Shown here: positions 1 to 64,000 of the stretch, in pieces
Layout of the letters: every line of letters starts with the position of its first letter
Numbering within the stretch: position 1 is the stretch's first letter
Source of the DNA: Treponema sp. Marseille-Q4130
GTDB lineage: Bacteria; Spirochaetota; Spirochaetia; Treponematales; Treponemataceae
DNA: 64,000 bases
Direction of reading: 5' to 3'
Assembly: GCF_014334325.1 (NCBI RefSeq)
Contig: NZ_JACSET010000007.1
Coordinates: forward strand, 1-64,000
Notes under the pieces: model-generated
What the model was told of the DNA's origin: nothing
What the model saw: the letters and a program-made list of their open reading frames with translations, nothing else
Databases searched by the model: none
Position numbers and translations under genes: made by a program

Positions 1-84
1 CCTTGAATGTGATTTTATCGCTTACTCCTCTGCTCATACTTAAATTTTAGCACAGAACAAATCTTTTGTCTTTAAAAATAATCA

Positions 85-111
85 GGGCTGTCCTTTCTTT
101 TTGGACAGCCC
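85..111 (-). terminator. Hairpin with T-rich flank, possible terminator
   Basis: A perfect 9-bp inverted repeat (GGGCTGTCC at 85-93, GGACAGCCC at 103-111) encloses a T-rich loop. Read on the minus strand it is followed by a T-rich stretch, as in an intrinsic terminator. No gene that it would end is visible on the minus strand, so the role is uncertain. Confidence 0.4.
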
Positions 112-112
112 C

Positions 113-200
113 ATGTTGTTCTCATAAGGTGGTTGCAGTCGGCATTAATACCCTTTGTTACGACGCGGCATGTGAGATAACCCTCCGCACGAATAAAAAA
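113..200 (+). repeat. Dispersed repeat family R, copy 1 (degenerate)
   Basis: This stretch shares long near-identical blocks with 19829-19919: a left block around TTGTTCTCATAAGGTGGTTG, a middle block with AATACCCTTTGTTACGACGC, and a right block CCCTCCGCACGAAT followed by an A-run. The right arm of the nested hairpin seen in the 19.8-kb copy is rearranged here, so this copy has decayed. It lies directly before the integron integrase remnant. No protein is encoded by it. Confidence 0.75.
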
Positions 201-514
201 AGTACCGAACAGAGATTGGATTCCGGCCGGATGTTTTTGGAAAGACAATGACAGCGAACTGCAAAGATATTTTCTCTCCTCTTGCCCAAGAACGATTACG
301 GTCTTTTTATCCGGTTGCTTTTGCAAAAAAATATCCCAATGCCGGCAAAACTCAGGTCTGGCAGTGGGTGTTTCCTCAAGCTTGCCGATGGCGTAACAAA
401 GAAACCGGCGAGCAGGGACGCCACCATATCGATCCTTCGGTTATTCAGCGTACCCTGCATGAAGCGGTTGATTTATTCCAGCTGATGATAAGGAAGAAAG
501 ATGTGATTTTTTGA
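197..514 (+). pseudogene. Integron integrase (IntI) remnant
   Basis: The frame is open from a stop at 194 to 514, with the first ATG at 248. It holds the stretch that marks integron integrases among tyrosine recombinases: KYPNAGK, then WQWVFPQ, then GRHHIDPSVIQR, which belongs to the IntI-specific insertion. The frame then runs into unrelated residues and stops. It lacks the C-terminal H-x-x-R box, the second histidine and the catalytic tyrosine, and most of the N-terminal half is missing. The product cannot be an active recombinase. Its orientation is the same as the cassettes downstream, which matches the inverted integron layout known from T. denticola. The family call is firm; the exact ends of the remnant are not. 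Confidence 0.8.
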
Positions 515-530
515 TCCGCAGCAATTTAGA

Positions 531-559
531 TGGAAAAGCATAGATTTTTGTGATATTAT
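531..559 (+). promoter_or_regulatory. Possible cassette promoter (Pc)
   Basis: A -10-like TATTAT at 554-559 lies 17 bp after TGGAAA at 531-536, which matches 4 of 6 bases of a sigma-70 -35 box. The site lies between the integrase remnant and the first cassette core site, where an attI-linked promoter would be expected. It is a weak match. Confidence 0.3.
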
Positions 560-578
560 ACGAAAATGTTGCAAGGAT

Positions 579-585
579 GTTATGA
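579..585 (+). other. Candidate attI/cassette core site (GTTATGA)
   Basis: GTTATGA resembles the right-hand core sites of the two attC sites downstream (GTTATGT at 1522 and GTTATAC at 2638). It is followed by a short hairpin with ACGC and GCGT arms, as is the next cassette. This is the likely junction between attI and the first cassette. No full attI can be drawn from the sequence alone. Confidence 0.45.
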
Positions 586-617
586 GAACACGCATTGGCG
601 TGCAAGAATGGGAAAAA

Positions 618-1463
618 ATGGAAAAAATAATTGATTTTTATGAAAAAAGAATAAAAATTATTCTAGGTATAATTCTTGGAGTTTGCATATTAAATTGTAT
701 TATTCACATCTGTAAAGATATAAAAATTTCAGAAGCTGTATTAGGTTTTGGAATAAGTATTGGCTTTTTCTTTATAGCATGGGCAATGGTTTTTATTGTG
801 TTAGGTTTCCAAAAAATAAATCCGTTTTGTCCAAAATCTATTTTTAAGTTTTTTTGTTACTTTGTCATAATAATAAGTACAATTGGCGTTGTTTTAGGAA
901 TTATAAATGATACAATCCTTTGCGCGCTTAAAGATAAAAAGGATATATTTCAATTTACATACTCTACAGGCGCATTAGGCTTTATTTATGGGAGCATCTA
1001 TTTATACAGAAAAACTTTTGGTAAAAATAGTGAATCAGAAGTTTCCGGAAGAAAAATTGAAAAATCAGATGAATCAAAAAAGAAAAAAATTATAAAATAT
1101 TCTGTTATTTTTGGAGTTGGTTTTGTTGGTGCTATAATAATAGTATGTATTACAATTTTTTCATCATTTTTAAAATCTGAACCATATTTACATTCAATTA
1201 AGCTTATTGAAAATAATACAGAAATTTTGGAATATCTTGGTGAAGATTATAAACTTCCCAAAATTATAAGTGGTTCCATGAGCACAAATGGAAATGGGAC
1301 TGGAAAAGTATCTATTTCATATACAATTAAAGGTAAAAACGGAAGCTCACGGGTTTATGTTGATGCAGAAAAAGAAAATGGAATTTGGAATTATAAAAAA
1401 ATAATATTTTATAAACAAAAAGGAAAAGTAGATTCTATAGATTTACTTATAAATGAAAAATAG
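618..1463 (+). CDS. Cassette 1: membrane protein with Coa1-like C-terminal domain
   Basis: This 281-residue protein fills the first integron cassette and ends two bases before the R'' box of attC1. The start at 618 is chosen because GGGA lies 7 bases upstream; an in-frame ATG at 582 overlaps the core site. The N-terminal half has several hydrophobic segments (roughly residues 15-35, 45-70, 80-100 and 150-175). The last 90 residues look like the Coa1/Tim21-type fold seen in many bacterial membrane proteins: N..ILEYLG, an SG...NGNGTGKVSISY strand and a final GIWNYKKIIFY strand. The gene is extremely A+T-rich and lysine/isoleucine-rich, unlike the core genes further right, which points to foreign origin. 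The function is unknown; the domain match is by eye. Confidence 0.7.
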   Translation: MEKIIDFYEKRIKIILGIILGVCILNCIIHICKDIKISEAVLGFGISIGFFFIAWAMVFIVLGFQKINPFCPKSIFKFFCYFVIIISTIGVVLGIINDTILCALKDKKDIFQFTYSTGALGFIYGSIYLYRKTFGKNSESEVSGRKIEKSDESKKKKIIKYSVIFGVGFVGAIIIVCITIFSSFLKSEPYLHSIKLIENNTEILEYLGEDYKLPKIISGSMSTNGNGTGKVSISYTIKGKNGSSRVYVDAEKENGIWNYKKIIFYKQKGKVDSIDLLINEK

Positions 1464-1464
1464 C

Positions 1465-1528
1465 GCCTAACACCGTTTTCAAAGCCGACAGGTAATCGAG
1501 CTGCCTGCGGTTTAAAACAATGTTATGT
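1465..1528 (+). other. attC recombination site 1 (64 bp)
   Basis: R'' is GCCTAAC (1465-1471) and R' is GTTATGT (1522-1528). The left arm GTTTTCAAAGCCG (1475-1487) pairs with CGGTTTAAAAC (1508-1518) and leaves an unpaired C and an unpaired G, the extrahelical bases expected of attC. The loop has a further CAGG/CCTG stem. The site directly follows the stop codon of cassette gene 1. It has the structural marks of a folded single-strand attC. Confidence 0.85.
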
Positions 1529-1571
1529 ACACAACGCTATAGGCGTGGTTTTTAGAAAAAGGGGTAATAGA

Positions 1572-2515
1572 ATGATTTTTCCAGGTTTAAAAAAATTGAG
1601 CCAAGAATTTGGTTTCAAAAATAACGGAACATATTTTTATGGATTTATAAATAATACATATGTTATGTTTGCAGATGGGGCGAATCGGAAAAATGTGTGT
1701 TTCAGATTTCCAATTGAATTAAATGAAGGTGATAAAAAAAAATTTTATCTTGGAAAAGGAAAGGATATGCAAAAAGTATAGATTTTTTTGACGATCAGTC
1801 TTTTGATGTTTATATTGTATTTACGGAATATTTTTTACCTTTCAAAATTTCAAAAATAAAAGAAGTAATTGAAGACATAACTGGTTATATTAAACAAAAA
1901 TACCCGCAAGAAAAATCAAAATGCAGTGGAGATAACTGTATAGAAACGGATGGACTTAATATATTTGATATTGATGGTATTCCGTTGCCAATGTGTTCTT
2001 CTTGTGCAAAAAGATTAGAAACTAAAATTGAAAATGCGTATGAAGATTTTAGGCTCCAACCAAATAATTATCTTCAAGGTTCAATAGCAGCGATAGTTTT
2101 TTCTATTCCTGGAATATTAGTAACATTCATTTTATTTTTGTTAGGTAGAATCGCAGGTGCGTCAGGTTTAATATATTTTTATCTTTCACAAAAAGGCTAT
2201 GTTTGGGCAAAAGGCAAAATGAACAAGATAGGTGTACTTATAATTTCTTTAATAAGTTTGGTATATACGGCTGTCGGAGTATATTTAAGTTATATTGCTG
2301 TTATTATAAAAGAAGTATTAAAGCTTCCAGAAATAAAAGGTTATCCGATATTTGAAATTGTAAAGCTTTCTTTTGAATCAGTAAAAGAACCTGAAGTCAA
2401 AAAAGAATTACTTACAAATATATATTTATCGTTGTTTTTGTGCGGTATTTGTATTTTAATAAATATGATTCAGTTATTAAAATCAACTGGCAAGGTAAAA
2501 ATAAAAAAAGCATAA
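1572..2515 (+). pseudogene. Cassette 2: frameshifted zinc-ribbon membrane protein
   Basis: Two frames make up one gene. The first runs from ATG 1572 (AAAAAGGGG upstream) to a stop at 1781. The second is open from the same point and continues through 1782-1984 to the stop at 2515. The switch lies around the A-run at 1770-1775. Joined, the product is about 310 residues: a soluble N-terminal part, two CxxC-type pairs (CSGDNC near the middle, then CSSC) that suggest a zinc ribbon, then three hydrophobic segments. The stop TAA overlaps the R'' box of attC2. The shift may be a real mutation, programmed slippage or a sequence error. Strong A+T richness marks it as cassette-borne. The function is unknown. 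Confidence 0.6.
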
Positions 2516-2644
2516 CAAGGTTTTCAAAGCCGATAAAAACTTTGTCACAACAGTTGCTTTCCGCAGCTTTTCGCCGCTGCAACTTTTGCACCAATTTTGC
2601 GCGTTGCGCAAAAACGTTTTTACGGTTTAAAACGCTGGTTATAC
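2510..2644 (+). other. attC recombination site 2 (135 bp)
   Basis: R'' is GCATAAC (2510-2516) and R' is GTTATAC (2638-2644). The 21-base left arm (2520-2540) pairs with an 18-base right arm (2616-2633), leaving three extrahelical bases; the first two are at the same places as in attC1. The apical part is long and itself folds (GTTGC...GCAAC). The gene before it ends inside R''. This is an attC of the long type. Confidence 0.85.
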
Positions 2645-2657
2645 GAACGGCCGCAAA

Positions 2658-2858
2658 ATGGAAAATATAAAAGAAATAAATGTTAATTATAATTTCACAA
2701 CCGATACATATGGTTTTTGGGATGGTTATCGGTTAAACAGAAAAGGGCTTGGAATGTTTAATAATGGTTGTAATCCTGATTCAAAATATAAACAAAAGTA
2801 CGTAAAATTCTTGTCGTCATATTTACACTGCTCGCAAAGTTTCAGAAAAAGCAGATAG
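2658..2858 (+). pseudogene. Cassette 3 remnant: DUF6994-like fragment
   Basis: The ORF starts 14 bases after the attC2 core site. Its first 45 residues (NYNFTTDTYGFWDGY, then GLGMFNNGCNPDSK) resemble the N-terminus of the DUF6994-type proteins often found as hypothetical genes in bacteria. After about residue 48 the similarity ends and the frame closes early at 66 residues. A deletion has probably fused this start to another fragment. The family call is from memory and tentative. Confidence 0.5.
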
Positions 2859-2971
2859 ACAATCAACGCTATCCATATTTGTGTTTTGACCGCATTTTCC
2901 TTGAGCCGAGTGACGAACAGAACGCCATTTTCGCAGAAATTGCCGAAGGTTTTATAATTACAGTAGCCTAA
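2801..2971 (+). pseudogene. Unidentified gene 3' fragment
   Basis: A second frame, overlapping the end of the cassette 3 remnant, is open for 57 codons and ends at TAA 2969-2971. The C-terminal residues (RYPYLCFDRIFLEPSDEQNA, then a short tail) read like a genuine protein end and are less A+T-rich than the cassette genes. No start codon or ribosome site is visible. It may be the tail of a second cassette gene joined by deletion. I do not recognise the family. Confidence 0.35.
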
Positions 2972-2996
2972 ATTAAACGTAACAGTAGATTTAGGC
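2966..2996 (+). repeat. Inverted repeat after cassette remnant
   Basis: GCCTAAAT (2966-2973) and ATTTAGGC (2989-2996) form a perfect 8-bp inverted repeat around a 15-base loop, overlapping the stop codon of the fragment before it. GCCTAA resembles the R'' box of attC1, so this could be a damaged attC half. It could equally be a weak terminator. Confidence 0.35.
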
Positions 2997-3008
2997 GCTG
3001 TATAATTA

Positions 3009-3099
3009 GTGCGCGGAAGCGCACACGTGCATCTGCGAGTTTTCGAAAGAAAACTCGAAATTAAATTGAACGGCGCTATTTCAGACGTTCAATTTAAAC
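3009..3099 (+). repeat. Dispersed three-hairpin element T, copy 1
   Basis: Three hairpins follow each other. A is GTGCGC-ggaa-GCGCAC (3009-3024). B is CGAGTTTTC-gaaa-GAAAACTCG (3036-3057). C is TTAAATTGAAC (3061-3071) with GTTCAATTTAA (3087-3097) around a loop containing GCTATTTCAGAC. All three stems are perfect. The same element, with different but still paired bases, occurs at 43561-43650 on the minus strand, and without hairpin B at 5816-5880. From 3100 to 3225 I see no gene: a frame stays open there but resembles nothing I know and runs antisense into the fructokinase gene. Confidence 0.8.
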
Positions 3100-3225
3100 C
3101 TTCGGTTATTGTTCGTATAGGAAATCGCGGAGCGTTTCACGTCCTTGTGAATGCCGAGATGATAGAGGCTGCCGCTTGTGATATGGTTTTATGTTCTAAC
3201 CCAACTATACCGCGAATTACAGACT

Positions 3226-4119
3226 TTAAAAAGTACCTTCTTTATCTTGGACGTAGTGAAATTTATTTAAAAGCTCTTGGTCGTATTCTGGAATTGCGCC
3301 CTGATGCGCGCAGACATAATCCGCAAGGGTTGATCCGAAAGCCAACGCCTGCTGTAAAGGAGCGCCTTTAAGCATCATGTGCAAAAAACCTGCGGATAAA
3401 CTGTCTCCGGCGCCGACCGTATCTACGACGGTTATGTCTTTACAGTTCTGCCGGAAAATTTTTCCGTCCTTCGTACAGCAAACCGAACCTTTTTTTCCGA
3501 GAGTTACTAAGATTATATCGAGCGGGTATCGGTGAAAAAGCTCCGCTATCGTTTCATCGAAATTCTTTTTACCGATGTCTGCGGCGTTCGCTATAACGGG
3601 AATTTCATCGTTATTCATTTTAACGATGGTGGCATGTAGAAGCCCTTGATCGATTATTTCCTTGCTGTAAAAATTTTTACGGATATTTACGTCGAAAAAT
3701 CTTACAGGTACGTCGATAGAGTCCCATATTCGGCAGAGGGCTTTTCGGTTTTGTTCGCTGCGTTGTGCAAGAGTTCCGTAACATAGAACGTCAAACGGCC
3801 CTTTTAGCTCATCGGAAATTTTTATGTCGTCCCAAGCGCACGGCTCGTTAAAAGCGTAGTCGGCTATTCCGTCGACAAGAAAAACTTCGGCTTTTCCGGT
3901 AGGAAATTCGCTTATATGAATATGCTCGGAGCCTATTCCGAATTTTTTAACGGTGTCCAACGCCGACCGCCCCAGTTCGTCATCTCCTACCGCACTGACG
4001 ATAGTTCCCGTTGCGCCGAGTTTTTGAAAATGCGCGGCCACATTTAACGGGGCGCCTCCGATTCTTGCCGAATCTTTGAATATGTCAAAAAGTATTTCTC
4101 CGAAACAGATAAATTTCAT
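3226..4119 (-). CDS. PfkB-family sugar kinase, probable fructokinase
   Basis: This 297-residue ribokinase-fold kinase should phosphorylate fructose with ATP in the cytoplasm. The N-terminal substrate motif is ICFGEILFD followed by GGAPLNVAAHF. The C-terminal ATP/anion-hole signature DTVGAGDSLSAG carries the catalytic Asp (the D of AGD). The length is normal for fructokinases. The ATG at 4119 is used; a TTG nine bases upstream is an alternative, and neither has a strong ribosome site. It is the last gene of the minus-strand fructoside cluster, 152 bp after the GH32 gene, and would act on fructose released by that enzyme. Other PfkB hexose kinases cannot be excluded. Confidence 0.85.
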   Translation of the reverse strand: MKFICFGEILFDIFKDSARIGGAPLNVAAHFQKLGATGTIVSAVGDDELGRSALDTVKKFGIGSEHIHISEFPTGKAEVFLVDGIADYAFNEPCAWDDIKISDELKGPFDVLCYGTLAQRSEQNRKALCRIWDSIDVPVRFFDVNIRKNFYSKEIIDQGLLHATIVKMNNDEIPVIANAADIGKKNFDETIAELFHRYPLDIILVTLGKKGSVCCTKDGKIFRQNCKDITVVDTVGAGDSLSAGFLHMMLKGAPLQQALAFGSTLADYVCAHQGAIPEYDQELLNKFHYVQDKEGTF

Positions 4120-4271
4120 ATTATTCAATCATTATAACATAATAGTCGCTATAAAGCGACCGTATCGTTGCCGTATTGTTACCGCCTGTTTCCGCCGGAT
4201 TATTGATATCCAAGCGGCGGCGGCAAACCGGTACTGCGGATTTTTAAAAGACGAACGGCAACATACTCCGT

Positions 4272-5753
4272 CTAAACCGCAAAGTTTATATCACAGAATT
4301 CGACGTTGCAGTCTTCCGCTATAAAGCCCAGCTCATATTCGGGTTTTTCATACAGACGATATGAAAAAGCGATTTTTTCGTCAATGAATATGTCTATATT
4401 ATCCTTTTCAACGAGCAGGCAGATCTTTATCCATGAATTTACATCAAAGGCAAAAGATTTTTCGCAAACCCTAAAGCCGTCAGGGCCCGGCATTTTCGGT
4501 TTGGGGATAGCCTGGCAGGATTGCTGCCAAAACGGATCCACGGGCATGGGAAGATTTAAAAGGGATACCCTTTGCATGGAATAATCGAATTCCAACTGCA
4601 GACAAGTCGATGCGTCGCGATCGCTTTTTAAAAGAATGCCGAAATTGTTATATATTTCATGAGCTCTGCATCGGCAGGAAAATAAATAGGATTCGGGGAT
4701 GCCGGTGAAAAAACCGTAGGAGCACGTTCCTAAAGAGGATATGTCGATAGATCTGTTGCCGAAGTTAGTCCCGTTTCCTTGGATCTGCATATACTGCCAA
4801 TCGATCTTTTTAGGATATAGAGAGCGAATTTCAGGCGGCATTTTTACATCCAATTCTCCTTTTGAGTTTTGTACCACTTCGTGCGGGACGCAAAATTTAC
4901 CGCCCCAATACCATTCTCCCTGATCGCAATCGTCGCCTCTGTCGTGCGCCCAAGCAAAATAAATACGGCGTCCTTCATCGTTTGCCATGGACTTCGCGGC
5001 ATAGAAGCGTCTGCCGCCTATTCCGTCGGATTTCGGGGTTCTCCACGGGCCGAAAGGCGAACTTGAAACTCTGTAAATGGTATTTACGTATTCCGAAAAC
5101 CTTGAATAAGATAAATACCAATTTGAACCGATTTTATACATTTCGGGGCATTCGGGACAGTTGGTGTTCCCCGGATAATAAAGAACACGTGAATATGTCC
5201 ATTTATCCAAGTCCGGGGAAGTATACAATACAACACATCCTCTTCTGGTAATCGCATTGCCTTTAAGCCTTGCAGACAAGATCATCCAATAGGCATTCTC
5301 TTCATCATTGTAAAATACGTAAGGATCTCTCCAGTCCAAAGCTTCAAAAAGATCTTCATTAGGTAACAGTATGGGATTCTTTTTATCTTTTTCCCATGTG
5401 ATGCTGTCTTTGCTGTATGCATGGCATATAGTTTGCTGATATTTTGCTTTAATATTGTATCCGGTATAAAACGCATGGAACATTCCGTTACCGAAAACGA
5501 CGGAACCCGTCCAAACACCTGAAGAATCCGCATCATCGTTTGTGCCCGGATGTATGGCTACGGGTAATTCTTCCCAGTGAAGCAGATCTTTTGAAATTGT
5601 GTGGCACCATGAAGTTCTAAGTCGATCGGGATATACTGTAGTGCCTTGGGGCGGGGTAAGTGAAAAAATATGATATGTGCCGTCATGAAAAAAAGGGATT
5701 GCATCGCCTGTTGACGGGCAGTGTTTTGTATGTCTGAATAATTTTGATGTCAT
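4272..5753 (-). CDS. Glycoside hydrolase family 32, cytoplasmic beta-fructosidase type
   Basis: The 493-residue protein has no signal peptide, so it should split imported fructosides inside the cell. The start is fixed by AAGGAGG before ATG 5753. The five-blade GH32 domain covers about residues 10-330. Near residue 16, GDAIPFFHDGTYHIF takes the place of the usual NDPNG nucleophile motif. DWRDPYVF near 140 carries the transition-state Asp, and the ECPEMY segment near 200 carries the acid/base Glu. A beta-sandwich C-terminal part follows. The non-standard nucleophile motif belongs to a less studied GH32 branch, so the exact substrate (sucrose, fructo-oligosaccharide or another fructoside) is open. 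The neighbouring importer and fructokinase support a fructoside role. Confidence 0.85.
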   Translation of the reverse strand: MTSKLFRHTKHCPSTGDAIPFFHDGTYHIFSLTPPQGTTVYPDRLRTSWCHTISKDLLHWEELPVAIHPGTNDDADSSGVWTGSVVFGNGMFHAFYTGYNIKAKYQQTICHAYSKDSITWEKDKKNPILLPNEDLFEALDWRDPYVFYNDEENAYWMILSARLKGNAITRRGCVVLYTSPDLDKWTYSRVLYYPGNTNCPECPEMYKIGSNWYLSYSRFSEYVNTIYRVSSSPFGPWRTPKSDGIGGRRFYAAKSMANDEGRRIYFAWAHDRGDDCDQGEWYWGGKFCVPHEVVQNSKGELDVKMPPEIRSLYPKKIDWQYMQIQGNGTNFGNRSIDISSLGTCSYGFFTGIPESYLFSCRCRAHEIYNNFGILLKSDRDASTCLQLEFDYSMQRVSLLNLPMPVDPFWQQSCQAIPKPKMPGPDGFRVCEKSFAFDVNSWIKICLLVEKDNIDIFIDEKIAFSYRLYEKPEYELGFIAEDCNVEFCDINFAV

Positions 5754-5815
5754 TTTTATCCTCCTTAAAAATTCGACAGCCTAACAAAATATCGATTTTA
5801 TAAGATGTTGAATCA

Positions 5816-5880
5816 GTGCGCTTTTTGTGCACGGTTTAAGTTTAAACTGAACGGCGTTATTTCGGATGTTCAATTTAAAC
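5816..5880 (+). repeat. Three-hairpin element T, copy 2 (lacks hairpin B)
   Basis: Hairpin A is GTGCGC-ttttt-GTGCAC (5816-5832, one G-T pair). Hairpin C is a 13-bp stem (5840-5852 with 5868-5880, one mismatch) around a loop containing GTTATTTCGGAT, which matches copy 1 closely. Hairpin B is absent. The element lies between the permease stop (5883) and the GH32 start (5753) in the minus-strand operon. There it could slow transcription or protect mRNA ends. Confidence 0.7.
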
Positions 5881-5882
5881 GT

Positions 5883-6887
5883 TCATTTATTCTTTTTAAT
5901 AAAAGAACGCAATATGCCGTTGCCGCCCTTTTGCGTGTCTATCAGGATTGCGATCAAGATGATTATACCCTTTACTATCAATTGCCAAAAAGAGCTTACT
6001 CCCAGTAAGTTTAAACCGTTTGAAATGATACCGATGACCATCGCTCCTATTACGGTTCCGCTTAGAAGACCTTTGCCGCCCGACATGGAAATCCCACCGA
6101 GTACGCAGGCGGCGATGGCGTCAAGTTCATAGCCGCTTCCTACCGAAGGCTGTCCCGAATACATTCTGCTTGAAAGGACTATTCCCGCAAAAGCGGATAA
6201 AAATCCGCTGATGGTATATATCAGCACTTCAACTTTGAAGATAGGCACGCCGCTTAATCTGGCAGATTCTCTGTTGCCGCCGATCGCATATATGTAGGCG
6301 CCGAATTTGGTTTTATTCAGCAGAAACGAAAATATAATTATCAGGATTAGCATGTAGACAATCGGCAACGGAATGACATTGAACAAATAGCCCGTCCCTA
6401 TGTTAACGAAAAAAGATTCCTGAATTCGGGTTGATCTTCCGCCGCTGTATACATAAGCAACGCCGTTTGTAATATTCATCATAGCCATGGTTACAATAAA
6501 AGCGGGAACATTGAATTTGGCAATAAACAAACCCGATAAGAATCCCGTAGCCGTGCCTATGAGCAGCCCCAAAATAATAGCCGCCCATATAGGCATACCC
6601 TGGGTGACTATAAAGCCTACGGTCAAGGTTCCCGTCATCGCAACGATCTTCCCAACTGAAAGATCAATGCCGCCAAGGATAATTACCAACGACATTCCGA
6701 TTGCGATATACATATTGATGGAAATTTGTCTTAAAACGGACAAAATATTATTTGCGGTAAAAAATTTATCCGTAAGAAACGTTAATAAGATACATAAAAA
6801 AAGCAGAACAACCAATATGCCTGCGTTGTTTTTTAATGTTGCAAACATACCGCGGTTTTTTACTTTTATGATTGTTTTATTGTTCAT
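5883..6887 (-). CDS. Sugar ABC importer permease (RbsC/BPD_transp_2 type)
   Basis: This 334-residue inner-membrane protein is the channel of a CUT2-type sugar importer, working with the ATPase and binding protein encoded before it. It shows about eight to ten hydrophobic segments and typical RbsC signatures: IGMSLVIILGGIDLSVGKI near residue 75, AIGGNRESARLSG near 210 and the VLGGISMSGGKG loop near 270. The start at 6887 is chosen because AGGAGG, at the end of the ATPase gene, sits 6 bases before it; a longer frame has no such support. The gap to the ATPase stop is 2 bp, so the two are probably translationally coupled. Substrate is inferred from context as a fructoside or fructose. Confidence 0.9.
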   Translation of the reverse strand: MNNKTIIKVKNRGMFATLKNNAGILVVLLFLCILLTFLTDKFFTANNILSVLRQISINMYIAIGMSLVIILGGIDLSVGKIVAMTGTLTVGFIVTQGMPIWAAIILGLLIGTATGFLSGLFIAKFNVPAFIVTMAMMNITNGVAYVYSGGRSTRIQESFFVNIGTGYLFNVIPLPIVYMLILIIIFSFLLNKTKFGAYIYAIGGNRESARLSGVPIFKVEVLIYTISGFLSAFAGIVLSSRMYSGQPSVGSGYELDAIAACVLGGISMSGGKGLLSGTVIGAMVIGIISNGLNLLGVSSFWQLIVKGIIILIAILIDTQKGGNGILRSFIKKNK

Positions 6888-6889
6888 TA

Positions 6890-8383
6890 TCATCCTCCTG
6901 CCGCATATTTCATGATTAATTCCTGCGATAATTCGTTTTTTGTGAGTTGCTTTACCAATCGGCCTCTTTTCATTACACAGACGGAATCGCACATATTAAT
7001 CACCTCCGGCAGATCGCTGGAGATCAGTATTATTGCCAGTCCGGCTTTTGAAAGTTCATTAATTATTGAATAAATTTCAAATTTGGCGCCCACGTCTACA
7101 CCCCGCGTAGGTTCATCCAAGATTAATAAGCTGGGATCGGTAGATAACCATTTGGCTATGACAACTTTTTGCTGGTTGCCTCCGGAAAGATTTATAACGT
7201 CGGTATCGTAAGATGATGCCTTTATCTTAAAGTTATCCGCATAGTAGTGAATCAGTTTATTCTTCTTTGCAGTGTCTATGGCAAATCCGCGCATGATCCG
7301 ATCAAGAGACGCAAGTACCATATTAAAACCTACCGAATTGCTCAAAACCAATCCTTGTTTTTTTCTGTCTTCAGGAACAAATCCGATTCCTTTTTTAATA
7401 GCTTGAGAAGATTTTTTAAAATAAACGCTTTCACCGTTTAAATATACCTGTCCCTGCGTGCGATGAGGCGTGTTTGCAAAGATGCTCATCATAAGTTCGC
7501 TCCGTCCGGCCCCTATAAGGCCTGCAAAGCCGAGGATTTCTCCTTTATGAACTTTGAAAGTTATATCCTTAAAGGATTCACTCGAAAGCCCTTGTACGTC
7601 TAAAACAGTTTGAGTGTTTTTAAATGAAATTCCGGTACGAAAATCATATTTCTCTAAAGCGCGTCCTACCATCATGGATACAAGTTCATCCGTATCGGTT
7701 TTTTGAGTAAACTTTGTACCGACAAAGTGTCCGTCTCTTATAACGGTGATCCTGTCGGAAATTTGGAATAATTCTTCCATTCTGTGAGAAATATAGATGA
7801 TGCTTACTTCTTGTTTTTTTAAACGCTCGATCGTCCGGAAAAGAGTATTTACGTCTTCTTTTCCTATTGAGGAGGTAGGTTCGTCCATGACAAGTATTTT
7901 GGCATTAAATGAGATGGCCTTAACTATTTCAACCATCTGCTGTTGTGCTATTGTCAATTCTTCAACTCTCCGTGTGACGTCAAGATCCACCCCGAGAGAG
8001 TTTAACTTGTCCTTCGCTTCAAGGATCATTGCCTTTTCGTCAAGAATTCCTGTTTTTTTTGTTATCTCCCGTCCAAGAAAAATATTTCTGTAAACCGGTA
8101 TGGAAGGAACCAGCATTATTTCCTGATGGATTATTCCTATGCCGTATTCTCGGGCGGTATGTACATTTTTAATTTCAACAGGAGCTCCGTTTAAACTTAT
8201 CGATCCCGAATCCGGTCTATATATGCCTCCGAGCACTTTTATTAGAGTAGATTTTCCTGCACCGTTTTCGCCAAGCAGAGCGTGTACCTCTCCTCTTTCC
8301 AGTGAAAAATCTATTCCGTTGAGCGCATAAACACCTGAAAATGATTTTGATATGTTTTTCATTTCCAGAATCGGACCATTCAT
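6890..8383 (-). CDS. Sugar ABC importer ATPase, two nucleotide-binding domains (RbsA/MglA type)
   Basis: The 497-residue protein has the tandem ABC layout of CUT2 sugar importers. Domain 1 has Walker A GENGAGKST near residue 38, an unusual signature region and Walker B ILVMDEPTSS near 160. Domain 2 has a degenerate Walker A (GLIGAGRSE near 290), signature LSGGNQQK near 400 and Walker B LLILDEPTRG near 425. Both the degenerate second P-loop and the fused architecture are normal for this family. It powers the permease encoded directly after it. A strong hairpin separates it from the binding-protein gene upstream. Confidence 0.93.
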   Translation of the reverse strand: MNGPILEMKNISKSFSGVYALNGIDFSLERGEVHALLGENGAGKSTLIKVLGGIYRPDSGSISLNGAPVEIKNVHTAREYGIGIIHQEIMLVPSIPVYRNIFLGREITKKTGILDEKAMILEAKDKLNSLGVDLDVTRRVEELTIAQQQMVEIVKAISFNAKILVMDEPTSSIGKEDVNTLFRTIERLKKQEVSIIYISHRMEELFQISDRITVIRDGHFVGTKFTQKTDTDELVSMMVGRALEKYDFRTGISFKNTQTVLDVQGLSSESFKDITFKVHKGEILGFAGLIGAGRSELMMSIFANTPHRTQGQVYLNGESVYFKKSSQAIKKGIGFVPEDRKKQGLVLSNSVGFNMVLASLDRIMRGFAIDTAKKNKLIHYYADNFKIKASSYDTDVINLSGGNQQKVVIAKWLSTDPSLLILDEPTRGVDVGAKFEIYSIINELSKAGLAIILISSDLPEVINMCDSVCVMKRGRLVKQLTKNELSQELIMKYAAGG

Positions 8384-8405
8384 AATATTACCCTTGAAAA
8401 CATGT

Positions 8406-8438
8406 AAAACGAAGGAAAGGAATGCTTTCCTTCGTTTT
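8406..8438 (-). promoter_or_regulatory. Intercistronic hairpin between binding-protein and ATPase genes
   Basis: A perfect 14-bp stem (8406-8419 with 8425-8438, loop GAATG) lies 15 bp after the binding-protein stop and 22 bp before the ATPase start, on the same transcript. There is no T-run of terminator strength. Such hairpins commonly stabilise the upstream mRNA and lower downstream expression, which fits the need for more binding protein than ATPase. Confidence 0.65.
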
Positions 8439-8453
8439 GGTTATTATTGAAAA

Positions 8454-9401
8454 TTACTGCCAGTCGTTGAGTGTTTTTTTAGCTTCGTCTATGGAAACCA
8501 AGTGGGAAGCAAGGTAAACGGAATTTTTGATCTGCTTGCCGCTTAGCACATCAAGTCCTTGCTGGAATGCGTATTTTACGATTTCTATAGGTACCTGTGC
8601 GGCTACGGCTGCAAATTCTCCGTCCAGCAGAGCTTTTTTTCCGCTGGGAGAAGCATCTATGCTGTATACTTTTATTTTACCGCTTTTATTTGCAGCTTTT
8701 ACCGCTGCAGCGGCTCCTAACGCCGACGGATCGTTTATGCAGAAAAAGGCCTTTAGATCAGGGTTAGCCGTAATGATATCTTCGGCGAGTTTTAAAGATG
8801 CATCCAAAGCCGCTTTTCCGTCCTGCTGCGCCGTTATGTTGAATTTACTCTTATTGGATCCAAGTCCGTTTAAAAATCCGTTTACGCGATCTACACAGCT
8901 TTCGTTTGACGGAAAATCCAGAATTGCAATTTGTCCGCCGGAAGGAAAGTCCTTGACCATCTGTTGCCCGACAAGCTGCCCGGCCATATAACAATCCGTT
9001 GCTACAACCGATAAAACCAAGCCCAAATCCGCCTTTCCTACGGATGTATCGACATTGATTACGGGAACACCCGCATTTTTAAGCTCGATAAGTCCTGCAG
9101 TAATACCGTTTGAATCCACGGGAATTACGAATACCATGTCATAGCCTTGAGTCGCAACATCCGATAGTTGATTCAGCTGTTTATTCAGATCGTAGTCCGG
9201 ATCCAGACAAGTATATTCAATATTTTTTTCGGCACAAAGTTTTTTAAAAGTGTCGTTCATTGTACTCTGAAATGTGTTGTTCTGCGTGTTCGGCAAAAAA
9301 GCAAATCTAAGAGATTTCGATTTTTTCTCATTTTCTCCTCCGGCAAACATTGCCATAGAAACAACACACAGCGATAAAATTATGCTGACTGTTTTTTTCA
9401 T
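8454..9401 (-). CDS. Sugar-binding protein of ABC importer (RbsB type)
   Basis: This 315-residue exported protein captures the sugar outside the inner membrane and delivers it to the permease. The start is set by AAGGAGG 6-8 bases before ATG 9401. Residues 1-20 form a signal peptide with cleavage after FA (AMFA/GG). No lipobox cysteine is present, so it is probably a soluble periplasmic protein. The mature part is a Peripla_BP_4 fold: RFAFLPNTQNNTFQ, then VIPVDSNGITAGL near 100, ILDFPSNESCVDRVNGF near 170 and FFCINDPSALGAAAA near 225. It is the first gene of the operon, with a near-consensus promoter and an operator in front. Confidence 0.92.
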   Translation of the reverse strand: MKKTVSIILSLCVVSMAMFAGGENEKKSKSLRFAFLPNTQNNTFQSTMNDTFKKLCAEKNIEYTCLDPDYDLNKQLNQLSDVATQGYDMVFVIPVDSNGITAGLIELKNAGVPVINVDTSVGKADLGLVLSVVATDCYMAGQLVGQQMVKDFPSGGQIAILDFPSNESCVDRVNGFLNGLGSNKSKFNITAQQDGKAALDASLKLAEDIITANPDLKAFFCINDPSALGAAAAVKAANKSGKIKVYSIDASPSGKKALLDGEFAAVAAQVPIEIVKYAFQQGLDVLSGKQIKNSVYLASHLVSIDEAKKTLNDWQ

Positions 9402-9441
9402 ATTACATCCTCCTTGTTTGACGGAATACGCCCGCCCTTGT

Positions 9442-9451
9442 TTTACGTAAA
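9442..9451. promoter_or_regulatory. Operator O1 (TTTACGTAAA) over the operon start
   Basis: The palindrome TTTACGTAAA sits directly downstream of, and touches, the -10 box of the importer promoter. A repressor bound here would block transcription start. It matches the core of the two other operators at 9522 and 9677. Confidence 0.75.
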
Positions 9452-9479
9452 TATTAACACGATACAAAGTATATGTCAA
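9451..9479 (-). promoter_or_regulatory. Sigma-70 promoter of the importer operon
   Basis: On the minus strand TTGACA (9474-9479) is followed after exactly 17 bp by TAATAT (9451-9456). This is nearly consensus. Transcription should start around 9443-9445, inside operator O1, about 45 bases before the binding-protein ATG. Confidence 0.85.
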
Positions 9480-9521
9480 CAAATTTATTTTAATATTTAT
9501 TTTACATAGACTTTTTCTTTA

Positions 9522-9535
9522 ATTTTACGTAAAAT
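9522..9535. promoter_or_regulatory. Operator O2 (ATTTTACGTAAAAT)
   Basis: A perfect 14-bp palindrome identical to the site at 9677-9690. It lies upstream of the importer promoter and of the regulator gene, about midway in the divergent region. LacI-family operators are palindromes with a central CG, as here. Confidence 0.8.
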
Positions 9536-9676
9536 ACTGTAAAGTACAAATAATCTGTATAGCTTTGTACATTATAATAGAAAAACCTGTAAAAAATATC
9601 AGGCTGTTTCTTTTTACACGCACACAGAAGCTTTTATCCTTGTTATTCTCTGTGTTTTATGCAATCATATATTATT

Positions 9677-9690
9677 ATTTTACGTAAAAT
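9677..9690. promoter_or_regulatory. Operator O3 (ATTTTACGTAAAAT) before the regulator gene
   Basis: A perfect 14-bp palindrome ending 13 bases before the regulator ATG, probably within its untranslated leader or over its promoter. It suggests self-repression. A TATAAT at 9573-9578 is a possible -10 box for the regulator, without a good -35 partner. Confidence 0.8.
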
Positions 9691-9703
9691 TTGAGGAATA
9701 CCG

Positions 9704-11728
9704 ATGGCAAATAATAAAAAAGTTACCTTACAGGATGTAGCTGAAAGAGCGGGGGTATCGATTGCAACCGTCTCTCATGCAATAAATCATACAAGGTTTG
9801 TCGCCGAGAACTTGAATGAAAAAGTATTTAAGGCTATTGCAGAGCTGGGGTATGTCACTGACAACATAAAAGATACCGGTTTGAAAAAGCGAAACAAATG
9901 TTCCGTGATCTGCCTATTATTACCCAATCTTTCCGGTACCGTAAATCTTCAAATTGCCACTATGCTGGGAATCTATTTCATGTCACATAATTACCGCTTT
10001 ATCGTGGAGATTACGAGTAATAACATATCGCAAGAAAAAGACATACTTACTTCTTTAGCAGCCGATAAAACTATTGCAGGCATATTTATTATACCTACCA
10101 CAAATAACATTGCAAATTATAAACGTTTAATAAAAATAAACAAACCCATAGTTTTTTTGGACGGAAAACTTAACTCTAAAAACATATATCAAATAATTTC
10201 CGATTATAAAAAGGCCGTCTACCTTAGTACACAGCAGCTTTTGCTCTGCAAACACCATGACATTGCTCTTATTGTTTTAGAAAATGACCCATCGAGGGCT
10301 TCAGAACAGCTTGAAGGGTACAGAGAAGCCGTGGCAGAGCACAATGTTTTTTTTAGAGATTCTCTGGTTCTTACCGTTGACTCGGAGCAATCTATGGAAA
10401 ATCAAGAGCATAAGATCAGAACGTTTTTAGAAGACATAAAACCTACAGCCTGCATAACATGCGGAAACAATCTTACCTTGTCGTTAATTAAAGTCCTTCA
10501 AATACTTGGTTTGGATTGCCCTGAAGACATATCCGTTATCGGATACGGAGATTCTCCTTGGAGTGAATTGTACTCTCCCCCGTTGACTGTATTAAAACAG
10601 AATGTTTCAAAAATTATAGAAAGTTCGAATGTCCTTATGATGAAACTTTTACAAGGTGAAAGACCCGAAACAAAGAAGATTGTCATACCGATTGAAATTA
10701 TACAAGGTAAATCTATACAGATGATCAGCATGGGGCCATTTGGAGAAAAGGCAACCGCACCCGAAGAATTGGAATTAACGCAAAGGGAAAAAGAGATTAT
10801 CAGAAATAAAAAACCCAAGGTTGCGATTTCTCTTCATTACGGAGGAACCGCATGGGCAAGATTGCACGAACAAGGGATCAGAGAAACCCTGGGAAATCTT
10901 GGAATTTCGGTAATATCCGTTATGGATGCGGATTTCGATCCTAAACTGCAACTTGCACAGCTGGATGCGATTAGATTGCAAAAACCCGACGCTCTGATCG
11001 CAATACCTACCGATGATAATCTTACGTCTCTTAAATTTACGGAATTGTCAAAACAGATGAAACTTATTTTTTTAAGCAATGTTCCCGCCGGTTTTAATGC
11101 CGACGCCTATGTTTCATGTGTTTCGGTAAATGAAAACGAAAACGGAAGGAATGTCGGAACACTGCTTGGCGAATATTACAAAAAAAGGGAACATGTGACG
11201 GTGGGCTTTCTTGTCCATGGAATACCTTTTTACGGAACACAGATAAGAGATTCTACAGCGGAGAAACTTGTCAGAGAGTATTATACTAATGTAAATATTT
11301 TTGCATGTGAAAAATTTATCTCGATTTCAAACGCATACAAAACCTGCTATGACTTGGTTAACTCATGCCCTGAAATCGAGGGTTTATATATTTCATGGGA
11401 TCAGCCTGCGCTTGAAGCGATTCGTGCTCTTACCGATTTAAAAAGATTGGATATTGCCGTGTTCACATGTGATCTTGATCATGATATTTCAATGAATATG
11501 TTGCGCAAAAAAATGGTAAAAGGTTTAAGCACTCAGCGCCCGTATGAACAAGGAGTTGCAGCTGCAATGGCTGTTGCAAAATCCTTGGTTTCAAATAAAA
11601 AAATTAAATACATCGGCGTTGATCCGTATGTTGTAAAACCCAAACAGCTTATAAAAGCATGGAAAGATATCATGCATGAAAAGCTACCGGCTGATTTGGA
11701 AAAAGAACTAAAGAATAATTTTTTATAA
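9704..11728 (+). CDS. Double-length LacI-family regulator with second sugar-binding domain
   Basis: At 674 residues it is about twice the length of a normal LacI repressor. Residues 5-50 are a LacI-type helix-turn-helix (VTLQDVAERAGVSIATVSHA) with hinge. Residues about 65-340 are the usual sensor domain (SVIGYGDSPWSELYSPPLTV is typical). A linker rich in charged residues follows. Residues about 360-660 form a second periplasmic-binding fold of the RbsB/Peripla_BP_4 type (KPKVAISLHYGGTAWARLHE, then ALIAIPTDD), with no signal peptide. The gene is divergent from the importer operon, and three matching palindromes lie between them. It most likely represses the fructoside locus and itself, and may read two ligands. 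The start has TGAGGA upstream. Confidence 0.88.
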   Translation: MANNKKVTLQDVAERAGVSIATVSHAINHTRFVAENLNEKVFKAIAELGYVTDNIKDTGLKKRNKCSVICLLLPNLSGTVNLQIATMLGIYFMSHNYRFIVEITSNNISQEKDILTSLAADKTIAGIFIIPTTNNIANYKRLIKINKPIVFLDGKLNSKNIYQIISDYKKAVYLSTQQLLLCKHHDIALIVLENDPSRASEQLEGYREAVAEHNVFFRDSLVLTVDSEQSMENQEHKIRTFLEDIKPTACITCGNNLTLSLIKVLQILGLDCPEDISVIGYGDSPWSELYSPPLTVLKQNVSKIIESSNVLMMKLLQGERPETKKIVIPIEIIQGKSIQMISMGPFGEKATAPEELELTQREKEIIRNKKPKVAISLHYGGTAWARLHEQGIRETLGNLGISVISVMDADFDPKLQLAQLDAIRLQKPDALIAIPTDDNLTSLKFTELSKQMKLIFLSNVPAGFNADAYVSCVSVNENENGRNVGTLLGEYYKKREHVTVGFLVHGIPFYGTQIRDSTAEKLVREYYTNVNIFACEKFISISNAYKTCYDLVNSCPEIEGLYISWDQPALEAIRALTDLKRLDIAVFTCDLDHDISMNMLRKKMVKGLSTQRPYEQGVAAAMAVAKSLVSNKKIKYIGVDPYVVKPKQLIKAWKDIMHEKLPADLEKELKNNFL

Positions 11729-11754
11729 AAAAACTATACGGGCACCGCAAAATA

Positions 11755-12153
11755 AAAAAATAATGGGGGCATGATAAAATCGTAAGAGACTGAATGGGAA
11801 CTTCGCAACGAAGTTTCCAGCGGAATGGAACACACTATCGATTAGACTTTCCGCTGAAGCAAGACGGAGGTCATCATGACAGTTTACCGTGCATGTAAGA
11901 GTTGAGGACAAGATTGAAAATTTGTCTGAAATCAAGCAGTACCCGACAACAGCATCCGGTTATACGAAGTTTTTTGAAAGAATTGCCGGGTACAAGGCGG
12001 CGGACTTTGCAGTTAAAATCGGAGTGGAGTCAACCGGCAACACCAGATTCTTCAAGAATCAGGTTGAGAAAGCCGGAGCGGAAGTGACGGTAATCAATAC
12101 ATTGAAGTTTAAGATAATCAACGAATCGACGAAGAAAACCGACAAGTATGGGG
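11755..12153 (+). mobile_element. IS110-family element remnant (left end and transposase 5' part)
   Basis: A frame on the plus strand encodes an IS110-type N-terminal domain: VGVESTGNTRFFKNQVEKAG is close to the conserved IEATGN..F...L...G block, and INESTKKTDKYGA corresponds to the KTDKxDA block, with the last Asp replaced by Gly and followed by a stop. An ATG at 11876 gives MTVY, as in IS110 transposases, but the next 20 or so residues are missing, so there is an internal deletion or frameshift. The C-terminal serine domain is gone. The 110 bp before the ATG are non-coding, where IS110 elements carry their bridge RNA. The remnant lies at the base-composition step. Confidence 0.75.
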
Positions 12154-12292
12154 CTTGATGATGAGCTTAGAAGCTTACAAAGTAAAAAAGGGCGCCAAAA
12201 AGGTCTTCACAGTCTCAAAAAACTATGCAAAACAAAGCAAAAGTCATGTCTACGGAACGCGCTACGAGAAAGGCTTTCATTCGGCATATATG
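12154..12292. other. Gene-free stretch with short open frames
   Basis: Between the transposase remnant and the esterase gene a short plus-strand frame from 12155 (SLEAYKVKKGAKKVF and onward) stays open, but it resembles no family I know and runs antisense into the esterase 3' end. It may be debris from the same insertion event. Confidence 0.3.
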
Positions 12293-13162
12293 CTAGTTCT
12301 GCAGCATGCCGTTTTCTTTCAACCACGCCTCTATGTCTTCGTTCCAGCGTGTCTCTTTCATAAAGGCGCCCTCGAGCATACCGAAACCGTGTCCGCCCGT
12401 TTCGTATTGCGCAAAGCGGCACGGTATATTTTTCGCTTTGAGAGCGGCGTACAGGAGACGGCTGTTTTCGAATTTGACGACCGGATCGTCGCGGCAGGCG
12501 AGGATGTATGTCGGCGGCATTGTCGGAGGAATTTGCTTTTCCATGGAAAAGCGTTCTTTTCGTTCTTCGCTCATATTTTTTCCGAGCAGGCTTTTCCGCG
12601 ACCACTTGTTTGCGATATCGTCGCGCATCGAAACGACGGGATAGATCGCCATAACGCAGTCGGGGCGCAGGCTTACTTTCACATCGATGCCGAGCTTTGC
12701 AAGTTCGTTGCCGCGTTCGGCAAAGGCGCCCGCCATCGTCACTAAGTGTCCGCCTGCGGAAAAACCGATCGCGCCGACTCTGCCGGGATCGATGCCGTAG
12801 TCGCGTGCGTTTTCGCGTACGAGCTGGATCGCCCGCTGTATGTCTTCGAGCTGGGCGGGGTGATGAGCGCCTCCTTGGGCGACGCGGTAGCGCAGTACGA
12901 AAGTCGTAACGCCGAGCGCGTTGAATCGCTTTGCAGTACAGTGCCCTTCGTTATACATACCCAAGTGGTGATAGCTTCCGCCGGGGCAAATGATGAGAGC
13001 TGCCCCGTTTGCGTTTTCGGGCTTGCTCATAAACATGACCGAATCGCAGTTTTTCATACTCCGTACGCCCTGCCACAAAAAAACGGCGCGGCGGGAAGCG
13101 GAAAGAGGAAAGGCGGAAAAGACAATAAAAAGAACCGTACATACCGTACGAGTGCGGCGCAT
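12293..13162 (-). CDS. Exported alpha/beta-hydrolase, esterase of the acetyl-xylan-esterase-like group
   Basis: The 289-residue protein has a signal peptide (residues 1-21, cleavage after LSA). The hydrolase signatures are all present: an oxyanion-hole segment CPGGSYHHLG near 55, the nucleophile elbow GFSAGGH near 130, an Asp in ACRDDPVV near 225 and the catalytic His in GGHGFG near 260. This arrangement is typical of BD-FAE/AXE-like carbohydrate esterases that remove acetyl or feruloyl groups from plant polymers; the substrate is not proven. The start at 13162 is chosen for the signal peptide. A longer frame from 13249 exists, and no good ribosome site supports either. Confidence 0.82.
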   Translation of the reverse strand: MRRTRTVCTVLFIVFSAFPLSASRRAVFLWQGVRSMKNCDSVMFMSKPENANGAALIICPGGSYHHLGMYNEGHCTAKRFNALGVTTFVLRYRVAQGGAHHPAQLEDIQRAIQLVRENARDYGIDPGRVGAIGFSAGGHLVTMAGAFAERGNELAKLGIDVKVSLRPDCVMAIYPVVSMRDDIANKWSRKSLLGKNMSEERKERFSMEKQIPPTMPPTYILACRDDPVVKFENSRLLYAALKAKNIPCRFAQYETGGHGFGMLEGAFMKETRWNEDIEAWLKENGMLQN

Positions 13163-13379
13163 ATTTGTTTTGATATTTTTTTTACCGTTTGCAAAGAAGC
13201 GCAATGCCGTTATATTGAAACGATGCAAGCTTTCGATTTTTTTATGCATGGTAAAAACTTACCCGAATACGACCCTTCCGTCAATGCGCAAAAAACTGAA
13301 ATAAAAACAAAAATAAAATTATTTGCTTTTTTTTGTTTTTTCGGTATATTATATATAATACTATGTCTTGGAGGACACT

Positions 13380-13754
13380 ATGCTATTTTACATATGCAGA
13401 CATTGCGGCACAATCGTCAGCATGATTCACAAGGGAGGCTGCCTTCCGTCCTGTTGCGGAGAAGAGATGCAGGAACTCAAAGCGAACACGACCGACGCTG
13501 CGCAGGAAAAGCACGTGCCGGTCATCACGGTCAAAGGCAGCGAAGTTCATGTCGCCGTCGGTTCCGCCGTCCATCCGATGGAAGCCGATCACTATATTCA
13601 GTGGATCGCAATAGAAACAGAACAGGGCGTCCAGCGCAAGTCGCTTAAACCCGGAGAAAAGCCCGAAGCGTCGTTTGCGCTTGCTTCAGGCGACAAATTG
13701 ATTGCGGCATACGAGTACTGCAATAAGCACGGACTCTGGAAGGCAAAAGCCTAA
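13380..13754 (+). CDS. Desulfoferrodoxin / superoxide reductase
   Basis: This 124-residue enzyme reduces superoxide to peroxide in the cytoplasm without making oxygen, a common defence in anaerobes. The start is fixed by TTGGAGG before ATG 13380. The N-terminal desulforedoxin-like domain keeps all four iron ligands (CRHC near residue 6 and the CC pair near 26). The catalytic domain has the His ligands (EKHVP, AVHPMEADHY) and the Cys/His pair in YCNKHGLW. By comparison the T. pallidum neelaredoxin, as I recall, has lost the N-terminal cysteines, so this is the fuller two-iron form. A TATAAT lies at 13354-13359. Confidence 0.93.
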   Translation: MLFYICRHCGTIVSMIHKGGCLPSCCGEEMQELKANTTDAAQEKHVPVITVKGSEVHVAVGSAVHPMEADHYIQWIAIETEQGVQRKSLKPGEKPEASFALASGDKLIAAYEYCNKHGLWKAKA

Positions 13755-13768
13755 GCGCCGGAACACCG

Positions 13769-14422
13769 ATGATGATGAAAACTTTTGCCGCAGTGATTTT
13801 CGATATGGACGGGGTTTTGCTCGACAGCGAAACCGTCTGCGATCTTGTGTGGCGTAAAGCGGCAAAAGAGTGCGGCATTGACGATATCGAGTACCTTATC
13901 GAAAAGAACCGCGGATGCAATTATGCCGACACCCGTGCCTCGCTCGAACACGATTTGCAAAGCGTATCCGCGGCCGATAGATTTATGAATCGCATCGCCG
14001 TGCTGTTCAATAAAATCGAAACGGAAGAGGGGCTTCCTTCGATGAAAGGCGCGCGTGAGGCGCTTGAATATTTGACAAAAAAAGGCTACCGCATCGCGCT
14101 TGCCTCTTCCACCGACGGAGATGCCGTGCGCCGTCAGATGAAAAACGCAGGTTTTATCGATTTTTTCGAAACGCTTACGACAGGCGATACGGTCGCGCGC
14201 GGAAAACCGGATCCCGAAATCTACGAGCGCGCCTGCGCATCGCTCGGTCTTTCGCCCGATGTCTGCTGTGCGATCGAAGATTCGCCGAACGGTATGCGGA
14301 GCGCGTACAGAGCGGGACTTTCGTGCATCATGGTGCCCGATAAAATTGCACCCGACGATGAAATGAAAAAAATCGCGATGTGCATATTGCCGTCTCTCGA
14401 TGCGATCGGCACGGTTTTGTAA
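13769..14422 (+). CDS. HAD-superfamily hydrolase, beta-phosphoglucomutase-like
   Basis: The 217-residue cytoplasmic enzyme has the HAD motifs in order: motif I FDMDGVLLDSE near residue 12 with both Asp, a small helical cap, motif II ALASSTDG near 112, motif III lysine in RGKPDPEIY near 148 and motif IV IEDSPNGM near 172. The DGV and KPxPE context puts it in the subfamily of beta-phosphoglucomutases and sugar-phosphate phosphatases. The substrate cannot be read from sequence. Three ATGs in a row begin the gene; the first is used. It starts 14 bp after the superoxide reductase stop, so the two may be co-transcribed. Confidence 0.85.
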   Translation: MMMKTFAAVIFDMDGVLLDSETVCDLVWRKAAKECGIDDIEYLIEKNRGCNYADTRASLEHDLQSVSAADRFMNRIAVLFNKIETEEGLPSMKGAREALEYLTKKGYRIALASSTDGDAVRRQMKNAGFIDFFETLTTGDTVARGKPDPEIYERACASLGLSPDVCCAIEDSPNGMRSAYRAGLSCIMVPDKIAPDDEMKKIAMCILPSLDAIGTVL

Positions 14423-14428
14423 TCGCAT

Positions 14429-14470
14429 CGGCGAACGCGAGGGCTTCTGCCGGAAGTGCAGCCGATTTTT
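14429..14470 (+). repeat. Nested stem-loop element S, 3' tail fragment
   Basis: The segment starting GCGAACGCGAGGGCTTCTG and ending TGCAGCCGATTTTT matches the last 40 bases of the full element at 42867-43012 and 57890-58032. It begins 7 bases after the HAD gene stop, on the same strand, and ends in a T-run. It may act as a terminator. Confidence 0.6.
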
Positions 14471-14551
14471 ATATTATATGCCGTTTTTGGAAAATACGGT
14501 TTCCGGTGTTGTTGACACGGATCATATACTATTTTGATAAGGATTGAAAAT

Positions 14552-14956
14552 ATGAATACACGTACGATCGGAATTATTATTTTTATGGGGGCGATAATGT
14601 TTTTTTCGTGTTTTGCAAAAGAAAATGAAAAAAAATCGGCAGAGCAATTCACATCGATTTCTATGGATGAAGCTGCAAAGCTTATGGAAACGGAAAAGGA
14701 TTTTATCCTCATCGACGTGCGCCGTCCCGATGAATACAAAGCGGGACACATTCCGGGCGCCGTCCTTTTAACAAACGAAACGATTACCGAAGAGAGTGCC
14801 GCACACATTTTGAAAAATAAAAATCAAAAAATTCTCGTTTACTGCAGGAGCGGACAAAGGAGCCGTGTTGCCGCCGGAAAACTTTCGTCGATGGGATATA
14901 CAAACGTTGTCAATATCGGCGGCATTATGAGCTGGAAGGGTAAAATCGAAAAATAG
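14552..14956 (+). CDS. Rhodanese-domain lipoprotein
   Basis: A 134-residue exported lipoprotein. Residues 1-19 are a signal sequence with a lipobox-like FFSC, so the mature protein should be anchored in the periplasm. Residues about 35-130 are a single rhodanese domain: IDVRRPDEYKAGHIPGA and the active-site loop YCRSGQRS with the catalytic cysteine. Rhodaneses carry sulfane sulfur, and the CRSGxRS loop is the active type. AAGGA lies 8 bases before the chosen ATG. It is an isolated gene between the HAD phosphatase and the convergent cation exporter. Confidence 0.88.
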   Translation: MNTRTIGIIIFMGAIMFFSCFAKENEKKSAEQFTSISMDEAAKLMETEKDFILIDVRRPDEYKAGHIPGAVLLTNETITEESAAHILKNKNQKILVYCRSGQRSRVAAGKLSSMGYTNVVNIGGIMSWKGKIEK

Positions 14957-15007
14957 CGAGCGGGGAATTTTCGAGTCTGCCCGCGCATGAGACTATACAG
15001 CGCGCAC

Positions 15008-15982
15008 TCAACTGTCACCATTCGCGCGGTGACTGTCGACTCTTACATCGTTTTCATCGAGACCGAACTGCTCGTTTTCATCGTTCGATCCTGCCGGTTC
15101 CACATGAACCATGATGTCGTATACGTCGGGGATAGCCTTTCTGACGGCGGCTTCCACTTCACACGCGATTTCGTGCGCGGACGATACGCTCATATCGGCA
15201 TCCACTTCGATATCCAAATCGATATCCCAATATGATGCGATTTTTCTGATCCGTGCGCGATGGGGATGCGACACCCCCTGCACGGAAGATGCTGCATCGA
15301 AAAGGCGCTTGTATATACCCCTGTCGGTGTTGCCGTCCATCAACTCGGTATTCGTATCGGAAAAGATCGCGATCGCGTTTTTGATAACCCAAACGCTTAC
15401 GAGAAGAGCGGTAACGGGATCGAGTGAAGGGCAACGGAAAAGACGCGCAGCACCGATACCTAAAAGCACGCCCCCCGACATAACGATGTCGCTTTTCATA
15501 TTCTGCGCATTCGCTTGGATCATGGCGCTGCCGCTTTTTTTGCCGAGTCTGTACTGCGTTACGGCGAGAATCGCTTTTCCTCCGATCGACAGCGCGGCAG
15601 CCGCGATGGCCGCAATGCTCACTTCGGTTTTATACGAATGTTTGACAAGCTGACTGACGGACGAAAGAGCGAGCTGCGTGCCGGCAAAAAAGATGACGAA
15701 GGATAAGGCCATCGTTGCCGTTGTCTCAGCCCTACCGTGCCCCCACGGATGTTCTCTGTCGCTCGGTCGAGAGATGACAGTGCTCACGATGAGCGTCATA
15801 AGCGCGATCGCGACATCGGTGAGCGAATCGATGCCGTCGCCCAAAACGGCAAGGCTTCCGGAAAGTTTCGCAAGAGCGATCTTCGCGCCGCCGAGCGCGA
15901 GGTTTCCGAAAAGCGCGATATAGCCCGCCCGCCTGATAAGCGATGTATGTATTTCGTTTTTATCGGTCGATTCGGAATTCAT
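15008..15982 (-). CDS. Cation diffusion facilitator (CDF) metal exporter
   Basis: This 324-residue inner-membrane protein exchanges Zn2+, Fe2+ or Mn2+ for protons. Six hydrophobic segments occupy about residues 15-215. The metal site is visible as SLAVLGDGIDSLTDVA in TM2 (DxxxD) and as a second site in TM5 (NAQNMKSDIVMSGG, N/DxxxD). DREHPWGHGRAE is the conserved HPWGHGRxE loop. The C-terminal cytoplasmic part (about 220-310) is the ferredoxin-like dimer domain. The upstream in-frame extension is not used, as MNSESTDKNEIHTSLIRRAG is the natural N-terminus. It lies 118 bp after deoC on the same strand. Confidence 0.9.
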   Translation of the reverse strand: MNSESTDKNEIHTSLIRRAGYIALFGNLALGGAKIALAKLSGSLAVLGDGIDSLTDVAIALMTLIVSTVISRPSDREHPWGHGRAETTATMALSFVIFFAGTQLALSSVSQLVKHSYKTEVSIAAIAAAALSIGGKAILAVTQYRLGKKSGSAMIQANAQNMKSDIVMSGGVLLGIGAARLFRCPSLDPVTALLVSVWVIKNAIAIFSDTNTELMDGNTDRGIYKRLFDAASSVQGVSHPHRARIRKIASYWDIDLDIEVDADMSVSSAHEIACEVEAAVRKAIPDVYDIMVHVEPAGSNDENEQFGLDENDVRVDSHRANGDS

Positions 15983-16034
15983 AGCGGATAATATTAACAA
16001 AATATTCAGCGTATCGCAAGCGCCGCGTTGCGGG

Positions 16035-16071
16035 GTACAGGTATCGCAAACGCGGCCTTGGCGACCTGTAC
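16035..16071 (-). repeat. Inverted repeat between deoC and the CDF gene
   Basis: GTACAGGT (16035-16042) and ACCTGTAC (16064-16071) form a perfect 8-bp inverted repeat with a G+C-rich interior. It lies in the 118-bp gap and might end or attenuate the deoC transcript. No T-run follows. Confidence 0.4.
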
Positions 16072-16100
16072 GTTGACGGCGCCGCACATTTCCGTATTTT

Positions 16101-16835
16101 TCAACAGCCTTTGACGGCGGCGCTTTCGTCCCAATCTTCGACGATTTTGACGCCGCTCGACGTTCCGAGCCTGTTCGCACCGGCGGAAAGCATCGCCGAA
16201 GCGGTTTCTGCGGAGCGTATGCCGCCGGAAGCTTTTACGCCGAGCGCGCTGCCGACCGTTTTCCGCATGAGTTCGACGTGATGAGATGTCGCTCCGTTCG
16301 GAAGCGGCTTTCCGTCATCTCCTTTCGGATTTGCGAAGCCCGTCGATGTTTTAACAAAATCGGCTCCGGCCTTCGCCGCGCAGGTGCAGCACGAAGCGAT
16401 CTCTTCATCTGAAAGAAAGCAGGTTTCAAGGATCACTTTTACGACGACGCTCTTTCCCGCTTTTTTTGCGGCATCCCGCGCCGAATCGGTGACGGCTTTG
16501 ATGTCCGCTTCGACATCGTTGAAGCGGCCGTCCTTTGCCGCCCCTATATCGATCACCATATCGACTTCATCGGCTCCGTCTTTGATCGCGTGATCGGCTT
16601 CAAACGCTTTCACGGCGCTTGCATTCGCACCGAGCGGAAAGCCGATGACCGTACACACGCGTACACTCGAACCTGCCAGTTCCGAAGCCGCGAGCCGTAC
16701 GTAGACGGGGTTCACGCATACCGATGCAAAACGATATTTTTTCGCATCCGCACAAAGTTTCCGTATTTTTTCCGCCCCCGCTTCCGGCGCCAAAAGCGTG
16801 TGATCGATCATCGATGCAACAGTTTCTTTTTTCAT
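16101..16835 (-). CDS. deoC: Deoxyribose-phosphate aldolase
   Basis: The 244-residue class I aldolase splits 2-deoxyribose-5-phosphate into glyceraldehyde-3-phosphate and acetaldehyde, feeding nucleosides into central metabolism. Signatures are in place: IDHTLLAPEA near residue 10, CVNPVYV near 40, CTVIGFPLGA near 62, the proton-relay VKVILETC near 135 and the Schiff-base lysine in DFVKTSTGF near 165, then GVKASGGIR. The length is typical of the short bacterial form. The start at 16835 has AGAGGAT upstream; the longer frame is not supported. Confidence 0.95.
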   Translation of the reverse strand: MKKETVASMIDHTLLAPEAGAEKIRKLCADAKKYRFASVCVNPVYVRLAASELAGSSVRVCTVIGFPLGANASAVKAFEADHAIKDGADEVDMVIDIGAAKDGRFNDVEADIKAVTDSARDAAKKAGKSVVVKVILETCFLSDEEIASCCTCAAKAGADFVKTSTGFANPKGDDGKPLPNGATSHHVELMRKTVGSALGVKASGGIRSAETASAMLSAGANRLGTSSGVKIVEDWDESAAVKGC

Positions 16836-16962
16836 AATCATCCTCTTTTGTTCTGTACATACAGTATAACAGTCTTGCGCGGTTTTCGGCAATAGTGTAT
16901 TATTTAAGATGTGGTGTGCCGTGTCACGGCGCAAAAAATCAAGCTATAACAGGAGAACACCT

Positions 16963-17136
16963 ATGGCGTACAGAATCAACAAAGAGCAGTGCGTAAACTG
17001 CGGAACATGCGAACCCGACTGTCCGGTCGGCGCTATATCGGAAGCCGATAATGCCCGCATCATCGATGAAGAAAAATGCATCAGCTGCGGAACATGCGCA
17101 GGCGAATGCCCGACTTCGGCGATTGCAGAAGTGTAA
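16963..17136 (+). CDS. 2[4Fe-4S] ferredoxin
   Basis: A 57-residue clostridial-type ferredoxin. Two CxxCxxCxxxC(P) sets (CVNCGTCEPDCP near residue 10 and CISCGTCAGECP near 39) bind two [4Fe-4S] clusters, with the usual pseudo-twofold symmetry. It serves as a soluble low-potential electron carrier. AGGAG lies 8 bases before ATG 16963. The gene is divergent from deoC and followed by a clear terminator. Confidence 0.96.
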   Translation: MAYRINKEQCVNCGTCEPDCPVGAISEADNARIIDEEKCISCGTCAGECPTSAIAEV

Positions 17137-17153
17137 TTTTATCGCTTCGAAAC

Positions 17154-17201
17154 AGGGACACGAGGCGAAGTGAAAATCGCTCCGCTGGTGTCCCTTTTTT
17201 T
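17154..17201 (+). terminator. Intrinsic terminator after the ferredoxin gene
   Basis: AGGGACAC (17154-17161) pairs with GTGTCCCT (17188-17195) and is followed by a run of seven Ts. It begins 18 bp after the ferredoxin stop. Confidence 0.85.
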
Positions 17202-17213
17202 ATACGGGAGTCT

Positions 17214-17594
17214 ATGGCAAAGCGTATTCTCTATTATGTAATCACTGCGTTTTCTTCGGCGGCAAAAGCGGCGGCTCTCATTGCGCTGTGTGCCCTTGTC
17301 GGCATCTCCCTTACGTTTCCGCTGTGGTACTTTGCGACTTCCTTTCCTTCCCTCTACACGGCAGTCGTCCTCAGTGTTTTCGCCGCATACGTCGTATATA
17401 AAACGGCGCGCGCGATAAAAAAATCGACACCGAAAACAGTGTTCTGCGTCGCACTCGATATCGTCATAATCGCAGCAGGGCTTGCAGTTGCAGTCTCGCT
17501 CGTATTTGCAGGCGCGCGCTTTATCGCTATCCCCGTCATCATCCTCATCCCCGTGCTTTGCATTATCTCATCCCGTCTCTTGAAAAACGGGTAA
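17214..17594 (+). CDS. Small membrane protein, unknown
   Basis: A 126-residue protein with four predicted membrane segments (about residues 10-35, 42-62, 75-95 and 98-120) and short loops. GGGAG lies just before ATG 17214, which follows the terminator directly. It ends one base before the start of the M23 peptidase gene, so the two are probably one transcription unit. I recognise no family. Confidence 0.7.
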   Translation: MAKRILYYVITAFSSAAKAAALIALCALVGISLTFPLWYFATSFPSLYTAVVLSVFAAYVVYKTARAIKKSTPKTVFCVALDIVIIAAGLAVAVSLVFAGARFIAIPVIILIPVLCIISSRLLKNG

Positions 17595-17595
17595 T

Positions 17596-18723
17596 ATGCG
17601 AACTATACGCCGCCTCTTTATCGCGGCAGCTTTTACCGTATTTTTACCGATCCGTCCGCAAAACGCATTCGGATTTCGAAACGCCGCTCTTCAAAGAAAT
17701 ACATACGCAGCTGACGTCCAAAAGACGAACACGATTCCGACATACGCAGCCGCCGTTCAAAAAGCAAACACGGGTTCGCCCGTCGGAGCCGTATCTGCGC
17801 ACGAGCCTTCCTGTAGCCCTTCATCGTCGGTACGCACGACTTCGGCGAAAAACGACATCACGCTGTACACTGAAAAGCTCCCGCGCATCCCGCATCTTTC
17901 TTCACGAGACGATGTTTTTAAGCAGTACGGTGCCGACGTCGAAGAAAACTACAAGCGTTCAGCCGCAGGAAAGATAAAGCACGCACAGTTTTACGCCTAC
18001 ACGCCGACTGCCGACGATACGCTTTTTACCCTCGCGGCAGCCTGTTCGATTCCCTACGAAACGATAGCAACGGTAAACGGCATCGCGAATATCGGCGATA
18101 TGGCTGCAGGCAAAACGATCATTCTGCCCACCGATGCGGGCTTATTCGTTCCGGAAACGCCTGAATCGTCCATCGAAATATTAATAGAAAAAAAATATTT
18201 TCGGCTTATGGAAAATGTGCCGAAAGAGTGGTATAGTATAAACGGGAGGCGTTTTTATTTTCTGCACGGAGAGCGTTTCGATTCAACCGAGCGCGCGTTC
18301 TTTCTCGATGCGGATTTTAAAATGCCGCTCGACGCATCGTGGCTGTCGTCCGCATACGGTATGAGGGTAAGTCCCATCTCCGGCGAAATGCGCTTTCACC
18401 GCGGCATCGATTTGGCGGCTCCCGAAGGGGAACCCGTATATTCGTGCAAAAGCGGAAGCGTCATACGCTGTACAAAGGGCGATTCGATATACGGAAATTA
18501 CGTCGTATTGAGACACGACAAAGGCATGACGAGCATTTACGCGCACCTGTCGGACGTACTCGTGCACGAAGGCGATATCGTTACGGGGAGAACTCGAATC
18601 GGGAGTGTAGGAAAAACGGGAGCTGCGACGGGAGCGCACCTCCATTTTGAAATACGCGTAAACGGCGTTTCGACCGACCCGCGCGGTCTTTTGCCGGATT
18701 ACGACGGCAGGCAGGGACGATGA
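17596..18723 (+). CDS. Exported M23-family peptidoglycan peptidase with LysM domain
   Basis: The 375-residue protein has a signal peptide (residues 1-25), a low-complexity linker to about 110, a LysM-like domain around 130-180 (YTPTADDTLFTLAAACSIPY, then NIGDMAAGKTIILPT) and a C-terminal M23 domain (about 250-365). All zinc ligands are present: H and D in FHRGIDLAAPEG, the catalytic His in YAHLSD and the HLHFEI ligand. It should cut cell-wall cross-links during growth or division. The stop overlaps the next start by 4 bp. Contrast the degenerate M23 protein at 50413. Confidence 0.9.
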   Translation: MRTIRRLFIAAAFTVFLPIRPQNAFGFRNAALQRNTYAADVQKTNTIPTYAAAVQKANTGSPVGAVSAHEPSCSPSSSVRTTSAKNDITLYTEKLPRIPHLSSRDDVFKQYGADVEENYKRSAAGKIKHAQFYAYTPTADDTLFTLAAACSIPYETIATVNGIANIGDMAAGKTIILPTDAGLFVPETPESSIEILIEKKYFRLMENVPKEWYSINGRRFYFLHGERFDSTERAFFLDADFKMPLDASWLSSAYGMRVSPISGEMRFHRGIDLAAPEGEPVYSCKSGSVIRCTKGDSIYGNYVVLRHDKGMTSIYAHLSDVLVHEGDIVTGRTRIGSVGKTGAATGAHLHFEIRVNGVSTDPRGLLPDYDGRQGR

Positions 18724-19706
18724 AGATACACGGTATCCGCAGTAAAATTATTATCTTTTCACTTTTATGTGCCGCATCTCCTCTTTTTTCCGAAACGTTC
18801 CGCGTACGAAAACTTTTTCCGCTCAAACTCACCGGTACGGTGCAGAGCGAACAAACGCTCGTAACCGGCATCAACGACAGTATCGCGATCTTTTTGCCGG
18901 AAGATCGCAGCTGGCTTGAAGGTATCGAAATAAAGATAGCGATCCCCGAAGAGGTCGCCGCATGGCAGGATTCGGTCGCTCTCTCCCTTTACGACAATAT
19001 AACACCGCTCCCCTCCTCTTCTCAAATCGATTACAGCGGTACGCGTTCTTTTGTCAAACCGCTTCCGACCAGGCTTTCGTGGGTCATCCGCATTCCCCTG
19101 TCGGCATCGGTATCGTTCAAAGAAAGCGCATACGATACAAAGCTCGGCGTCGTTCCCGATACAAAACAGGGCTTCGTATTCGTACGACTGCAGCCGGCAA
19201 TGAAAGGCATTCCCGACGAAACGATCAACGCGGAATTAAAGATTAGTATAAAACCGATTTTAATAAACAAAGGAAAGCTGCGAGTTTCCGTCGCCTCTCC
19301 GAACGGAGATACGTCTCCCTATACGCTTTTTATCGACGGCACTAAAACGGATGTCGATGAGAAAGGCTATACGCTCACTCCCGGCGCACACGACGTAAAC
19401 ATCGTATCCGATTTTTACCGCGACGAAATGCGCACGGTATGCATCGATCAGGCGAAGACGACGGAGCTTTCGATCGTGCTTAAAAGCCTCGTCCCGACGC
19501 TCGCCGTCACGGCTCCCGACAATGCGACGGTATATGTCGACGGGCAAAAATGCACCGTGTTCGGCAAAGAATTCGAAATTTCCGAAGGCGAACACACGGT
19601 GCGCTTTGTCATGGGCGATTACGAAATTTTGCGCACGCTCAACGCGCAAAAAGGCAAATCGTATACGGCTTCGGTTACCGTCGATTTAACGATAAGCGAA
19701 CAATAA
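18720..19706 (+). CDS. Exported PEGA-like beta-repeat protein, unknown role
   Basis: A 328-residue protein with a signal peptide (cleavage near SPLFS/E, residue 24). The C-terminal third has two short repeated beta modules of PEGA type (SPYTLFIDGTKTDVDEKGY and ATVYVDGQKCTVFGKEFEIS), each followed by a GxHxV turn. Such modules are common in surface or periplasmic proteins of spirochaetes. The first two thirds are not recognised. It overlaps the M23 peptidase gene by 4 bp, which suggests a linked envelope function. Confidence 0.75.
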   Translation: MKIHGIRSKIIIFSLLCAASPLFSETFRVRKLFPLKLTGTVQSEQTLVTGINDSIAIFLPEDRSWLEGIEIKIAIPEEVAAWQDSVALSLYDNITPLPSSSQIDYSGTRSFVKPLPTRLSWVIRIPLSASVSFKESAYDTKLGVVPDTKQGFVFVRLQPAMKGIPDETINAELKISIKPILINKGKLRVSVASPNGDTSPYTLFIDGTKTDVDEKGYTLTPGAHDVNIVSDFYRDEMRTVCIDQAKTTELSIVLKSLVPTLAVTAPDNATVYVDGQKCTVFGKEFEISEGEHTVRFVMGDYEILRTLNAQKGKSYTASVTVDLTISEQ

Positions 19707-19777
19707 CATCGAACATCGGTACGCGAAACGATCGGAAAATTTCGGAACGCTCGAAGTTCGCAGGTACACAAAACAGC

Positions 19778-19919
19778 GGGGTATCGAACCCTCCGCACGA
19801 ATCAACACCCCCGACGCAAGCGTCGGGGTATGTTGTTCTCATAAGGTGGTTGCAGTCGGCTTTAATACCCTTTGTTACGACGCAAGCGTCGGGGTATTAA
19901 ACCCTCCGCACGAATAAAA
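19778..19919 (+). repeat. Dispersed repeat family R, copy 2 (complete)
   Basis: The unit is bounded by two copies of GGGGTAT..AACCCTCCGCACGAAT (19778-19802 and 19891-19915). Inside are a 9-bp hairpin CCCCGACGC-aa-GCGTCGGGG (19809-19828) and a nested hairpin: TTTAATACCC (19861-19870) with GGGTATTAAA (19892-19901), enclosing CGACGC-aa-GCGTCG (19878-19891). The middle part matches 113-193. It is REP/BIME-like or the end of an IS200/IS605-type element; no transposase is near. Confidence 0.75.
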
Positions 19920-19969
19920 AACACGCCGATTCTTTTAAATCCGCTAATTTTTTTCGGCATTTCAGTCGA

Positions 19970-20067
19970 TATAATATATACCGGGAGCATTTCCCCTCCC
20001 ACCCATGCTTCCGGTTGCCTGATGGGCATTGGAGCCGATATGCGTTTTGCGTACCGGCTCCTTTTTT
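19970..20067 (+). ncRNA. Candidate small RNA with own promoter and terminator
   Basis: A TATAAT (19970-19975) is followed by three predicted stems. Stem 1 is ACCGGGAGCA (19980-19989) with TGCTTCCGGT (20006-20015), one G-T pair. Stem 2 is TGCC/GGCA (20016-20028). Stem 3 is GGAGCCG (20031-20037) with CGGCTCC (20055-20061), followed by six Ts, a clear intrinsic terminator. The transcript would be about 87 nt. It ends 56 bp before the PBP start, so it could be a separate sRNA or a terminated leader. It does not match riboswitch or SRP/6S motifs I know. Confidence 0.5.
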
Positions 20068-20123
20068 ATATCGGGTGATTTACAAAATGCGCTATTCGGG
20101 CTAGTATACCCGTATTGACGCGT

Positions 20124-22661
20124 ATGATAGAAAACAGGATTACCGGTTCGATTAAAAAATCGACGATCATAGAGGTTGCGCTGCTCGCATTTTTTGCGCT
20201 TGCGTTCGGGGGCACACTCGGCTGGGCATTGTCCGAAACGATCAATATTAAAAATACCGAATATATCACCGAATTCGAAACGGCGCTGCCGACAAAACTG
20301 CTCGACATAAACGGAGAACTCATCACCGAACTCGCGTCCGATGAAAAACGCGAAATCATCAGTTTCGAGCGCTTGCCGCGCCTCGTAGTAAATACGCTTC
20401 TTACGCGCGAAGACCGCGTCTTTTACAAACACCGCGGCTATTCCGCAAAAGCGATCGTGCGCGCGGTGATCGGACAGGCGCTGCATCTGGGACTCGGCGG
20501 CGGTTCGACTTTGACGCAGCAGATCGCGGGAACGCTCTACTGCGACCGTTCCGACAGAAGCGTAAAGCGAAAGATCAAAGAACTGTGGTGGGCGATGCAG
20601 ATGGAGCGGCGGCTTTCGAAAAACGAAATCCTCGAAACCTATCTCAACCGCATCTACTTCGGAGGCGGCACCTACGGCGTCAACGCCGCATCGAAATATT
20701 ATTTCGGACACGATGCGACAAAAATCACTCCGGCCGAAGCTGCGATCCTCGTCATCCAGTTGTCGAATCCCGCGTACTATAATCCCTTCGATCATCCCAA
20801 CAGAGCGATGGACAGGCAGCGCGACGTCCTCGCGTCGATGGTAAACAGGGGATACATCACAAAGGCGGATGCCGACGAATCTTTCGACGAATACTGGGCG
20901 AATTTCGATTACACGAGAACGAGCGCATCGGCATACTTTACGCGAGACGATAAAGCTCCTTGGTTCAGCGAATACGTGCGGCGCGAACTCGCCAATATGG
21001 TCTACGGTTCGGAGGATATCTACACGAGCGGATTTACCGTCAATACGACGCTCGACCTGTCGCAGCAGGCGGCGGCGCAGGCGGTTATGGATAAATACAT
21101 TTCACAGGCGAATCGAATGTGGAGGCGGGAACAGGGAAACCGCGCCGTAACGACCTTCAGCCCCTACGTCCCTCTTTCCGAACTCATCGCCCTCACTTTC
21201 GGTCTGCCGGGCATAAAGCTTTCGGCCGAACGCGCGAAAAAAACGGCAAACGCCGCATTCGTCGATCAGATCAATCCCGTACTCGATACGTGCTCTCTCA
21301 TGTTCGGTCTTGAAGATTTGAAAATGCAGATCGTCAACAACGCGACGAAAATTTCGCAAGCGGAAAGCGAGCGGACGACGATCGAAGGAACGATGATCGC
21401 GATCGAAAACGATACGGGCTATATCACAGCTCTCGTCGGCGGCAGTCAATACGGCCAAAGCAATCAATTTATACGCGCCGTGCAGTCGCGCTTTCAGCCG
21501 GGTTCCACATTTAAACCGCTCTACTACTCTGCGGCGATCGATTCGAAAAAATTTACTGCCGCAACGGTTATCTCCGATACGCCGACCGTCTTTCACAAAT
21601 CCGACGGCACGCCCTATATTCCGCAGAATTTCAAAGGCGTATACAGAGGCAACGTCCAGCTGTGGTACGCGCTTGCCCATTCGATGAACGTACCGTCCAT
21701 AAAAGTGCTCGATGCCGTCGGCTTCGACGCCGCAATCGACAGGACGGCAAAGCTGCTCGGCATTCCGCAAAGCGAATACCGAGAGCGCAGTTTTATTCCC
21801 GTCTACCCTTTCGGGCTCGGTGTCTGTGACGTGCGGCCGGTTGAAATGGCACGGGCATTTGCAATATTTGCAAACGGCGGAAAAGAAGTCGTACCGATAG
21901 CGATCCGTACCGTCGAAGACAGAAACGGCAACGTCATCTTTAACCCCGAACGCGATATCCTTTTGGCGCAGCAGCAAAAGGGTGCCGCCGCGCAAATCAT
22001 TTCTCCCCAGACGGCGTACGTTATGACGCAACTTTTGACGAACACCGTAAAAAGCGGAACGCTTGCCGGACAGAGCGGAAAGCTTTCATATAAAACGGCA
22101 AGCGGCAAATCCTATGCGATCCCGCTCGCGGGCAAAACGGGAACGACGCAAAACTGGGCGGATGCGTGGACGATCGCATTCAGTCCGTATTACACATCGG
22201 CTTTCTGGTTCGGCTTCGACAAGCGCGGTAATTCGCTCGGACTCAACATAACGGGAGCGACGCTTGCAGGCCCGGCCATGGGCGACTTTATGGGTGCGAT
22301 TCACAAAGAGCTTCCGTCGAAAGATTTTACCGCGCCCGCATCCGGCGTTATACGCGCGACGGTCTGCACCGAAAGCGGACTCTTGCCGACGCCCGAATGC
22401 GGAAACCACATAACGACGCAATGGTTTCTCGAAGGGACGGCACCGACGGAACTCTGCACGATCCATTCGGATAAAAATGCGACGGCCGTATTTATCGACC
22501 GGCTGCAAAAGGAAATGTATAAATCGGGATTCGGCTATGACGAAGCCTACGATACGTCCCCGCTGACGATACCGTCGGATATTTTCGACGGCGGAACGCG
22601 AGCGGAAAGAGAAGACGATGCGGCGGACGGCGATGCGGATTACAATTATCTCATGGAATAA
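20124..22661 (+). CDS. Class A penicillin-binding protein (PBP1A type)
   Basis: An 845-residue bifunctional peptidoglycan synthase anchored in the inner membrane by one segment (residues 16-38). The GT51 glycosyltransferase domain (about 65-245) has EDRVFYKHRGYS with the catalytic Glu, GGSTLTQQIAGTLY and KIKELWWAMQMERRLSKNEI. The transpeptidase domain (about 430-740) has the active-site serine in PGSTFKP, the SMN motif and KTGTT. Between them is a long insert with basic and helical parts. The C-terminal tail is acidic. ATG 20124 is used; a TTG at 20115 is possible, and neither has a clear ribosome site. The candidate sRNA lies just upstream. Confidence 0.94.
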   Translation: MIENRITGSIKKSTIIEVALLAFFALAFGGTLGWALSETINIKNTEYITEFETALPTKLLDINGELITELASDEKREIISFERLPRLVVNTLLTREDRVFYKHRGYSAKAIVRAVIGQALHLGLGGGSTLTQQIAGTLYCDRSDRSVKRKIKELWWAMQMERRLSKNEILETYLNRIYFGGGTYGVNAASKYYFGHDATKITPAEAAILVIQLSNPAYYNPFDHPNRAMDRQRDVLASMVNRGYITKADADESFDEYWANFDYTRTSASAYFTRDDKAPWFSEYVRRELANMVYGSEDIYTSGFTVNTTLDLSQQAAAQAVMDKYISQANRMWRREQGNRAVTTFSPYVPLSELIALTFGLPGIKLSAERAKKTANAAFVDQINPVLDTCSLMFGLEDLKMQIVNNATKISQAESERTTIEGTMIAIENDTGYITALVGGSQYGQSNQFIRAVQSRFQPGSTFKPLYYSAAIDSKKFTAATVISDTPTVFHKSDGTPYIPQNFKGVYRGNVQLWYALAHSMNVPSIKVLDAVGFDAAIDRTAKLLGIPQSEYRERSFIPVYPFGLGVCDVRPVEMARAFAIFANGGKEVVPIAIRTVEDRNGNVIFNPERDILLAQQQKGAAAQIISPQTAYVMTQLLTNTVKSGTLAGQSGKLSYKTASGKSYAIPLAGKTGTTQNWADAWTIAFSPYYTSAFWFGFDKRGNSLGLNITGATLAGPAMGDFMGAIHKELPSKDFTAPASGVIRATVCTESGLLPTPECGNHITTQWFLEGTAPTELCTIHSDKNATAVFIDRLQKEMYKSGFGYDEAYDTSPLTIPSDIFDGGTRAEREDDAADGDADYNYLME

Positions 22662-22758
22662 GAGCGAGTGCCGAAAAGTATCACGGTATGAAAGGATGCC
22701 TTTGCACGCATAAAATCGATAGAGTAAACGATTTTGCGACCGCCCTTTGAGACAACCG

Positions 22759-23220
22759 CTATCGCTTTATACTACGGCGTTTGGCGATAGCCGACCTCAC
22801 GGTTCCCGCAACGGACGATGCAATCGCAATGCCGAGCGCGATCGCGACGGCTGCTCCGAGCGCGCCGTACCCGTATGAAAGAGATGTCGAAAAATCCCCC
22901 TGCACCGCGCTCCGCATCATTAAAAACACGCCTCCCCCTGGAACGAGCGGAATGATGCCCGGCACGAGATAGACGGTCGCAGGTCGCTTTAGGATTACAG
23001 CAAACACTTCCGCTCCCGAGGCAACCGCAAACGAAGCGCAAAAACAGCCGAACGATTCGTGTCCTCCGTAGAGCTTAAACACGCAAAACAAAAACCAGCC
23101 GACTCCTGCGAGTATCGAAGCGATGAGCGCATCGCGTTTTTCAGCGTTGAAGTAAAATGCGCAGCAGGCGGACGCTCCGAATGCCCACAAAATTTCAAGC
23201 GCGATTTTTGTCACCGTCAT
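22759..23220 (-). CDS. Threonine/serine exporter, ThrE C-terminal-half subunit (DUF3815 type)
   Basis: A 153-residue membrane protein with about five hydrophobic segments and the conserved YLVPGIIPLVPGGGVF stretch near residue 85 that marks the ThrE_2 (DUF3815) half of threonine/serine exporters. AGGAGG lies before ATG 23220. It follows the larger ThrE half by 53 bp on the same strand; the two would form the full transporter. Exported substrates are inferred from the family. Confidence 0.85.
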   Translation of the reverse strand: MTVTKIALEILWAFGASACCAFYFNAEKRDALIASILAGVGWFLFCVFKLYGGHESFGCFCASFAVASGAEVFAVILKRPATVYLVPGIIPLVPGGGVFLMMRSAVQGDFSTSLSYGYGALGAAVAIALGIAIASSVAGTVRSAIAKRRSIKR

Positions 23221-23273
23221 TTCGATCCTCCTATAAAAACTTTTGCAGGAAGTTGCAACTTCTGGAAAAATTT

Positions 23274-24068
23274 TTAGCCGACACTTTTTATTATCCTTTC
23301 GATGGCGTGCGTCACAAGCAAACCCGCAGTGCTGCCGACGGAAAGCGCGAGCGCCGTCAAAAGCGCATCGACGAGGCGCGACGTGCCGGCGACAAAATCG
23401 CCTGCAATGCTGTCGCGTATCGAATTGACGAGGGCAAGACCGGGAACGACCTGCATGAGCACGCCTATGATGACGACCGACGAATGAAGGGGAAGCGGCG
23501 TAAGACCGAGGATATCCGTCATAACCGAAGCGGCCGAACCCGCACACAGTGAAACGAAAAAATTATTGACCGTGCTTTTTCCGAGAAGACGGATCGCAGC
23601 GCGGAGGATGCCGCCGATAAGGAGCGCACAAAGAGCATCGAGCACGGTACCGCCGAAAAGCAGCGTAAAGAAAAAAGAACTCAACGCGGCGGAAGCGACG
23701 ATAAAGGCGACTGAATATTCTTTCGCCCTTGCGATATGCATGATGCGCCGCTCGATGAGCGCAACGTCCGGAACACGCTTGTGCCGCTCAAGCGAGCGCG
23801 ACAGATTGTTGATCATCGCCAATTTATTAAGATTGATATCGCGCTTGTATATGCGTTTGAAATACGAATAGTGATTCCGTTTTTCATCGAGAAACGAAAC
23901 CATGACGACCGTCGTCGTTATAAACGAAGAGGGCTCGACCGCGCCGAGCGAGGCGGCCGTCCGCACAACCGTCGTTTCCGCGCGGTAAGTTTCCCCTCCG
24001 TTTTCAAGCACGACTGCACCTGCGGAAGCGGCGATCTGCTGTATGTCGTCGACATCGATGTGATCCAT
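23274..24068 (-). CDS. Threonine/serine exporter, ThrE N-terminal-half subunit (DUF1212 type)
   Basis: A 264-residue protein. The soluble N-terminal part (1-110) carries the ThrE signature ENGGETYRAETTVVRTA near residue 22, and about five membrane segments follow (115-260), with a PGLALVNSIRDSIAGDF block near 205 typical of this family. It is the first gene of a two-gene exporter operon, with the DUF3815 partner directly downstream. It is divergent from the aldo/keto reductase gene, 95 bp away. Confidence 0.87.
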   Translation of the reverse strand: MDHIDVDDIQQIAASAGAVVLENGGETYRAETTVVRTAASLGAVEPSSFITTTVVMVSFLDEKRNHYSYFKRIYKRDINLNKLAMINNLSRSLERHKRVPDVALIERRIMHIARAKEYSVAFIVASAALSSFFFTLLFGGTVLDALCALLIGGILRAAIRLLGKSTVNNFFVSLCAGSAASVMTDILGLTPLPLHSSVVIIGVLMQVVPGLALVNSIRDSIAGDFVAGTSRLVDALLTALALSVGSTAGLLVTHAIERIIKSVG

Positions 24069-24096
24069 AGCGCGATTATAACGGGGAGATGCCGGC

Positions 24097-24124
24097 TTGT
24101 AAATGTATTTTTTTTTGATATAAT
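24097..24124 (+). promoter_or_regulatory. Probable promoter of the aldo/keto reductase gene
   Basis: TTGTAA (24097-24102) and TATAAT (24119-24124) are 16 bp apart. The start point would be about 30 bases before the ATG at 24164. Confidence 0.6.
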
Positions 24125-24163
24125 AAAAACACAGTTTTGATTTTTATTAACGGGAGGTTCCAT

Positions 24164-24979
24164 ATGGGTATCGATGAAAAAGTTACGCTCAACAACGGCC
24201 TACTCATGCCGAAGTTCGGTCTCGGTGTTTACAAAGCCGGAGATGCAACGATCGAAGCGGTACAGGCGGCACTCCAATGCGGCTATCGTCTCATCGATAC
24301 GGCGGCCTTTTACAACAACGAAACCCAAGTCGGCAAAGCGATCCGCGAAAGCGGCGTGCCGCGTGAAGAAGTTTTCGTTACGACGAAAATGTGGAATCAG
24401 GATCAGAGAGACAACCGGCAGGAAGACGCATTTCACGAAAGCCTCAACAAACTCAAACTCGATTACATCGATCTCTATCTGATTCACTGGCCGGTACCCG
24501 GCAAATTTATCGATACGTGGAAATACATGGAGGATTTTCTCGCATCGGGAAAAGTCCGCGCCATCGGCGTAAGCAATTTTTTACAGCATCACCTCGAAGA
24601 ACTCGCCGCAGTTTCGAACACTGTCCCCGCTGTCGATCAATTCGAATGCCATCCGTTTTTAACGCGCGAAAGCCTGCGCGACTACTGCGCTTCCCATTCG
24701 ATTTTTCCCGAAGCGTGGAGCCCGCTCGGACGCGGCATCGTGCTCGAAAGCCGGACGATCGAAGAAATCGCCAAAGCGCACAAAAAGAGCGCAGCGCAGG
24801 TGACGCTCCGCTGGGATTATCAAAACGGCATTATCACAATCCCGAAATCGGTCAATCCGAAGCGCATCAAAGAAAACGCCTCGATTTTCGATTTTGCTCT
24901 CACCGAAGACGAAATGGAAAGGATAAGCGATTTGGATACAGGTATGATGAAACAGGATCCCGACAATTTCGATTTTTAA
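24164..24979 (+). CDS. Aldo/keto reductase
   Basis: A 271-residue cytoplasmic TIM-barrel NADPH-dependent reductase. The catalytic tetrad is visible: Asp in LIDTAAFYNNE with the Tyr, Lys in FVTTKMWNQD near 80 and His in LIHWPVPG near 112. The C-terminal cofactor motif IPKSVNPKRIKEN near 235 favours NADPH through the lysine/arginine pair. The length and the 2,5-diketogluconate-reductase-like N-terminus (NNGLLMPKFGLGVYK) are typical. The start is fixed by GGGAGG before ATG 24164. The physiological substrate is unknown. Confidence 0.92.
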   Translation: MGIDEKVTLNNGLLMPKFGLGVYKAGDATIEAVQAALQCGYRLIDTAAFYNNETQVGKAIRESGVPREEVFVTTKMWNQDQRDNRQEDAFHESLNKLKLDYIDLYLIHWPVPGKFIDTWKYMEDFLASGKVRAIGVSNFLQHHLEELAAVSNTVPAVDQFECHPFLTRESLRDYCASHSIFPEAWSPLGRGIVLESRTIEEIAKAHKKSAAQVTLRWDYQNGIITIPKSVNPKRIKENASIFDFALTEDEMERISDLDTGMMKQDPDNFDF

Positions 24980-24993
24980 TAATTATTATTAAA

Positions 24994-25060
24994 ATGCGGC
25001 ATTGCAGAAAATATCAATTTTCGAAAATGCCGCATCGGTGCGTGAGCGCGCACATGTACA
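24994..25060. repeat. Hairpin pair between convergent genes, partial element T
   Basis: ATGCGGCATT (24994-25003) and AATGCCGCAT (25026-25035) form a perfect 10-bp stem around a 22-base loop. The next bases, GTGCG-tgagc-GCGCAC then ATGTACATT, resemble hairpin A of element T with its flank (GCGCACACGTGCAT at 3019-3032). It separates the convergent reductase and dehydrogenase genes. Confidence 0.45.
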
Positions 25061-25069
25061 TTCTTAATT

Positions 25070-25912
25070 TTATAACAAGCGCCAGAGTTCCCACAGCAAC
25101 TGCATGATCTCTCGCGGTATCATCTTTGCAATGATGCGGTGCAGCGTACTCACGGCGCCCGTCGTTACAACAGGCAGGTTTAAAGCGCTCCCCAAAAGTG
25201 AAAGGTGCGCAACTACGGCAGTATCTTCTCCGAAATGAAAATTGCGTATCGCGCGCGAAGACGGCAGGGTACTCGATTCCGCATTTTTAATAAATTCGGT
25301 TTTCGTCATCCAGTACGGACATACCGCCGTCACGCGGATGCCGCGTGAAAAAAGCTCCCGGCGGACAGCCCGCGACCAGCTCAGCACGAACGCTTTTGTT
25401 GCGGCATAGACGGCGAGATGCTGAAACGGCTGAAACGCGGACGTGCTCGAAACGTTGATGAGCCTGCTCCCCCGCTTCATATACGGAAGAGATGCGAGCG
25501 CGGCATTGACAAGAGCCGTACAGTTGAGCGCGATCATGCGCTCGTTGTCTTCCCGCGCTATATCGCAATAATCTCCGATTTTGCCGATGCCCGCACAGTT
25601 TATAAAAAAAGCGATCGTCATGCCGTCACCGCTTTTTTCGGTCGCAGCCGAAAGGGCGAGTTCGGCGAAGGGCGAGCGTTTCACCTTCGATTCGAGTGCA
25701 ATTTTTAAACGATCGATGCTCGCAGATTTTGTTAAATCGAGCGGCAGAACTGTAGCCGGATGAGCGAGTTCCGAAGCAAGGGCAAGCAATTTGTCTTCCC
25801 TCCGTGCGATAAGCAAGATTTCATCGATATCTTTCCGCCGGTCTACAAGTTTTGCATATATGCTTCCGAGTCCGCTCGAAGCGCCCGTTATCACAGCGAG
25901 CCGTATCATCAT
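25070..25912 (-). CDS. Short-chain dehydrogenase/reductase
   Basis: A 280-residue SDR enzyme. The cofactor motif TGASSGLG is near residue 9, NCAGIG (the NNAG position) near 104, the catalytic serine in VSSTSAFQ near 150 and the YAATK active-site pair near 164. The fold and motif spacing fit the classical SDR group acting on fatty-acyl or steroid-like substrates. The hydrophobic C-terminal 40 residues suggest membrane contact. ATG 25912 directly followed by another ATG is the probable start; the longer frame upstream is unsupported. It ends close to the hairpin region at 25.0 kb. Confidence 0.87.
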   Translation of the reverse strand: MMIRLAVITGASSGLGSIYAKLVDRRKDIDEILLIARREDKLLALASELAHPATVLPLDLTKSASIDRLKIALESKVKRSPFAELALSAATEKSGDGMTIAFFINCAGIGKIGDYCDIAREDNERMIALNCTALVNAALASLPYMKRGSRLINVSSTSAFQPFQHLAVYAATKAFVLSWSRAVRRELFSRGIRVTAVCPYWMTKTEFIKNAESSTLPSSRAIRNFHFGEDTAVVAHLSLLGSALNLPVVTTGAVSTLHRIIAKMIPREIMQLLWELWRLL

Positions 25913-26079
25913 GAAGAAAATAATAAGGTGCTTTTCGCTTCGCGTCAATACAGCACCGGCGACAGCCTCTGTTTGACAGGGACGCCGATGCGCATACGCG
26001 AGTACGACACCGCTCCTGTGTTCGTCGCCCTCATCCGTACGCATACGTGCGACCTGCATCGCATAGGCGCGGGCGTTTT

Positions 26080-26514
26080 TTACTGCGGAAAATTTTCTGC
26101 AATGCGCGTGAGGTAGGCAAAAGCCTTTTTCTTTTCGTCTTCGGAAAACCCTTTATAGAATATTTTCAGCAGACCGTTTGCAAGTTCCGCCGTCACATCG
26201 TTGTAGCGCTTTCCTTTAGACGTGAGCGATACGAGCTTGCTTCTCGCATCGGCGGGAGACGGAGCCGTTTTGACAAATCCGTCGCGTTCGAGCTTCCGCA
26301 CCAAAACGGTCGCCGTCGATTTATCGCGGTTGATTTTCTCCGCAAGCTCTTTCATCGAGAGCGCGTCCTTTGCGGCGAGCTGAAATAAAATAAAGCCGTG
26401 AGAAGAAGCAAAATCGGGCAAGCCCTTTTCCGCAAGACGCTTTATGAGAAAATCCGCCGCCGCCGAATGTATGCGCGATACGAGCGACATGCTCTGCCGT
26501 ATATCCGTATTCAT
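26080..26514 (-). CDS. MarR-family transcriptional regulator
   Basis: A 144-residue winged-helix dimeric regulator. The core (about 45-105) has the MarR pattern: LSMKELAEKINRDKSTATVL as the DNA-binding helix pair, VRKLERDGFVKTAPSPADAR as the wing with the conserved D-x-R, then LVSLTSKG. Helices at both ends serve for dimer contact. It is divergent from a membrane-protein gene with only 54 bp between the starts, and the promoters overlap, so it probably controls both. The ligand is unknown. Confidence 0.9.
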   Translation of the reverse strand: MNTDIRQSMSLVSRIHSAAADFLIKRLAEKGLPDFASSHGFILFQLAAKDALSMKELAEKINRDKSTATVLVRKLERDGFVKTAPSPADARSKLVSLTSKGKRYNDVTAELANGLLKIFYKGFSEDEKKKAFAYLTRIAENFPQ

Positions 26515-26520
26515 AACAAA

Positions 26521-26562
26521 AGTATACAGCTTGTTGCGCTCTAAATCAAATAGCGGTACAAT
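26521..26562. promoter_or_regulatory. Overlapping divergent promoters, near-leaderless starts
   Basis: For the marR gene (minus), TTGATT (26544-26549) and TATACT (26521-26526) are 17 bp apart. For the membrane protein (plus), TTGCGC (26534-26539) and TACAAT (26557-26562) are 17 bp apart. Both -10 boxes lie 6-7 bp before their start codons, so both mRNAs would have little or no leader. The boxes interleave, so one bound regulator could block both. Confidence 0.6.
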
Positions 26563-26568
26563 GGCGCC

Positions 26569-27354
26569 ATGTATCTCTTTTTTATCAAAAAAAATTTTTA
26601 CGACGGTTGGGATAATATACTCACGCTCATCGTCGTAAACATCGTCGTCATGGCCGCTTCTTTGGGACTCTTGTCACTTATCTATGCGCTCCACCGAAGT
26701 ACACCCCTCGTCATTGCGCTCATCATCATCTTCGGCATCGTCATATCGATACTCGCACTCGCAGCGGGAGAAATCGCTTCCTCTGCGGCAAATTTCGGCA
26801 GCGCCCATATTGCGGACTTTTTTCGCGCGATCCCGTCGTGTATCGCGGACGGCATCCGTTTCGGTCTTGTTCTTGCCGTCGTGGGAGCTGCGTCGTATGT
26901 ATGCATCCCGTTTTACTTTGTGCAAAAAACGCTTCCTGCAATGTTTATCGGTTCGATGTTCGTATGGCTCGTCATCTTTACGCTGCTTTCCCTCCAGTGG
27001 TTCGTCGCAATCCGTTCCTTGCTGCATAACAATTTCAGAAAATGTATAAAGAAATGTTTTCTCATATTTTTTGACAATATATGGTTTTCCCTGTTTATGG
27101 CGGCATATACTTTTTTCCTCACGGCGCTGAGCGTTTTTTTACTCGGACTCCTGCCGTCTCTGTCGGGCATCGCCATGGCACAGGTGAACGCGTTCAGGCT
27201 TCGGTTGTATAAATACGATTATTACGAAGCGCATCCCGAATTGAAAACGCCGAAAGAAAAGCGCTGCATACCGTGGGATGAACTTTTGCAAAACGATAAA
27301 GAGACTCTCGGCCCGCGTTCGTTCAAATCGCTGATATTTCCTTGGAAAGAATAG
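26569..27354 (+). CDS. Membrane protein, unknown (DUF624/YesL-like topology)
   Basis: A 261-residue protein with six hydrophobic segments (roughly 15-40, 45-70, 105-125, 128-150, 175-205 and one weaker) and a charged C-terminal tail. The opening FFIKKNFYDGWDN and the NNFRKCIKKCF loop are like those of spirochaetal YesL-type membrane proteins, but I cannot name a function. No ribosome site is visible, and the promoter suggests a leaderless mRNA. It is divergent from the MarR regulator. Confidence 0.72.
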   Translation: MYLFFIKKNFYDGWDNILTLIVVNIVVMAASLGLLSLIYALHRSTPLVIALIIIFGIVISILALAAGEIASSAANFGSAHIADFFRAIPSCIADGIRFGLVLAVVGAASYVCIPFYFVQKTLPAMFIGSMFVWLVIFTLLSLQWFVAIRSLLHNNFRKCIKKCFLIFFDNIWFSLFMAAYTFFLTALSVFLLGLLPSLSGIAMAQVNAFRLRLYKYDYYEAHPELKTPKEKRCIPWDELLQNDKETLGPRSFKSLIFPWKE

Positions 27355-27425
27355 GAAATGCTGACTGCTGAGTGACGATACCGATTATATTAAAAACCGT
27401 ATGCGCTTAAGTGTACTATTTTCAT

Positions 27426-27454
27426 TTGCACTTTATACGTTTTTCTGTTAATGT
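27426..27454 (+). promoter_or_regulatory. Possible murD promoter
   Basis: TTGCAC (27426-27431) and TAATGT (27449-27454) are 17 bp apart and end 10 bp before the murD ATG at 27464. The -10 box is weak. Confidence 0.4.
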
Positions 27455-27463
27455 TTATCGATT

Positions 27464-29014
27464 ATGAATTTTAAAAGTATAATAACTTCTCCTCATGTAT
27501 ATCCCGAAGGCTGCGTGTTTTCATCCCTCGCCGACATAAAAAACAAACACATCACCGTCATGGGACTCGGCTTAAACGGCGGCGGAGAAGCGGCCGTCAG
27601 ATTTTTTTTAAAGTATGGAGCCTACGTCGTCGCAACCGATATGAAAACCGCGCAAGAGCTGAAGCCGACCGTCGACTCGCTCAACAACGATGCCTCTCTC
27701 AACCGGACACGGCTCACCTATCGGCTCGGCGAACACAGAATCGACGATTTCCGTTTTGCAGACTGCGTTATTAAAAATCCCGGAGTAAAGTACGAAGGCA
27801 ATACTTATCTCGCTTGTGCAAAAGCGATCGAAACCGACATGAGCATATTCCTTGCATTTACGAAAGCGCCGATCATCGCGGTGACGGGCAGCAAAGGAAA
27901 ATCTTCGACGGCGAGCGCGATTTATTTCGGTCTTTCAGAGGCGGGTCTTATGGCCTTTCTCGGCGGAAACATCACCGTAAGTCCTCTTTCGTTTTTGGAA
28001 AAGACGAATAAAACGACGCCTGTCGTACTCGAACTTTCGAGCTGGCAGCTTGCGGATCTTCGAGGAAGAAAATTATTAAAACCTCGCATTTCACTCATCA
28101 CGAAGATCGTACCCGACCATCAAAATTGGTACGGCGATATGGCATCCTACGTCGCCGATAAGCGCCTCATCTACGCCGATCAGGGGAAAAACAACTGTTC
28201 GATTTTCGATGCGGACGCCGACGACGAAGGGACGCCGGAACCCGAAGCAGGGCTTTCGTGGGGCGATTTTTTTGCGCGCGAATCGAAGGCGACGGTTTTC
28301 CGCTACAGCATGCAAGCCCTTCCTCAAGGCGTATACGGCGCATGGCAGGATACGGACGCCGACGGAAAATTTTGCGGAAAGGCGCGTCTTCCGGGAAACG
28401 ATGTTCCCGTAACCCTCCTCCGCTCGGTATCCGTTCCGGGACGTCACATGAGGGCAAACGTTTTGAACGCGGGGCTCGTCATGGCACTGTCGGGGATCGG
28501 AGCGGAAACTATTTCGAATATTTTAAGCCGATGGAAAGGCATACCGCACCGCTTGCAGTACTTTCACGTATGGAATCGAAAACGCATAAGGTTTCACTTT
28601 TACAACGATTCGTGCGCGACCGTTCCCGAAGCCGCCGTCGCCGCCGTCAGTTCGTTTAAAGTGCCGGTGATTTTGATCGCGGGTGGAACCGATAAAGGAT
28701 TGCCTCAAAACCCGCTTTCCGAAGCGCTTTCAAACGATAGGAGAAAGCGCGTAAAAGCGCTGTACCTGCTTTCGGGAACGGCGACCGATAAATTGACGGA
28801 ATTGCTTCGTGCCGACGGTACTCCGTTTTACGGCCCCTACGATTCTCTCGGCGAACTGCTCGGTGCGCTCAAAGCGAACGAATGCGCCGACGATGAGCGG
28901 GAAGCAAACGAAGTCGTTCTCTTTTCTCCGGGTGCGACATCGTTCGGTATGTTTACAAACGAATTCGATCGCGGCGCGAAATTCATGGAAGAAGTAAAAC
29001 GCGTATTTCCGTAA
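27464..29014 (+). CDS. murD: UDP-N-acetylmuramoylalanine--D-glutamate ligase
   Basis: A 516-residue Mur ligase that adds D-glutamate to UDP-MurNAc-L-Ala in the cytoplasm. Domain 1 (GLGLNGGGEAA near residue 36) binds the UDP part. The ATP loop TGSKGKSST is near 145, the conserved HQNWYG with the metal-binding His near 220, PHRLQYF near 365 and NDSCATVPEA near 385. The usual K in the NDSKAT block is Cys here. It is somewhat longer than E. coli MurD (438), with an insert around 255-320. It converges with mutS, 14 bp apart. Confidence 0.9.
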   Translation: MNFKSIITSPHVYPEGCVFSSLADIKNKHITVMGLGLNGGGEAAVRFFLKYGAYVVATDMKTAQELKPTVDSLNNDASLNRTRLTYRLGEHRIDDFRFADCVIKNPGVKYEGNTYLACAKAIETDMSIFLAFTKAPIIAVTGSKGKSSTASAIYFGLSEAGLMAFLGGNITVSPLSFLEKTNKTTPVVLELSSWQLADLRGRKLLKPRISLITKIVPDHQNWYGDMASYVADKRLIYADQGKNNCSIFDADADDEGTPEPEAGLSWGDFFARESKATVFRYSMQALPQGVYGAWQDTDADGKFCGKARLPGNDVPVTLLRSVSVPGRHMRANVLNAGLVMALSGIGAETISNILSRWKGIPHRLQYFHVWNRKRIRFHFYNDSCATVPEAAVAAVSSFKVPVILIAGGTDKGLPQNPLSEALSNDRRKRVKALYLLSGTATDKLTELLRADGTPFYGPYDSLGELLGALKANECADDEREANEVVLFSPGATSFGMFTNEFDRGAKFMEEVKRVFP

Positions 29015-29028
29015 ATCGATTCGACCTA

Positions 29029-31611
29029 TTATTTTCCCGAAAGCGATTTTTTCCAGCGAGCGACGACCTGCAGCGCGGCAAGAGGTGTCATATTGTCGGT
29101 GTCGGCTGAAAGTATTTCATCGAGCACGATCTCTTCGTCGCTGAAAAGACCGGGCGCATCGGAAGAGACGCGGACATCGGGAACGGAATCGAGAAGAGGT
29201 TTGTTCGAGGCAAGATTTTGAATATGCGCGAGGATGACGCTCGCGCGGTCGATCACCGACTGCGGCACGCCCGCCAAGCGCGCAACGTGGATGCCGTACG
29301 AGTTTTCGGCAGCTCCCTTTTTTACTTTCCGCAAAAATACAACCGTCCCGTTTTCTTCCGACACGTCCATGCAGAGCATTTCGAGCGACGGGTGTTCCAT
29401 ACGGGTGAGTTCGTGGTAGTGCGTCGCAAAGAGCGTTTTGCACCCTATGCCGTCGAGCAGGTATTCCGACACCGCCTGCGCGATCGCAAGCCCGTCTTCC
29501 GTAGAAGTACCGCGCCCGACTTCGTCCATGATGACGAGCGATTTTTTTGTCGCCGAACGGAGGATGTTCGCCGTCTCGGTCATTTCGACGAGAAAGGTCG
29601 ATTCTCCGCGCGCGAGGTTGTCCGTCGCGCCGACGCGGCAAAAAATTCTGTCGACGATGCCGAGCTTCGCCCTTTTCGCCGGTACAAAGGAACCCGTCTG
29701 CGCGAGCAGCGCGATGAGCGCGTTTTGCCTGAGAAATGTAGACTTACCGGCCATATTCGGTCCCGTGATAAGCGCAAACGAATGGCCGCCGTCTTCTCCG
29801 ATCGTCAAATCGTTCGGTACGAACTCGCCCGCCCCCATGTGCGCTTCGACGACGGGATGTCTGCCCTGCTCCACTTCGAACGCGCATCCGTCGGTGATTT
29901 CAGGCTTCGTCCAAGCGTGCAAAACGGCGGCATGCGCAAAAGATGAAGACGCATCGGTATAGGCAATTTCGCCTGCAAGCTGCATGAGATACGGCACGTA
30001 TTCGTGCAGAGCGCTCCTGATTTTAATAAAAAGATCTCGCTCGAGTTCGAGCACTTTCGTATCGGATTCGGTAAGCTCGTGTTCGAGTTCCTGCAGTTTT
30101 TCGGTCGTATAGCGGTCACCGTTTACGAGCGCGCGTCGCATGATAAAGTGAGGAGGAACCGCCGAAAGCTTTCCCTTACTCACTTCGATAAAATAGCCGA
30201 ACGCATTCGTGTATTTTATTTTCAGATTGGCGATCCCCGTGTTCCGCCGCTCTTCTTCTTCGTAGCGTGAAAGTATTTTATCGAAATTGTCGTGAACGCC
30301 CCTCCAGTGATCGAGTTCTTTCGACCATCCGCTTTTAATAATTTTCCCTTCGGTAAGCGTCGTCGGAGGATCGTCGTTTATAGCATTTTTAATAATTTCT
30401 ATAATACGCTCCGCACGTGAAAAATCGATGAGCGAAAAATCGCGTCCTTGGAGTATCTCGCGCGCGTTCCTCCACCCCTCAAGACTTCCGCGAAGCGCCT
30501 GCAGATCTTTCGGATGAGCTCTGTCCATTGCAATGCGGCCGGCAAGCCGCTCTATGTCGAGTATGGGTTCAAGACGGCTCCGTATATCGCCGAGGAGTTT
30601 TCTGTCGTCGGCAAACAGGGACACGTGTTCCTGCCGTGCGGAAATTTTTTTCAGCTCTGTAAGCGGATACAAAAGCCACGAACGGAGCATACGGTTTCCC
30701 ATCGCGGTTTTCGTGTAGTTGACGCATTCGAGCAGGCTGTACTGAGCGCTTCCGTCGCGGAGATTCGCCGTTACTTCGAGATTGCGCATCGAAGAATCGT
30801 CGATGACGACGTACTCGCTGTCCCTGTACACGCGTATGCCGTCCACGTGAGGAACGGCGGTGTTCGTCGTCTTTTCAAGGTAGTCGAGCAAAAAACCCGC
30901 AGGCGCGACTTCGGCCGAATCTTCGCACAGCCCGAATGGCGCGAGGTTCGCCGTTTTAAATTGCGCCGTCAATTTTTTATACGCCGTATTCGAATTGAAA
31001 TGCCAATCGGGATAATACGAAAGTGCGAGGGATGGAAACGCGGAAAGGGCTGCCTGAACGGCGGAAGACGATTTCAGCGATTCCGGCAAAAGCAGTTCGC
31101 GCGGAGACGAGCGAGAAAGCTCTTTCGGAAAATGCTCCGCCGTCTCAGCCGCCGGCCAAGAGGTCGCGCTGAAAGAAGAAGTCGTCACGTCGATAAACGC
31201 GAATCCCGCTTTACCGTGAGACACGGAAAGGGCTGCCGCATAGTTCGCGACGCTTCCGTCGAGATATTCCGCTTCGACCGCCGTCCCCGGCGTGATGATT
31301 TCGACGACTTTGCGTTCGGTCAAGCCTTTGCCGTGAGCTACTTCACCGACCTGTTCGCAGATGACGATTTTTTTGCCGAGACGCAAAAGACGGGCAATAT
31401 ACACTTTCGCCGCATGATACGGGATGCCGCACATCGGAGCATCTCCTCTATGCGTCAGCGTTAAATTCAGAAGACGCGATACTTCTATCGCATCCTTGTT
31501 GAACATTTCGTAAAAATCGCCGAGACGGAAAAACAGCACTTCGTTTTTATACTTCGATTTTATAGAAGCATACTGCGCCATGAGCGGCGTCGGCGAGTTT
31601 TCCGTCTTCAT
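29029..31611 (-). CDS. mutS: DNA mismatch repair protein MutS
   Basis: An 860-residue mismatch-recognition ATPase. The N-terminal mismatch-binding domain has the diagnostic Phe-x-Glu in LGDFYEMF near residue 34. Connector, lever and clamp regions follow to about 560. The ATPase domain has Walker A GPNMAGKSTFLRQ near 622, the ST motif, Walker B VIMDEVGRGTST near 695 and the ATHYHELT motif. The length matches MutS1. It is the last gene of the tamB-bamA-skp-mutS run, 4 bp after skp, so it is probably co-transcribed with outer-membrane assembly genes, as in T. pallidum (recalled). Confidence 0.97.
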   Translation of the reverse strand: MKTENSPTPLMAQYASIKSKYKNEVLFFRLGDFYEMFNKDAIEVSRLLNLTLTHRGDAPMCGIPYHAAKVYIARLLRLGKKIVICEQVGEVAHGKGLTERKVVEIITPGTAVEAEYLDGSVANYAAALSVSHGKAGFAFIDVTTSSFSATSWPAAETAEHFPKELSRSSPRELLLPESLKSSSAVQAALSAFPSLALSYYPDWHFNSNTAYKKLTAQFKTANLAPFGLCEDSAEVAPAGFLLDYLEKTTNTAVPHVDGIRVYRDSEYVVIDDSSMRNLEVTANLRDGSAQYSLLECVNYTKTAMGNRMLRSWLLYPLTELKKISARQEHVSLFADDRKLLGDIRSRLEPILDIERLAGRIAMDRAHPKDLQALRGSLEGWRNAREILQGRDFSLIDFSRAERIIEIIKNAINDDPPTTLTEGKIIKSGWSKELDHWRGVHDNFDKILSRYEEEERRNTGIANLKIKYTNAFGYFIEVSKGKLSAVPPHFIMRRALVNGDRYTTEKLQELEHELTESDTKVLELERDLFIKIRSALHEYVPYLMQLAGEIAYTDASSSFAHAAVLHAWTKPEITDGCAFEVEQGRHPVVEAHMGAGEFVPNDLTIGEDGGHSFALITGPNMAGKSTFLRQNALIALLAQTGSFVPAKRAKLGIVDRIFCRVGATDNLARGESTFLVEMTETANILRSATKKSLVIMDEVGRGTSTEDGLAIAQAVSEYLLDGIGCKTLFATHYHELTRMEHPSLEMLCMDVSEENGTVVFLRKVKKGAAENSYGIHVARLAGVPQSVIDRASVILAHIQNLASNKPLLDSVPDVRVSSDAPGLFSDEEIVLDEILSADTDNMTPLAALQVVARWKKSLSGK

Positions 31612-31615
31612 GCCG

Positions 31616-32149
31616 CTAGTTGTTTCCGAGCTCCGCGATCACTTGCTCCGTAACGTCGACGGAGGGGCTGTACCACAAAATCGCGTTGTTTTGCTGGAGA
31701 CTCAAAATCATACTGTAGCCGCCTGCTTCCGCGATTTTTGCAAGTACGCCGTAAAGCCGCCTGTAAAACGAATCGGAATCCTGAAGCGATTTTTGCATCG
31801 TCGCGAGCTCGATGTTTTTCGCATTCGTGTACTCGCGCAGGTATTCCGTCTTTTGCGTGATTTGACTTTCGATGCGCACCGCATTCGATTCGTCGCCGGA
31901 ATCTTCGTAGGAGAGCTTTCTCTGCTGCAGTGCGCGGAGCTCTTCCGTCCGCTTATTGATTTCTTCCTGATACTCCGCTTTTTTCCGTTCGTAATTGCGT
32001 ACCGCCGATGAATTGCGGAAATACGCGTTATACACTTTCGCCGTATCGACGACGCCGAACTTCGTAATCTGCTGTGCGGAAAGTCCTGCCGTCGAAAAGA
32101 GGGCGCAGAGCGAAACGGCAATCAGTATTTTTTTTATTCGATCGATCAT
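31616..32149 (-). CDS. OmpH/Skp-family periplasmic chaperone
   Basis: A 177-residue exported protein. The signal peptide is residues 1-26 (cleavage after LSA). The mature part begins with the Skp beta-strand KFGVVDTAKVYNAYFRNSSA, then a long highly charged coiled coil (about 50-120), and ends in a second strand GGYSMILSLQQNNAILWYSP. This is the jellyfish-type chaperone that carries outer-membrane proteins to BamA. GGAG lies 8 bases before ATG 32149. The gene follows bamA by 30 bp, in the usual order. Confidence 0.9.
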   Translation of the reverse strand: MIDRIKKILIAVSLCALFSTAGLSAQQITKFGVVDTAKVYNAYFRNSSAVRNYERKKAEYQEEINKRTEELRALQQRKLSYEDSGDESNAVRIESQITQKTEYLREYTNAKNIELATMQKSLQDSDSFYRRLYGVLAKIAEAGGYSMILSLQQNNAILWYSPSVDVTEQVIAELGNN

Positions 32150-32179
32150 CGCATTCTCCAAAATTATTAATTATTAATT

Positions 32180-34609
32180 TCAGCGGTTCGTTATATTGAA
32201 AGAAAGCACCAATACGCCGTTCGGATCGTTGAAGTACCATCCCCTCGCATCGCTGTGTTTAAACGTCCACGCATACAAAAGATGCAGGGGAAACTGCGGC
32301 AAGAGGAAGCGCAAGCCGGGTCCGAAGCTGAAATAAAAATCGTTTATCGACAGATTGTTAAACATCGTTCTGACGTCGCTCGTGATGGCCGCCGCATCGA
32401 AAAATCCGTCTACGCCGACGATATTCGGAAATATCGGAATGCGCAGTTCGAGACGGTTGCTGAGCATCGCTTTGCCGCGGACTTTGTTGTAGATACTCGT
32501 CCACCCGCGTCCGTTGAACATACCGTCGATATAGGCTTTGTTCGAATCGCCGAGAAGCGTTCCGGGTACGGGGAATATCGTCGTAAGCCCCGTATACGCG
32601 GCGAATACCGCCTTAAACGACCACGTTTTCGTAACGGGGAGATTGAACAGCGTAAAATAGCCTTCGAGCTTCGTATCGCTTTTAAGGAAAAATTCTTTTT
32701 CAAGGCCGGGGATAATGCCGTACCAGCCGAGCCGTTCGCTGACGAACCAGCCCCGCGAAGGGTCGTAGCTGATATCGCGGTTGTCAAGCGATATGCTGCC
32801 CCACAGGGAATTAGTCAAACCGAGCCTGTTCGCGTTTTGATTGACGCTCGAATCGTGCGGTACGTAAATCGATTCGTCGTACACGTTATCGCTGAGCGAC
32901 GTCGAAAGTCCGCCGTTTATCTGCAAAATCGCAAAGTCGGGAAGCCACCTCCGTCCTACGGAAGAACTGAACGTAATACCCCACGATTCAAACTGCATAT
33001 AGTATTCGTCGTCCGAAACCGTTCCGTCTCCGAGCATCTGCAGACGCAGCGCCGATTCTTTCGAATGTGAAAACGATATGGACTCATTGATGCCGATCGG
33101 CAAATCGAAAAGCCAATTTTGTCCGTAGGAGGCCGTCACGGTCTGGGACGTATTTGAAATATTGGTACCGGCGGAAATGGATTTTCCTTCTCCCCTCAGA
33201 TTGGAATTCTGCCAGCGAGCAAACAGCGATATCGGAAAATCGTCCGGATCGGAAACGCCCGAAAAAGTCATACCGAATTCGAGCGTCGTCGTCGACTGCT
33301 CTTCAACGGTAAACACCAAATCCACAAGATCGTTTTCGCTGCCGGGCATCGGCTCCGGAACGACGCTCGAAAAATATTGCAGGTTGTACAGATTGCGCAA
33401 ACCCTTCATCACTTTGTCGCGCGAAAAGACGTCGCCCGGTTCGAGCGGGATCTCCCGGCGGATCACGTAATCCTTCGTTTTGGTATTGCCCTTAATGATG
33501 ATATTTTCGATGTGGCTTCTCGGCCGCTCGACGATCGAAAGCGCAACGGAAATCGTATGACGCTCGGCGTCTTTATTGAGTGCAGGCGCATATTGGTTGG
33601 TCATATAACCGTTTTCGGCATAGATATTCGTAATGCCCTGCAAGCCTTCCTGATACTTCGTCTGATTGAATACGGCGCCGGGCTTTAATTTGATATACGA
33701 CAAAAGCGTTTCTGTAGAAAATATTTCGTTGCCGCTTATCGTCGTACCGCCGTACGTGTACTGCGGTCCTTCCTGCATGACAAAGGTAAGCGTCAATTCG
33801 TTGCGACCCTTCTTTTCGTTGAAAGCCGTTTCCTGCATGACATCGAGCACACGTGCATCCGCATAGCCTCTGTCCTGATAATACGAAATGATCGCCTGTT
33901 TGTCGGCTTCGAGGGACGAGCGCTGAAATGCACGGTTCTTCGCAAGCCCCGATTCTTTAAGCGACATTTTGCTTTTAAGCGTACGCTCCGAAACGAGCGT
34001 ATTGCCGGAAAAGCGTATCGCCGAAATCACCGTGCTCGCACCTTCGCTTACGACAAAGGTAATGCGGATTCCGTCCGAAGTCTCTTCGATCGTGTGTGAA
34101 ATCGTCGCATCGGTATAACCTTTTTTCAGATAGACGTCGCGGAGCGCTCGCTCGTCGAGGAGTACTTTGCTTTCGACGAATATGTCGCCGGTTTTTATCG
34201 CAACCGCATCGCGCAGCTCTCCGTTTCTGATCTTAGAATTGCCGGAAAAGCGTATGGATTGAACGACGGGGCGCTCTTTTACTTGAAAGACGAGCAGTAT
34301 CTTATCCGCCGTTTTGGGGTCGTGTTTTGCAAACGGCGTAATATCGTCGAACATATCGAGCGCATAGAGGCGGTCGGACAAATCGGCATAGACTTCTTCG
34401 GTAAACGGCCGTCCGATAAACGCATTTGTAATGCCCGTAAGTTCGGAGCGCTTGACGTTTTTCAATCCTTCAAACGTGATTTCGGAAATCGTTTTACCCC
34501 AAAACCATCCCTCGTCTTCGCTTTCTTGGGCGGACAGGAAAGAGGCTGCACTGAGTGCAATGAAAAGCGAAAGCACGAAACGAATATACATCTTGCGGTT
34601 AAAACGCAT
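32180..34609 (-). CDS. bamA: Outer-membrane protein assembly factor BamA
   Basis: An 809-residue Omp85 protein, homologous to T. pallidum TP0326. The signal peptide covers residues 1-27. Five POTRA domains run from about 35 to 395, each with the GN/GL strand signature (SEITFEGLKNVKRSEL, VQSIRFSGNSKI, ISAIRFSGNTLVS, TTISGNEIFS, IENIIIKGNTKTKDY). The beta-barrel follows from about 430, with an RGW segment (FNGRGW near 710) and a final strand ending GVLVLSFNITNR. GGGAG before ATG 34609 supports this start. It inserts beta-barrel proteins into the outer membrane; TamB is encoded just upstream. Confidence 0.96.
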   Translation of the reverse strand: MRFNRKMYIRFVLSLFIALSAASFLSAQESEDEGWFWGKTISEITFEGLKNVKRSELTGITNAFIGRPFTEEVYADLSDRLYALDMFDDITPFAKHDPKTADKILLVFQVKERPVVQSIRFSGNSKIRNGELRDAVAIKTGDIFVESKVLLDERALRDVYLKKGYTDATISHTIEETSDGIRITFVVSEGASTVISAIRFSGNTLVSERTLKSKMSLKESGLAKNRAFQRSSLEADKQAIISYYQDRGYADARVLDVMQETAFNEKKGRNELTLTFVMQEGPQYTYGGTTISGNEIFSTETLLSYIKLKPGAVFNQTKYQEGLQGITNIYAENGYMTNQYAPALNKDAERHTISVALSIVERPRSHIENIIIKGNTKTKDYVIRREIPLEPGDVFSRDKVMKGLRNLYNLQYFSSVVPEPMPGSENDLVDLVFTVEEQSTTTLEFGMTFSGVSDPDDFPISLFARWQNSNLRGEGKSISAGTNISNTSQTVTASYGQNWLFDLPIGINESISFSHSKESALRLQMLGDGTVSDDEYYMQFESWGITFSSSVGRRWLPDFAILQINGGLSTSLSDNVYDESIYVPHDSSVNQNANRLGLTNSLWGSISLDNRDISYDPSRGWFVSERLGWYGIIPGLEKEFFLKSDTKLEGYFTLFNLPVTKTWSFKAVFAAYTGLTTIFPVPGTLLGDSNKAYIDGMFNGRGWTSIYNKVRGKAMLSNRLELRIPIFPNIVGVDGFFDAAAITSDVRTMFNNLSINDFYFSFGPGLRFLLPQFPLHLLYAWTFKHSDARGWYFNDPNGVLVLSFNITNR

Positions 34610-34687
34610 AGCATCTCCCATCAATACGCGCATATGGATAAAAGCGGCTGCAATATGCCGTACGGCGTTTTTTATTTCATAAAATTT

Positions 34688-37600
34688 TCAAAACGAAAAT
34701 CGCCACGAAAGCGTCAACGCCGTCGAAGGAACAATCACATTATTCAATATCGCAGTGATATCCGGGGTCATGTCCCATCTGATATTTACAAAGGGCGCTT
34801 CGAGTTCGAAACCGAATTCCGGCTGAAACGTTATCCCCTGCACCGTCGTACTGTCGTCGACCCTCGTCTTATCGTACACCAAATGCATGAGCGCATCGGC
34901 ATATAATACGCTTCCGAAGTATTTACCAATATAAACAGTCGAATTATCGAGAAAGTTACCGGCCGACAGATCCCTGCGGCTCAAATCTCCCGAAAAACCC
35001 ATACGCAGCGTATTCTGCAACACGGTCGTTCTCACGGAAAATATATCAAAATTCAGCCAATCGCGCAACTTGTTTTCGATTGCGCGCCCGATCGTCGATT
35101 GAACGGCATAATCCGTCGTCGCGATGAAGATATCGCGCATATTTCCCGAATCGGCGGCGACGATCTGCCCCAAAAGCGTCCGTATTTCCGCTTCCGATTT
35201 TGCAGGAATTGACGAAACCTGAGGATTGAAATCGAGCAGCGGCTGATTTTCCGCCGTAAGGATGATACGTATATCGCCTCCGTTCGCATCGCGTTCGCGT
35301 ACTTCGGCGCGCACCGTAATGCGCGGATTGAAGGCTTCATCCGTATCGCTGAAACGGAGCAGTCCCTGTCTGAGATAAAAATTGCGGTTCAAATACGCGA
35401 TATCGCCGGAACGTAGATGCATATCGCCCGCTATCGAAAACGAATCGTTCGTCTGATCTACTTTGACGTTGATTGAATCGCCGGGCACGAATACGCATCT
35501 GAGCAGCGGATCGAACACGAGGTTGACGTGGGGCCCGAATGTGATATCGACATTCGCCCTCACCGGAATGATATAATTCACATCGCGCTCTTTGAGCAAT
35601 TCGGGCATACGAAATTTCGCTTTGACGTCTTCAACGTATACTTTCCCCGTCACGTCGAAAATTTTATCCTGCAAGGACAGGCGAAGATCGACGCGCGCCA
35701 TGCCGTTAAATTCGGCGATATCGATATCCAAATCCGCAGGTGCGGTTTTATTCGGAGGGGTACGGACAGTCGCTTCGAAGCGATCGAAGGCCCAGCGGTC
35801 GAAATATATCGCCCCGGCAACATCGATAGCGCTGCCCCGCACGTCCATCGTCACAGGCGGGAGCGTTATTTCATTGTGATCCAGCAACAAAAAAAAGCGT
35901 TCTTGCGTGATATGGGACGGGATGGCTTTCGGAAAATTAAAGTCCGGTTTTTCGACGGAAAAGCTGCCGCTGAATTCGGGATCCGATAAAAGCCCGCCTA
36001 TATGCGCTTCTCCGATCAACACGCCGTTATAGATTGTCACGACATCGTTTGAAATATGAGACATAAGCGAAGCCAAATCGACTGAGACATCGGACACCCG
36101 TATATCGAGCTTTTGCGATGCGATCGTTCCGCTGATGCCGGAGCGGAATGACCTGTCGTTCGAAATGCGCAAGTCGAGGACACCCGTATCGGTGATGCTG
36201 CCTGAAACACCGAGCGACGCAGACGAAGTGATAAACGCATTTCCTTCGGTGTATAAAAGCGTAAGCGAAAACGGAAACGGTTTTACAAAAAAAGAACCCG
36301 AAGCTCCCGGCGACGAAAGTGTCAGCGCAAACGATGAAGGGGCTGCCCCTCTTTTTTGAAATACCGTATCCGAAATTGCGAGCGAAAGCGGCAGTTTGAC
36401 GCTCCTTTTCATAACGGTCGTCGTTATGTCGGCCGATGCGTTTCCGGTGTACGATGCAAATGAAAAACCGGCGCGGACATTATCGACGAGCAGTCTGCCG
36501 TATGAGAGGTGCATCGAATTGACGGAAAGATTTCGATCTTCGAGCGTCGCGCTTCCGTTTGCGGAAAGCAGCACACCCGCAAACATCACATCGGCGTCAT
36601 CGACGGAAAGGGTCACGTAGGGATTTTCGAATGTTCCCGTCGCGCTCATCGACGCGGTCAGTCGATTGTTTTCGCTTTGTTCGGTCACAAAGCGGTTCAA
36701 ATCGATATTACCGAATAAAACATCCGCATTGAAATACAAATTCTTTTTTAACATTTCGACGGAAAGCGGCACACGGTCGGGATTGTTTATTTCCGCGCTC
36801 GCCGTCACGGCTTCTTTGGAAAGCGGATTTGTCATCGTCATGTCGATATGTGCGGACTCGAATCCGCTGTCACTCATATTGACGGTACATTGAGAGGAGC
36901 CTGTGAGCGCGGAAAACGAATCCGTATACGAAACCGAATCGAAAACCGCTCCGTACTTTGTCACCGTGCCCGACAAAAGCACGTGGGGCGAAAAAGAAAA
37001 TTTTCCGCCGGCGTCTTCCGATTCGAGCCGCGCGATGTGTACGGCAAAACCTTCGTCTTTCGTATACGCAAAGCCCGCTTCCGTAGAAAGCGTAAAGATC
37101 GTACCGAAGGCCTGCAGCGGAAAATTTTCCATCGCGAGAGAACCTTCCATACTGCCGTTATCGTAGCGCTGAAACTCGGCGGCAAGGTTGTAATCGCCCG
37201 ACACGCTGACGACATTGGGCATGATGTTTCCGGTAAAGTGATAAGGAACCGATTTGTGCAGTACATCGAGCGTAAAAAACGAAGCCGACGAATCGGGAGC
37301 ACGATCGATTTCAGCCGATGCGGAAAAGGTATCTCCCTTGTACACGACATTGAGCTGCGATACTTGCAGAGAAGATTCGTTTCCGTCAAACGACAAAAAG
37401 AGCGCTTCGTTTTCTTTTTGCGTATTTACAAAAAGCGCATAGGGCGCGTTGTAGGAAACCGATTTCAAATCCGACGAAACGTAGAGCTCTCCGGTAAAGA
37501 CATAAGGGGCAAGGCGCGGTGCAAAGGACGACAGCGAAGCGGAATTGCTTTTGGGTAAAAAAAAGGCTCCCGCTTCGGCCGCACTGTCGAGGTAAAAATT

Positions 37601-39073
37601 GTTGATGTCGATCCCCGCTTGAATATAATTCGTGCGGGTAAGATAACTTCCGTCTATCCGAAGCGAGCCGGGCCTGTCCGCTTCGGCATGCGCATAGTCG
37701 GAAAGCTCAAAACTGTAATCGACCGAATTTCCGTTCGGTATCACGCGCGCTTCAAGTGCGGTAAAGTTTTTTTCTCCGAGGTGCACTTCGGGAGCGAAAC
37801 ACACAAAACCCCGATCGAGCGGGTCGAAATACAATTCGGCTGAAAGCACGTTCCCGTCGGGAAGGGCGATACGCTTTGCATCGACGATACCCGAGAGACG
37901 CATACCGTCGAAGCGATATAAAAGCGAAGCTTCGGCATCGCAGTTTTCCCCGGAGACGACGAGGTGCGGAATCGAAACTTCGTCTTTTGTGCCGGACACA
38001 TCGTAACGCACGGAAAGAGAACCTCTCACAATCGTTTCGGGAACGAAAAAGCTGCCGCCGCTTGTATACGAAAGCGATTTTTGTTCGGCATCGTATTCGG
38101 CAGACCCCTTTGCCGTAAGTGATACTTCTCCTATGCGGCGCACGAAGTCCGCACGCCGCCGGGACGAAATAAACGATGAAAGTCTAAAACGCTCGGCGGC
38201 AAAAGAGGCTTCGCCCTTTTTCGAATCGATGTCGTAGGATGCGCTCATCATAAGCGGAAACGCCGACTGAAAGGTGCGCACGGAAATGACGCGGTCGTCG
38301 TAGGATGCGCGGAAGCTCAGTCTGCCGAACGAAAAATCGCCGCCTGTCATATTCGAAAAGCGTGCAACGAGGGAGCTTCCGTTTAAGCCTGAACGGACGG
38401 AACTCGAAAGCGTATATTTTCCCGAAACGCGCATACCCTTTGCGCCGTATAAAACCGCATCCGATGAGCCGCGCGCGCTCACGCCGAGCGAACGGGAAGC
38501 TTCATTGTACACGGCATCCGCAGAGCGTATCGTAAACGACGCATCCGCATAAGCGCTCCGATATCGAATGCGTACGTTTTTTATTAAAAGCGAAAACGGC
38601 AAGTCGACGCTGATGCGCGAAAAGTCCGTCCGTTTAGCGTTCCGCTTTGCGCCTCCCTCTTTTGTAAGCGATGCGATTTTTTCAATGATCGCTCTGTCGG
38701 CTGCATCGTCGTAATCGACGGCGACGCCGTCTATCGTCAAACTTTTAAAAGCGCTGTCTATGTCGCCTTGAAGCAATTTCAGCAATCGGTAGCGGAGCGT
38801 GATCCGTCTGATCGACACGAGCGCTTTGCCGTCGGCGGCGGAGCTGAGGACTATACCTTTTATATTGAAAACCGTTAGAATGGACGGCGACAGTGACGCA
38901 TACGAAAAGGTAAGACCTGTCGTATCTTCGAGCATCGTCCGCATCGTTTGTACTCGGTGCGAAATGTTTTCGGTGAGCGCCTTATAGATCGGACGGACGC
39001 ATGCAAACGACGCGAGGAGTATGATGAGAAAAATCAAAATGTATACACTGCGGATAACCGATTTTTTACTCAT
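34688..39073 (-). CDS. tamB: TamB-like translocation/lipid-bridge protein (DUF490)
   Basis: A 1461-residue protein with one N-terminal membrane anchor (residues 8-28) and an otherwise repetitive beta-strand sequence (roughly AsmA/TamB type) that would form a long periplasmic groove. The last 350 residues are the DUF490 domain: RGSAIDVAGAIYFDRWA, LRSGDIAYLNRNFYLRQG, then IRIILTAENQPLLDF and VRTTVLQNTL. It ends in a strand with terminal Phe (LTLSWRFSF), typical of proteins that meet an Omp85 barrel. It is first in the operon with bamA 78 bp downstream. The role is envelope protein assembly or lipid transport. Confidence 0.92.
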   Translation of the reverse strand: MSKKSVIRSVYILIFLIILLASFACVRPIYKALTENISHRVQTMRTMLEDTTGLTFSYASLSPSILTVFNIKGIVLSSAADGKALVSIRRITLRYRLLKLLQGDIDSAFKSLTIDGVAVDYDDAADRAIIEKIASLTKEGGAKRNAKRTDFSRISVDLPFSLLIKNVRIRYRSAYADASFTIRSADAVYNEASRSLGVSARGSSDAVLYGAKGMRVSGKYTLSSSVRSGLNGSSLVARFSNMTGGDFSFGRLSFRASYDDRVISVRTFQSAFPLMMSASYDIDSKKGEASFAAERFRLSSFISSRRRADFVRRIGEVSLTAKGSAEYDAEQKSLSYTSGGSFFVPETIVRGSLSVRYDVSGTKDEVSIPHLVVSGENCDAEASLLYRFDGMRLSGIVDAKRIALPDGNVLSAELYFDPLDRGFVCFAPEVHLGEKNFTALEARVIPNGNSVDYSFELSDYAHAEADRPGSLRIDGSYLTRTNYIQAGIDINNFYLDSAAEAGAFFLPKSNSASLSSFAPRLAPYVFTGELYVSSDLKSVSYNAPYALFVNTQKENEALFLSFDGNESSLQVSQLNVVYKGDTFSASAEIDRAPDSSASFFTLDVLHKSVPYHFTGNIMPNVVSVSGDYNLAAEFQRYDNGSMEGSLAMENFPLQAFGTIFTLSTEAGFAYTKDEGFAVHIARLESEDAGGKFSFSPHVLLSGTVTKYGAVFDSVSYTDSFSALTGSSQCTVNMSDSGFESAHIDMTMTNPLSKEAVTASAEINNPDRVPLSVEMLKKNLYFNADVLFGNIDLNRFVTEQSENNRLTASMSATGTFENPYVTLSVDDADVMFAGVLLSANGSATLEDRNLSVNSMHLSYGRLLVDNVRAGFSFASYTGNASADITTTVMKRSVKLPLSLAISDTVFQKRGAAPSSFALTLSSPGASGSFFVKPFPFSLTLLYTEGNAFITSSASLGVSGSITDTGVLDLRISNDRSFRSGISGTIASQKLDIRVSDVSVDLASLMSHISNDVVTIYNGVLIGEAHIGGLLSDPEFSGSFSVEKPDFNFPKAIPSHITQERFFLLLDHNEITLPPVTMDVRGSAIDVAGAIYFDRWAFDRFEATVRTPPNKTAPADLDIDIAEFNGMARVDLRLSLQDKIFDVTGKVYVEDVKAKFRMPELLKERDVNYIIPVRANVDITFGPHVNLVFDPLLRCVFVPGDSINVKVDQTNDSFSIAGDMHLRSGDIAYLNRNFYLRQGLLRFSDTDEAFNPRITVRAEVRERDANGGDIRIILTAENQPLLDFNPQVSSIPAKSEAEIRTLLGQIVAADSGNMRDIFIATTDYAVQSTIGRAIENKLRDWLNFDIFSVRTTVLQNTLRMGFSGDLSRRDLSAGNFLDNSTVYIGKYFGSVLYADALMHLVYDKTRVDDSTTVQGITFQPEFGFELEAPFVNIRWDMTPDITAILNNVIVPSTALTLSWRFSF

Positions 39074-39148
39074 GCAGCCGCCGAATCCTCAAAGCGAAAT
39101 CGCAAACCCCATCATATCAGAATATCGGAAAAAGTGCAGGCGTTTTCT

Positions 39149-39766
39149 ATGATATTGCATAATTTTATCGTATTCGAAGGCATCGACGGATCGGGTACGT
39201 CGACACAGCTCGGCATCCTCAAAAAAAAGCTCGGCGATAAAATCTTTGCAACGGCAGAACCGACGGAACTCCCGACGGGGCTTTTTTTGCGCCGTATGCT
39301 CAAAGGCGAATTTTCGGTAGACGAGCGGACGGCGGCCTTTCTCTTTGCCGCCGACAGGTGCGAACACATCTACGGAAAGGGCGGCATCACGGAGCACGTG
39401 CAAAACGGCAAGATCGCCGTAAGCGACCGCTACATCTTTTCAACGCTCGCCTATCAGTCGGCTTCGTTCGGAGACGACATCCCTCACCTCGTAAACAGCG
39501 CCTTTCCGCTTCCCGAAACGCTTTTTTATTTCCGTATCGACCCTTCTCTTTCGTTCGAGCGCGTCGTACATCGCGCAGGGCAAAAAGAGATCTATGAAAA
39601 AGCCGATTTCCAAAAAAATACCGCCCGCCGCTACGATGCGGTCATCGAAGCGTTTGCAAAAAAAGAAGCGATGAACATAATCACGCTCGACGCATCGCGT
39701 CCCATAGAAGAAACAGCGGAAAAAATATGGAGTTACTTTGAAAATCTGCCGATATTGAAATCGTGA
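39149..39766 (+). CDS. tmk: Thymidylate kinase (atypical P-loop)
   Basis: A 205-residue enzyme that phosphorylates dTMP to dTDP. The N-terminus IVFEGIDGSGTSTQLGIL is the P-loop region; the Walker lysine expected in GSGKST is Thr here. The substrate motif SDRYIFSTLAYQ (DRY) is near residue 93, the LID region RAGQKEIYEKADF near 150, and TEPTELPTG near 47 matches the TREP-like loop. The length is normal. The ATG at 39149 is chosen to place VFEGIDG near the N-terminus; the open frame begins earlier but overlaps tamB. It overlaps the next start by 4 bp. Confidence 0.88.
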   Translation: MILHNFIVFEGIDGSGTSTQLGILKKKLGDKIFATAEPTELPTGLFLRRMLKGEFSVDERTAAFLFAADRCEHIYGKGGITEHVQNGKIAVSDRYIFSTLAYQSASFGDDIPHLVNSAFPLPETLFYFRIDPSLSFERVVHRAGQKEIYEKADFQKNTARRYDAVIEAFAKKEAMNIITLDASRPIEETAEKIWSYFENLPILKS

Positions 39767-40392
39767 AAAAGTATTTTCCGTATATCGCGCGCATCGTCGC
39801 CGTTTCGCTCCTCTTTTCCCTCGGTATGGCTGTGCCCCTAAGCGCGTATATGGTCAAATACAAAGAGGATTTTTATCGCCTCTATCACATCCACTATCAG
39901 CAGTATCCCGACGACTGCATCGAAAATATCTATTGGCTTGAAAAAGCGGTGCAAGCGGACTTTTGCAATCCGCTCTACGCCGGCTTAAAAATCGAAACGA
40001 AAAAAGAATGGGAAAAATACCGCTACCTCTTTCAAATGCATTTGAATCTCAAACTCATCGAACAGCACTTGAGACTCGGCAGAACCTACGATAAAAAAGC
40101 CGCATATTTTTACGATGCTCCGTGGAAAGACGAATACGTGCGCGATTTGGAAAAAGCGCTTTCATGCTATACGGCCGGTCTCCATTATTGGAAAGAAGCC
40201 GAGCTGTGGGCGGAAAAAGCGAATGCCGTTTCGTTCGATTTTTTGTTTATCACCGAACGACAGTTTTGGGAAGACGAACGCGAGCGCATAAAAAACGGCA
40301 GTCTCGATTACGGAAAAATGCTCGCACGGGAAATCGCGCGCGTACAAAAAGTGCGCGACGCTTTTCTTGCAATGGACACGAAAAGCTATTAA
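39763..40392 (+). CDS. Conserved treponemal exported or anchored protein, unknown
   Basis: A 209-residue protein with a hydrophobic N-terminus (residues 8-29, possible signal peptide or anchor) and a helical, aromatic-rich remainder (YQQYPDDCIENIYWLEKAVQ, then HYWKEAELWAEKAN), resembling a TPR-like helical repeat. It starts with GTG, overlapping the tmk stop by 4 bp, so translation is coupled. I know of no function; the pairing with tmk is probably positional. It lies 11 bp before aroB. Confidence 0.65.
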   Translation: MKKYFPYIARIVAVSLLFSLGMAVPLSAYMVKYKEDFYRLYHIHYQQYPDDCIENIYWLEKAVQADFCNPLYAGLKIETKKEWEKYRYLFQMHLNLKLIEQHLRLGRTYDKKAAYFYDAPWKDEYVRDLEKALSCYTAGLHYWKEAELWAEKANAVSFDFLFITERQFWEDERERIKNGSLDYGKMLAREIARVQKVRDAFLAMDTKSY

Positions 40393-40403
40393 AATATCCT
40401 CTT

Positions 40404-41516
40404 ATGGATACTATCGTACGCATCTCCTATCCGCCCGTTCATCCGGGAACGGATGCTACCGGCATCGTCTTTGCAGAAACAGCTCCCGACTTTATCGATC
40501 TCTTTAAGCCCGGAGAAAAAACGGGACGCCGACGCTTTTTCGTCACCGATGCAAAGGTCGCAACGCTGCCTCTTTTCGCGCCTTTTATCGCAAGATTCGA
40601 CGACGGAATTTGCGGAGACGACAGACTTGCCATACTCGGTTCGGGCGAAGGATACAAAACGATCGAAAGCGTCCTTACCATCGTAAAAAATGCGATCGAT
40701 GCGGAGTTTTCGCGAAAGGATATTTTTGTCGCCGTCGGAGGAGGCGTCATTTCGGATATAACGGCTTTTGCGGCATCTCTTTTTAAGCGGGGCGCATCGT
40801 GCGTGTTCGTGCCGACGACGCTGCTTTCGATGGTCGATGCGGCGATCGGAGGAAAAACCGGATGCGATTTTAATAATTATAAAAATATGATCGGCTCGTT
40901 TTATCCCGCCGAATCGATATACATTTTCCCGGAATTCGTGCAATCGCTTTCCGAAGACCAATACCGATCGGGACTCGCCGAAGCTTTTAAAACCGCACTC
41001 CTGTACGACGCCGAACTCTACGACGTATTTAAAAACGAAAGCGAAAAGATATGTTCGCGCGATAAAGCGACGGTAAACTTTATTATTAAAAAATGCGCCG
41101 CGGCAAAGGCTTCCGTCGTCGAGCGGGATTTTACCGAACAAAATATCCGCATGTATTTGAATTACGGGCACACTTTCGGCCACGCCCTCGAATCGCTTGC
41201 GGGTTTCGGCAGCGTCACGCACGGAGATGCGGTCGCGTGGGGCATATCGCGCGCCGCCGCTCTCAGCTGCAATATCGGTTTGTGCAGCCGAGCGTATAAA
41301 GACGAAGTGCTCTCCGTCCTCGAGCGCTACGGTTGGGAAACGGATCCCGTGCCTTCGATTATAAAAGGAGGTGCTGCGGGAGCGAGACTCCTTTCTATCA
41401 TGCACAAAGACAAAAAAAATACCGGCGGCGGCATCCGCCTCGTTTTACAAAAAGGTCTGACCGAAACGGTTTCCGAAACCGTAGCCGACGATGACATCTT
41501 GAACGTTTTAAAATAA
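40404..41516 (+). CDS. aroB: 3-dehydroquinate synthase
   Basis: A 370-residue enzyme that cyclises DAHP to 3-dehydroquinate in the shikimate pathway, using NAD+ and a metal. The NAD motif and core GGGVISDITAFAASLFKRG is near residue 113, PTTLLSMVDAAIGGKTG near 135 holds the substrate lysine, SGLAEAFKTALLYD is near 190, and the metal ligands NYGHTFGHALES are near 255. The start at 40404 fits the known N-terminus; the frame is open upstream only as a shadow of the previous gene. No other shikimate gene is in the window. The stop overlaps the nifS-like start (TAATG). Confidence 0.92.
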   Translation: MDTIVRISYPPVHPGTDATGIVFAETAPDFIDLFKPGEKTGRRRFFVTDAKVATLPLFAPFIARFDDGICGDDRLAILGSGEGYKTIESVLTIVKNAIDAEFSRKDIFVAVGGGVISDITAFAASLFKRGASCVFVPTTLLSMVDAAIGGKTGCDFNNYKNMIGSFYPAESIYIFPEFVQSLSEDQYRSGLAEAFKTALLYDAELYDVFKNESEKICSRDKATVNFIIKKCAAAKASVVERDFTEQNIRMYLNYGHTFGHALESLAGFGSVTHGDAVAWGISRAAALSCNIGLCSRAYKDEVLSVLERYGWETDPVPSIIKGGAAGARLLSIMHKDKKNTGGGIRLVLQKGLTETVSETVADDDILNVLK

Positions 41517-42715
41517 TGCGTATGGAACAAAACAATATCGATCATTATTTTGACTGGGCGGCAACCGCACCCTCCGACAAAGATATTTTGGAAGCCTCTC
41601 TTGCGGAAACTTTTTCGGCGTGGGGAAATCCTTCGAGCGTGCATTCCGTCGGAAAAGAAGCGAAACGGCTTTTGGAAAAAGCGCGCGCACTATGTGCCGC
41701 ATCTTTGGGCGTACCGTCCGAAACGATTTACTTTACGTCGGGCGGAACCGAAAGCGACTGCATTCCCCTCCTTTCCGTATTGAACCGTCCGCAAAAAGGC
41801 ACCGTGCTCGTAAGTTCCATCGAGCATCCGGCAGTCCGCGAACAGGCGGAATCGTTGACAAAATGCGGATGGCGCGTCGTCCGCATTCCCGCAACAACGG
41901 GCGGCATCATAACGGAAGAAGCGGTGCTGTCAAAACTCACCGACGATACCGCCCTCGTCTGCGTCATGGCGGTGAACAACGAAACGGGCGCGATTCAGCC
42001 GATCAAAGACATAGCCGATGCGCTTGCAAAAGGAAGCGGAAATAAACGAAAAGCGAAACTGCACGTCGACTGCGTTCAGGCTGCGGGAAAAATTCCGCTC
42101 GAACTTTCACACTTAAGTGTCGCAAGCGCGGCTTTCAGCGCCCACAAAATCGGCGGCCCGCGCGGGATCGGCATACTCTACCTTGCCGACACGATCGAAT
42201 CTTTTTTCCGCGGCGGCGGACAGGAAAAAAATATACGAAGCGGAACGGAAAACGTTTTCGGTGCGCTCGCATTTGCGCGCTGCCTCGAACGCTACTGCAT
42301 TTCGAATACAAACGAAAAAGCGCGCACGCGTTTTGAAACGCAAAAAAAATTAACAAAATCTTTTATGCAAAGCCTTTCCGAAATCGCAGGCTGTACGATT
42401 ATCCCCGAAGCGCGGCTCGACGCCCGACACGAAGACGAATATTCTCCGTGGATCGTGCAGGCGTCTTTTAAAAACATTCCGGGACAAGTGATGCTCCGCG
42501 CTCTCGACGCCGAGGGATTTTGTGTTTCGACCGGAAGCGCGTGTTCTTCGCACAAGGGGCAGCATAAAGGCGGAAGCGCAGTTTTACAGGCGATGAACGT
42601 GAGTGCATCCGTCCGCGAGGGTACGGTGCGCTTCAGCTTCGGGCCGCGTACGAGCGAAGACGCGATGAAAGCGCTTGCAGCAAAGGCGGCCGAAATCGCC
42701 GCAAAATTCGCATAA
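41516..42715 (+). CDS. Cysteine desulfurase (NifS/IscS type)
   Basis: A 399-residue PLP enzyme that removes sulfur from cysteine for Fe-S or thio-cofactor assembly. N-terminal FDWAATAPSDKDILEA and GNPSSVHSVGKEAKRLLE are the usual opening; TSGGTESDCIPL is near 78. The PLP lysine is in SAHKIGGPRGIG near 210 and the active Cys loop is STGSACSSHKG near 343, so all key residues are present. The SAC-SS form fits group I enzymes. It is translationally coupled to aroB. Neither ATG (41516 or 41522) has a clear ribosome site. Element S copies follow it. Confidence 0.93.
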   Translation: MRMEQNNIDHYFDWAATAPSDKDILEASLAETFSAWGNPSSVHSVGKEAKRLLEKARALCAASLGVPSETIYFTSGGTESDCIPLLSVLNRPQKGTVLVSSIEHPAVREQAESLTKCGWRVVRIPATTGGIITEEAVLSKLTDDTALVCVMAVNNETGAIQPIKDIADALAKGSGNKRKAKLHVDCVQAAGKIPLELSHLSVASAAFSAHKIGGPRGIGILYLADTIESFFRGGGQEKNIRSGTENVFGALAFARCLERYCISNTNEKARTRFETQKKLTKSFMQSLSEIAGCTIIPEARLDARHEDEYSPWIVQASFKNIPGQVMLRALDAEGFCVSTGSACSSHKGQHKGGSAVLQAMNVSASVREGTVRFSFGPRTSEDAMKALAAKAAEIAAKFA

Positions 42716-42721
42716 TCGACT

Positions 42722-42760
42722 GATACCGGGAGTGCAGCCGATTTTTTTCGTTACACGTAA
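42722..42760 (+). repeat. Element S tail, extra copy
   Basis: The run beginning ACCGGGAGTGCAGCCG and ending in a T-run repeats the 3' tail of element S 7 bp after the nifS-like stop. Further on, the TTTTTTAGAGAATATAGATT stretch is echoed at 43030-43045 after the full element, so the tail and its flank are duplicated about 265 bp apart. It may serve as a terminator. Confidence 0.55.
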
Positions 42761-42866
42761 TTTTTTAGAGAATATAGATTCTGTTCTGCCGGCCGCTTTC
42801 GGCACACTCAGGAATTACGCATGAAAAATGTATACACAGAAAAGAGACATAGCATAAAATAAAAAA

Positions 42867-43012
42867 GGCGGAACGCGAGGCAGCGGCAATGCCGCCGAAC
42901 CGCTCTGACCGATGGCAAGCAAAATTTCGAAGAAATTTTGCGCAGTCCGATTCCGATTACGGTCAGCCGCGGTGAACGGCAGGGCTGCTGCCGGGAGTGC
43001 AGCCTATTTTTT
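42867..43012 (+). repeat. Nested stem-loop element S, full copy 1
   Basis: From GGCGGAACGCGAGGCAGC to the T-run. Paired arms: GGCAGC (42879-42884) with GCTGCC (42987-42992); CTGACCG (42905-42911) with CGGTCAG (42960-42966); and an inner 10-bp hairpin GCAAAATTTC-gaa-GAAATTTTGC (42919-42941). The whole unit recurs inverted at 57890-58032 with the single-strand parts nearly identical and the inner hairpin replaced by a different perfect hairpin. It is non-coding. It lies 3' of the nifS-like gene, same strand. Confidence 0.8.
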
Positions 43013-43135
43013 ACGGTAACGGTTATTTTTTAAGAATATATATTTTCATGCGTAAGCCCTGCGGTACGGTGCCCTGAGGCGCAGTTGCCCAAGCACTCTT
43101 TTTATGATACTGTGAAGCGAACAGAGGAACGGATT

Positions 43136-43555
43136 ATGGGTGCACGCGGAGAACTCTTTACAACGCAAGTATATTTGGACAATCGGTCGTATTTTTTTAA
43201 CGTCAAAGAAAACAGAACCGGCGATATATTTCTTCAAATCGTCGAAAGCAAAAGCCGCGACGGAGCGGATTTCGACCGCCATCAAATTGCGATTTTCGCC
43301 GAAGACATGCAGAAGTTTTTACAAGGCATGGATAAATCGCTTTCGTTTATCGACAAAGCGCGCAGAGCCCGCGTCAAAGCCGCCCGCGAAAAAGAAGCAA
43401 AGTATGCAAAAAAAGTGTACTACGTAAAAGACGGCGAAAAAGAAGCGAAGCGCGACGACGGCATCAAACGCACGGGCAGAGTTCACATCGTATCGAAGCG
43501 GAGCAATGCCGATAAAGCAAGCGATGCTGCACAGACAAGCGGCGAAGAAAATTAA
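43136..43555 (+). CDS. PUR-domain nucleic-acid-binding protein (DUF3276/BpuR-like)
   Basis: A 139-residue protein. The N-terminal PUR-alpha-like domain (about 3-75) has RGELFTTQVYLDNRSYFFNV and TGDIFLQIVESK, the pattern of spirochaetal PUR proteins such as Borrelia BpuR, which binds RNA and DNA and tunes gene expression. The C-terminal half is strongly basic (RRARVKAAREKEAKYAKK) and ends in a low-complexity tail, suitable for nucleic-acid binding. GAGG lies before ATG 43136. It is flanked by element S upstream and element T downstream. Targets are unknown. Confidence 0.82.
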   Translation: MGARGELFTTQVYLDNRSYFFNVKENRTGDIFLQIVESKSRDGADFDRHQIAIFAEDMQKFLQGMDKSLSFIDKARRARVKAAREKEAKYAKKVYYVKDGEKEAKRDDGIKRTGRVHIVSKRSNADKASDAAQTSGEEN

Positions 43556-43560
43556 GGGAA

Positions 43561-43650
43561 GGTTTAAAAGCACCGCTGAAATGGCGCGGCGCTTTTAACT
43601 TCGAGTTTTCTTTCGAAAACTCGCGGATCAACATATGCGCTCACGCGCAT
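43561..43650 (-). repeat. Three-hairpin element T, copy 3
   Basis: Read on the minus strand: hairpin A ATGCGC-gtga-GCGCAT (43635-43650), hairpin B CGAGTTTTC-gaaa-GAAAACTCG (43602-43623), hairpin C TTAAAAGCGCC (43588-43598) with GGTGCTTTTAA (43564-43574) around a loop with CCATTTCAG. Stems A and C differ from copy 1 at both arms in a compensating way; stem B and the C-loop are kept. It lies about 110 bp after the EF-G-like stop on the same strand. The remaining bases, 43651-43757, show nothing else clear. Confidence 0.8.
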
Positions 43651-43757
43651 GAGACGGCTGTCGAAAATCTCTTGTATCGCAATCCTTTCTAAAAGACCTG
43701 TACCCCATTGCAAACTCCCCTCGCGTTTTCGAAAATACCGCGAGGGGTACATATCTC

Positions 43758-45854
43758 CTACTCTTCGGCAAATCCTGCAGCGGCTTTTTCGGCACGGGCG
43801 GCTACTTCTTTGCTCTGAATGTCGACAGGAGCCTGTTCGTAGCGCGCGAATTCATAACTGTATTCTCCCCGTCCTCCGGTCATCGAACGAAGTCCCGTAC
43901 AATAATCGAAGAGTTCCATCTGCGGAACGTCGGCTTCGATGATCTGTCTGCCGCCGGGTGCGGGATTCATGCCGAGCACGCGGCCCCTCCGCTTCGTCAA
44001 GTCGCCCATAATGTCTCCGGTGTACGCATCGGGGACGACAACTTTTAAATTGACGATCGGCTCGAGGAGCACAGGGCTCGCTTCCATAAAGCCTTTTTTA
44101 AACGCAAACTTCGCCGCAGTTTTAAATGCGATTTCGGACGAATCGACCGGATGATACGAACCGTCGTAGAGCGTCGCCTGTACGCCGACGACGGGATAAG
44201 CCGCAAGCGGACCGCGGGCAGTCGATTCGGCGATGCCTTTTTCGACTGCGGGAAAATAATTTTTCGGCACGGAGCCGCCGACGACTTTTTGATCGAACTC
44301 GTAGGCTTTCGTAAAATCTCCGGTCGGCGCAAAGCGCATTTTGACGTGTCCGTATTGTCCGTGTCCGCCGGTTTGTTTTTTGTATTTGTGCTCGACGTCG
44401 GAATTCTTTTTGATCGTTTCGCGGAACGCAACTTTCGGTTTTTCGATCCGCAAATCGATTTTATATTCGTCTTTCAAAATGTTTTGAATGACATCGAGGT
44501 GCATATCGCCCATGCCGTACATGAGCATCTGTCCGTTGACGGAATCGTTGACCGTTTTAAACGTCGGATCTTCCGCAGAAATTTTTGCCATCGCCTGCGC
44601 GATTTTATCGACGTCGGCTTTATTGACCGCGTGATAGCGCAGATACGTATACGGCACGGGAAGATCCTGTCTGGGATATTGGATCGGCGTCGCCTTCGTC
44701 GAAAGCGTATCGCCCGTCTTTACGTCACCCAGTTTCGCGACGGCTCCCAAATCGCCGGCATGGAGTTCGGAAATCTCAGTCGTCTTATTGCCCTGCATGA
44801 TGTAGAGCTTTCCGATTTTGAATTCGGATGCAGTGGATACGTTGTAGACGAGATCGTCGGTTTTGAATATACCCGAGCGGATTTTAATAAGACTGTATCT
44901 ACCGAGGAAGGGATCGACGATCGTTTTAAATACGAACGCCGTTTTCGGCTTAAGCACGTCGAAGTTCGCTTTGAAAATTTCGTTCGTACTCGTATTGATG
45001 CCGGACACTTTGCGGCTTTCCGCCGACGGCATATACTTTTCGATATCGTCCATGAGGTTGTACACGCCGTGCACCGCAGTGCCCGAACCCATGCACACCG
45101 GTACGATGGAACCGTCCTGTATGGAAAGGCGTACCGCTTCCCGTATTTCAGTTTCGGAAAATTCTTCGCCCGCAAAAAAGCGTTCCATAAAATCTTCCGA
45201 CGTTTCGGCAACCGCTTCCATCAAAATCGTGTGATAGGCGGCCAAGTGCTCTTTCGAATAATCGGGTATATCCGTCGGTTCGACGACGCCGATCGCTTTG
45301 TAGCGAAACGCCTTTTGCTGGATGACGTTGACGTAGCCGGTAAACTTGCCGTCGTCGCGGATCGGCATATTGAAAGGCGCGATCTTTTTACCGTAAACCG
45401 CAGTCAAATCTTCGATCACTTTTCTATAGGAAACATCGTCGATATCCATATCGGTTACGAAAAACATGCGCGGCAGATGATATTTTTCGCACAGCTCCCA
45501 CGCTTTTTCGGTGCCCGCTTCGATGCCCGATTTACCCGACACGACGATGATCGCGCCGTCGGCGACGCTCATCGCTTCATCGACTTCGCCGGCAAAATCG
45601 AAATAGCCGGGAGTGTCGAGGATATTGAATTTATAATCGTTCCACTCGACGGGAACGAGAGAGGTTCTGATCGATATGCCGCGCTTCTGCTCTTCTTTCG
45701 TAAAATCGCTGACGGTGTTTTTGTCTTCAACGCGGCCGAGCCTCGTCGTCAATTTGCTTAAATAGCACATCGCTTCGACGAGCGTCGTTTTGCCGGCGCC
45801 GCCGTGCCCGAGAACGGCAACGTTTCTGATTTTATCGGTTGTGTAGACCTTCAT
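43758..45854 (-). CDS. Elongation factor G-like GTPase (EF-G paralogue)
   Basis: A 698-residue five-domain EF-G homologue. The P-loop is GHGGAGKTT near residue 16 rather than AHIDAGKTT. Switch I has EQKRGISI near 55, switch II LDTPGYFDFAGEVDEAM near 79. The base-specifying NKxD motif reads VTDMD near 134, so guanine recognition is changed. Domain IV (about 470-600) has GHGQYGHVKMRF and domain V ends the protein. This pattern is that of the EF-G-like group (T. pallidum has a second EF-G), not the main translocase. GGAGG lies before ATG 45854. The role in translation is not settled. Confidence 0.9.
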   Translation of the reverse strand: MKVYTTDKIRNVAVLGHGGAGKTTLVEAMCYLSKLTTRLGRVEDKNTVSDFTKEEQKRGISIRTSLVPVEWNDYKFNILDTPGYFDFAGEVDEAMSVADGAIIVVSGKSGIEAGTEKAWELCEKYHLPRMFFVTDMDIDDVSYRKVIEDLTAVYGKKIAPFNMPIRDDGKFTGYVNVIQQKAFRYKAIGVVEPTDIPDYSKEHLAAYHTILMEAVAETSEDFMERFFAGEEFSETEIREAVRLSIQDGSIVPVCMGSGTAVHGVYNLMDDIEKYMPSAESRKVSGINTSTNEIFKANFDVLKPKTAFVFKTIVDPFLGRYSLIKIRSGIFKTDDLVYNVSTASEFKIGKLYIMQGNKTTEISELHAGDLGAVAKLGDVKTGDTLSTKATPIQYPRQDLPVPYTYLRYHAVNKADVDKIAQAMAKISAEDPTFKTVNDSVNGQMLMYGMGDMHLDVIQNILKDEYKIDLRIEKPKVAFRETIKKNSDVEHKYKKQTGGHGQYGHVKMRFAPTGDFTKAYEFDQKVVGGSVPKNYFPAVEKGIAESTARGPLAAYPVVGVQATLYDGSYHPVDSSEIAFKTAAKFAFKKGFMEASPVLLEPIVNLKVVVPDAYTGDIMGDLTKRRGRVLGMNPAPGGRQIIEADVPQMELFDYCTGLRSMTGGRGEYSYEFARYEQAPVDIQSKEVAARAEKAAAGFAEE

Positions 45855-45994
45855 GATGCACTTTCCTCCAAATTTTATAAATATGTATTATTGTACTACG
45901 GGATCGGTGAAAACGCAAATATTTTTTTACGGCATTTACGGCACAGGTCGTTATAAAAAGCGCTCGTAAATCGGATACGCAAAGCGGAGTACTT

Positions 45995-46016
45995 TAACAG
46001 TACTTTAACAGGAGCA
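45995..46016 (+). repeat. Tandem direct repeat, 11 bp x 2
   Basis: AGTACTTTAAC occurs twice without a gap, followed by AGGAGC, in the gap between the divergent EF-G-like and phosphohexomutase genes. It could be a binding site; nothing else in this 189-bp gap is clear. Confidence 0.45.
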
Positions 46017-46043
46017 TTTCATTTTGAAGCGCTTTGTGATAGA

Positions 46044-47819
46044 ATGACAGTTATGGAACACAATATGATTCTTTCCGCGTCGGGCTGGCGCAAAGTTTTT
46101 GCAAAATCGGGCGACGAACAGGACACGACGAGTGAAATCGGCTCTGAAAATACCGCGCTCGCCGTTATCGCCGCTGGCGTTTTTTTCGATTATATCAGCG
46201 CCGCAACGGGACAAAAAAATCCCGTCATCGTATGCGGTACGGACACTCGCCCGACGGGAGGAGCAGTCGCATCGGCGATCGTGCGAACGCTTCTCGCGCG
46301 AAAAGCAATCGTGCGCTATCCCGGCGTCGTCGCGGCTCCGGAAATCATGGCGTACGCTCGAAAATTCGACGGCTTTATCTACATCTCCGCAAGCCACAAT
46401 CCGATCGGTCACAACGGACTCAAAGTCGGCTTGAGCGACGGGGGAGTCGTAAACGCCGAAGAAAATGCGAAAATGGTCAAAGCCTTCGTCGAAAAATGCG
46501 CCGATGCCGAAGCGATGCAAAAAGCGGCATCGCTGCTCAATTCGTGCAGTGTGCGCGATGCGGAATGGGTATATGCGGAATCGCCGGGCTGTAAAAAAGA
46601 TTCGCTTGCCGCATATAAAGCGTTTATCAAAGAAGTCGTCTCCGCTCTTCCCGAAGGCGCCGAACAGGACGCTCTTTTTTCAAACATCAAAAGCGCTGCC
46701 GAAAAAGCGCATATCGGTATCGTGTGCGATATGAACGGTTCGGCGCGTACGCTTTCGATCGACAAAGATTTTTTTGCCGAAAACGGTATCGGCTTTTATG
46801 CGATAAACGACAAAGCAGGCGCCATCGCTCACGAAATCATCCCCGAACCGGAAAACCTCGTGTGGTGCGCACAAGAGATGGAAAGGCTGCAAGCCGAAGG
46901 CAAAAGGGAGGCCGTCTTGGGCTATATGCCCGACTGCGACGGAGATCGGGGCAATATCGTCTATTGGAATGAAAAACAAAAAAAAGCGCTGCCTCTGAAA
47001 GCACAGGAAGTGTTTGCGCTTTCAGTCCTCGCCGAACTCGCATACGCCGACAAGCTCTACGCTGCAAAGAGCGGCTATAAGCCCGCCGTTGCGGTCAACT
47101 GCTGCACGTCCATGCGCGTCGACGACATCGCAAAGGCATTCGGCGCAAAAGTTTTTCACGGAGAAGTCGGAGAAGCGAACGTCGTCAATACCGCACGAAG
47201 TGCTCGTGAAAAGGGCTTTACGGTGCGCATTTGCGGCGAAGGCGGAAACGGAGGAAACATCACGTACCCGTCCGCCGTCCGCGATCCGCTTTCTACGCTG
47301 TTCGCAATTATTAAATTATTGACTGCGGACGGTTTGTATAAAGCGTGGTGCGAAAAATCGCATCACACATACAAAGAACGCTTTACGCTCACCGACGTTC
47401 TCGAAACGCTTCCCGTCTACACGACAACCGGCGTTTCCGAACCCGGCGCCGTACTCCGCCTCAAAACCTCAGACAACGCGGCGCTCAAAGGAAAGTTTCA
47501 GCGTATTTTCGAGCGCGAATGGAAGTCGAAAAAAGCGGAACTCGAAAAAAAATACGGCATCGTCTCATACGAAGCGGTTTTGACGAACGGAACGAAAGAA
47601 ACTCGGAACGCTTCCGATTTTTCAAAGAGCGGTAAAGGCGGGCTCCGCATCATCTTTTTCGATAAAGATAAAAATCCGAAATCGTTTATGTGGATGCGAG
47701 GTTCGGGTACGGAACCGGTTTTCCGCATACTCTGTGACGTAAAAGGAGACGCGCACGACGAAGAGCGGATGCTCATCGAATGGGAAACGAAAATGCTTAA
47801 AGAGGCCGACAAAGCGTAA
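46044..47819 (+). CDS. Phosphoglucomutase/phosphomannomutase family protein
   Basis: A 591-residue alpha-D-phosphohexomutase. The phosphoserine loop YISASHNPIGHNG is near residue 115, the metal loop PDCDGDRGN near 297 (the usual DxDxDR with one changed position), the sugar loop GEGGNGGN near 400 and the phosphate-binding RGSGTEPVFR near 550. It is long for the family and has an insert near 150-210. The three possible ATGs (46044, 46053, 46065) have no clear ribosome site. A second, different phosphohexomutase follows 149 bp downstream, so they are not recent duplicates. Confidence 0.88.
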   Translation: MTVMEHNMILSASGWRKVFAKSGDEQDTTSEIGSENTALAVIAAGVFFDYISAATGQKNPVIVCGTDTRPTGGAVASAIVRTLLARKAIVRYPGVVAAPEIMAYARKFDGFIYISASHNPIGHNGLKVGLSDGGVVNAEENAKMVKAFVEKCADAEAMQKAASLLNSCSVRDAEWVYAESPGCKKDSLAAYKAFIKEVVSALPEGAEQDALFSNIKSAAEKAHIGIVCDMNGSARTLSIDKDFFAENGIGFYAINDKAGAIAHEIIPEPENLVWCAQEMERLQAEGKREAVLGYMPDCDGDRGNIVYWNEKQKKALPLKAQEVFALSVLAELAYADKLYAAKSGYKPAVAVNCCTSMRVDDIAKAFGAKVFHGEVGEANVVNTARSAREKGFTVRICGEGGNGGNITYPSAVRDPLSTLFAIIKLLTADGLYKAWCEKSHHTYKERFTLTDVLETLPVYTTTGVSEPGAVLRLKTSDNAALKGKFQRIFEREWKSKKAELEKKYGIVSYEAVLTNGTKETRNASDFSKSGKGGLRIIFFDKDKNPKSFMWMRGSGTEPVFRILCDVKGDAHDEERMLIEWETKMLKEADKA

Positions 47820-47968
47820 ATGCGGGGAAAACACGGTATCGGTATTTTAAATCGGCGGGCGTACGGTGATTTTGCTCCGCGCGAAAAACTTACGCGAAAT
47901 TGAAGTGCTGCGTAAAACCTGCTATACTTGAACGCGCCGCACAATAATAAAATGAAAAGGAGTGTGAT

Positions 47969-49753
47969 ATGGAAAAATCGGAAATCTTAAAACGCGCGAA
48001 TGCGTACATCGCCGAAGAAAAAGATGAAAACTTTCGGAGCGAAGTCGAGGCGCTCATCGCAAAAGACGATATCAAAGAGCTCGAAGACAGATTTTATCAA
48101 TCGCTCGAATTCGGCACGGGCGGACTTCGAGGTATAATGGGAGGCGGAACGAACCGCATGAACCCGCTCGTCATAAACCGCGCAACGCAGGGGCTCGCTT
48201 CTTACGTAATCAAAGCCTTTCCCGAAAAGGCAAAGGCGGGCACGCTTTCGGCCGTACTCGCCTACGACAGCCGAAAAAACTCCGACGTGTTTGCGGAAGC
48301 AGCAGCGTGCATTTTCGCGGCGAACGGTATCAAAGCCTATCTCTTTTCGTCGCTGAGGCCCACGCCCGAACTTTCGTTCGCCGTCCGTACGCTCGGTGCC
48401 GACACCGGCGTTATCGTAACGGCTTCCCACAACCCGCGCATCTATAACGGCTACAAAGTGTATTGGAACGATGGCGCGCAAGTGATTCCGCCGCACGACA
48501 AGGGTATCATCGGCGAAGTGAACGCCGTCAAAGAAATCAAAACGATGTCGAAAGACGAAGCGATAAAAGTCGGCAAAATCGTCCTCATCGACAAAGAGAT
48601 GGACGAAAAATTCTGGGACATGTGCAAAGCGCAGCTTTTCCGGTCGGATCTCATCAAAGCGCATGCGAAAGACGTCAAAATCGTCTACACTCCGCTTCAC
48701 GGAACGGGCGGTATGCACGTCGAAAAAGTGCTCGGCGATTTGGGACTCGAAGTGATCACCGTTCCCGAACAGCGAGACCCCGACGGGAATTTTCCGACGG
48801 TCGAAAAACCGAATCCCGAAGAAGCGCCTGCAATGAAACTCGCGATAGCGCTCGGCGAAAAGGAAAAAGCCGACTGCATTATGGCGACGGATCCCGATGC
48901 CGATCGCTTCGGCTCGGCTTTCCCGGACAAAGACGGAAAATTCGTTTTGATAACGGGCAATCAAATGGGCGCGCTTTTTCTCGAATATATTTTGCTTTCA
49001 CGGAAAGAGCTCGGCAAAATGCCTGAAAAACCCGCTGCCGTCAGAACGATCGTCACCTCACCGTTTATCGACTACATCTGCAAAAAATACGGCGTCAAAG
49101 TTTTCGAATGTTTAACCGGTTTCAAATGGATCGCAGCGATCGAAGCCGAGATGGAAAAAGACAACTCGGCAAGCTACGTGTTCGGATTCGAAGAGAGCTA
49201 CGGCTATAAAATCGAAAAAGAAGTGTTCGACAAAGACGGCATTTCCGCCTCGGCGATGTGCGCGGAGATGACGCTCTATTGGAGAAACAAGGGCAAAAGC
49301 CTCCTCGAACACCTCGACGACATGTATAAAGAATACGGTTACTTCGAAGACAAAACGATCGAACAGTATTTCCCGGGTCCTACGGGCGGAGATGCGATGC
49401 GCGGCATCATGACGAAGCTCAGAAACGAAGGGTTGAAGACGCTCGGCGGAAAACGCGTTAAAGAAATTCGCGACATCGAACGGAGCGTTTCGTTCGATCC
49501 GGCAAATCCGGCGACGACAAAACCGCTCGATCTTCCAAAAAGCAATGTGCTGCAGTTTTTCCTCGACGACGGAACGATCGTAAGCGCGCGGCCGTCGGGT
49601 ACGGAGCCGAAAATCAAATTCTACATAAACTGCACGGTTCCCGTCGCCGGCAACAACGATGCGGGTCTTGTACAAGCGAAAAAAGAAGCCGCTCTCCTCC
49701 GCGATGCGATCGCTTCGGAAATAAAATCCACGCTCGATGCGGCTGCCCAATAA
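47969..49753 (+). CDS. Phosphoglucomutase (PgcA/PGM2 type)
   Basis: A 594-residue enzyme that interconverts glucose-1- and glucose-6-phosphate. The N-terminal FGTGGLRGIMGGGTNRMN (about residue 48) is typical of the PGM2/PgcA branch. The active serine loop is VTASHNPRIYNGYKVYW near 155, the metal loop ATDPDADRFG near 310, the sugar loop GFEESYGY near 408 and the phosphate loop SARPSGTEPKIKFY near 540. AAGGAG lies before ATG 47969. It overlaps the exonuclease start by 17 bp. It links glycogen/maltodextrin use (MalQ is nearby) to glycolysis. Confidence 0.94.
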   Translation: MEKSEILKRANAYIAEEKDENFRSEVEALIAKDDIKELEDRFYQSLEFGTGGLRGIMGGGTNRMNPLVINRATQGLASYVIKAFPEKAKAGTLSAVLAYDSRKNSDVFAEAAACIFAANGIKAYLFSSLRPTPELSFAVRTLGADTGVIVTASHNPRIYNGYKVYWNDGAQVIPPHDKGIIGEVNAVKEIKTMSKDEAIKVGKIVLIDKEMDEKFWDMCKAQLFRSDLIKAHAKDVKIVYTPLHGTGGMHVEKVLGDLGLEVITVPEQRDPDGNFPTVEKPNPEEAPAMKLAIALGEKEKADCIMATDPDADRFGSAFPDKDGKFVLITGNQMGALFLEYILLSRKELGKMPEKPAAVRTIVTSPFIDYICKKYGVKVFECLTGFKWIAAIEAEMEKDNSASYVFGFEESYGYKIEKEVFDKDGISASAMCAEMTLYWRNKGKSLLEHLDDMYKEYGYFEDKTIEQYFPGPTGGDAMRGIMTKLRNEGLKTLGGKRVKEIRDIERSVSFDPANPATTKPLDLPKSNVLQFFLDDGTIVSARPSGTEPKIKFYINCTVPVAGNNDAGLVQAKKEAALLRDAIASEIKSTLDAAAQ

Positions 49754-50318
49754 AATTTTCCGCGATTACAAAAAACTGCTCCGCCTCGTAAACGGCGGGG
49801 CGGTTTTTGCGGCGATCGATACCGAAACGACGGGTCTTACTCCCGACACTTGCCGCATCATCGAAATCGGCGCCGTGCTCTTCGATAAAACGGGCGTACT
49901 CGACACTTTCGCCTCTCTCGTAAATCCGGGAATCGCTCTGCCCTCTTTTACGAAAGAGCTTACACACATCACCGACGATATGCTTTCCTTCTCTCCGCCT
50001 GCATCTTCGGTGCTTCCGGCTTTTATCGAATTTATAGGAAGCGCTATCCTCGTAGCACACAACGCGCCTTTCGATTTGCTTTTTATCAATAAAGAATTGG
50101 AACGGAGCGGTATGCCTTCCATGTCGAACAAAGCGATCGATACGCTGAATTTGAGCCGATGGGCGTACCCTTCGGCAAAACATCATTCGCTGCAATACCT
50201 CGCAGCCGCTATGGGGATCGATGCGGAAAACGCACACCGCGCATCGGACGATGCGAAAACCTGCCGCAAAATATTTTTACGCTGCTTAAAAGACACAGAA
50301 TCGGTGCAAAAAAAATAA
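49737..50318 (+). CDS. DEDDh 3'-5' exonuclease (DNA polymerase III epsilon-like)
   Basis: A 193-residue exonuclease-fold protein. Motif Exo I is AAIDTETTGLTP near residue 25 (D, E), Exo II LVAHNAPFDLLFINKE near 100 (D), and Exo III has the catalytic H and D in AHRASDDAKTC near 168. These are all present, so it should be active. The domain has no polymerase or UvrC part attached, so it is a stand-alone exonuclease of the DnaQ family. It begins within the end of the phosphoglucomutase gene, without its own clear ribosome site. Confidence 0.88.
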   Translation: MRLPNKIFRDYKKLLRLVNGGAVFAAIDTETTGLTPDTCRIIEIGAVLFDKTGVLDTFASLVNPGIALPSFTKELTHITDDMLSFSPPASSVLPAFIEFIGSAILVAHNAPFDLLFINKELERSGMPSMSNKAIDTLNLSRWAYPSAKHHSLQYLAAAMGIDAENAHRASDDAKTCRKIFLRCLKDTESVQKK

Positions 50319-50412
50319 ATCGGATTTAAAAATTATATACAACGATCATTCACCGCGATTTTCGATGCGCATCGGCAAAGCCTGCGGCAATCGATACAGT
50401 CGGCGGAAACTT

Positions 50413-51306
50413 TCAACCGCGCGGCGCTTTTGCGGGGTCGATCGGCATACCGTTTTGGAAAACCATAAAGGTCAAACTCGGACTTCCCGCCGCATTTTTT
50501 CCGGCAGTGCCGACCGTGTCTCCGCACACGACGTAGTCGCCTTTTTTTACGTGTACCGAACCGAGCCACGAATACGCGTAGATCAATCCCGTCTTCGATT
50601 CGACAAACACGATATTTCCGTAGCCGCGGTACATTCCCGTGTACATGACGGTTCCCGCGCGGATCGATTTTACCGGTTCGTCTTTTTCAGCCGAAAGTTC
50701 GACGCCCGATACTTTACCCTTCGTGTAGACGACCGTCGGATGCTTTACCGGCCATAAAAGCGAAGAGTCTCCCGTTCCGGCAGGACTCTGAGATGAAGAG
50801 GAAGGCTTACCCGATGAAGGATTGTTCGGAATATTTTTTGCAACAGCTGCGGATTTTGCGGGCACTTTTATGTGCTGCCCTACTTTGATCACGGCATCGT
50901 TTGCCATATTGTTTATCGAAAGCAGATCGTATAATTTTATATCGTATCTCCGCGCGATCGAATAGAGTGTATCGCCTTTTTGAACGGTATAGGTTTCCGC
51001 ATTTTTTGCGATTTCGGAAACGGGGACGCCCGGTTTCGTTTCCGGTACGGCACTCAATGCCGCCGCATTCGTTATATCGGCCGACGGAATTGTCAATTTT
51101 TGCCCCGCTTGAAGCACATCGTTTTCCGAAAGATTGTTTGCCGTTCGAAGCTCTGCAACCGTAAGCTCGTAGCGGCGGCTTATCGAATAGAGCGTGTCGC
51201 CTTTTTTGACGATATACGTAGTGTCCGCAAAAACGGACGAGGAAAGTGCGATGATGAGGGCGGCATACAATACGAACGAGGACGATTTTTTTCCGTTGAC
51301 TTTCAT
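50413..51306 (-). CDS. Exported LysM protein with degenerate M23 domain
   Basis: A 297-residue exported protein. The signal peptide is residues 1-27. Two LysM domains bind the cell wall: about 29-75 (YIVKKGDTLYSISRRYEL) and 105-150 (YTVQKGDTLYSIARRYDI). A Ser/Pro linker follows. The C-terminal M23-like fold (about 185-290) keeps the turns but not the metal ligands: the usual HxGxD site is SGVELSA, the HL catalytic pair is YSWL, and HLHF is LTFMVF. It therefore probably cannot cut peptidoglycan and may act as a regulator of other amidases, like EnvC-type proteins. Confidence 0.87.
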   Translation of the reverse strand: MKVNGKKSSSFVLYAALIIALSSSVFADTTYIVKKGDTLYSISRRYELTVAELRTANNLSENDVLQAGQKLTIPSADITNAAALSAVPETKPGVPVSEIAKNAETYTVQKGDTLYSIARRYDIKLYDLLSINNMANDAVIKVGQHIKVPAKSAAVAKNIPNNPSSGKPSSSSQSPAGTGDSSLLWPVKHPTVVYTKGKVSGVELSAEKDEPVKSIRAGTVMYTGMYRGYGNIVFVESKTGLIYAYSWLGSVHVKKGDYVVCGDTVGTAGKNAAGSPSLTFMVFQNGMPIDPAKAPRG

Positions 51307-51448
51307 ACCGTTATAATATCGGCAAAAAAAGCGAATTTAATGAGACGGACAAAGGCCTGCCGAAAAACTTCAGTTTGCGGTCGATTTCCTTGATATAATT
51401 ATGCACCGCAGTCGGACAAGTGCGTTTTCGGCAATCGGAAGCGTCGCG

Positions 51449-52672
51449 TCAGGAAGCGATCAAATCCTGAAATAATTTTCCCGCATCGATGCCGTTTATC
51501 GTTTCACACGGCGCATAGTGACCGAGAAGGCTCTCCCGCCCGTGCACCAAGTGTTCGGAGGTAATGCCGTGTTTGATCGAACTGTCGGCTTCGAGAAGGG
51601 CTGCAAGGTGATCGGAAAGGCGCACGAGGCGGCCGTCGACGGGTTCGAAGGCGTCGCTGTTAAAACGTCCGTTCAAATCTTCAAACGAAACCGCTTCGCT
51701 CTTTCCGTCACGCCGTATGCGGTTCAGGAATTCGTCGTTCGTATAATAGCGCAGTTCGTCGACAAAAAAATCTTCCATGAGCGGAACGAGTTCTCTGCCT
51801 GCGATTTCGTCTTCGATACGCTTTACGATGTCGGGCAGCGCGTCGGTCGCCTGCTTTACAGGCGATATGATATCGCGCGTTACGGCTTCAGGCAAATCGT
51901 GAAAGAGAGCGCAAAAAAAATTATTAATAATTCTTCGCGAGCACATTTCGATTCCGGTACTTCGCGAGAGCAGCAGCGTCATCACCGCGACAAAATAGCT
52001 GTGTCCGAGCACGTTCGTTTTCGGCACTCGCGGCGTTTGATTCCAGCGCGTTTGAAAGCGCAGCTGTTCGATCTTTAATAAAAAATCGTAGGTCTTTTGA
52101 TGCGTGAGCATCATCTGCAGCCCTTCCAAATCGAGGTAGGGACGGATCTGCGCTTGGAGTTCCGTTTCGATCTTTACGAGGCGCTCCCGCTCGTTGACGA
52201 CGGAGAGCATTTGGAGTTCGCGCATCGTCGAATACTTGTGCGCCGCCTGCAGCACGCGGTAGGATGCCGTAAGAGAGGCGGGGATCGGAAGCGTTTCCGC
52301 TTTTTGTCCGACATATATCGTAAAGCGGGAAAAGAGTTCGTCGTCGTTTATGAGCGGGCGGTACTGAGAAAGCACCCATTCGTCGAGCCGAAGATATTCG
52401 GCGGTGTATTCTTTTTTTAACAAACGCTGTACGGGCGCTTTTATATCGCACAGAGAAATCTTTCGGAGCAGGTCGAACAGAGAGGCATAGGCCATCCATT
52501 CCCAATCGATCGCCTCTCCTTTGTGTTCTTCGAATTTTCCGATGATATAGGCGATCATCATTTTTTCGCCGGCTTTGTCCATTTCGATCAAATCGAAAGG
52601 CCGGATCAAATCGTTCCAGCGCTGGATGGAAAATCCTTCGAAAATCTTGAGAGCGAGCGCTTTACCGATCAT
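51449..52672 (-). CDS. HD-domain phosphohydrolase
   Basis: A 407-residue protein. A C-terminal HD domain (about 220-370) has the metal ligands: His in NVLGHSYFVA near 225, the FHDLPEA HD pair near 258 and the Asp in LSDHLAA near 362. This spacing suits YfbR-type or related nucleotide phosphohydrolases. The N-terminal 200 residues are helical and not recognised. The start overlaps the stop of the next gene upstream (TAATG), so the two are translationally coupled. Confidence 0.78.
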   Translation of the reverse strand: MIGKALALKIFEGFSIQRWNDLIRPFDLIEMDKAGEKMMIAYIIGKFEEHKGEAIDWEWMAYASLFDLLRKISLCDIKAPVQRLLKKEYTAEYLRLDEWVLSQYRPLINDDELFSRFTIYVGQKAETLPIPASLTASYRVLQAAHKYSTMRELQMLSVVNERERLVKIETELQAQIRPYLDLEGLQMMLTHQKTYDFLLKIEQLRFQTRWNQTPRVPKTNVLGHSYFVAVMTLLLSRSTGIEMCSRRIINNFFCALFHDLPEAVTRDIISPVKQATDALPDIVKRIEDEIAGRELVPLMEDFFVDELRYYTNDEFLNRIRRDGKSEAVSFEDLNGRFNSDAFEPVDGRLVRLSDHLAALLEADSSIKHGITSEHLVHGRESLLGHYAPCETINGIDAGKLFQDLIAS

Positions 52673-53475
52673 TACGAACTTAAACCCGCTTTTTGATCGG
52701 CGTCCATTTTATCTTTCCAGATGACGGCCTTTTTTTTGATATCTTCGGCATTCGTTTTATCGCCGATCGCAAGGCAGAGTTTGTGGCGCGCAAGCAGGAA
52801 TTTGATCGCGTTGCGCATATCGTCGATGCGCCTCGTCGAAAGCTCGTATTTATCGCGGTAGCCGTTTGCCGAAGCGTCGAGCAATTTTTGCAATTTGCGC
52901 ACGTAGAGCACCGTCGTTTCGTAATCGGCAGAACTCGGTTCAAAATAATCCTTTGCACCCTTTTTCATGTCGATGAGATTTTTTGCAACGGCTGCAAAGC
53001 GCCCTTCGAGTTCGACGAAGGACCACTTCCATTTGCTGTTTTCGCCGAACGCATCTTTTAAAAGCCGTATGGCAAGACCGAGCTTTCGGATAAGCAGATA
53101 ACGCTTTGCAATCGGCGTATTCGCGATGTTTTCCCATTTGGACGAAAGTTCGGAGTACGGCACATCGATAAAATTCGTTACGATATCTTCGAGATAAATA
53201 ATCGCACGGTAAAGCGTTTTACGCGATTCGTTGAGCGCGTCGTTATTTTTGACTTCGAGTATTTTCAGCGACAAACTGTTTTCCGCCATATAGAGGCTCG
53301 AAACGAAAACCATATCTTCGGCAAGCTGCAGCTTTTTATACGCTTCGCCCGCGTGGTCGCTTTTCATGAGGTCGACGAGCGTTTTTTCTTTTGCAAGCAG
53401 ATCGTCGATCTGTTTTTGATAGGGCTGAATTGCTTTCGCAAGCTGTTCCCGCGTCGTTTCCGATATCTTTGCCAT
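52672..53475 (-). CDS. Conserved spirochaetal helical protein, unknown
   Basis: A 267-residue protein with strong helical propensity and no membrane segment or signal peptide. The N-terminal part (MAKISETTREQLAKAIQPYQ) may form a coiled coil. GGAGG lies before ATG 53475. It is coupled by a TAATG junction to the HD phosphohydrolase, so the two may act together. I recognise no domain. Confidence 0.65.
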   Translation of the reverse strand: MAKISETTREQLAKAIQPYQKQIDDLLAKEKTLVDLMKSDHAGEAYKKLQLAEDMVFVSSLYMAENSLSLKILEVKNNDALNESRKTLYRAIIYLEDIVTNFIDVPYSELSSKWENIANTPIAKRYLLIRKLGLAIRLLKDAFGENSKWKWSFVELEGRFAAVAKNLIDMKKGAKDYFEPSSADYETTVLYVRKLQKLLDASANGYRDKYELSTRRIDDMRNAIKFLLARHKLCLAIGDKTNAEDIKKKAVIWKDKMDADQKAGLSS

Positions 53476-53600
53476 ACCCGTCCTCCGAATAAAAGTCATT
53501 CTAAAAAGCCCTGAGCGCTTCAATCCCGCCGCGCTGTTTCGGCATCCCGTTTTATCGTTCCTTAATCCTTAAAAATTACACAGCGAGTAAATCTTCAGAT

Positions 53601-55364
53601 TTATTTGCCGCCGAACCGTTCGAGCATCGACCGAGCGTGTTCAAGCGATTCGCTCGAATTTTCTCCGGAAAGCATGCGCGCGATCTCGTTTACGCGCTCC
53701 TCTCCCGAAACGCTGCGGCATCGTGACGACGTCTTGCCTTCCGACACGGCTTTTTCGATCTTTATCTGATTATCGGCATAAACGGCAATACTTGCAAGAT
53801 GCGTTATGCACAATATCTGCCGATTTTTCGCAAGGTTTTTGAGGTGACTTCCGACCGATACCGCGACTTCCCCTCCGATACCCGTATCGATTTCATCGAA
53901 GACGAGTGTGGCAACCGGATCGGTTTCGGCAAATATCGTTTTAAGGGCGAGCATGACGCGGGAAAGTTCACCTCCCGAAGCGATTTGAGCAAGCGGCAAA
54001 AGCGGAGAGCCGGGGTTCGCGCTTATTAAGAATTCTACATTGTCCATGCCGTAGGGGCCGCATTTTTGCACCGCACCGCTTCCGGGCTTTTCTTCGACGC
54101 GCACCGAAAAACGAGTGCCCTTCATGCCGAGCTTTGCAAGCACCGATTCGACTTCTTTCGACATCGCCTCGCCCGCAGCCTTTCGTTTTTCGGAAAGCGC
54201 TTTTGCAGCCGTGTAGACGCGCCGTTCCGTTTCCGCCGCTTCTTTTTCCAGAGATGCTTTATCGGCAGTCCCCGCGCCGAGCCGTTCGAGATTTTCTTCG
54301 GCTTCCGCCGCATACTGCAAAACTTCGGAAAGAGGCGCAGATGGAGACGATGCGTATTTTTTCTTTAAATTATAGATGAGGGAAAGACGTTCCTGCACTT
54401 CGGCAAGGCGTGCGGGATCGTAGACGAGCTTGCCTTTATACGCGGAAAATTCTTCGGCAATATCGGACACTTCGTAAAACGCCGATTCCACGCGCGAATC
54501 CAAATCAGAAAGCGTTTTATCCATTTCGAGCGCATGGGATGCATCACGCCGCACTTGTTTTAAAATCGACACGGCTGAAGTTTCGTTGTCGGAAAGCATA
54601 TTCACGATCGTATCGATGTCGGAGGCGAGCTTTTCGTAGGACGAGAGCCTCCCCTCCTCTTCAGAAAGCAGGGCATCTTCATCGGCTTTGAGCTTCGCCT
54701 CTCGTATTTCGTTTATCGCAAACGAATACATTTCGATTTTTCGAGAACGCTCTTCGCTCGATGCATTGAGTTCGTCGAGGAGTTTCCGCTTTTCGACGAG
54801 TTCGGCGTACAACGCGGTAAAACGGCGCACTTCTTCGGTGATGCCCGCCCTCGCGTCGAGGAAAACGCGGTGGCGGGGAACTTTCATAAGCGACTGATGA
54901 TCGTGCTGTCCGTGGATGTCGACGAGAAGTGCCGAAAAAGAAGCCAAGTCGGCTCTCGTAACGGGCGTGCTTTGGATCCATGCCGATGACTTTCCCGAGT
55001 CGCGGAGTGTGCGGCGCACGAGCACACGTCCGTCATCGCTTTCAATGCCGTGCTGCAAAAGCCATGCTTCCGCCGTTACGGCTTCTTCTTCGACGTCGGG
55101 TGAAGTCTGCAGGGCTTTCGGCACATCGCTTTCAGCGCTTTCGCTTTTTCCGCCGAGTAAAAAGGTTCCCGACACAGACGCTTCGTGAGAGGGGCTTCGG
55201 ATCATCTGAGCGTCCGATTTTCCGCCGAGCAGAAACGACAGCGCACCGATGAGGATCGATTTACCCGCACCCGTTTCGCCTGAAAGCACGGTAAAGCCGC
55301 GCGGAAATTCTATCGAAACCGAATCGATGAGAGCGAAATCTTTAATCGTCAGGTCTTCGAGCAT
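53601..55364 (-). CDS. recN: DNA repair protein RecN
   Basis: A 587-residue SMC-like ATPase for double-strand-break repair. Walker A SGETGAGKSILIGALSFLLGG is split by design from the C-terminal motifs: signature ASGGELSRVMLALK near residue 470, Walker B TLVFDEIDTGIGGEVA near 500 and the LCITHLASIA switch. Between them are the coiled-coil arms (about 165-360). The length matches RecN. It follows nadK on the same strand with a 23-bp overlap, the order often seen in bacteria. Confidence 0.95.
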   Translation of the reverse strand: MLEDLTIKDFALIDSVSIEFPRGFTVLSGETGAGKSILIGALSFLLGGKSDAQMIRSPSHEASVSGTFLLGGKSESAESDVPKALQTSPDVEEEAVTAEAWLLQHGIESDDGRVLVRRTLRDSGKSSAWIQSTPVTRADLASFSALLVDIHGQHDHQSLMKVPRHRVFLDARAGITEEVRRFTALYAELVEKRKLLDELNASSEERSRKIEMYSFAINEIREAKLKADEDALLSEEEGRLSSYEKLASDIDTIVNMLSDNETSAVSILKQVRRDASHALEMDKTLSDLDSRVESAFYEVSDIAEEFSAYKGKLVYDPARLAEVQERLSLIYNLKKKYASSPSAPLSEVLQYAAEAEENLERLGAGTADKASLEKEAAETERRVYTAAKALSEKRKAAGEAMSKEVESVLAKLGMKGTRFSVRVEEKPGSGAVQKCGPYGMDNVEFLISANPGSPLLPLAQIASGGELSRVMLALKTIFAETDPVATLVFDEIDTGIGGEVAVSVGSHLKNLAKNRQILCITHLASIAVYADNQIKIEKAVSEGKTSSRCRSVSGEERVNEIARMLSGENSSESLEHARSMLERFGGK

Positions 55365-56199
55365 GAGGCCCTCCCGACCAATTCAATTTTGAACGAAGCG
55401 CGCTGCAAAACTTTTCCGTCGTGCAGCCCGCAAGCTTTACTTTGTTCGCGGCTTTCCGTACGGTGATGACGCTTGCAGCTTTCAGCGCAAAAGGCGTCTG
55501 CCCGTCTACGGTGATAAGCGCCGCCTCTTTCCGCATCGAAAGGAGCTTTATGCACACTTCTTCGCGCGGATCGAGCACGATGGGACGCGACGAAAGCGAA
55601 AAGGCGTTTATCGGAGTAAGAATAATCGCATCGAGTTCAGGATCGACGATCGGCCCGCCTGCAGACGCCGAATACGCGGTCGAACCGGTGGCCGTGCTGA
55701 CGATGATGCCGTCCGTTTTAAAAACGCCGAGCGGCACGCCGTCGTAGGATACTTCAAGTGAAACGGTTTTTGCAGCCGTATCCGCGCTGACGACGACATC
55801 GTTTAAGGCGACGGCGGAAAAATCCCCGCGCAAACCGCGCGAAAACGAAACTTCGAGCATACTCCGCTCGCCGACGAACATCTCTCCCGCTAAAAAAAGC
55901 TCGAGCTTTTCTTTCCATTCGTTTTTTTCGATGCTCGCGATAAAACCGAATTCGCCCAAATTGACAGGGAATACGGGAATGCCGAGAGATGCACAGCCGC
56001 GGGCGGCAAAGAGCACCGTGCCGTCTCCACCGAGCGTTACCGCAAAATCGCAGTTCGAAAAAGGATTGGCATCGCTGAAACCGTCAAAGCGGTAAAGCGA
56101 CGATGCTATGTTCTTTTCCGCCAAAAAACGCTTGATTTCATTTCCGAGCGCGTGCGATTCGGGTTTTGACGTATTGACGACGATACGGCACTTTTCCAT
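55342..56199 (-). CDS. nadK: NAD kinase
   Basis: A 285-residue enzyme that makes NADP+ from NAD+. The ATP/metal motif VTLGGDGTVLF is near residue 55, NLGEFGFIASI near 80 and the NAD-binding block STATGSTAYSASAGGPIV near 165. GGGAG lies before ATG 56199. The 3' end overlaps recN by 23 bp. The length fits bacterial NadK. Confidence 0.93.
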   Translation of the reverse strand: MEKCRIVVNTSKPESHALGNEIKRFLAEKNIASSLYRFDGFSDANPFSNCDFAVTLGGDGTVLFAARGCASLGIPVFPVNLGEFGFIASIEKNEWKEKLELFLAGEMFVGERSMLEVSFSRGLRGDFSAVALNDVVVSADTAAKTVSLEVSYDGVPLGVFKTDGIIVSTATGSTAYSASAGGPIVDPELDAIILTPINAFSLSSRPIVLDPREEVCIKLLSMRKEAALITVDGQTPFALKAASVITVRKAANKVKLAGCTTEKFCSALRSKLNWSGGPHARRPDD

Positions 56200-56210
56200 A
56201 CGGCTCCCGC

Positions 56211-57275
56211 TCACGGCAGCGTGCCGAGCACTTTGACGATCTGCGCCGTCTCGGCGTGCGTAAGCCGCGGATAGAGCGGAAACAAAACGCAGCGCAGACT
56301 GAGCGATTTCGCGCGGATACACGAAGGAGAAAGCTCTTCATCACGGAGCGCGATAACGGAATGTTCGAAAGCACGGGTGATTTCGATACCTTTGCGGTCG
56401 GTATACTGTTTGACGTCTTTGTACGCGCTCGAAAGGACGAGCGGAAAACTACACATCGTCGACGCGCCGTCAAAATCGCGCACGAGCATCTTATGCCTGC
56501 CCGACATACAAGCGCGCTGAAAGATCGCAAAAATTTCCCTGCGTTTTTCTTCGTTTTTATTAAATTCGCGGAGTTCGACCCACGCAAGGGCGGCATTTAA
56601 ATCGGGAAGCAGATCCGTAAGAGGCGCTTCGTCGGTGTATTTTTTAAGCGGGATCCAATCCCGCCTGCTTCCCGCCATGACGACAGCTCCCCCGCCCGCG
56701 GTGACGACATCGCGCTCTTCGAGGCTCAAAATGGCAAACACTCCGTACAATCCCGCCCTCGCGCGCGCGGCTTCGGCAGGCGTACGTTCCGTCCCCTTAG
56801 GAGAAGGGATCACCGAGCCGACGCTCTGCGAAATATCTTCTATGACGGGAATACCCAGAGAAGCGATCGCGTCCATATCCGGCATAATGCCGTTCGTTTC
56901 GTGCAGGAGGAGGATGCGCCCACCTTTTTTGATCCCCTCGGAAACGATATCCGCAGTTACGAGAGCGGTCACTTCGTCGACGTCGAGTACGAGCGGCGTA
57001 TAGCCGAAATCTTCGAGGGCGAGTATCTGCCACGAAGGAGCGAGAGCCGAAATCATCACGACCGTACCCCGTTCCGCGCCGAGCGCTTTCATCGCATATT
57101 TTAGCGCGATGGAAGGACTCCTCACGGCAACGGCACCGTCGCATTTGAAAAATTCTTTTACCGACTGGATAAAACGCGCGTTCATCTCGCCCGGTCCGAT
57201 CTTTTCGTCGACCATGCAGGTGAGCACGGCGTCCATCTCTTTCCGTCTGATCGTTGTACTGTATGTTCGAATCAT
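56211..57275 (-). CDS. DegT/DnrJ/EryC1-family protein lacking the PLP lysine
   Basis: A 354-residue aminotransferase-like fold. Residues around 50-60 match the VRSPSIALKYAMKALG pattern of the SxTxAL region, and VIEDISQSVG near 150 is the conserved EDxxQ/A site that contacts the PLP ring. The lysine that should form the aldimine (SFHxTKNxTxGEGG) is replaced in LSLEERDVVTAGGGA by Asp. It is therefore unlikely to be a normal aminotransferase; related lysine-less members act as dehydratases or binding proteins only when His substitutes, which is not seen either. It lies between cheW and nadK, as in T. pallidum (recalled). Confidence 0.82.
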   Translation of the reverse strand: MIRTYSTTIRRKEMDAVLTCMVDEKIGPGEMNARFIQSVKEFFKCDGAVAVRSPSIALKYAMKALGAERGTVVMISALAPSWQILALEDFGYTPLVLDVDEVTALVTADIVSEGIKKGGRILLLHETNGIMPDMDAIASLGIPVIEDISQSVGSVIPSPKGTERTPAEAARARAGLYGVFAILSLEERDVVTAGGGAVVMAGSRRDWIPLKKYTDEAPLTDLLPDLNAALAWVELREFNKNEEKRREIFAIFQRACMSGRHKMLVRDFDGASTMCSFPLVLSSAYKDVKQYTDRKGIEITRAFEHSVIALRDEELSPSCIRAKSLSLRCVLFPLYPRLTHAETAQIVKVLGTLP

Positions 57276-57283
57276 CGCGGCCG

Positions 57284-57763
57284 TTAAAAATCGACAATCT
57301 TTTGCAGTTCTTTCGGATTGAACAGCTTATGTATGTCGAGCATGATGAGATAGGTGCCGTTGTCGGAACGGATAACGCCTTGAATGTATTCCGAGCCGAT
57401 ACCGCTGAACATCTGCGGGGGATCTTTTATATCGTCGGCCGTCACCGGAACGACACGCGCTACGCGGTCGATGATGATGCCGATCTTATTGTTTTCGATA
57501 CTGAGGATGATAAAGCCGCCTTCGATATCGGTATCGATATCTTCATCCCTGAGCGATTTCAGCCGAAAGCGCTTGTGCAGATCGATGATCGGAATGATTT
57601 CCCCGCGCAGGTTGATGATTCCTTCCACATAATACGGCGCGTTCGGAATGGGGCGCACATCCTGTATTTTTACGATTTCTTTTACATCCATGATATCGAC
57701 GCCGTATATTTCATCGCCGAGCTGAAACGTTACGAGTTGAAATTGAGAATCTTCTCCGGCCAT
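57284..57763 (-). CDS. cheW: Chemotaxis coupling protein CheW
   Basis: A 159-residue adaptor that links chemoreceptors to CheA. The whole length is one CheW domain of two five-stranded barrels: FQLVTFQLGDEIYGVDIMDV near residue 10, the receptor-contact RPIPNAPYYVEGIINLRGEI near 36-56 and the second barrel with IDRVARVVPVTADDI near 100. AAGGAG lies 6 bases before ATG 57763; the longer frame is rejected. It is the first gene of the minus-strand run cheW, DegT-like, nadK, recN. Confidence 0.95.
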   Translation of the reverse strand: MAGEDSQFQLVTFQLGDEIYGVDIMDVKEIVKIQDVRPIPNAPYYVEGIINLRGEIIPIIDLHKRFRLKSLRDEDIDTDIEGGFIILSIENNKIGIIIDRVARVVPVTADDIKDPPQMFSGIGSEYIQGVIRSDNGTYLIMLDIHKLFNPKELQKIVDF

Positions 57764-57889
57764 ATGCGCTCCTTGAAAACTGTTCCCGCCATCATATACC
57801 ATATTTGCACATTTTGCAACATTCAATCCGCACATCAGTACAAACACACCGGAAACCGTAGTCTCAAAAAAAACAGCGGGTAAGACAAA

Positions 57890-58032
57890 AATCGGCGGTA
57901 CTTCCGGCAGCAGTCCTGCCGTTCGCCGCGACTGACCGTGATCGGAATCGGACTACGCGAACTTTTTTCAAAAAGTTCGCGTGCCATCGGTCAGAGCGGC
58001 TCGACGTCAGTCCCGCTGCCTTGCGTTCCGCC
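57890..58032 (-). repeat. Nested stem-loop element S, full copy 2
   Basis: The reverse complement matches 42867-43012: the outer GGCAGC/GCTGCC arms, CTGACCG/CGGTCAG arms and the single-strand blocks (CCGCTCTGACCGATGGCA and AGTCCGATTCCGAT) are nearly identical. The inner hairpin is a different perfect stem, CGCGAACTTTT/AAAAGTTCGCG (57956-57981). It lies 92 bp after the comF stop on the same strand. The end has a short T-run on this strand. Confidence 0.8.
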
Positions 58033-58123
58033 TTCTTTGTGTAATTATGCGCAGATTTTTCCGTGTATACATTTCCGGTGCGTTTGCCCTGCGTACTTCT
58101 GCGGAGTCGTTCCTCCCGCTTTA

Positions 58124-58897
58124 TCAATCCGCGATAAATAGAGTTACGGCGGACACTTTTTCGGCTCCGGCGGATTTTAAAACGGCAGCACAGCTTTCGA
58201 TCGTTACGCCCGTCGTAAAAAGATCGTCGACGATGCACAGGTTTTTCGGTACCTTGCCGCCGAAACGTTTGAGTTCCTTTTTCAGTTTTTTCCCCGATTT
58301 CAGCGCGTATATTTTTCCGATCGATTCGAGCCGCGCTTCCCGTCCGAGCTGCTTTTGTTCGTCTGCCGTACGGCGTTCGAGGAGCCGGCATACGTCGTAC
58401 CCGTAACGGTATTCCAAAAAACGGCACAGCTCTTCGATCTGATCCCAGCCTTTTTTGCGTATTTTTCCCGGACGCGGCGGTACCGGAACGACTACGCACC
58501 TTTCCGGCAGCTTTTTAAGGGCCGACGCTGCGCGCACGGCAAAAAACGGCGAAAGCGCGCGTTCTCCTTGTATTTTCCAACGGAACAAAAGCACACTGTT
58601 CCACAAGCGATACGAATAGAGAGGAAAAACGGCATCCGTATGTACCAAAAGGCACTCCCGCCTGCAGCGCATACACACACCGCGCTCGGATATAAGCGTC
58701 TTTCCGCACACCGAACACCGCTCTCCCTCTCCACAAGGAGGCTCTGCAAAACACCGCTTTTCGCACGCGCCGCACAGAGGAATCACTCCCGCCTGCCCTC
58801 CGCAGACCGCACAAGCGTTTCCGCCGGCGACAAAGGACAGGACTAAGTGCATGGCGCACACTGCCCTTTCTTTCAATGCAAAAAAGAAGCGTTTCAC
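58124..58897 (-). CDS. ComF-family phosphoribosyltransferase-like protein
   Basis: A 257-residue protein of the DNA-uptake-linked ComF family. The N-terminal zinc-finger part (about 28-85) has CAVCGG, CGAC, CSVCG and CMRC pairs. The C-terminal PRTase-type domain (about 130-255) has VVPVPPRPGKIRKKGWDQ, the conserved PRPP loop IVDDLFTTGVTIESCA and the Asp pair. In naturally competent bacteria ComF is needed for DNA uptake; in treponemes its role is not shown. The N-terminal start is not fixed by a ribosome site. Confidence 0.87.
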   Translation of the reverse strand: MKRFFFALKERAVCAMHLVLSFVAGGNACAVCGGQAGVIPLCGACEKRCFAEPPCGEGERCSVCGKTLISERGVCMRCRRECLLVHTDAVFPLYSYRLWNSVLLFRWKIQGERALSPFFAVRAASALKKLPERCVVVPVPPRPGKIRKKGWDQIEELCRFLEYRYGYDVCRLLERRTADEQKQLGREARLESIGKIYALKSGKKLKKELKRFGGKVPKNLCIVDDLFTTGVTIESCAAVLKSAGAEKVSAVTLFIAD

Positions 58898-58971
58898 ACT
58901 CTATATATCGCGCAAACTTTGCATTTTTACGCAGTTTTTTTTTAATTATTCGGACGAAACCGATTTGCTAT

Positions 58972-59041
58972 CCCGCCTTCCGTGATTCGCTCACGCTCTG
59001 CGTCCTCGCTTCGCTCCGGTCGCCGAGTCACTCCAGGCGGG
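58972..59041 (-). repeat. Long imperfect hairpin between malQ and comF
   Basis: CCCGCCT (58972-58978) pairs with AGGCGGG (59035-59041), then a symmetric TCC/TCC internal loop, then GTGA (58982-58985) with TCAC (59028-59031), enclosing a G+C-rich top. It sits in the 287-bp gap after malQ and may end that transcript. The rest of the gap shows no gene. Confidence 0.5.
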
Positions 59042-59184
59042 CGTAGGTCGTATGCCTCATGCCCGCAATTTTAATAATCCTATCGCAAAAAGACCGCGCA
59101 CCCCGCAAAAGAGAGCGGGAAATCCGTGTCCCCACGATACAATTCGCCTGCGCGCTCGTTGCAAGCCGCATAGGAAACTCCGTG

Positions 59185-60783
59185 TTATCCACCGTTTCTT
59201 CCGTAGAGCTTGCTTAAAAAAGCAAGAGAGGCGGCCGCATCATCGGAGAGCGCATTCTCATCCATACGCCACATCCAATTTCCGCCCGCAGTCGAAGGTG
59301 TGTTCATGCGCGCGCCGTTGTCAAGGGCGAGCACGTCCTGCAGCGGGATGACGGCGTACGAAGCGGTCGATGCGAACGCTTCCCTCACGAGCTTTCCGCA
59401 CAATTCGCCGCTTGTGACCATAGCCCGCGCGTCTTCATCCGAAAGCGGCTTTCCGCACACGTATTCGGCCGCACAGCGCACGACATCGTCTCTTTCTCGG
59501 AGGAGCCAGCCCTGCAGCGTATCGTTGTCGTGCGTGCCGGTATAGACGACGCAGCGCGTACTTTCGTATTCGTGGGGCAAAAAAGCGTTCGTCATATTTC
59601 CGCGCCGCTCTTCTTCAGGATCGAATGCGAACTCGAGCACTTTCATGCCGGGAAAACCGCAGCTGTCGCGGAGAGCGCGCACTTCGTCGGTAATGACGCC
59701 CAAGTCTTCCGCGATGACGGGGATATCGCCGAGAGATGCTTTGACGGCGGCAAAAAAATCCGCGCCGGGACACTTCACCCACATACCGTTTACCGCAGTC
59801 TCTTCCCCGTACGGAACAGACCAATAAGATTCAAAGCCGCGGAAGTGATCGATACGGATGCAGTCGACAAGTTCGAGCGCGCGCCTTATGCGCGAAATCC
59901 ACCACGCATATCCGTCTTTTTTCATCGCATCCCAATCGTACAGCGGATTTCCCCACAGCTGTCCCGTCGCCGAAAAATAATCGGGCGGCACTCCCGCCAC
60001 CCGCGTCGGAAAACCGTTTTCATCGAGCTGAAACAGTTTTTGATTCGCCCACACGTCCGCCGAATCGGGAGCGACAAAGATCGGAATATCGCCGATGATG
60101 TCGATACCGAGTGAATTGACATAGCGCTTCAATTCTCCCCACTGTACCGCAAAAAAGAACTGTATTGCTTTAATAATTTCGATATCTTCCGCATGCTCAC
60201 TTTCCCACAGCGCAAGCGCTTGGGGATCGCAGGCGGCGAGTTCTTTCGGCCACGAAGTGTTCCACATCGCGTTCTCTCCGAGCGCATTTTCATCCTGCGC
60301 TTTTTCGTTTTCGTCGAAAAAATTTTTTACGCTCATAAAGACGGCATAAGTGTCGAGCCACGCCCTGTTATCGTTTTTAAAAGACGCGAAGGCATCCCGA
60401 TCGGCGCCGCTCGCATGCGCAAAAAAATAACGAGCGCATTTTGAAAGAGAGGGCAGCTTCCATCGAACGACGGATTCAAAATCGACCGGCCCGTCGCAGC
60501 GTATAGAGTCGGGCGGGATTATATCGTCCGCACTCGCCCGGCCGCTTTCGGCAAGCAATTCAAAATCGATGAGGAGCGGATTTCCCGCGAAAGTCGAAAA
60601 GGATGCGTACGGAGAATCACCGTAGCCGGTCGGACCGAGCGGCAGTATCTGCCACAGCTTTTGATGCGAGCGATGCAGCCAATCCGCAAAACGATATGCG
60701 CTCTTTCCGAGCGTGCCGATGCCGGGACTTCCCGCAAGGGATGTCGGATGCAGGAGGATGCCGCTTTTTCGTGAAAATGTCAT
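59185..60783 (-). CDS. malQ: 4-alpha-glucanotransferase (amylomaltase, GH77)
   Basis: A 532-residue disproportionating enzyme that moves glucan chains between maltodextrins in the cytoplasm. GH77 hallmarks: HPTSLAGSPGIGTLG at the N-terminus, PLGPTGYGDSPYASFSTFAGNPLLID near 50 (part of subsite contacts), nucleophile Asp in IRIDHFRGFESYW near 310, acid/base Glu in VIAEDLG near 350 and the third Asp in TGTHDNDT near 410. The length matches bacterial MalQ. The ArsR-type regulator is encoded 18 bp upstream on the same strand, so the two may form an operon. Confidence 0.95.
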   Translation of the reverse strand: MTFSRKSGILLHPTSLAGSPGIGTLGKSAYRFADWLHRSHQKLWQILPLGPTGYGDSPYASFSTFAGNPLLIDFELLAESGRASADDIIPPDSIRCDGPVDFESVVRWKLPSLSKCARYFFAHASGADRDAFASFKNDNRAWLDTYAVFMSVKNFFDENEKAQDENALGENAMWNTSWPKELAACDPQALALWESEHAEDIEIIKAIQFFFAVQWGELKRYVNSLGIDIIGDIPIFVAPDSADVWANQKLFQLDENGFPTRVAGVPPDYFSATGQLWGNPLYDWDAMKKDGYAWWISRIRRALELVDCIRIDHFRGFESYWSVPYGEETAVNGMWVKCPGADFFAAVKASLGDIPVIAEDLGVITDEVRALRDSCGFPGMKVLEFAFDPEEERRGNMTNAFLPHEYESTRCVVYTGTHDNDTLQGWLLRERDDVVRCAAEYVCGKPLSDEDARAMVTSGELCGKLVREAFASTASYAVIPLQDVLALDNGARMNTPSTAGGNWMWRMDENALSDDAAASLAFLSKLYGRNGG

Positions 60784-60801
60784 AGCGCGATTTTACTTTG
60801 T

Positions 60802-61209
60802 TTACGCTTCATCCGCAAGCAGATAATCGTCGCGGGCGATCATCCACGGCGCTTTTTCCTTTATCGATTGCATATCGATTCCGGAAACAAGTTTTTCGAC
60901 GGACGTAAGCAAATCCTTCAGCTTGTCAAGCGTATTTTGAATATAGATAAAATAATAAACGCTCGTCCCTTTTTTATGACTCGTGATGATACCCGCATCT
61001 TTGAGGATTTTCAAATGATGCGATATCGCCGGTCGGGAAAGATGCGTTTTTGCGGTAATCGCCGCGACATCCATGCCGTCGAGTCCCGCTTCCGCGAGTA
61101 TGAGGACGATGCGCTGCCGCATTTCATCGCCGAGAGCAGTAAAATAGGGCTTGCACACAATAAATTTTTTCCAAATCCGCTGAACTTCAGCGCGAAAATT
61201 CTTAACCAT
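60802..61209 (-). CDS. ArsR-family winged-helix regulator
   Basis: A 135-residue regulator. The DNA-binding region (about 30-95) has TALGDEMRQRIVLILAEAG, then ITAKTHLSRPAISHHLKILK as the recognition helix pair and TSHKKGTSVYYFIY as the wing. No CxC metal motif is seen, so it may respond to something other than arsenic-type metals. A near-consensus promoter and a matching palindrome lie upstream. It precedes malQ by 18 bp. Confidence 0.88.
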   Translation of the reverse strand: MVKNFRAEVQRIWKKFIVCKPYFTALGDEMRQRIVLILAEAGLDGMDVAAITAKTHLSRPAISHHLKILKDAGIITSHKKGTSVYYFIYIQNTLDKLKDLLTSVEKLVSGIDMQSIKEKAPWMIARDDYLLADEA

Positions 61210-61227
61210 AGCTTCCCGCTTTATCCG

Positions 61228-61256
61228 ATTATAAACCGCAGCATTTCATGCGTCAA
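61228..61256 (-). promoter_or_regulatory. Sigma-70 promoter of the arsR-malQ unit
   Basis: On the minus strand TTGACG (61251-61256) and TATAAT (61228-61233) are 17 bp apart, a near-perfect promoter. Transcription would start near 61221, about 12 bases before the ATG at 61209. Confidence 0.8.
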
Positions 61257-61262
61257 ATAAGT

Positions 61263-61282
61263 TTAAACGTTTATTCGTTTAA
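61263..61282. promoter_or_regulatory. Inverted repeat, likely ArsR operator
   Basis: TTAAACG (61263-61269) and CGTTTAA (61276-61282) form a perfect inverted repeat with a 6-base spacer, directly upstream of the -35 box. ArsR-family proteins bind such sites. From 61283 to 61543 I see no gene or strong signal. Confidence 0.6.
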
Positions 61283-61543
61283 GCATATGATACAGTATAC
61301 ACCTGCCGGTACACTTTGTCAAACGACGGCGGTGATGATTCCGCCGCTATTGACTCGAGTTTCAAAATCTTGCCAAGAAATTTTTACAAGACGAAAATCG
61401 GCACATTGCAGCGGTGCGTCGTTAACCCCGAACTGCGCGAGAGCAGCGGTAGCAACAAAGGCGATCCATGAAAATGATTGCAAATGCGCGCCGCATCGTT
61501 AAATCCGATCTGCGTAACGCGATACGAACGCGTACTGTCGGCA

Positions 61544-62308
61544 TCAGTTATCCGTCTCTCCGGCCTTAATCGCGACCGTTCCGAGGTGCAGCACTTTGCT
61601 GTAATACATCGTACGCGTCGTATCGTGTCCGACGGAAAGGGCATACATATCGACAAAATAGGTGTTGGGATACGCGCTTGAAAATCCGGAGCTCGAATAA
61701 TTGTAGTCGTCGTCACCTTCCACGGGAAGTTTATTGGTATCCGGATCGAGACTCGTCCTGCCGAAATCGAAGGAATTTCGATTCCCTTCCCGCTTCGGAA
61801 TCCATGTGCCGGCGGCGACGCTGCTGCCGGTATAACCGACGATGATCTTTGCCTGATAACGAGGATCGGTTTGATAATTCGTCAAGCGAATATAGATGCG
61901 CCTGTCCGCACCGGTCGATGCGATGAGCGGAGTTGTCGTTCCCGAAGCGGTTCCGAGCTCGCGGTATTTATACTTATCCCTGAGCAAGGTCGCCGCAGCC
62001 GAATACTCCGTCGAATTGTTTGCACTGCTCAACGCGGACGTAACGCTGCCGATCGATTCGTAGCGATTGTAGATTTTATAATAAACGGCCGTTCCTAAAA
62101 AATCGAATGACGTGCTTATGCTCGAGTTTCCGGTTTCGTTCGTCACAAAATCGAAATATTTATTGTCATACGTCGTATCCGCATTCGGCGTGTTGTATAT
62201 ACGAAAGGGCGCTTCGAGCACATAATACTCTTCCAGTCCGCAGCCGAAAAAACAAAGGCAGCACGCTGCAAGAAAAAACAATTCGTATACATGACAGTTT
62301 TTCCGCAT
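61544..62308 (-). CDS. Lipoprotein, unknown
   Basis: A 254-residue exported lipoprotein with a signal sequence ending in a lipobox-like CFFGC (Cys near residue 23), so the mature part is lipid-anchored. The mature protein is rich in Tyr, Ser, Thr and Asn, with a beta-rich look (YIRLTNYQTDPRYQAKIIVG and TMYYSKVLHLGTVAIK), as in many spirochaetal surface or periplasmic lipoproteins. The start at 62308 fits the signal peptide; an in-frame ATG at 62326 is also possible. It is transcribed after the TPR gene, 48 bp away. No known domain. Confidence 0.7.
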   Translation of the reverse strand: MRKNCHVYELFFLAACCLCFFGCGLEEYYVLEAPFRIYNTPNADTTYDNKYFDFVTNETGNSSISTSFDFLGTAVYYKIYNRYESIGSVTSALSSANNSTEYSAAATLLRDKYKYRELGTASGTTTPLIASTGADRRIYIRLTNYQTDPRYQAKIIVGYTGSSVAAGTWIPKREGNRNSFDFGRTSLDPDTNKLPVEGDDDYNYSSSGFSSAYPNTYFVDMYALSVGHDTTRTMYYSKVLHLGTVAIKAGETDN

Positions 62309-62356
62309 GCCGCCGCCCATTCTCATGTAAAAAAAACAATTATATCGATATATTCG

Positions 62357-63037
62357 TTACTCGGTTTTGCCTTCTGCTTTCAGCGCGATAAGGCGCGTTT
62401 CGGCAAGATTCGTCCACGCATCTCCGAGCGCGCCTGCACTGAGCTTCGCATACGCTTCCGCCGCTTTTTTATAATCGCCGAGCGTTTCGTAGGTGCGCGC
62501 TTCGGAAAAACGCGCGTGAGACGCGAGCGGAAAATCCTTCACGTCCGCAGCTTTTCCGTAACTCGCCGCCGCATCGGAGAAGTTTCCGGTATTTTCATCG
62601 CAGACGGCGATATTGTAATACGCAAGCGGCGCCGTATACGACTTCGCGCCCTTCGCTGCGGCAGCCGCCCAATAAGCTTTTGCCGCCGCATAATCCTTTC
62701 GCCCGTACGCGATGCCGGCAGCGAGCATATTCGCCCTCACACCGACGATGCCGCCTTTCGAAAGATAAGGCGTAAGTTTCGTCATTGCATCGCTTCTTTT
62801 TGATTCGATTTCCGCATCCGAAAGAGGATCCGAAGCGTTCATGAGATCGTATTCTACGGTATCGACAAATGAAATGCCTTTCGTCGTTGAAGATGAAACG
62901 ACGGCGGCGGAAATGCCGTATACGACTATCGCACCGATGACGACGGCCGCCGAGATGATGATCTGCATACGATGGCGCAGCATAAACTGCGAAAGACGTT
63001 CGCCTGCAGTCGCTTTTTCAAATTTTTTTTCAATCAT
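62357..63037 (-). CDS. Membrane-anchored tetratricopeptide protein (YfgM-like)
   Basis: A 226-residue protein with one N-terminal membrane segment (residues 27-48) after a charged start, then helical repeats: four TPR-like pairs between about 85 and 220 (YGRKDYAAAKAYWAAAAAKG, YNIAVCDENTGNFSDAAASY, then FSEARTYETLGDYKKAAEAY). The layout resembles YfgM and other TPR proteins of the cell envelope that bind the secretion or outer-membrane assembly machinery. GGGAG lies before ATG 63037. It lies 46 bp after the sigma-54 activator on the same strand. Confidence 0.8.
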   Translation of the reverse strand: MIEKKFEKATAGERLSQFMLRHRMQIIISAAVVIGAIVVYGISAAVVSSSTTKGISFVDTVEYDLMNASDPLSDAEIESKRSDAMTKLTPYLSKGGIVGVRANMLAAGIAYGRKDYAAAKAYWAAAAAKGAKSYTAPLAYYNIAVCDENTGNFSDAAASYGKAADVKDFPLASHARFSEARTYETLGDYKKAAEAYAKLSAGALGDAWTNLAETRLIALKAEGKTE

Positions 63038-63083
63038 ATTTACTCCCGATAATCTCGCTTTTATCATACTCCCGTATTCATAT

Positions 63084-64000
63084 CTATTCCGACAGTTCTT
63101 CGCGGTCGCGAAGGTCGCTCAGCAGACGCGAAACATAGGTCCGCTGAATGCCGAGTATTTTTCCCGCTTTCGTTTTATTCCAAGCGGTCTCTTCCAAAAT
63201 TTTCCGCACATAGGCGCTTTTAAATTTATTGACCGCTTCTTTGAGCGAACGGTCGCCGCTCACGTCGGACGCGTATTCCTCCGCCATGCACTCGATTTCG
63301 TTTTTCCCGCTTCCGCGCTCTTCATAACCGATGCGGAGATCGAGCGCATTGATAAGAGGCGGCGTACCGAGCACGCATGCGCGTTCGATCGAATTTTCGA
63401 GTTCGCGGATGTTCCCCGGCCAATAATACGAATAAAGGGCATCCATAGCCGAACGCGAAAAACCGGTAAAATTCTTTTTCGTCTCTCCCGAAAACTTTTG
63501 CAAAAAGAAATCGGCAAGAGCGCCGATATCCTCTTTCCGCTCGCGAAGCGGCGGCACTTTTAAAGGTATGCCGCTCAAGCGAAAGTACAGATCGCTTCGG
63601 AACTTTTGCTCGCTCATCATCGCTTCGAGGTCGCGGTTCGTTGCGGCGACGACGCGCACGTCGACGGACACGGTTTTGCTCGATCCGACTTTTTGAAACT
63701 GCTTCGACTGTATGACGCGCAAAAGCTTCGCCTGCAGTTCGAGCGGCATCTCGCCGATTTCGTCGAGAAAGATCGTTCCGCCGTCGGCCGTTTCAAAGTA
63801 GCCCTTGTGATCGACTTTCGCGTCGGTAAACGCGCCTTTTACGTGCCCGAAAAGCTCGCTTTCGAGCAGCGAAGGAGAAAGAGCCGCGCAGTTGACCCGC
63901 ACGAAAGGCTTTCCCGAGCGATCGCTTCTTCGATGTATCTGTTCGGCGACAAGCTCTTTTCCGACACCGCTTTCGCCGGTTATGATGATCGAAAGATTCG
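63084..64000 (-). CDS. Sigma-54-dependent transcriptional activator (5' end beyond window)
   Basis: The visible 305 residues start inside the AAA+ domain: Walker [20 protein letters not shown] at the window edge, the sigma-54 contact loop GAFTDA (usually GAFTGA), Walker [18 protein letters not shown], the [12 protein letters not shown] and [21 protein letters not shown] blocks and the [17 protein letters not shown] sensor II region. The C-terminal 60 residues end in a FIS-type helix-turn-helix ([20 protein letters not shown]). The N-terminal receiver or sensor domain is outside the window. It activates promoters read by sigma-54 RNA polymerase. Confidence 0.93.

Follow-up and report, generated by a model that had tools for sequence, protein, structure and literature searches.

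A nested stem-loop that recurs in a 64-kb stretch of Treponema DNA (the window, meaning that whole stretch of 64,000 nucleotides) raises the question of what kind of element it represents. The original prediction considered it a structured module at the 3' ends of genes, perhaps a terminator, or else a small non-autonomous mobile element with a recognised fold. Here we call the element S.

Copies and boundaries of S

A profile HMM made from eight full S copies recovers all four predicted pieces in the window, two full copies and two tails (Table 1). When opposite-strand re-matches of the two full copies, which are palindromic, are ignored, the next window match has an E-value of 0.44. The match of the truncated tail begins within the upstream gene and is clear by eye from ~14436, and the right end of the older tail is disturbed beside copy 1. 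Comparison of the two full copies bears out the observation that their single-strand blocks are nearly identical while the inner hairpin is swapped, and each of the four pieces does adjoin the 3' side of a predicted gene on the same strand. The interval first proposed for the element corresponds exactly to its inner body, but S as a whole extends ~50-60 bp past this body on each side, to terminal inverted repeats (TIRs) that start with CAG and end with CTG. These ends are sharp in an alignment of 18 copies (CAGGGCAACCGCACCGGAAATG... and its inverse). Additional copies, for which a genome-wide search had been proposed, are present: 28 DNA matches to S, full or partial, were found across the window's own genome (2.79 Mb, 18 contigs).

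Table 1. Positions of S elements and their parts in the 64-kb window.
Feature	Position	Strand	Remarks
Full S element, copy 1	42809..43061	+	253 bp from TIR to TIR; profile match 1-256, E 6.8e-76
Full S element, copy 2	57836..58091	-	256 bp; profile match 1-256, E 3.3e-78
S tail, truncated copy	14365..14515	+	Profile match, E 3.6e-15
S tail, 5'-truncated older copy	42718..42787	+	Profile match, E 3.2e-13
Left TIR, copy 1 (CAGGAATTACGCATGAAAAATG)	42809..42830	+	TIR site 42809-42827
Right TIR, copy 1	43040..43061	+	TIR site 43043-43061
Left TIR, copy 2	58072-58091	-	
Promoter-like site (TATACA, 18 nt, TAAAAT)	42831..42860	+	Ends 6 nt before body; consensus match only
Conserved structured body (interval of the original prediction)	42867..43012	+	End of A-run to end of T-run
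Helix P2, 5' strand	42905..42911	+	Partner 42960-42966; co-varying pairs
Core loop, conserved 5' side (ATGGCAA)	42912..42918	+	Its GGC with GUCC forms P1b
Variable hairpin P1	42919..42941	+	Differs wholly between copies
Core loop, conserved 3' side (GCAGTCCGATTCCGATTA)	42942..42959	+	
Helix P2, 3' strand	42960..42966	+	Co-varying pairs
Intrinsic-terminator-like hairpin and T-run	42987..43012	+	3' end of body
Structured body, copy 2	57887..58032	-	

Recent mobility

S is a recently active, MITE-like, non-autonomous DNA transposon of ~255 bp in the T. socranskii clade. It has TIRs, a target duplication of characteristic length, and many dispersed copies together with empty sites; it is also short and has no transposase gene, full copies being ~250-295 bp long and reaching up to 435 bp where insertions are nested. 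The TIRs, the 9-10 bp duplications, the empty sites, a recent burst and the co-varying fold support the original idea that S is mobile, small and non-autonomous and has a recognised fold.

Duplications were sought by comparing the flanks of 30 copies from the own genome, T. socranskii G098 and G099, and T. parvum G100. Flank identity peaks at a length of 10 bp (0.473 vs 0.273 shuffled, z 7.4, 0/2000 shuffles), with z 2.3 at 7 bp, z 2.6 at 11 bp and z below 2 at every other length between 4 and 13; the set includes the internally deleted copy L022, whose right end is wrongly set, and the same insertions in two genomes, e.g., L002/L159. In the complete genome of a relative, G244, identity at 10 bp is 0.585 vs 0.266 (z 12.8) over 39 rows, which include two copies entered twice and omit loci L333-L335, whose matches were not long enough. 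In the same test, a length of 9 bp has z 7.3 and one of 13 bp has z 3.3, also 0/1000 shuffles.

The G244 genome holds 20 distinct places at which S has at most eight differences from the consensus, and the copies at 10 of the 20 are identical to it. A perfect 10-bp duplication occurs at 10 of these 20 young places and a perfect 9-bp duplication at five, while five have neither; three of the five 9-bp places share flank sequence and may lie in repeated segments. Although target duplications, for which a check had been proposed, are thus evident in the wider set, copies 1 and 2 in the window have none (1/10 positions in each). The insertion of copy 1 is also not clean, having ~45 extra bases around it. 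G098, G099 and G244 lack this copy, although they do have its flanks and the older tail. At L008, the insertion site is unoccupied in both G098 and G099.

Some individual copies have other features. L022 (G000:C10:259024) is an internally deleted S in which both TIRs remain, along with a hairpin and T6 directly after it, and a T. parvum copy (L082) has a ~40-bp imperfect direct repeat on both sides. A ~38-bp palindromic repeat (CACTTGCAACGAGCGCGAAG...) is inserted at one position within several S copies (L008, L010, L011, L012, L014, L016), and is also found elsewhere in G098, G099 and G244, both alone and in short tandem arrays.

Conserved structure of the body

In most copies tested, S carries a conserved nested-hairpin fold of ~145 nt. 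Both window copies fold better than 200/200 dinucleotide shuffles (42860-43020, z -4.96; 57880-58038 on the minus strand, z -6.70). The core loop, ATGGCAA / GCAGTCCGATWCCnnTTA, lies between the co-varying helices P1 and P2; further out are P3, then an outer conserved loop ending in AG (present in 83/84 aligned rows), then a closing helix that is often A-rich on its 5' side and T-rich on its 3' side. Within the core, P1b is formed by GGC with GUCC or by CGC with GUCGG, and its core pair is CG in 43 cases, GC in 23, AU in four and UA in three. Between P1b and P2 lies an asymmetric conserved loop with GAUWCCnnUUA.

Covariation is extensive. In alignment A1 (24 copies), 89.4% of cells are paired, vs 35-41% in the slid control, and 15 of 21 pairs have changed on both sides. 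The corresponding values for alignment A4 (80 distinct rows) are 91.3% vs 32-38%, and both partners have changed in 14 of 15 pairs; A4 was aligned to the model and hence leans to it, and MAFFT alignments agree for P2. By helix, A4 is 99.1% paired in P2, in which six of seven pairs have changed on both sides, and 98.7% in P1b. P1 is 94.9% paired on A1 and 76.7% on A4, where its length varies. RNAalifold applied to the MAFFT alignment A3 recovers P2 only, and support for P1 and the outer parts comes from counts for the named structure. When 48 other full copies (four of them near-identical to the active copy) are placed on the fold of the active copy, 98.2-99.7% of P1-P3 is paired, 95.2% of the outer part, 89.1% of the TIRs and 76.1% of the AT region, vs 39-45% for the slid control.

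A closing helix with at least nine pairs and at most one mismatch, GU counting as a pair, is present in 55 of 79 copies (69.6%), and the control with swapped partners has a mean of 9.0% and a maximum of 16.7%. Treating GU and AC alike raises the count to 65/79. An earlier and laxer test (31/40; control mean 20.8, maximum 25.3) is superseded by this stricter scoring.

A family of related structures

The interior of S is one of a family of nested-hairpin elements across the treponeme family, and the structured body also occurs outside this MITE. A pattern for the core matches 75 stretches in 84,980 species genomes. Nested arms, as judged by eye, accompany 35 of the 75, all of these in records titled as spirochaetes; the remaining 40 are pattern matches without arms, of which one is a spirochaete record. 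Viral contigs gave no matches to the core pattern. With the core model R1, hits were found in 23 of 392 genomes sampled from the phylum, every one of them a member of the element's own family (3/167 genera). Model R2, which was built on 30 diverse bodies and run within the family, detects the body in 100/274 genomes and 5/20 genera, or 41/128 genomes with a completeness of at least 90% and a contamination of at most 5%; these counts include its source genomes, and the E-values are rough.

Except for TD-1-like inserts nested in some S copies, no Rfam 15 family lies over the S body in 27 sources (the window, to E 5, and 26 loci, to E 1 or E 0.01). We found no description of S in the open-licence literature, as represented mostly by titles and abstract openings. 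In other species the same body lies within other outer inverted repeats, examples being the copies in G028/G090/G418/G065 (AGRCTGAATGTCGAGTTT type) and G030/G170 (GTTGTAGAGAAGTGCA type). Loci L229, L231, L267, L268 and L273, in several genomes, have two bodies within ~300 nt in opposite orientation.

Possible functions of the body

Changes on a single side of a pair offer a clue to the strand that folds. In the body, such changes give GU in 30 cells vs AC in 7 (16 and 5 sites), and in the TIR and AT regions GU in 97 vs AC in 54 (27 and 23 sites), where the copies are related and the cells not independent. This GU bias suggests that the molecule that folds is the plus strand, and is compatible with RNA or single-stranded DNA. 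The promoter-like site before the body and the T-run after it lead us to infer that the body may be transcribed, either as a structured RNA of ~145 nt or as a leader/terminator module. Consensus scans yield two overlapping promoter-like sites vs a mean of 0.6 in shuffles, a weak excess, and one terminator-like hairpin in the region vs a mean of 0.5, which is weak by itself. The reading that we prefer, and consider reasonably likely, is that S is an active MITE whose body is such an RNA or leader/terminator module and which is moved in trans, the best candidate for the source of the transposase being an ISAs1-type element. Selection would then act on the body as a folded plus-strand nucleic acid.

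The positions of S copies bear on whether the body is instead a plain bidirectional terminator or insulator, which would stop transcripts on both strands, whose insertions would be harmless and whose loop sequence would be of little importance. All placements depend on gene calls from a simple codon-usage script. That a same-strand gene always precedes S is not upheld beyond the window: in the home clade (T. socranskii/parvum, some copies partial) the upstream gene is on the S strand for only 18/39 copies, and the downstream gene for 30/39. Placement in G244 was determined for 18 of the 20 young places (two with shared flanks were dropped) and for 17 older copies. The 18 young copies all lie outside predicted genes, and the downstream gene is on the S strand for 15/18. 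One G244 copy called intragenic, L332, lies by eye between signal peptidase- and smpB-like frames, and the call is probably a gene-caller artefact. Among other species, 54/55 copies are outside predicted genes, and orientation follows no strict rule.

In a group of species with 27 copies that was defined after inspection of the data, a gene 3' end is within 60 nt of 16/27 copies and a gene 5' end of 4/27; for the other 49 copies these counts are 20/49 and 10/49. A 3'-end or terminator role is accordingly plausible in species outside the home clade, although the home clade obeys no upstream-gene rule, so the original proposal of such a role stands only in part. Termination as the whole explanation would suit the A-runs and T-runs that flank the body, the 16/27 copies of this post hoc group near gene 3' ends, and the hairpin and T6 retained by the internally deleted L022. 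However, the loop bases are kept family-wide while helices change, which a terminator does not need. Gaps between convergent genes are also not favoured in the home clade (4/39, against a baseline of 7/34 window gaps over 40 bp), and 0/30 G244 copies for which both neighbours are called sit between convergent genes. We regard a plain terminator or insulator as a doubtful account of S.

Another alternative, which we consider unlikely, is that the body is selected not as RNA but as folded single-stranded DNA, either the plus strand or a hairpin or cruciform, for example as a substrate for a recombinase or for transposition. Few GU pairs occur across the wider family: P2 has 547 Watson-Crick pairs, 3 GU and 0 AC, the closing helix has 893, 20 and 9, respectively, P1 has 15 GU and 14 AC, and P1b has 0 GU and 2 AC. 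This scarcity fits folded single-stranded DNA or correction of palindromes as well as it fits RNA. The almost purely Watson-Crick P2 and closing helix, together with the mobility of S, speak for such a DNA fold, and the conserved unpaired bases within a long hairpin may be compared to recombination sites such as attC. For body changes in the T. socranskii clade, the excess of GU over AC (30:7 cells, 16:5 sites) runs counter to a DNA fold, although G-T can be tolerated in single-stranded DNA too. The T-run at the end of the body likewise favours RNA, and the combination of TIRs and 9-10 bp duplications suits a DDE transposase that acts on double-stranded DNA.

Within one genome, closing helices can be unrelated, with lengths of 9-22 pairs. 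Copies that share loops and core but have unrelated closing helices would be explained if the body were a structured nucleic acid that spreads by itself, inserting into or capping the loops of existing host hairpins, mostly terminators. In that case the body would have joined up with a DDE transposase only secondarily, to give the MITE of the T. socranskii clade. If true, such a hairpin-targeting element would be of a new kind, but we regard this reading as improbable. Least credible of all is a passive palindrome whose arms co-vary through template-switch correction of inverted repeats with the fold unselected: both arms do often change jointly with few intermediates, but correction should remove mismatched internal loops, and yet these hold most of the letters conserved across species and stay conserved in lineages with changed arms, and pairing is kept best in the body, whereas the AT region keeps it least.

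Candidate source of transposase

In the preferred reading, S would be mobilised by a transposase acting in trans, and we infer that the best candidate is an ISAs1-type element of the same genomes. G244 has four intact insertion sequences (ISs) of 1238 bp that encode a 392-aa DDE transposase, a PF01609 match above cut-off, and every one of the four ISs has a 9/9 duplication; PF01609 has eight matches in G244 and G099, four of which belong to other genes. The own genome contains one intact relative of the G244 IS with a 10/10 duplication (PF13808 below cut-off), and a truncated copy, L157, without a duplication. We take the intact ISs of both genomes to be ISAs1-type. Members of the ISAs1 family typically make duplications of 8-10 bp. 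The intact ISs and S alike have duplications of 9-10 bp. This agreement in length is suggestive, and the link to S is circumstantial: the IS TIR (CACGGAAATCAA) has little in common with that of S beyond CA-GG.

A larger element bounded by the S TIR was not seen in G244, where 61 TIR sites pair at distances of at most 435 bp (up to three mismatches), a few single three-mismatch sites being left uninspected besides these pairs. An autonomous partner with the S TIR was also sought by a TIR-pattern search of G000, G098, G099, G100 and G244, and there was none among the inspected sites, the extra TIR-like ones being partial S copies or ordinary sequence. A TIR in common with an autonomous transposon is usual for MITEs but not obligatory, and such a match was either unsought or unfound for bacterial elements other than RUP (PMC2229807).

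Comparison with known systems

The interiors of MITEs normally drift freely. A multi-loop fold that is kept family-wide, exists in many copies and is still mobile in one lineage is therefore unusual, and a conserved body within a mobile element suggests that the fold serves either movement of the element or host transcripts. Ten identical copies in one genome, with closely related empty sites, make this question directly testable. S would also add a repeat family to the annotation of treponemes.

Like S, integron attC sites are imperfect palindromes that keep their extra-helical bases although the arms vary. They have an integrase and a 7-bp core site at each end, whereas S has TIRs and target duplications, and its conserved bases are central rather than at the ends. 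ISs of the ISAs1 family share with S the 9-10 bp duplications and CA-GG ends and are intact in the own genome and G244, but S has no gene and its TIRs are otherwise different.

TD-1 and TD-2 RNAs (Rfam RF03155 and RF03162) are likewise hairpin elements of the same organisms, but neither model matches the S body in the 27 sources. TD-1-like RNAs (RF03155, 41-62 bits, under the gathering score of 64.5) do occur in or beside S copies (L016:1585-1692, L017:1362-1469, L107, L115, L128, L193), and in L016, L017, L107, L115 and L128 the insert lies directly before ATGGCAAGC. The window also has TD-2/TD-1-like hairpins with sub-threshold scores of 27-41 bits, at 43558-43650 (-), 3009-3102 (+), 24987-25091 (-) and 23229-23335 (-).

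ERIC/RU-1 and related MITEs are similar to S in that they are small, non-autonomous and intergenic, have TIRs and target duplications, form long stem-loops and may act in mRNAs (PMC2229807). ERIC/RU-1 has TA at its termini and a TIR of 7 bp (PMC2229807, Table 1), in contrast to CAG...CTG and a TIR of ~20 bp in S. Also unlike ERIC/RU-1, S has duplications of 9-10 bp and a multi-loop body that is kept family-wide while arms and TIRs change.
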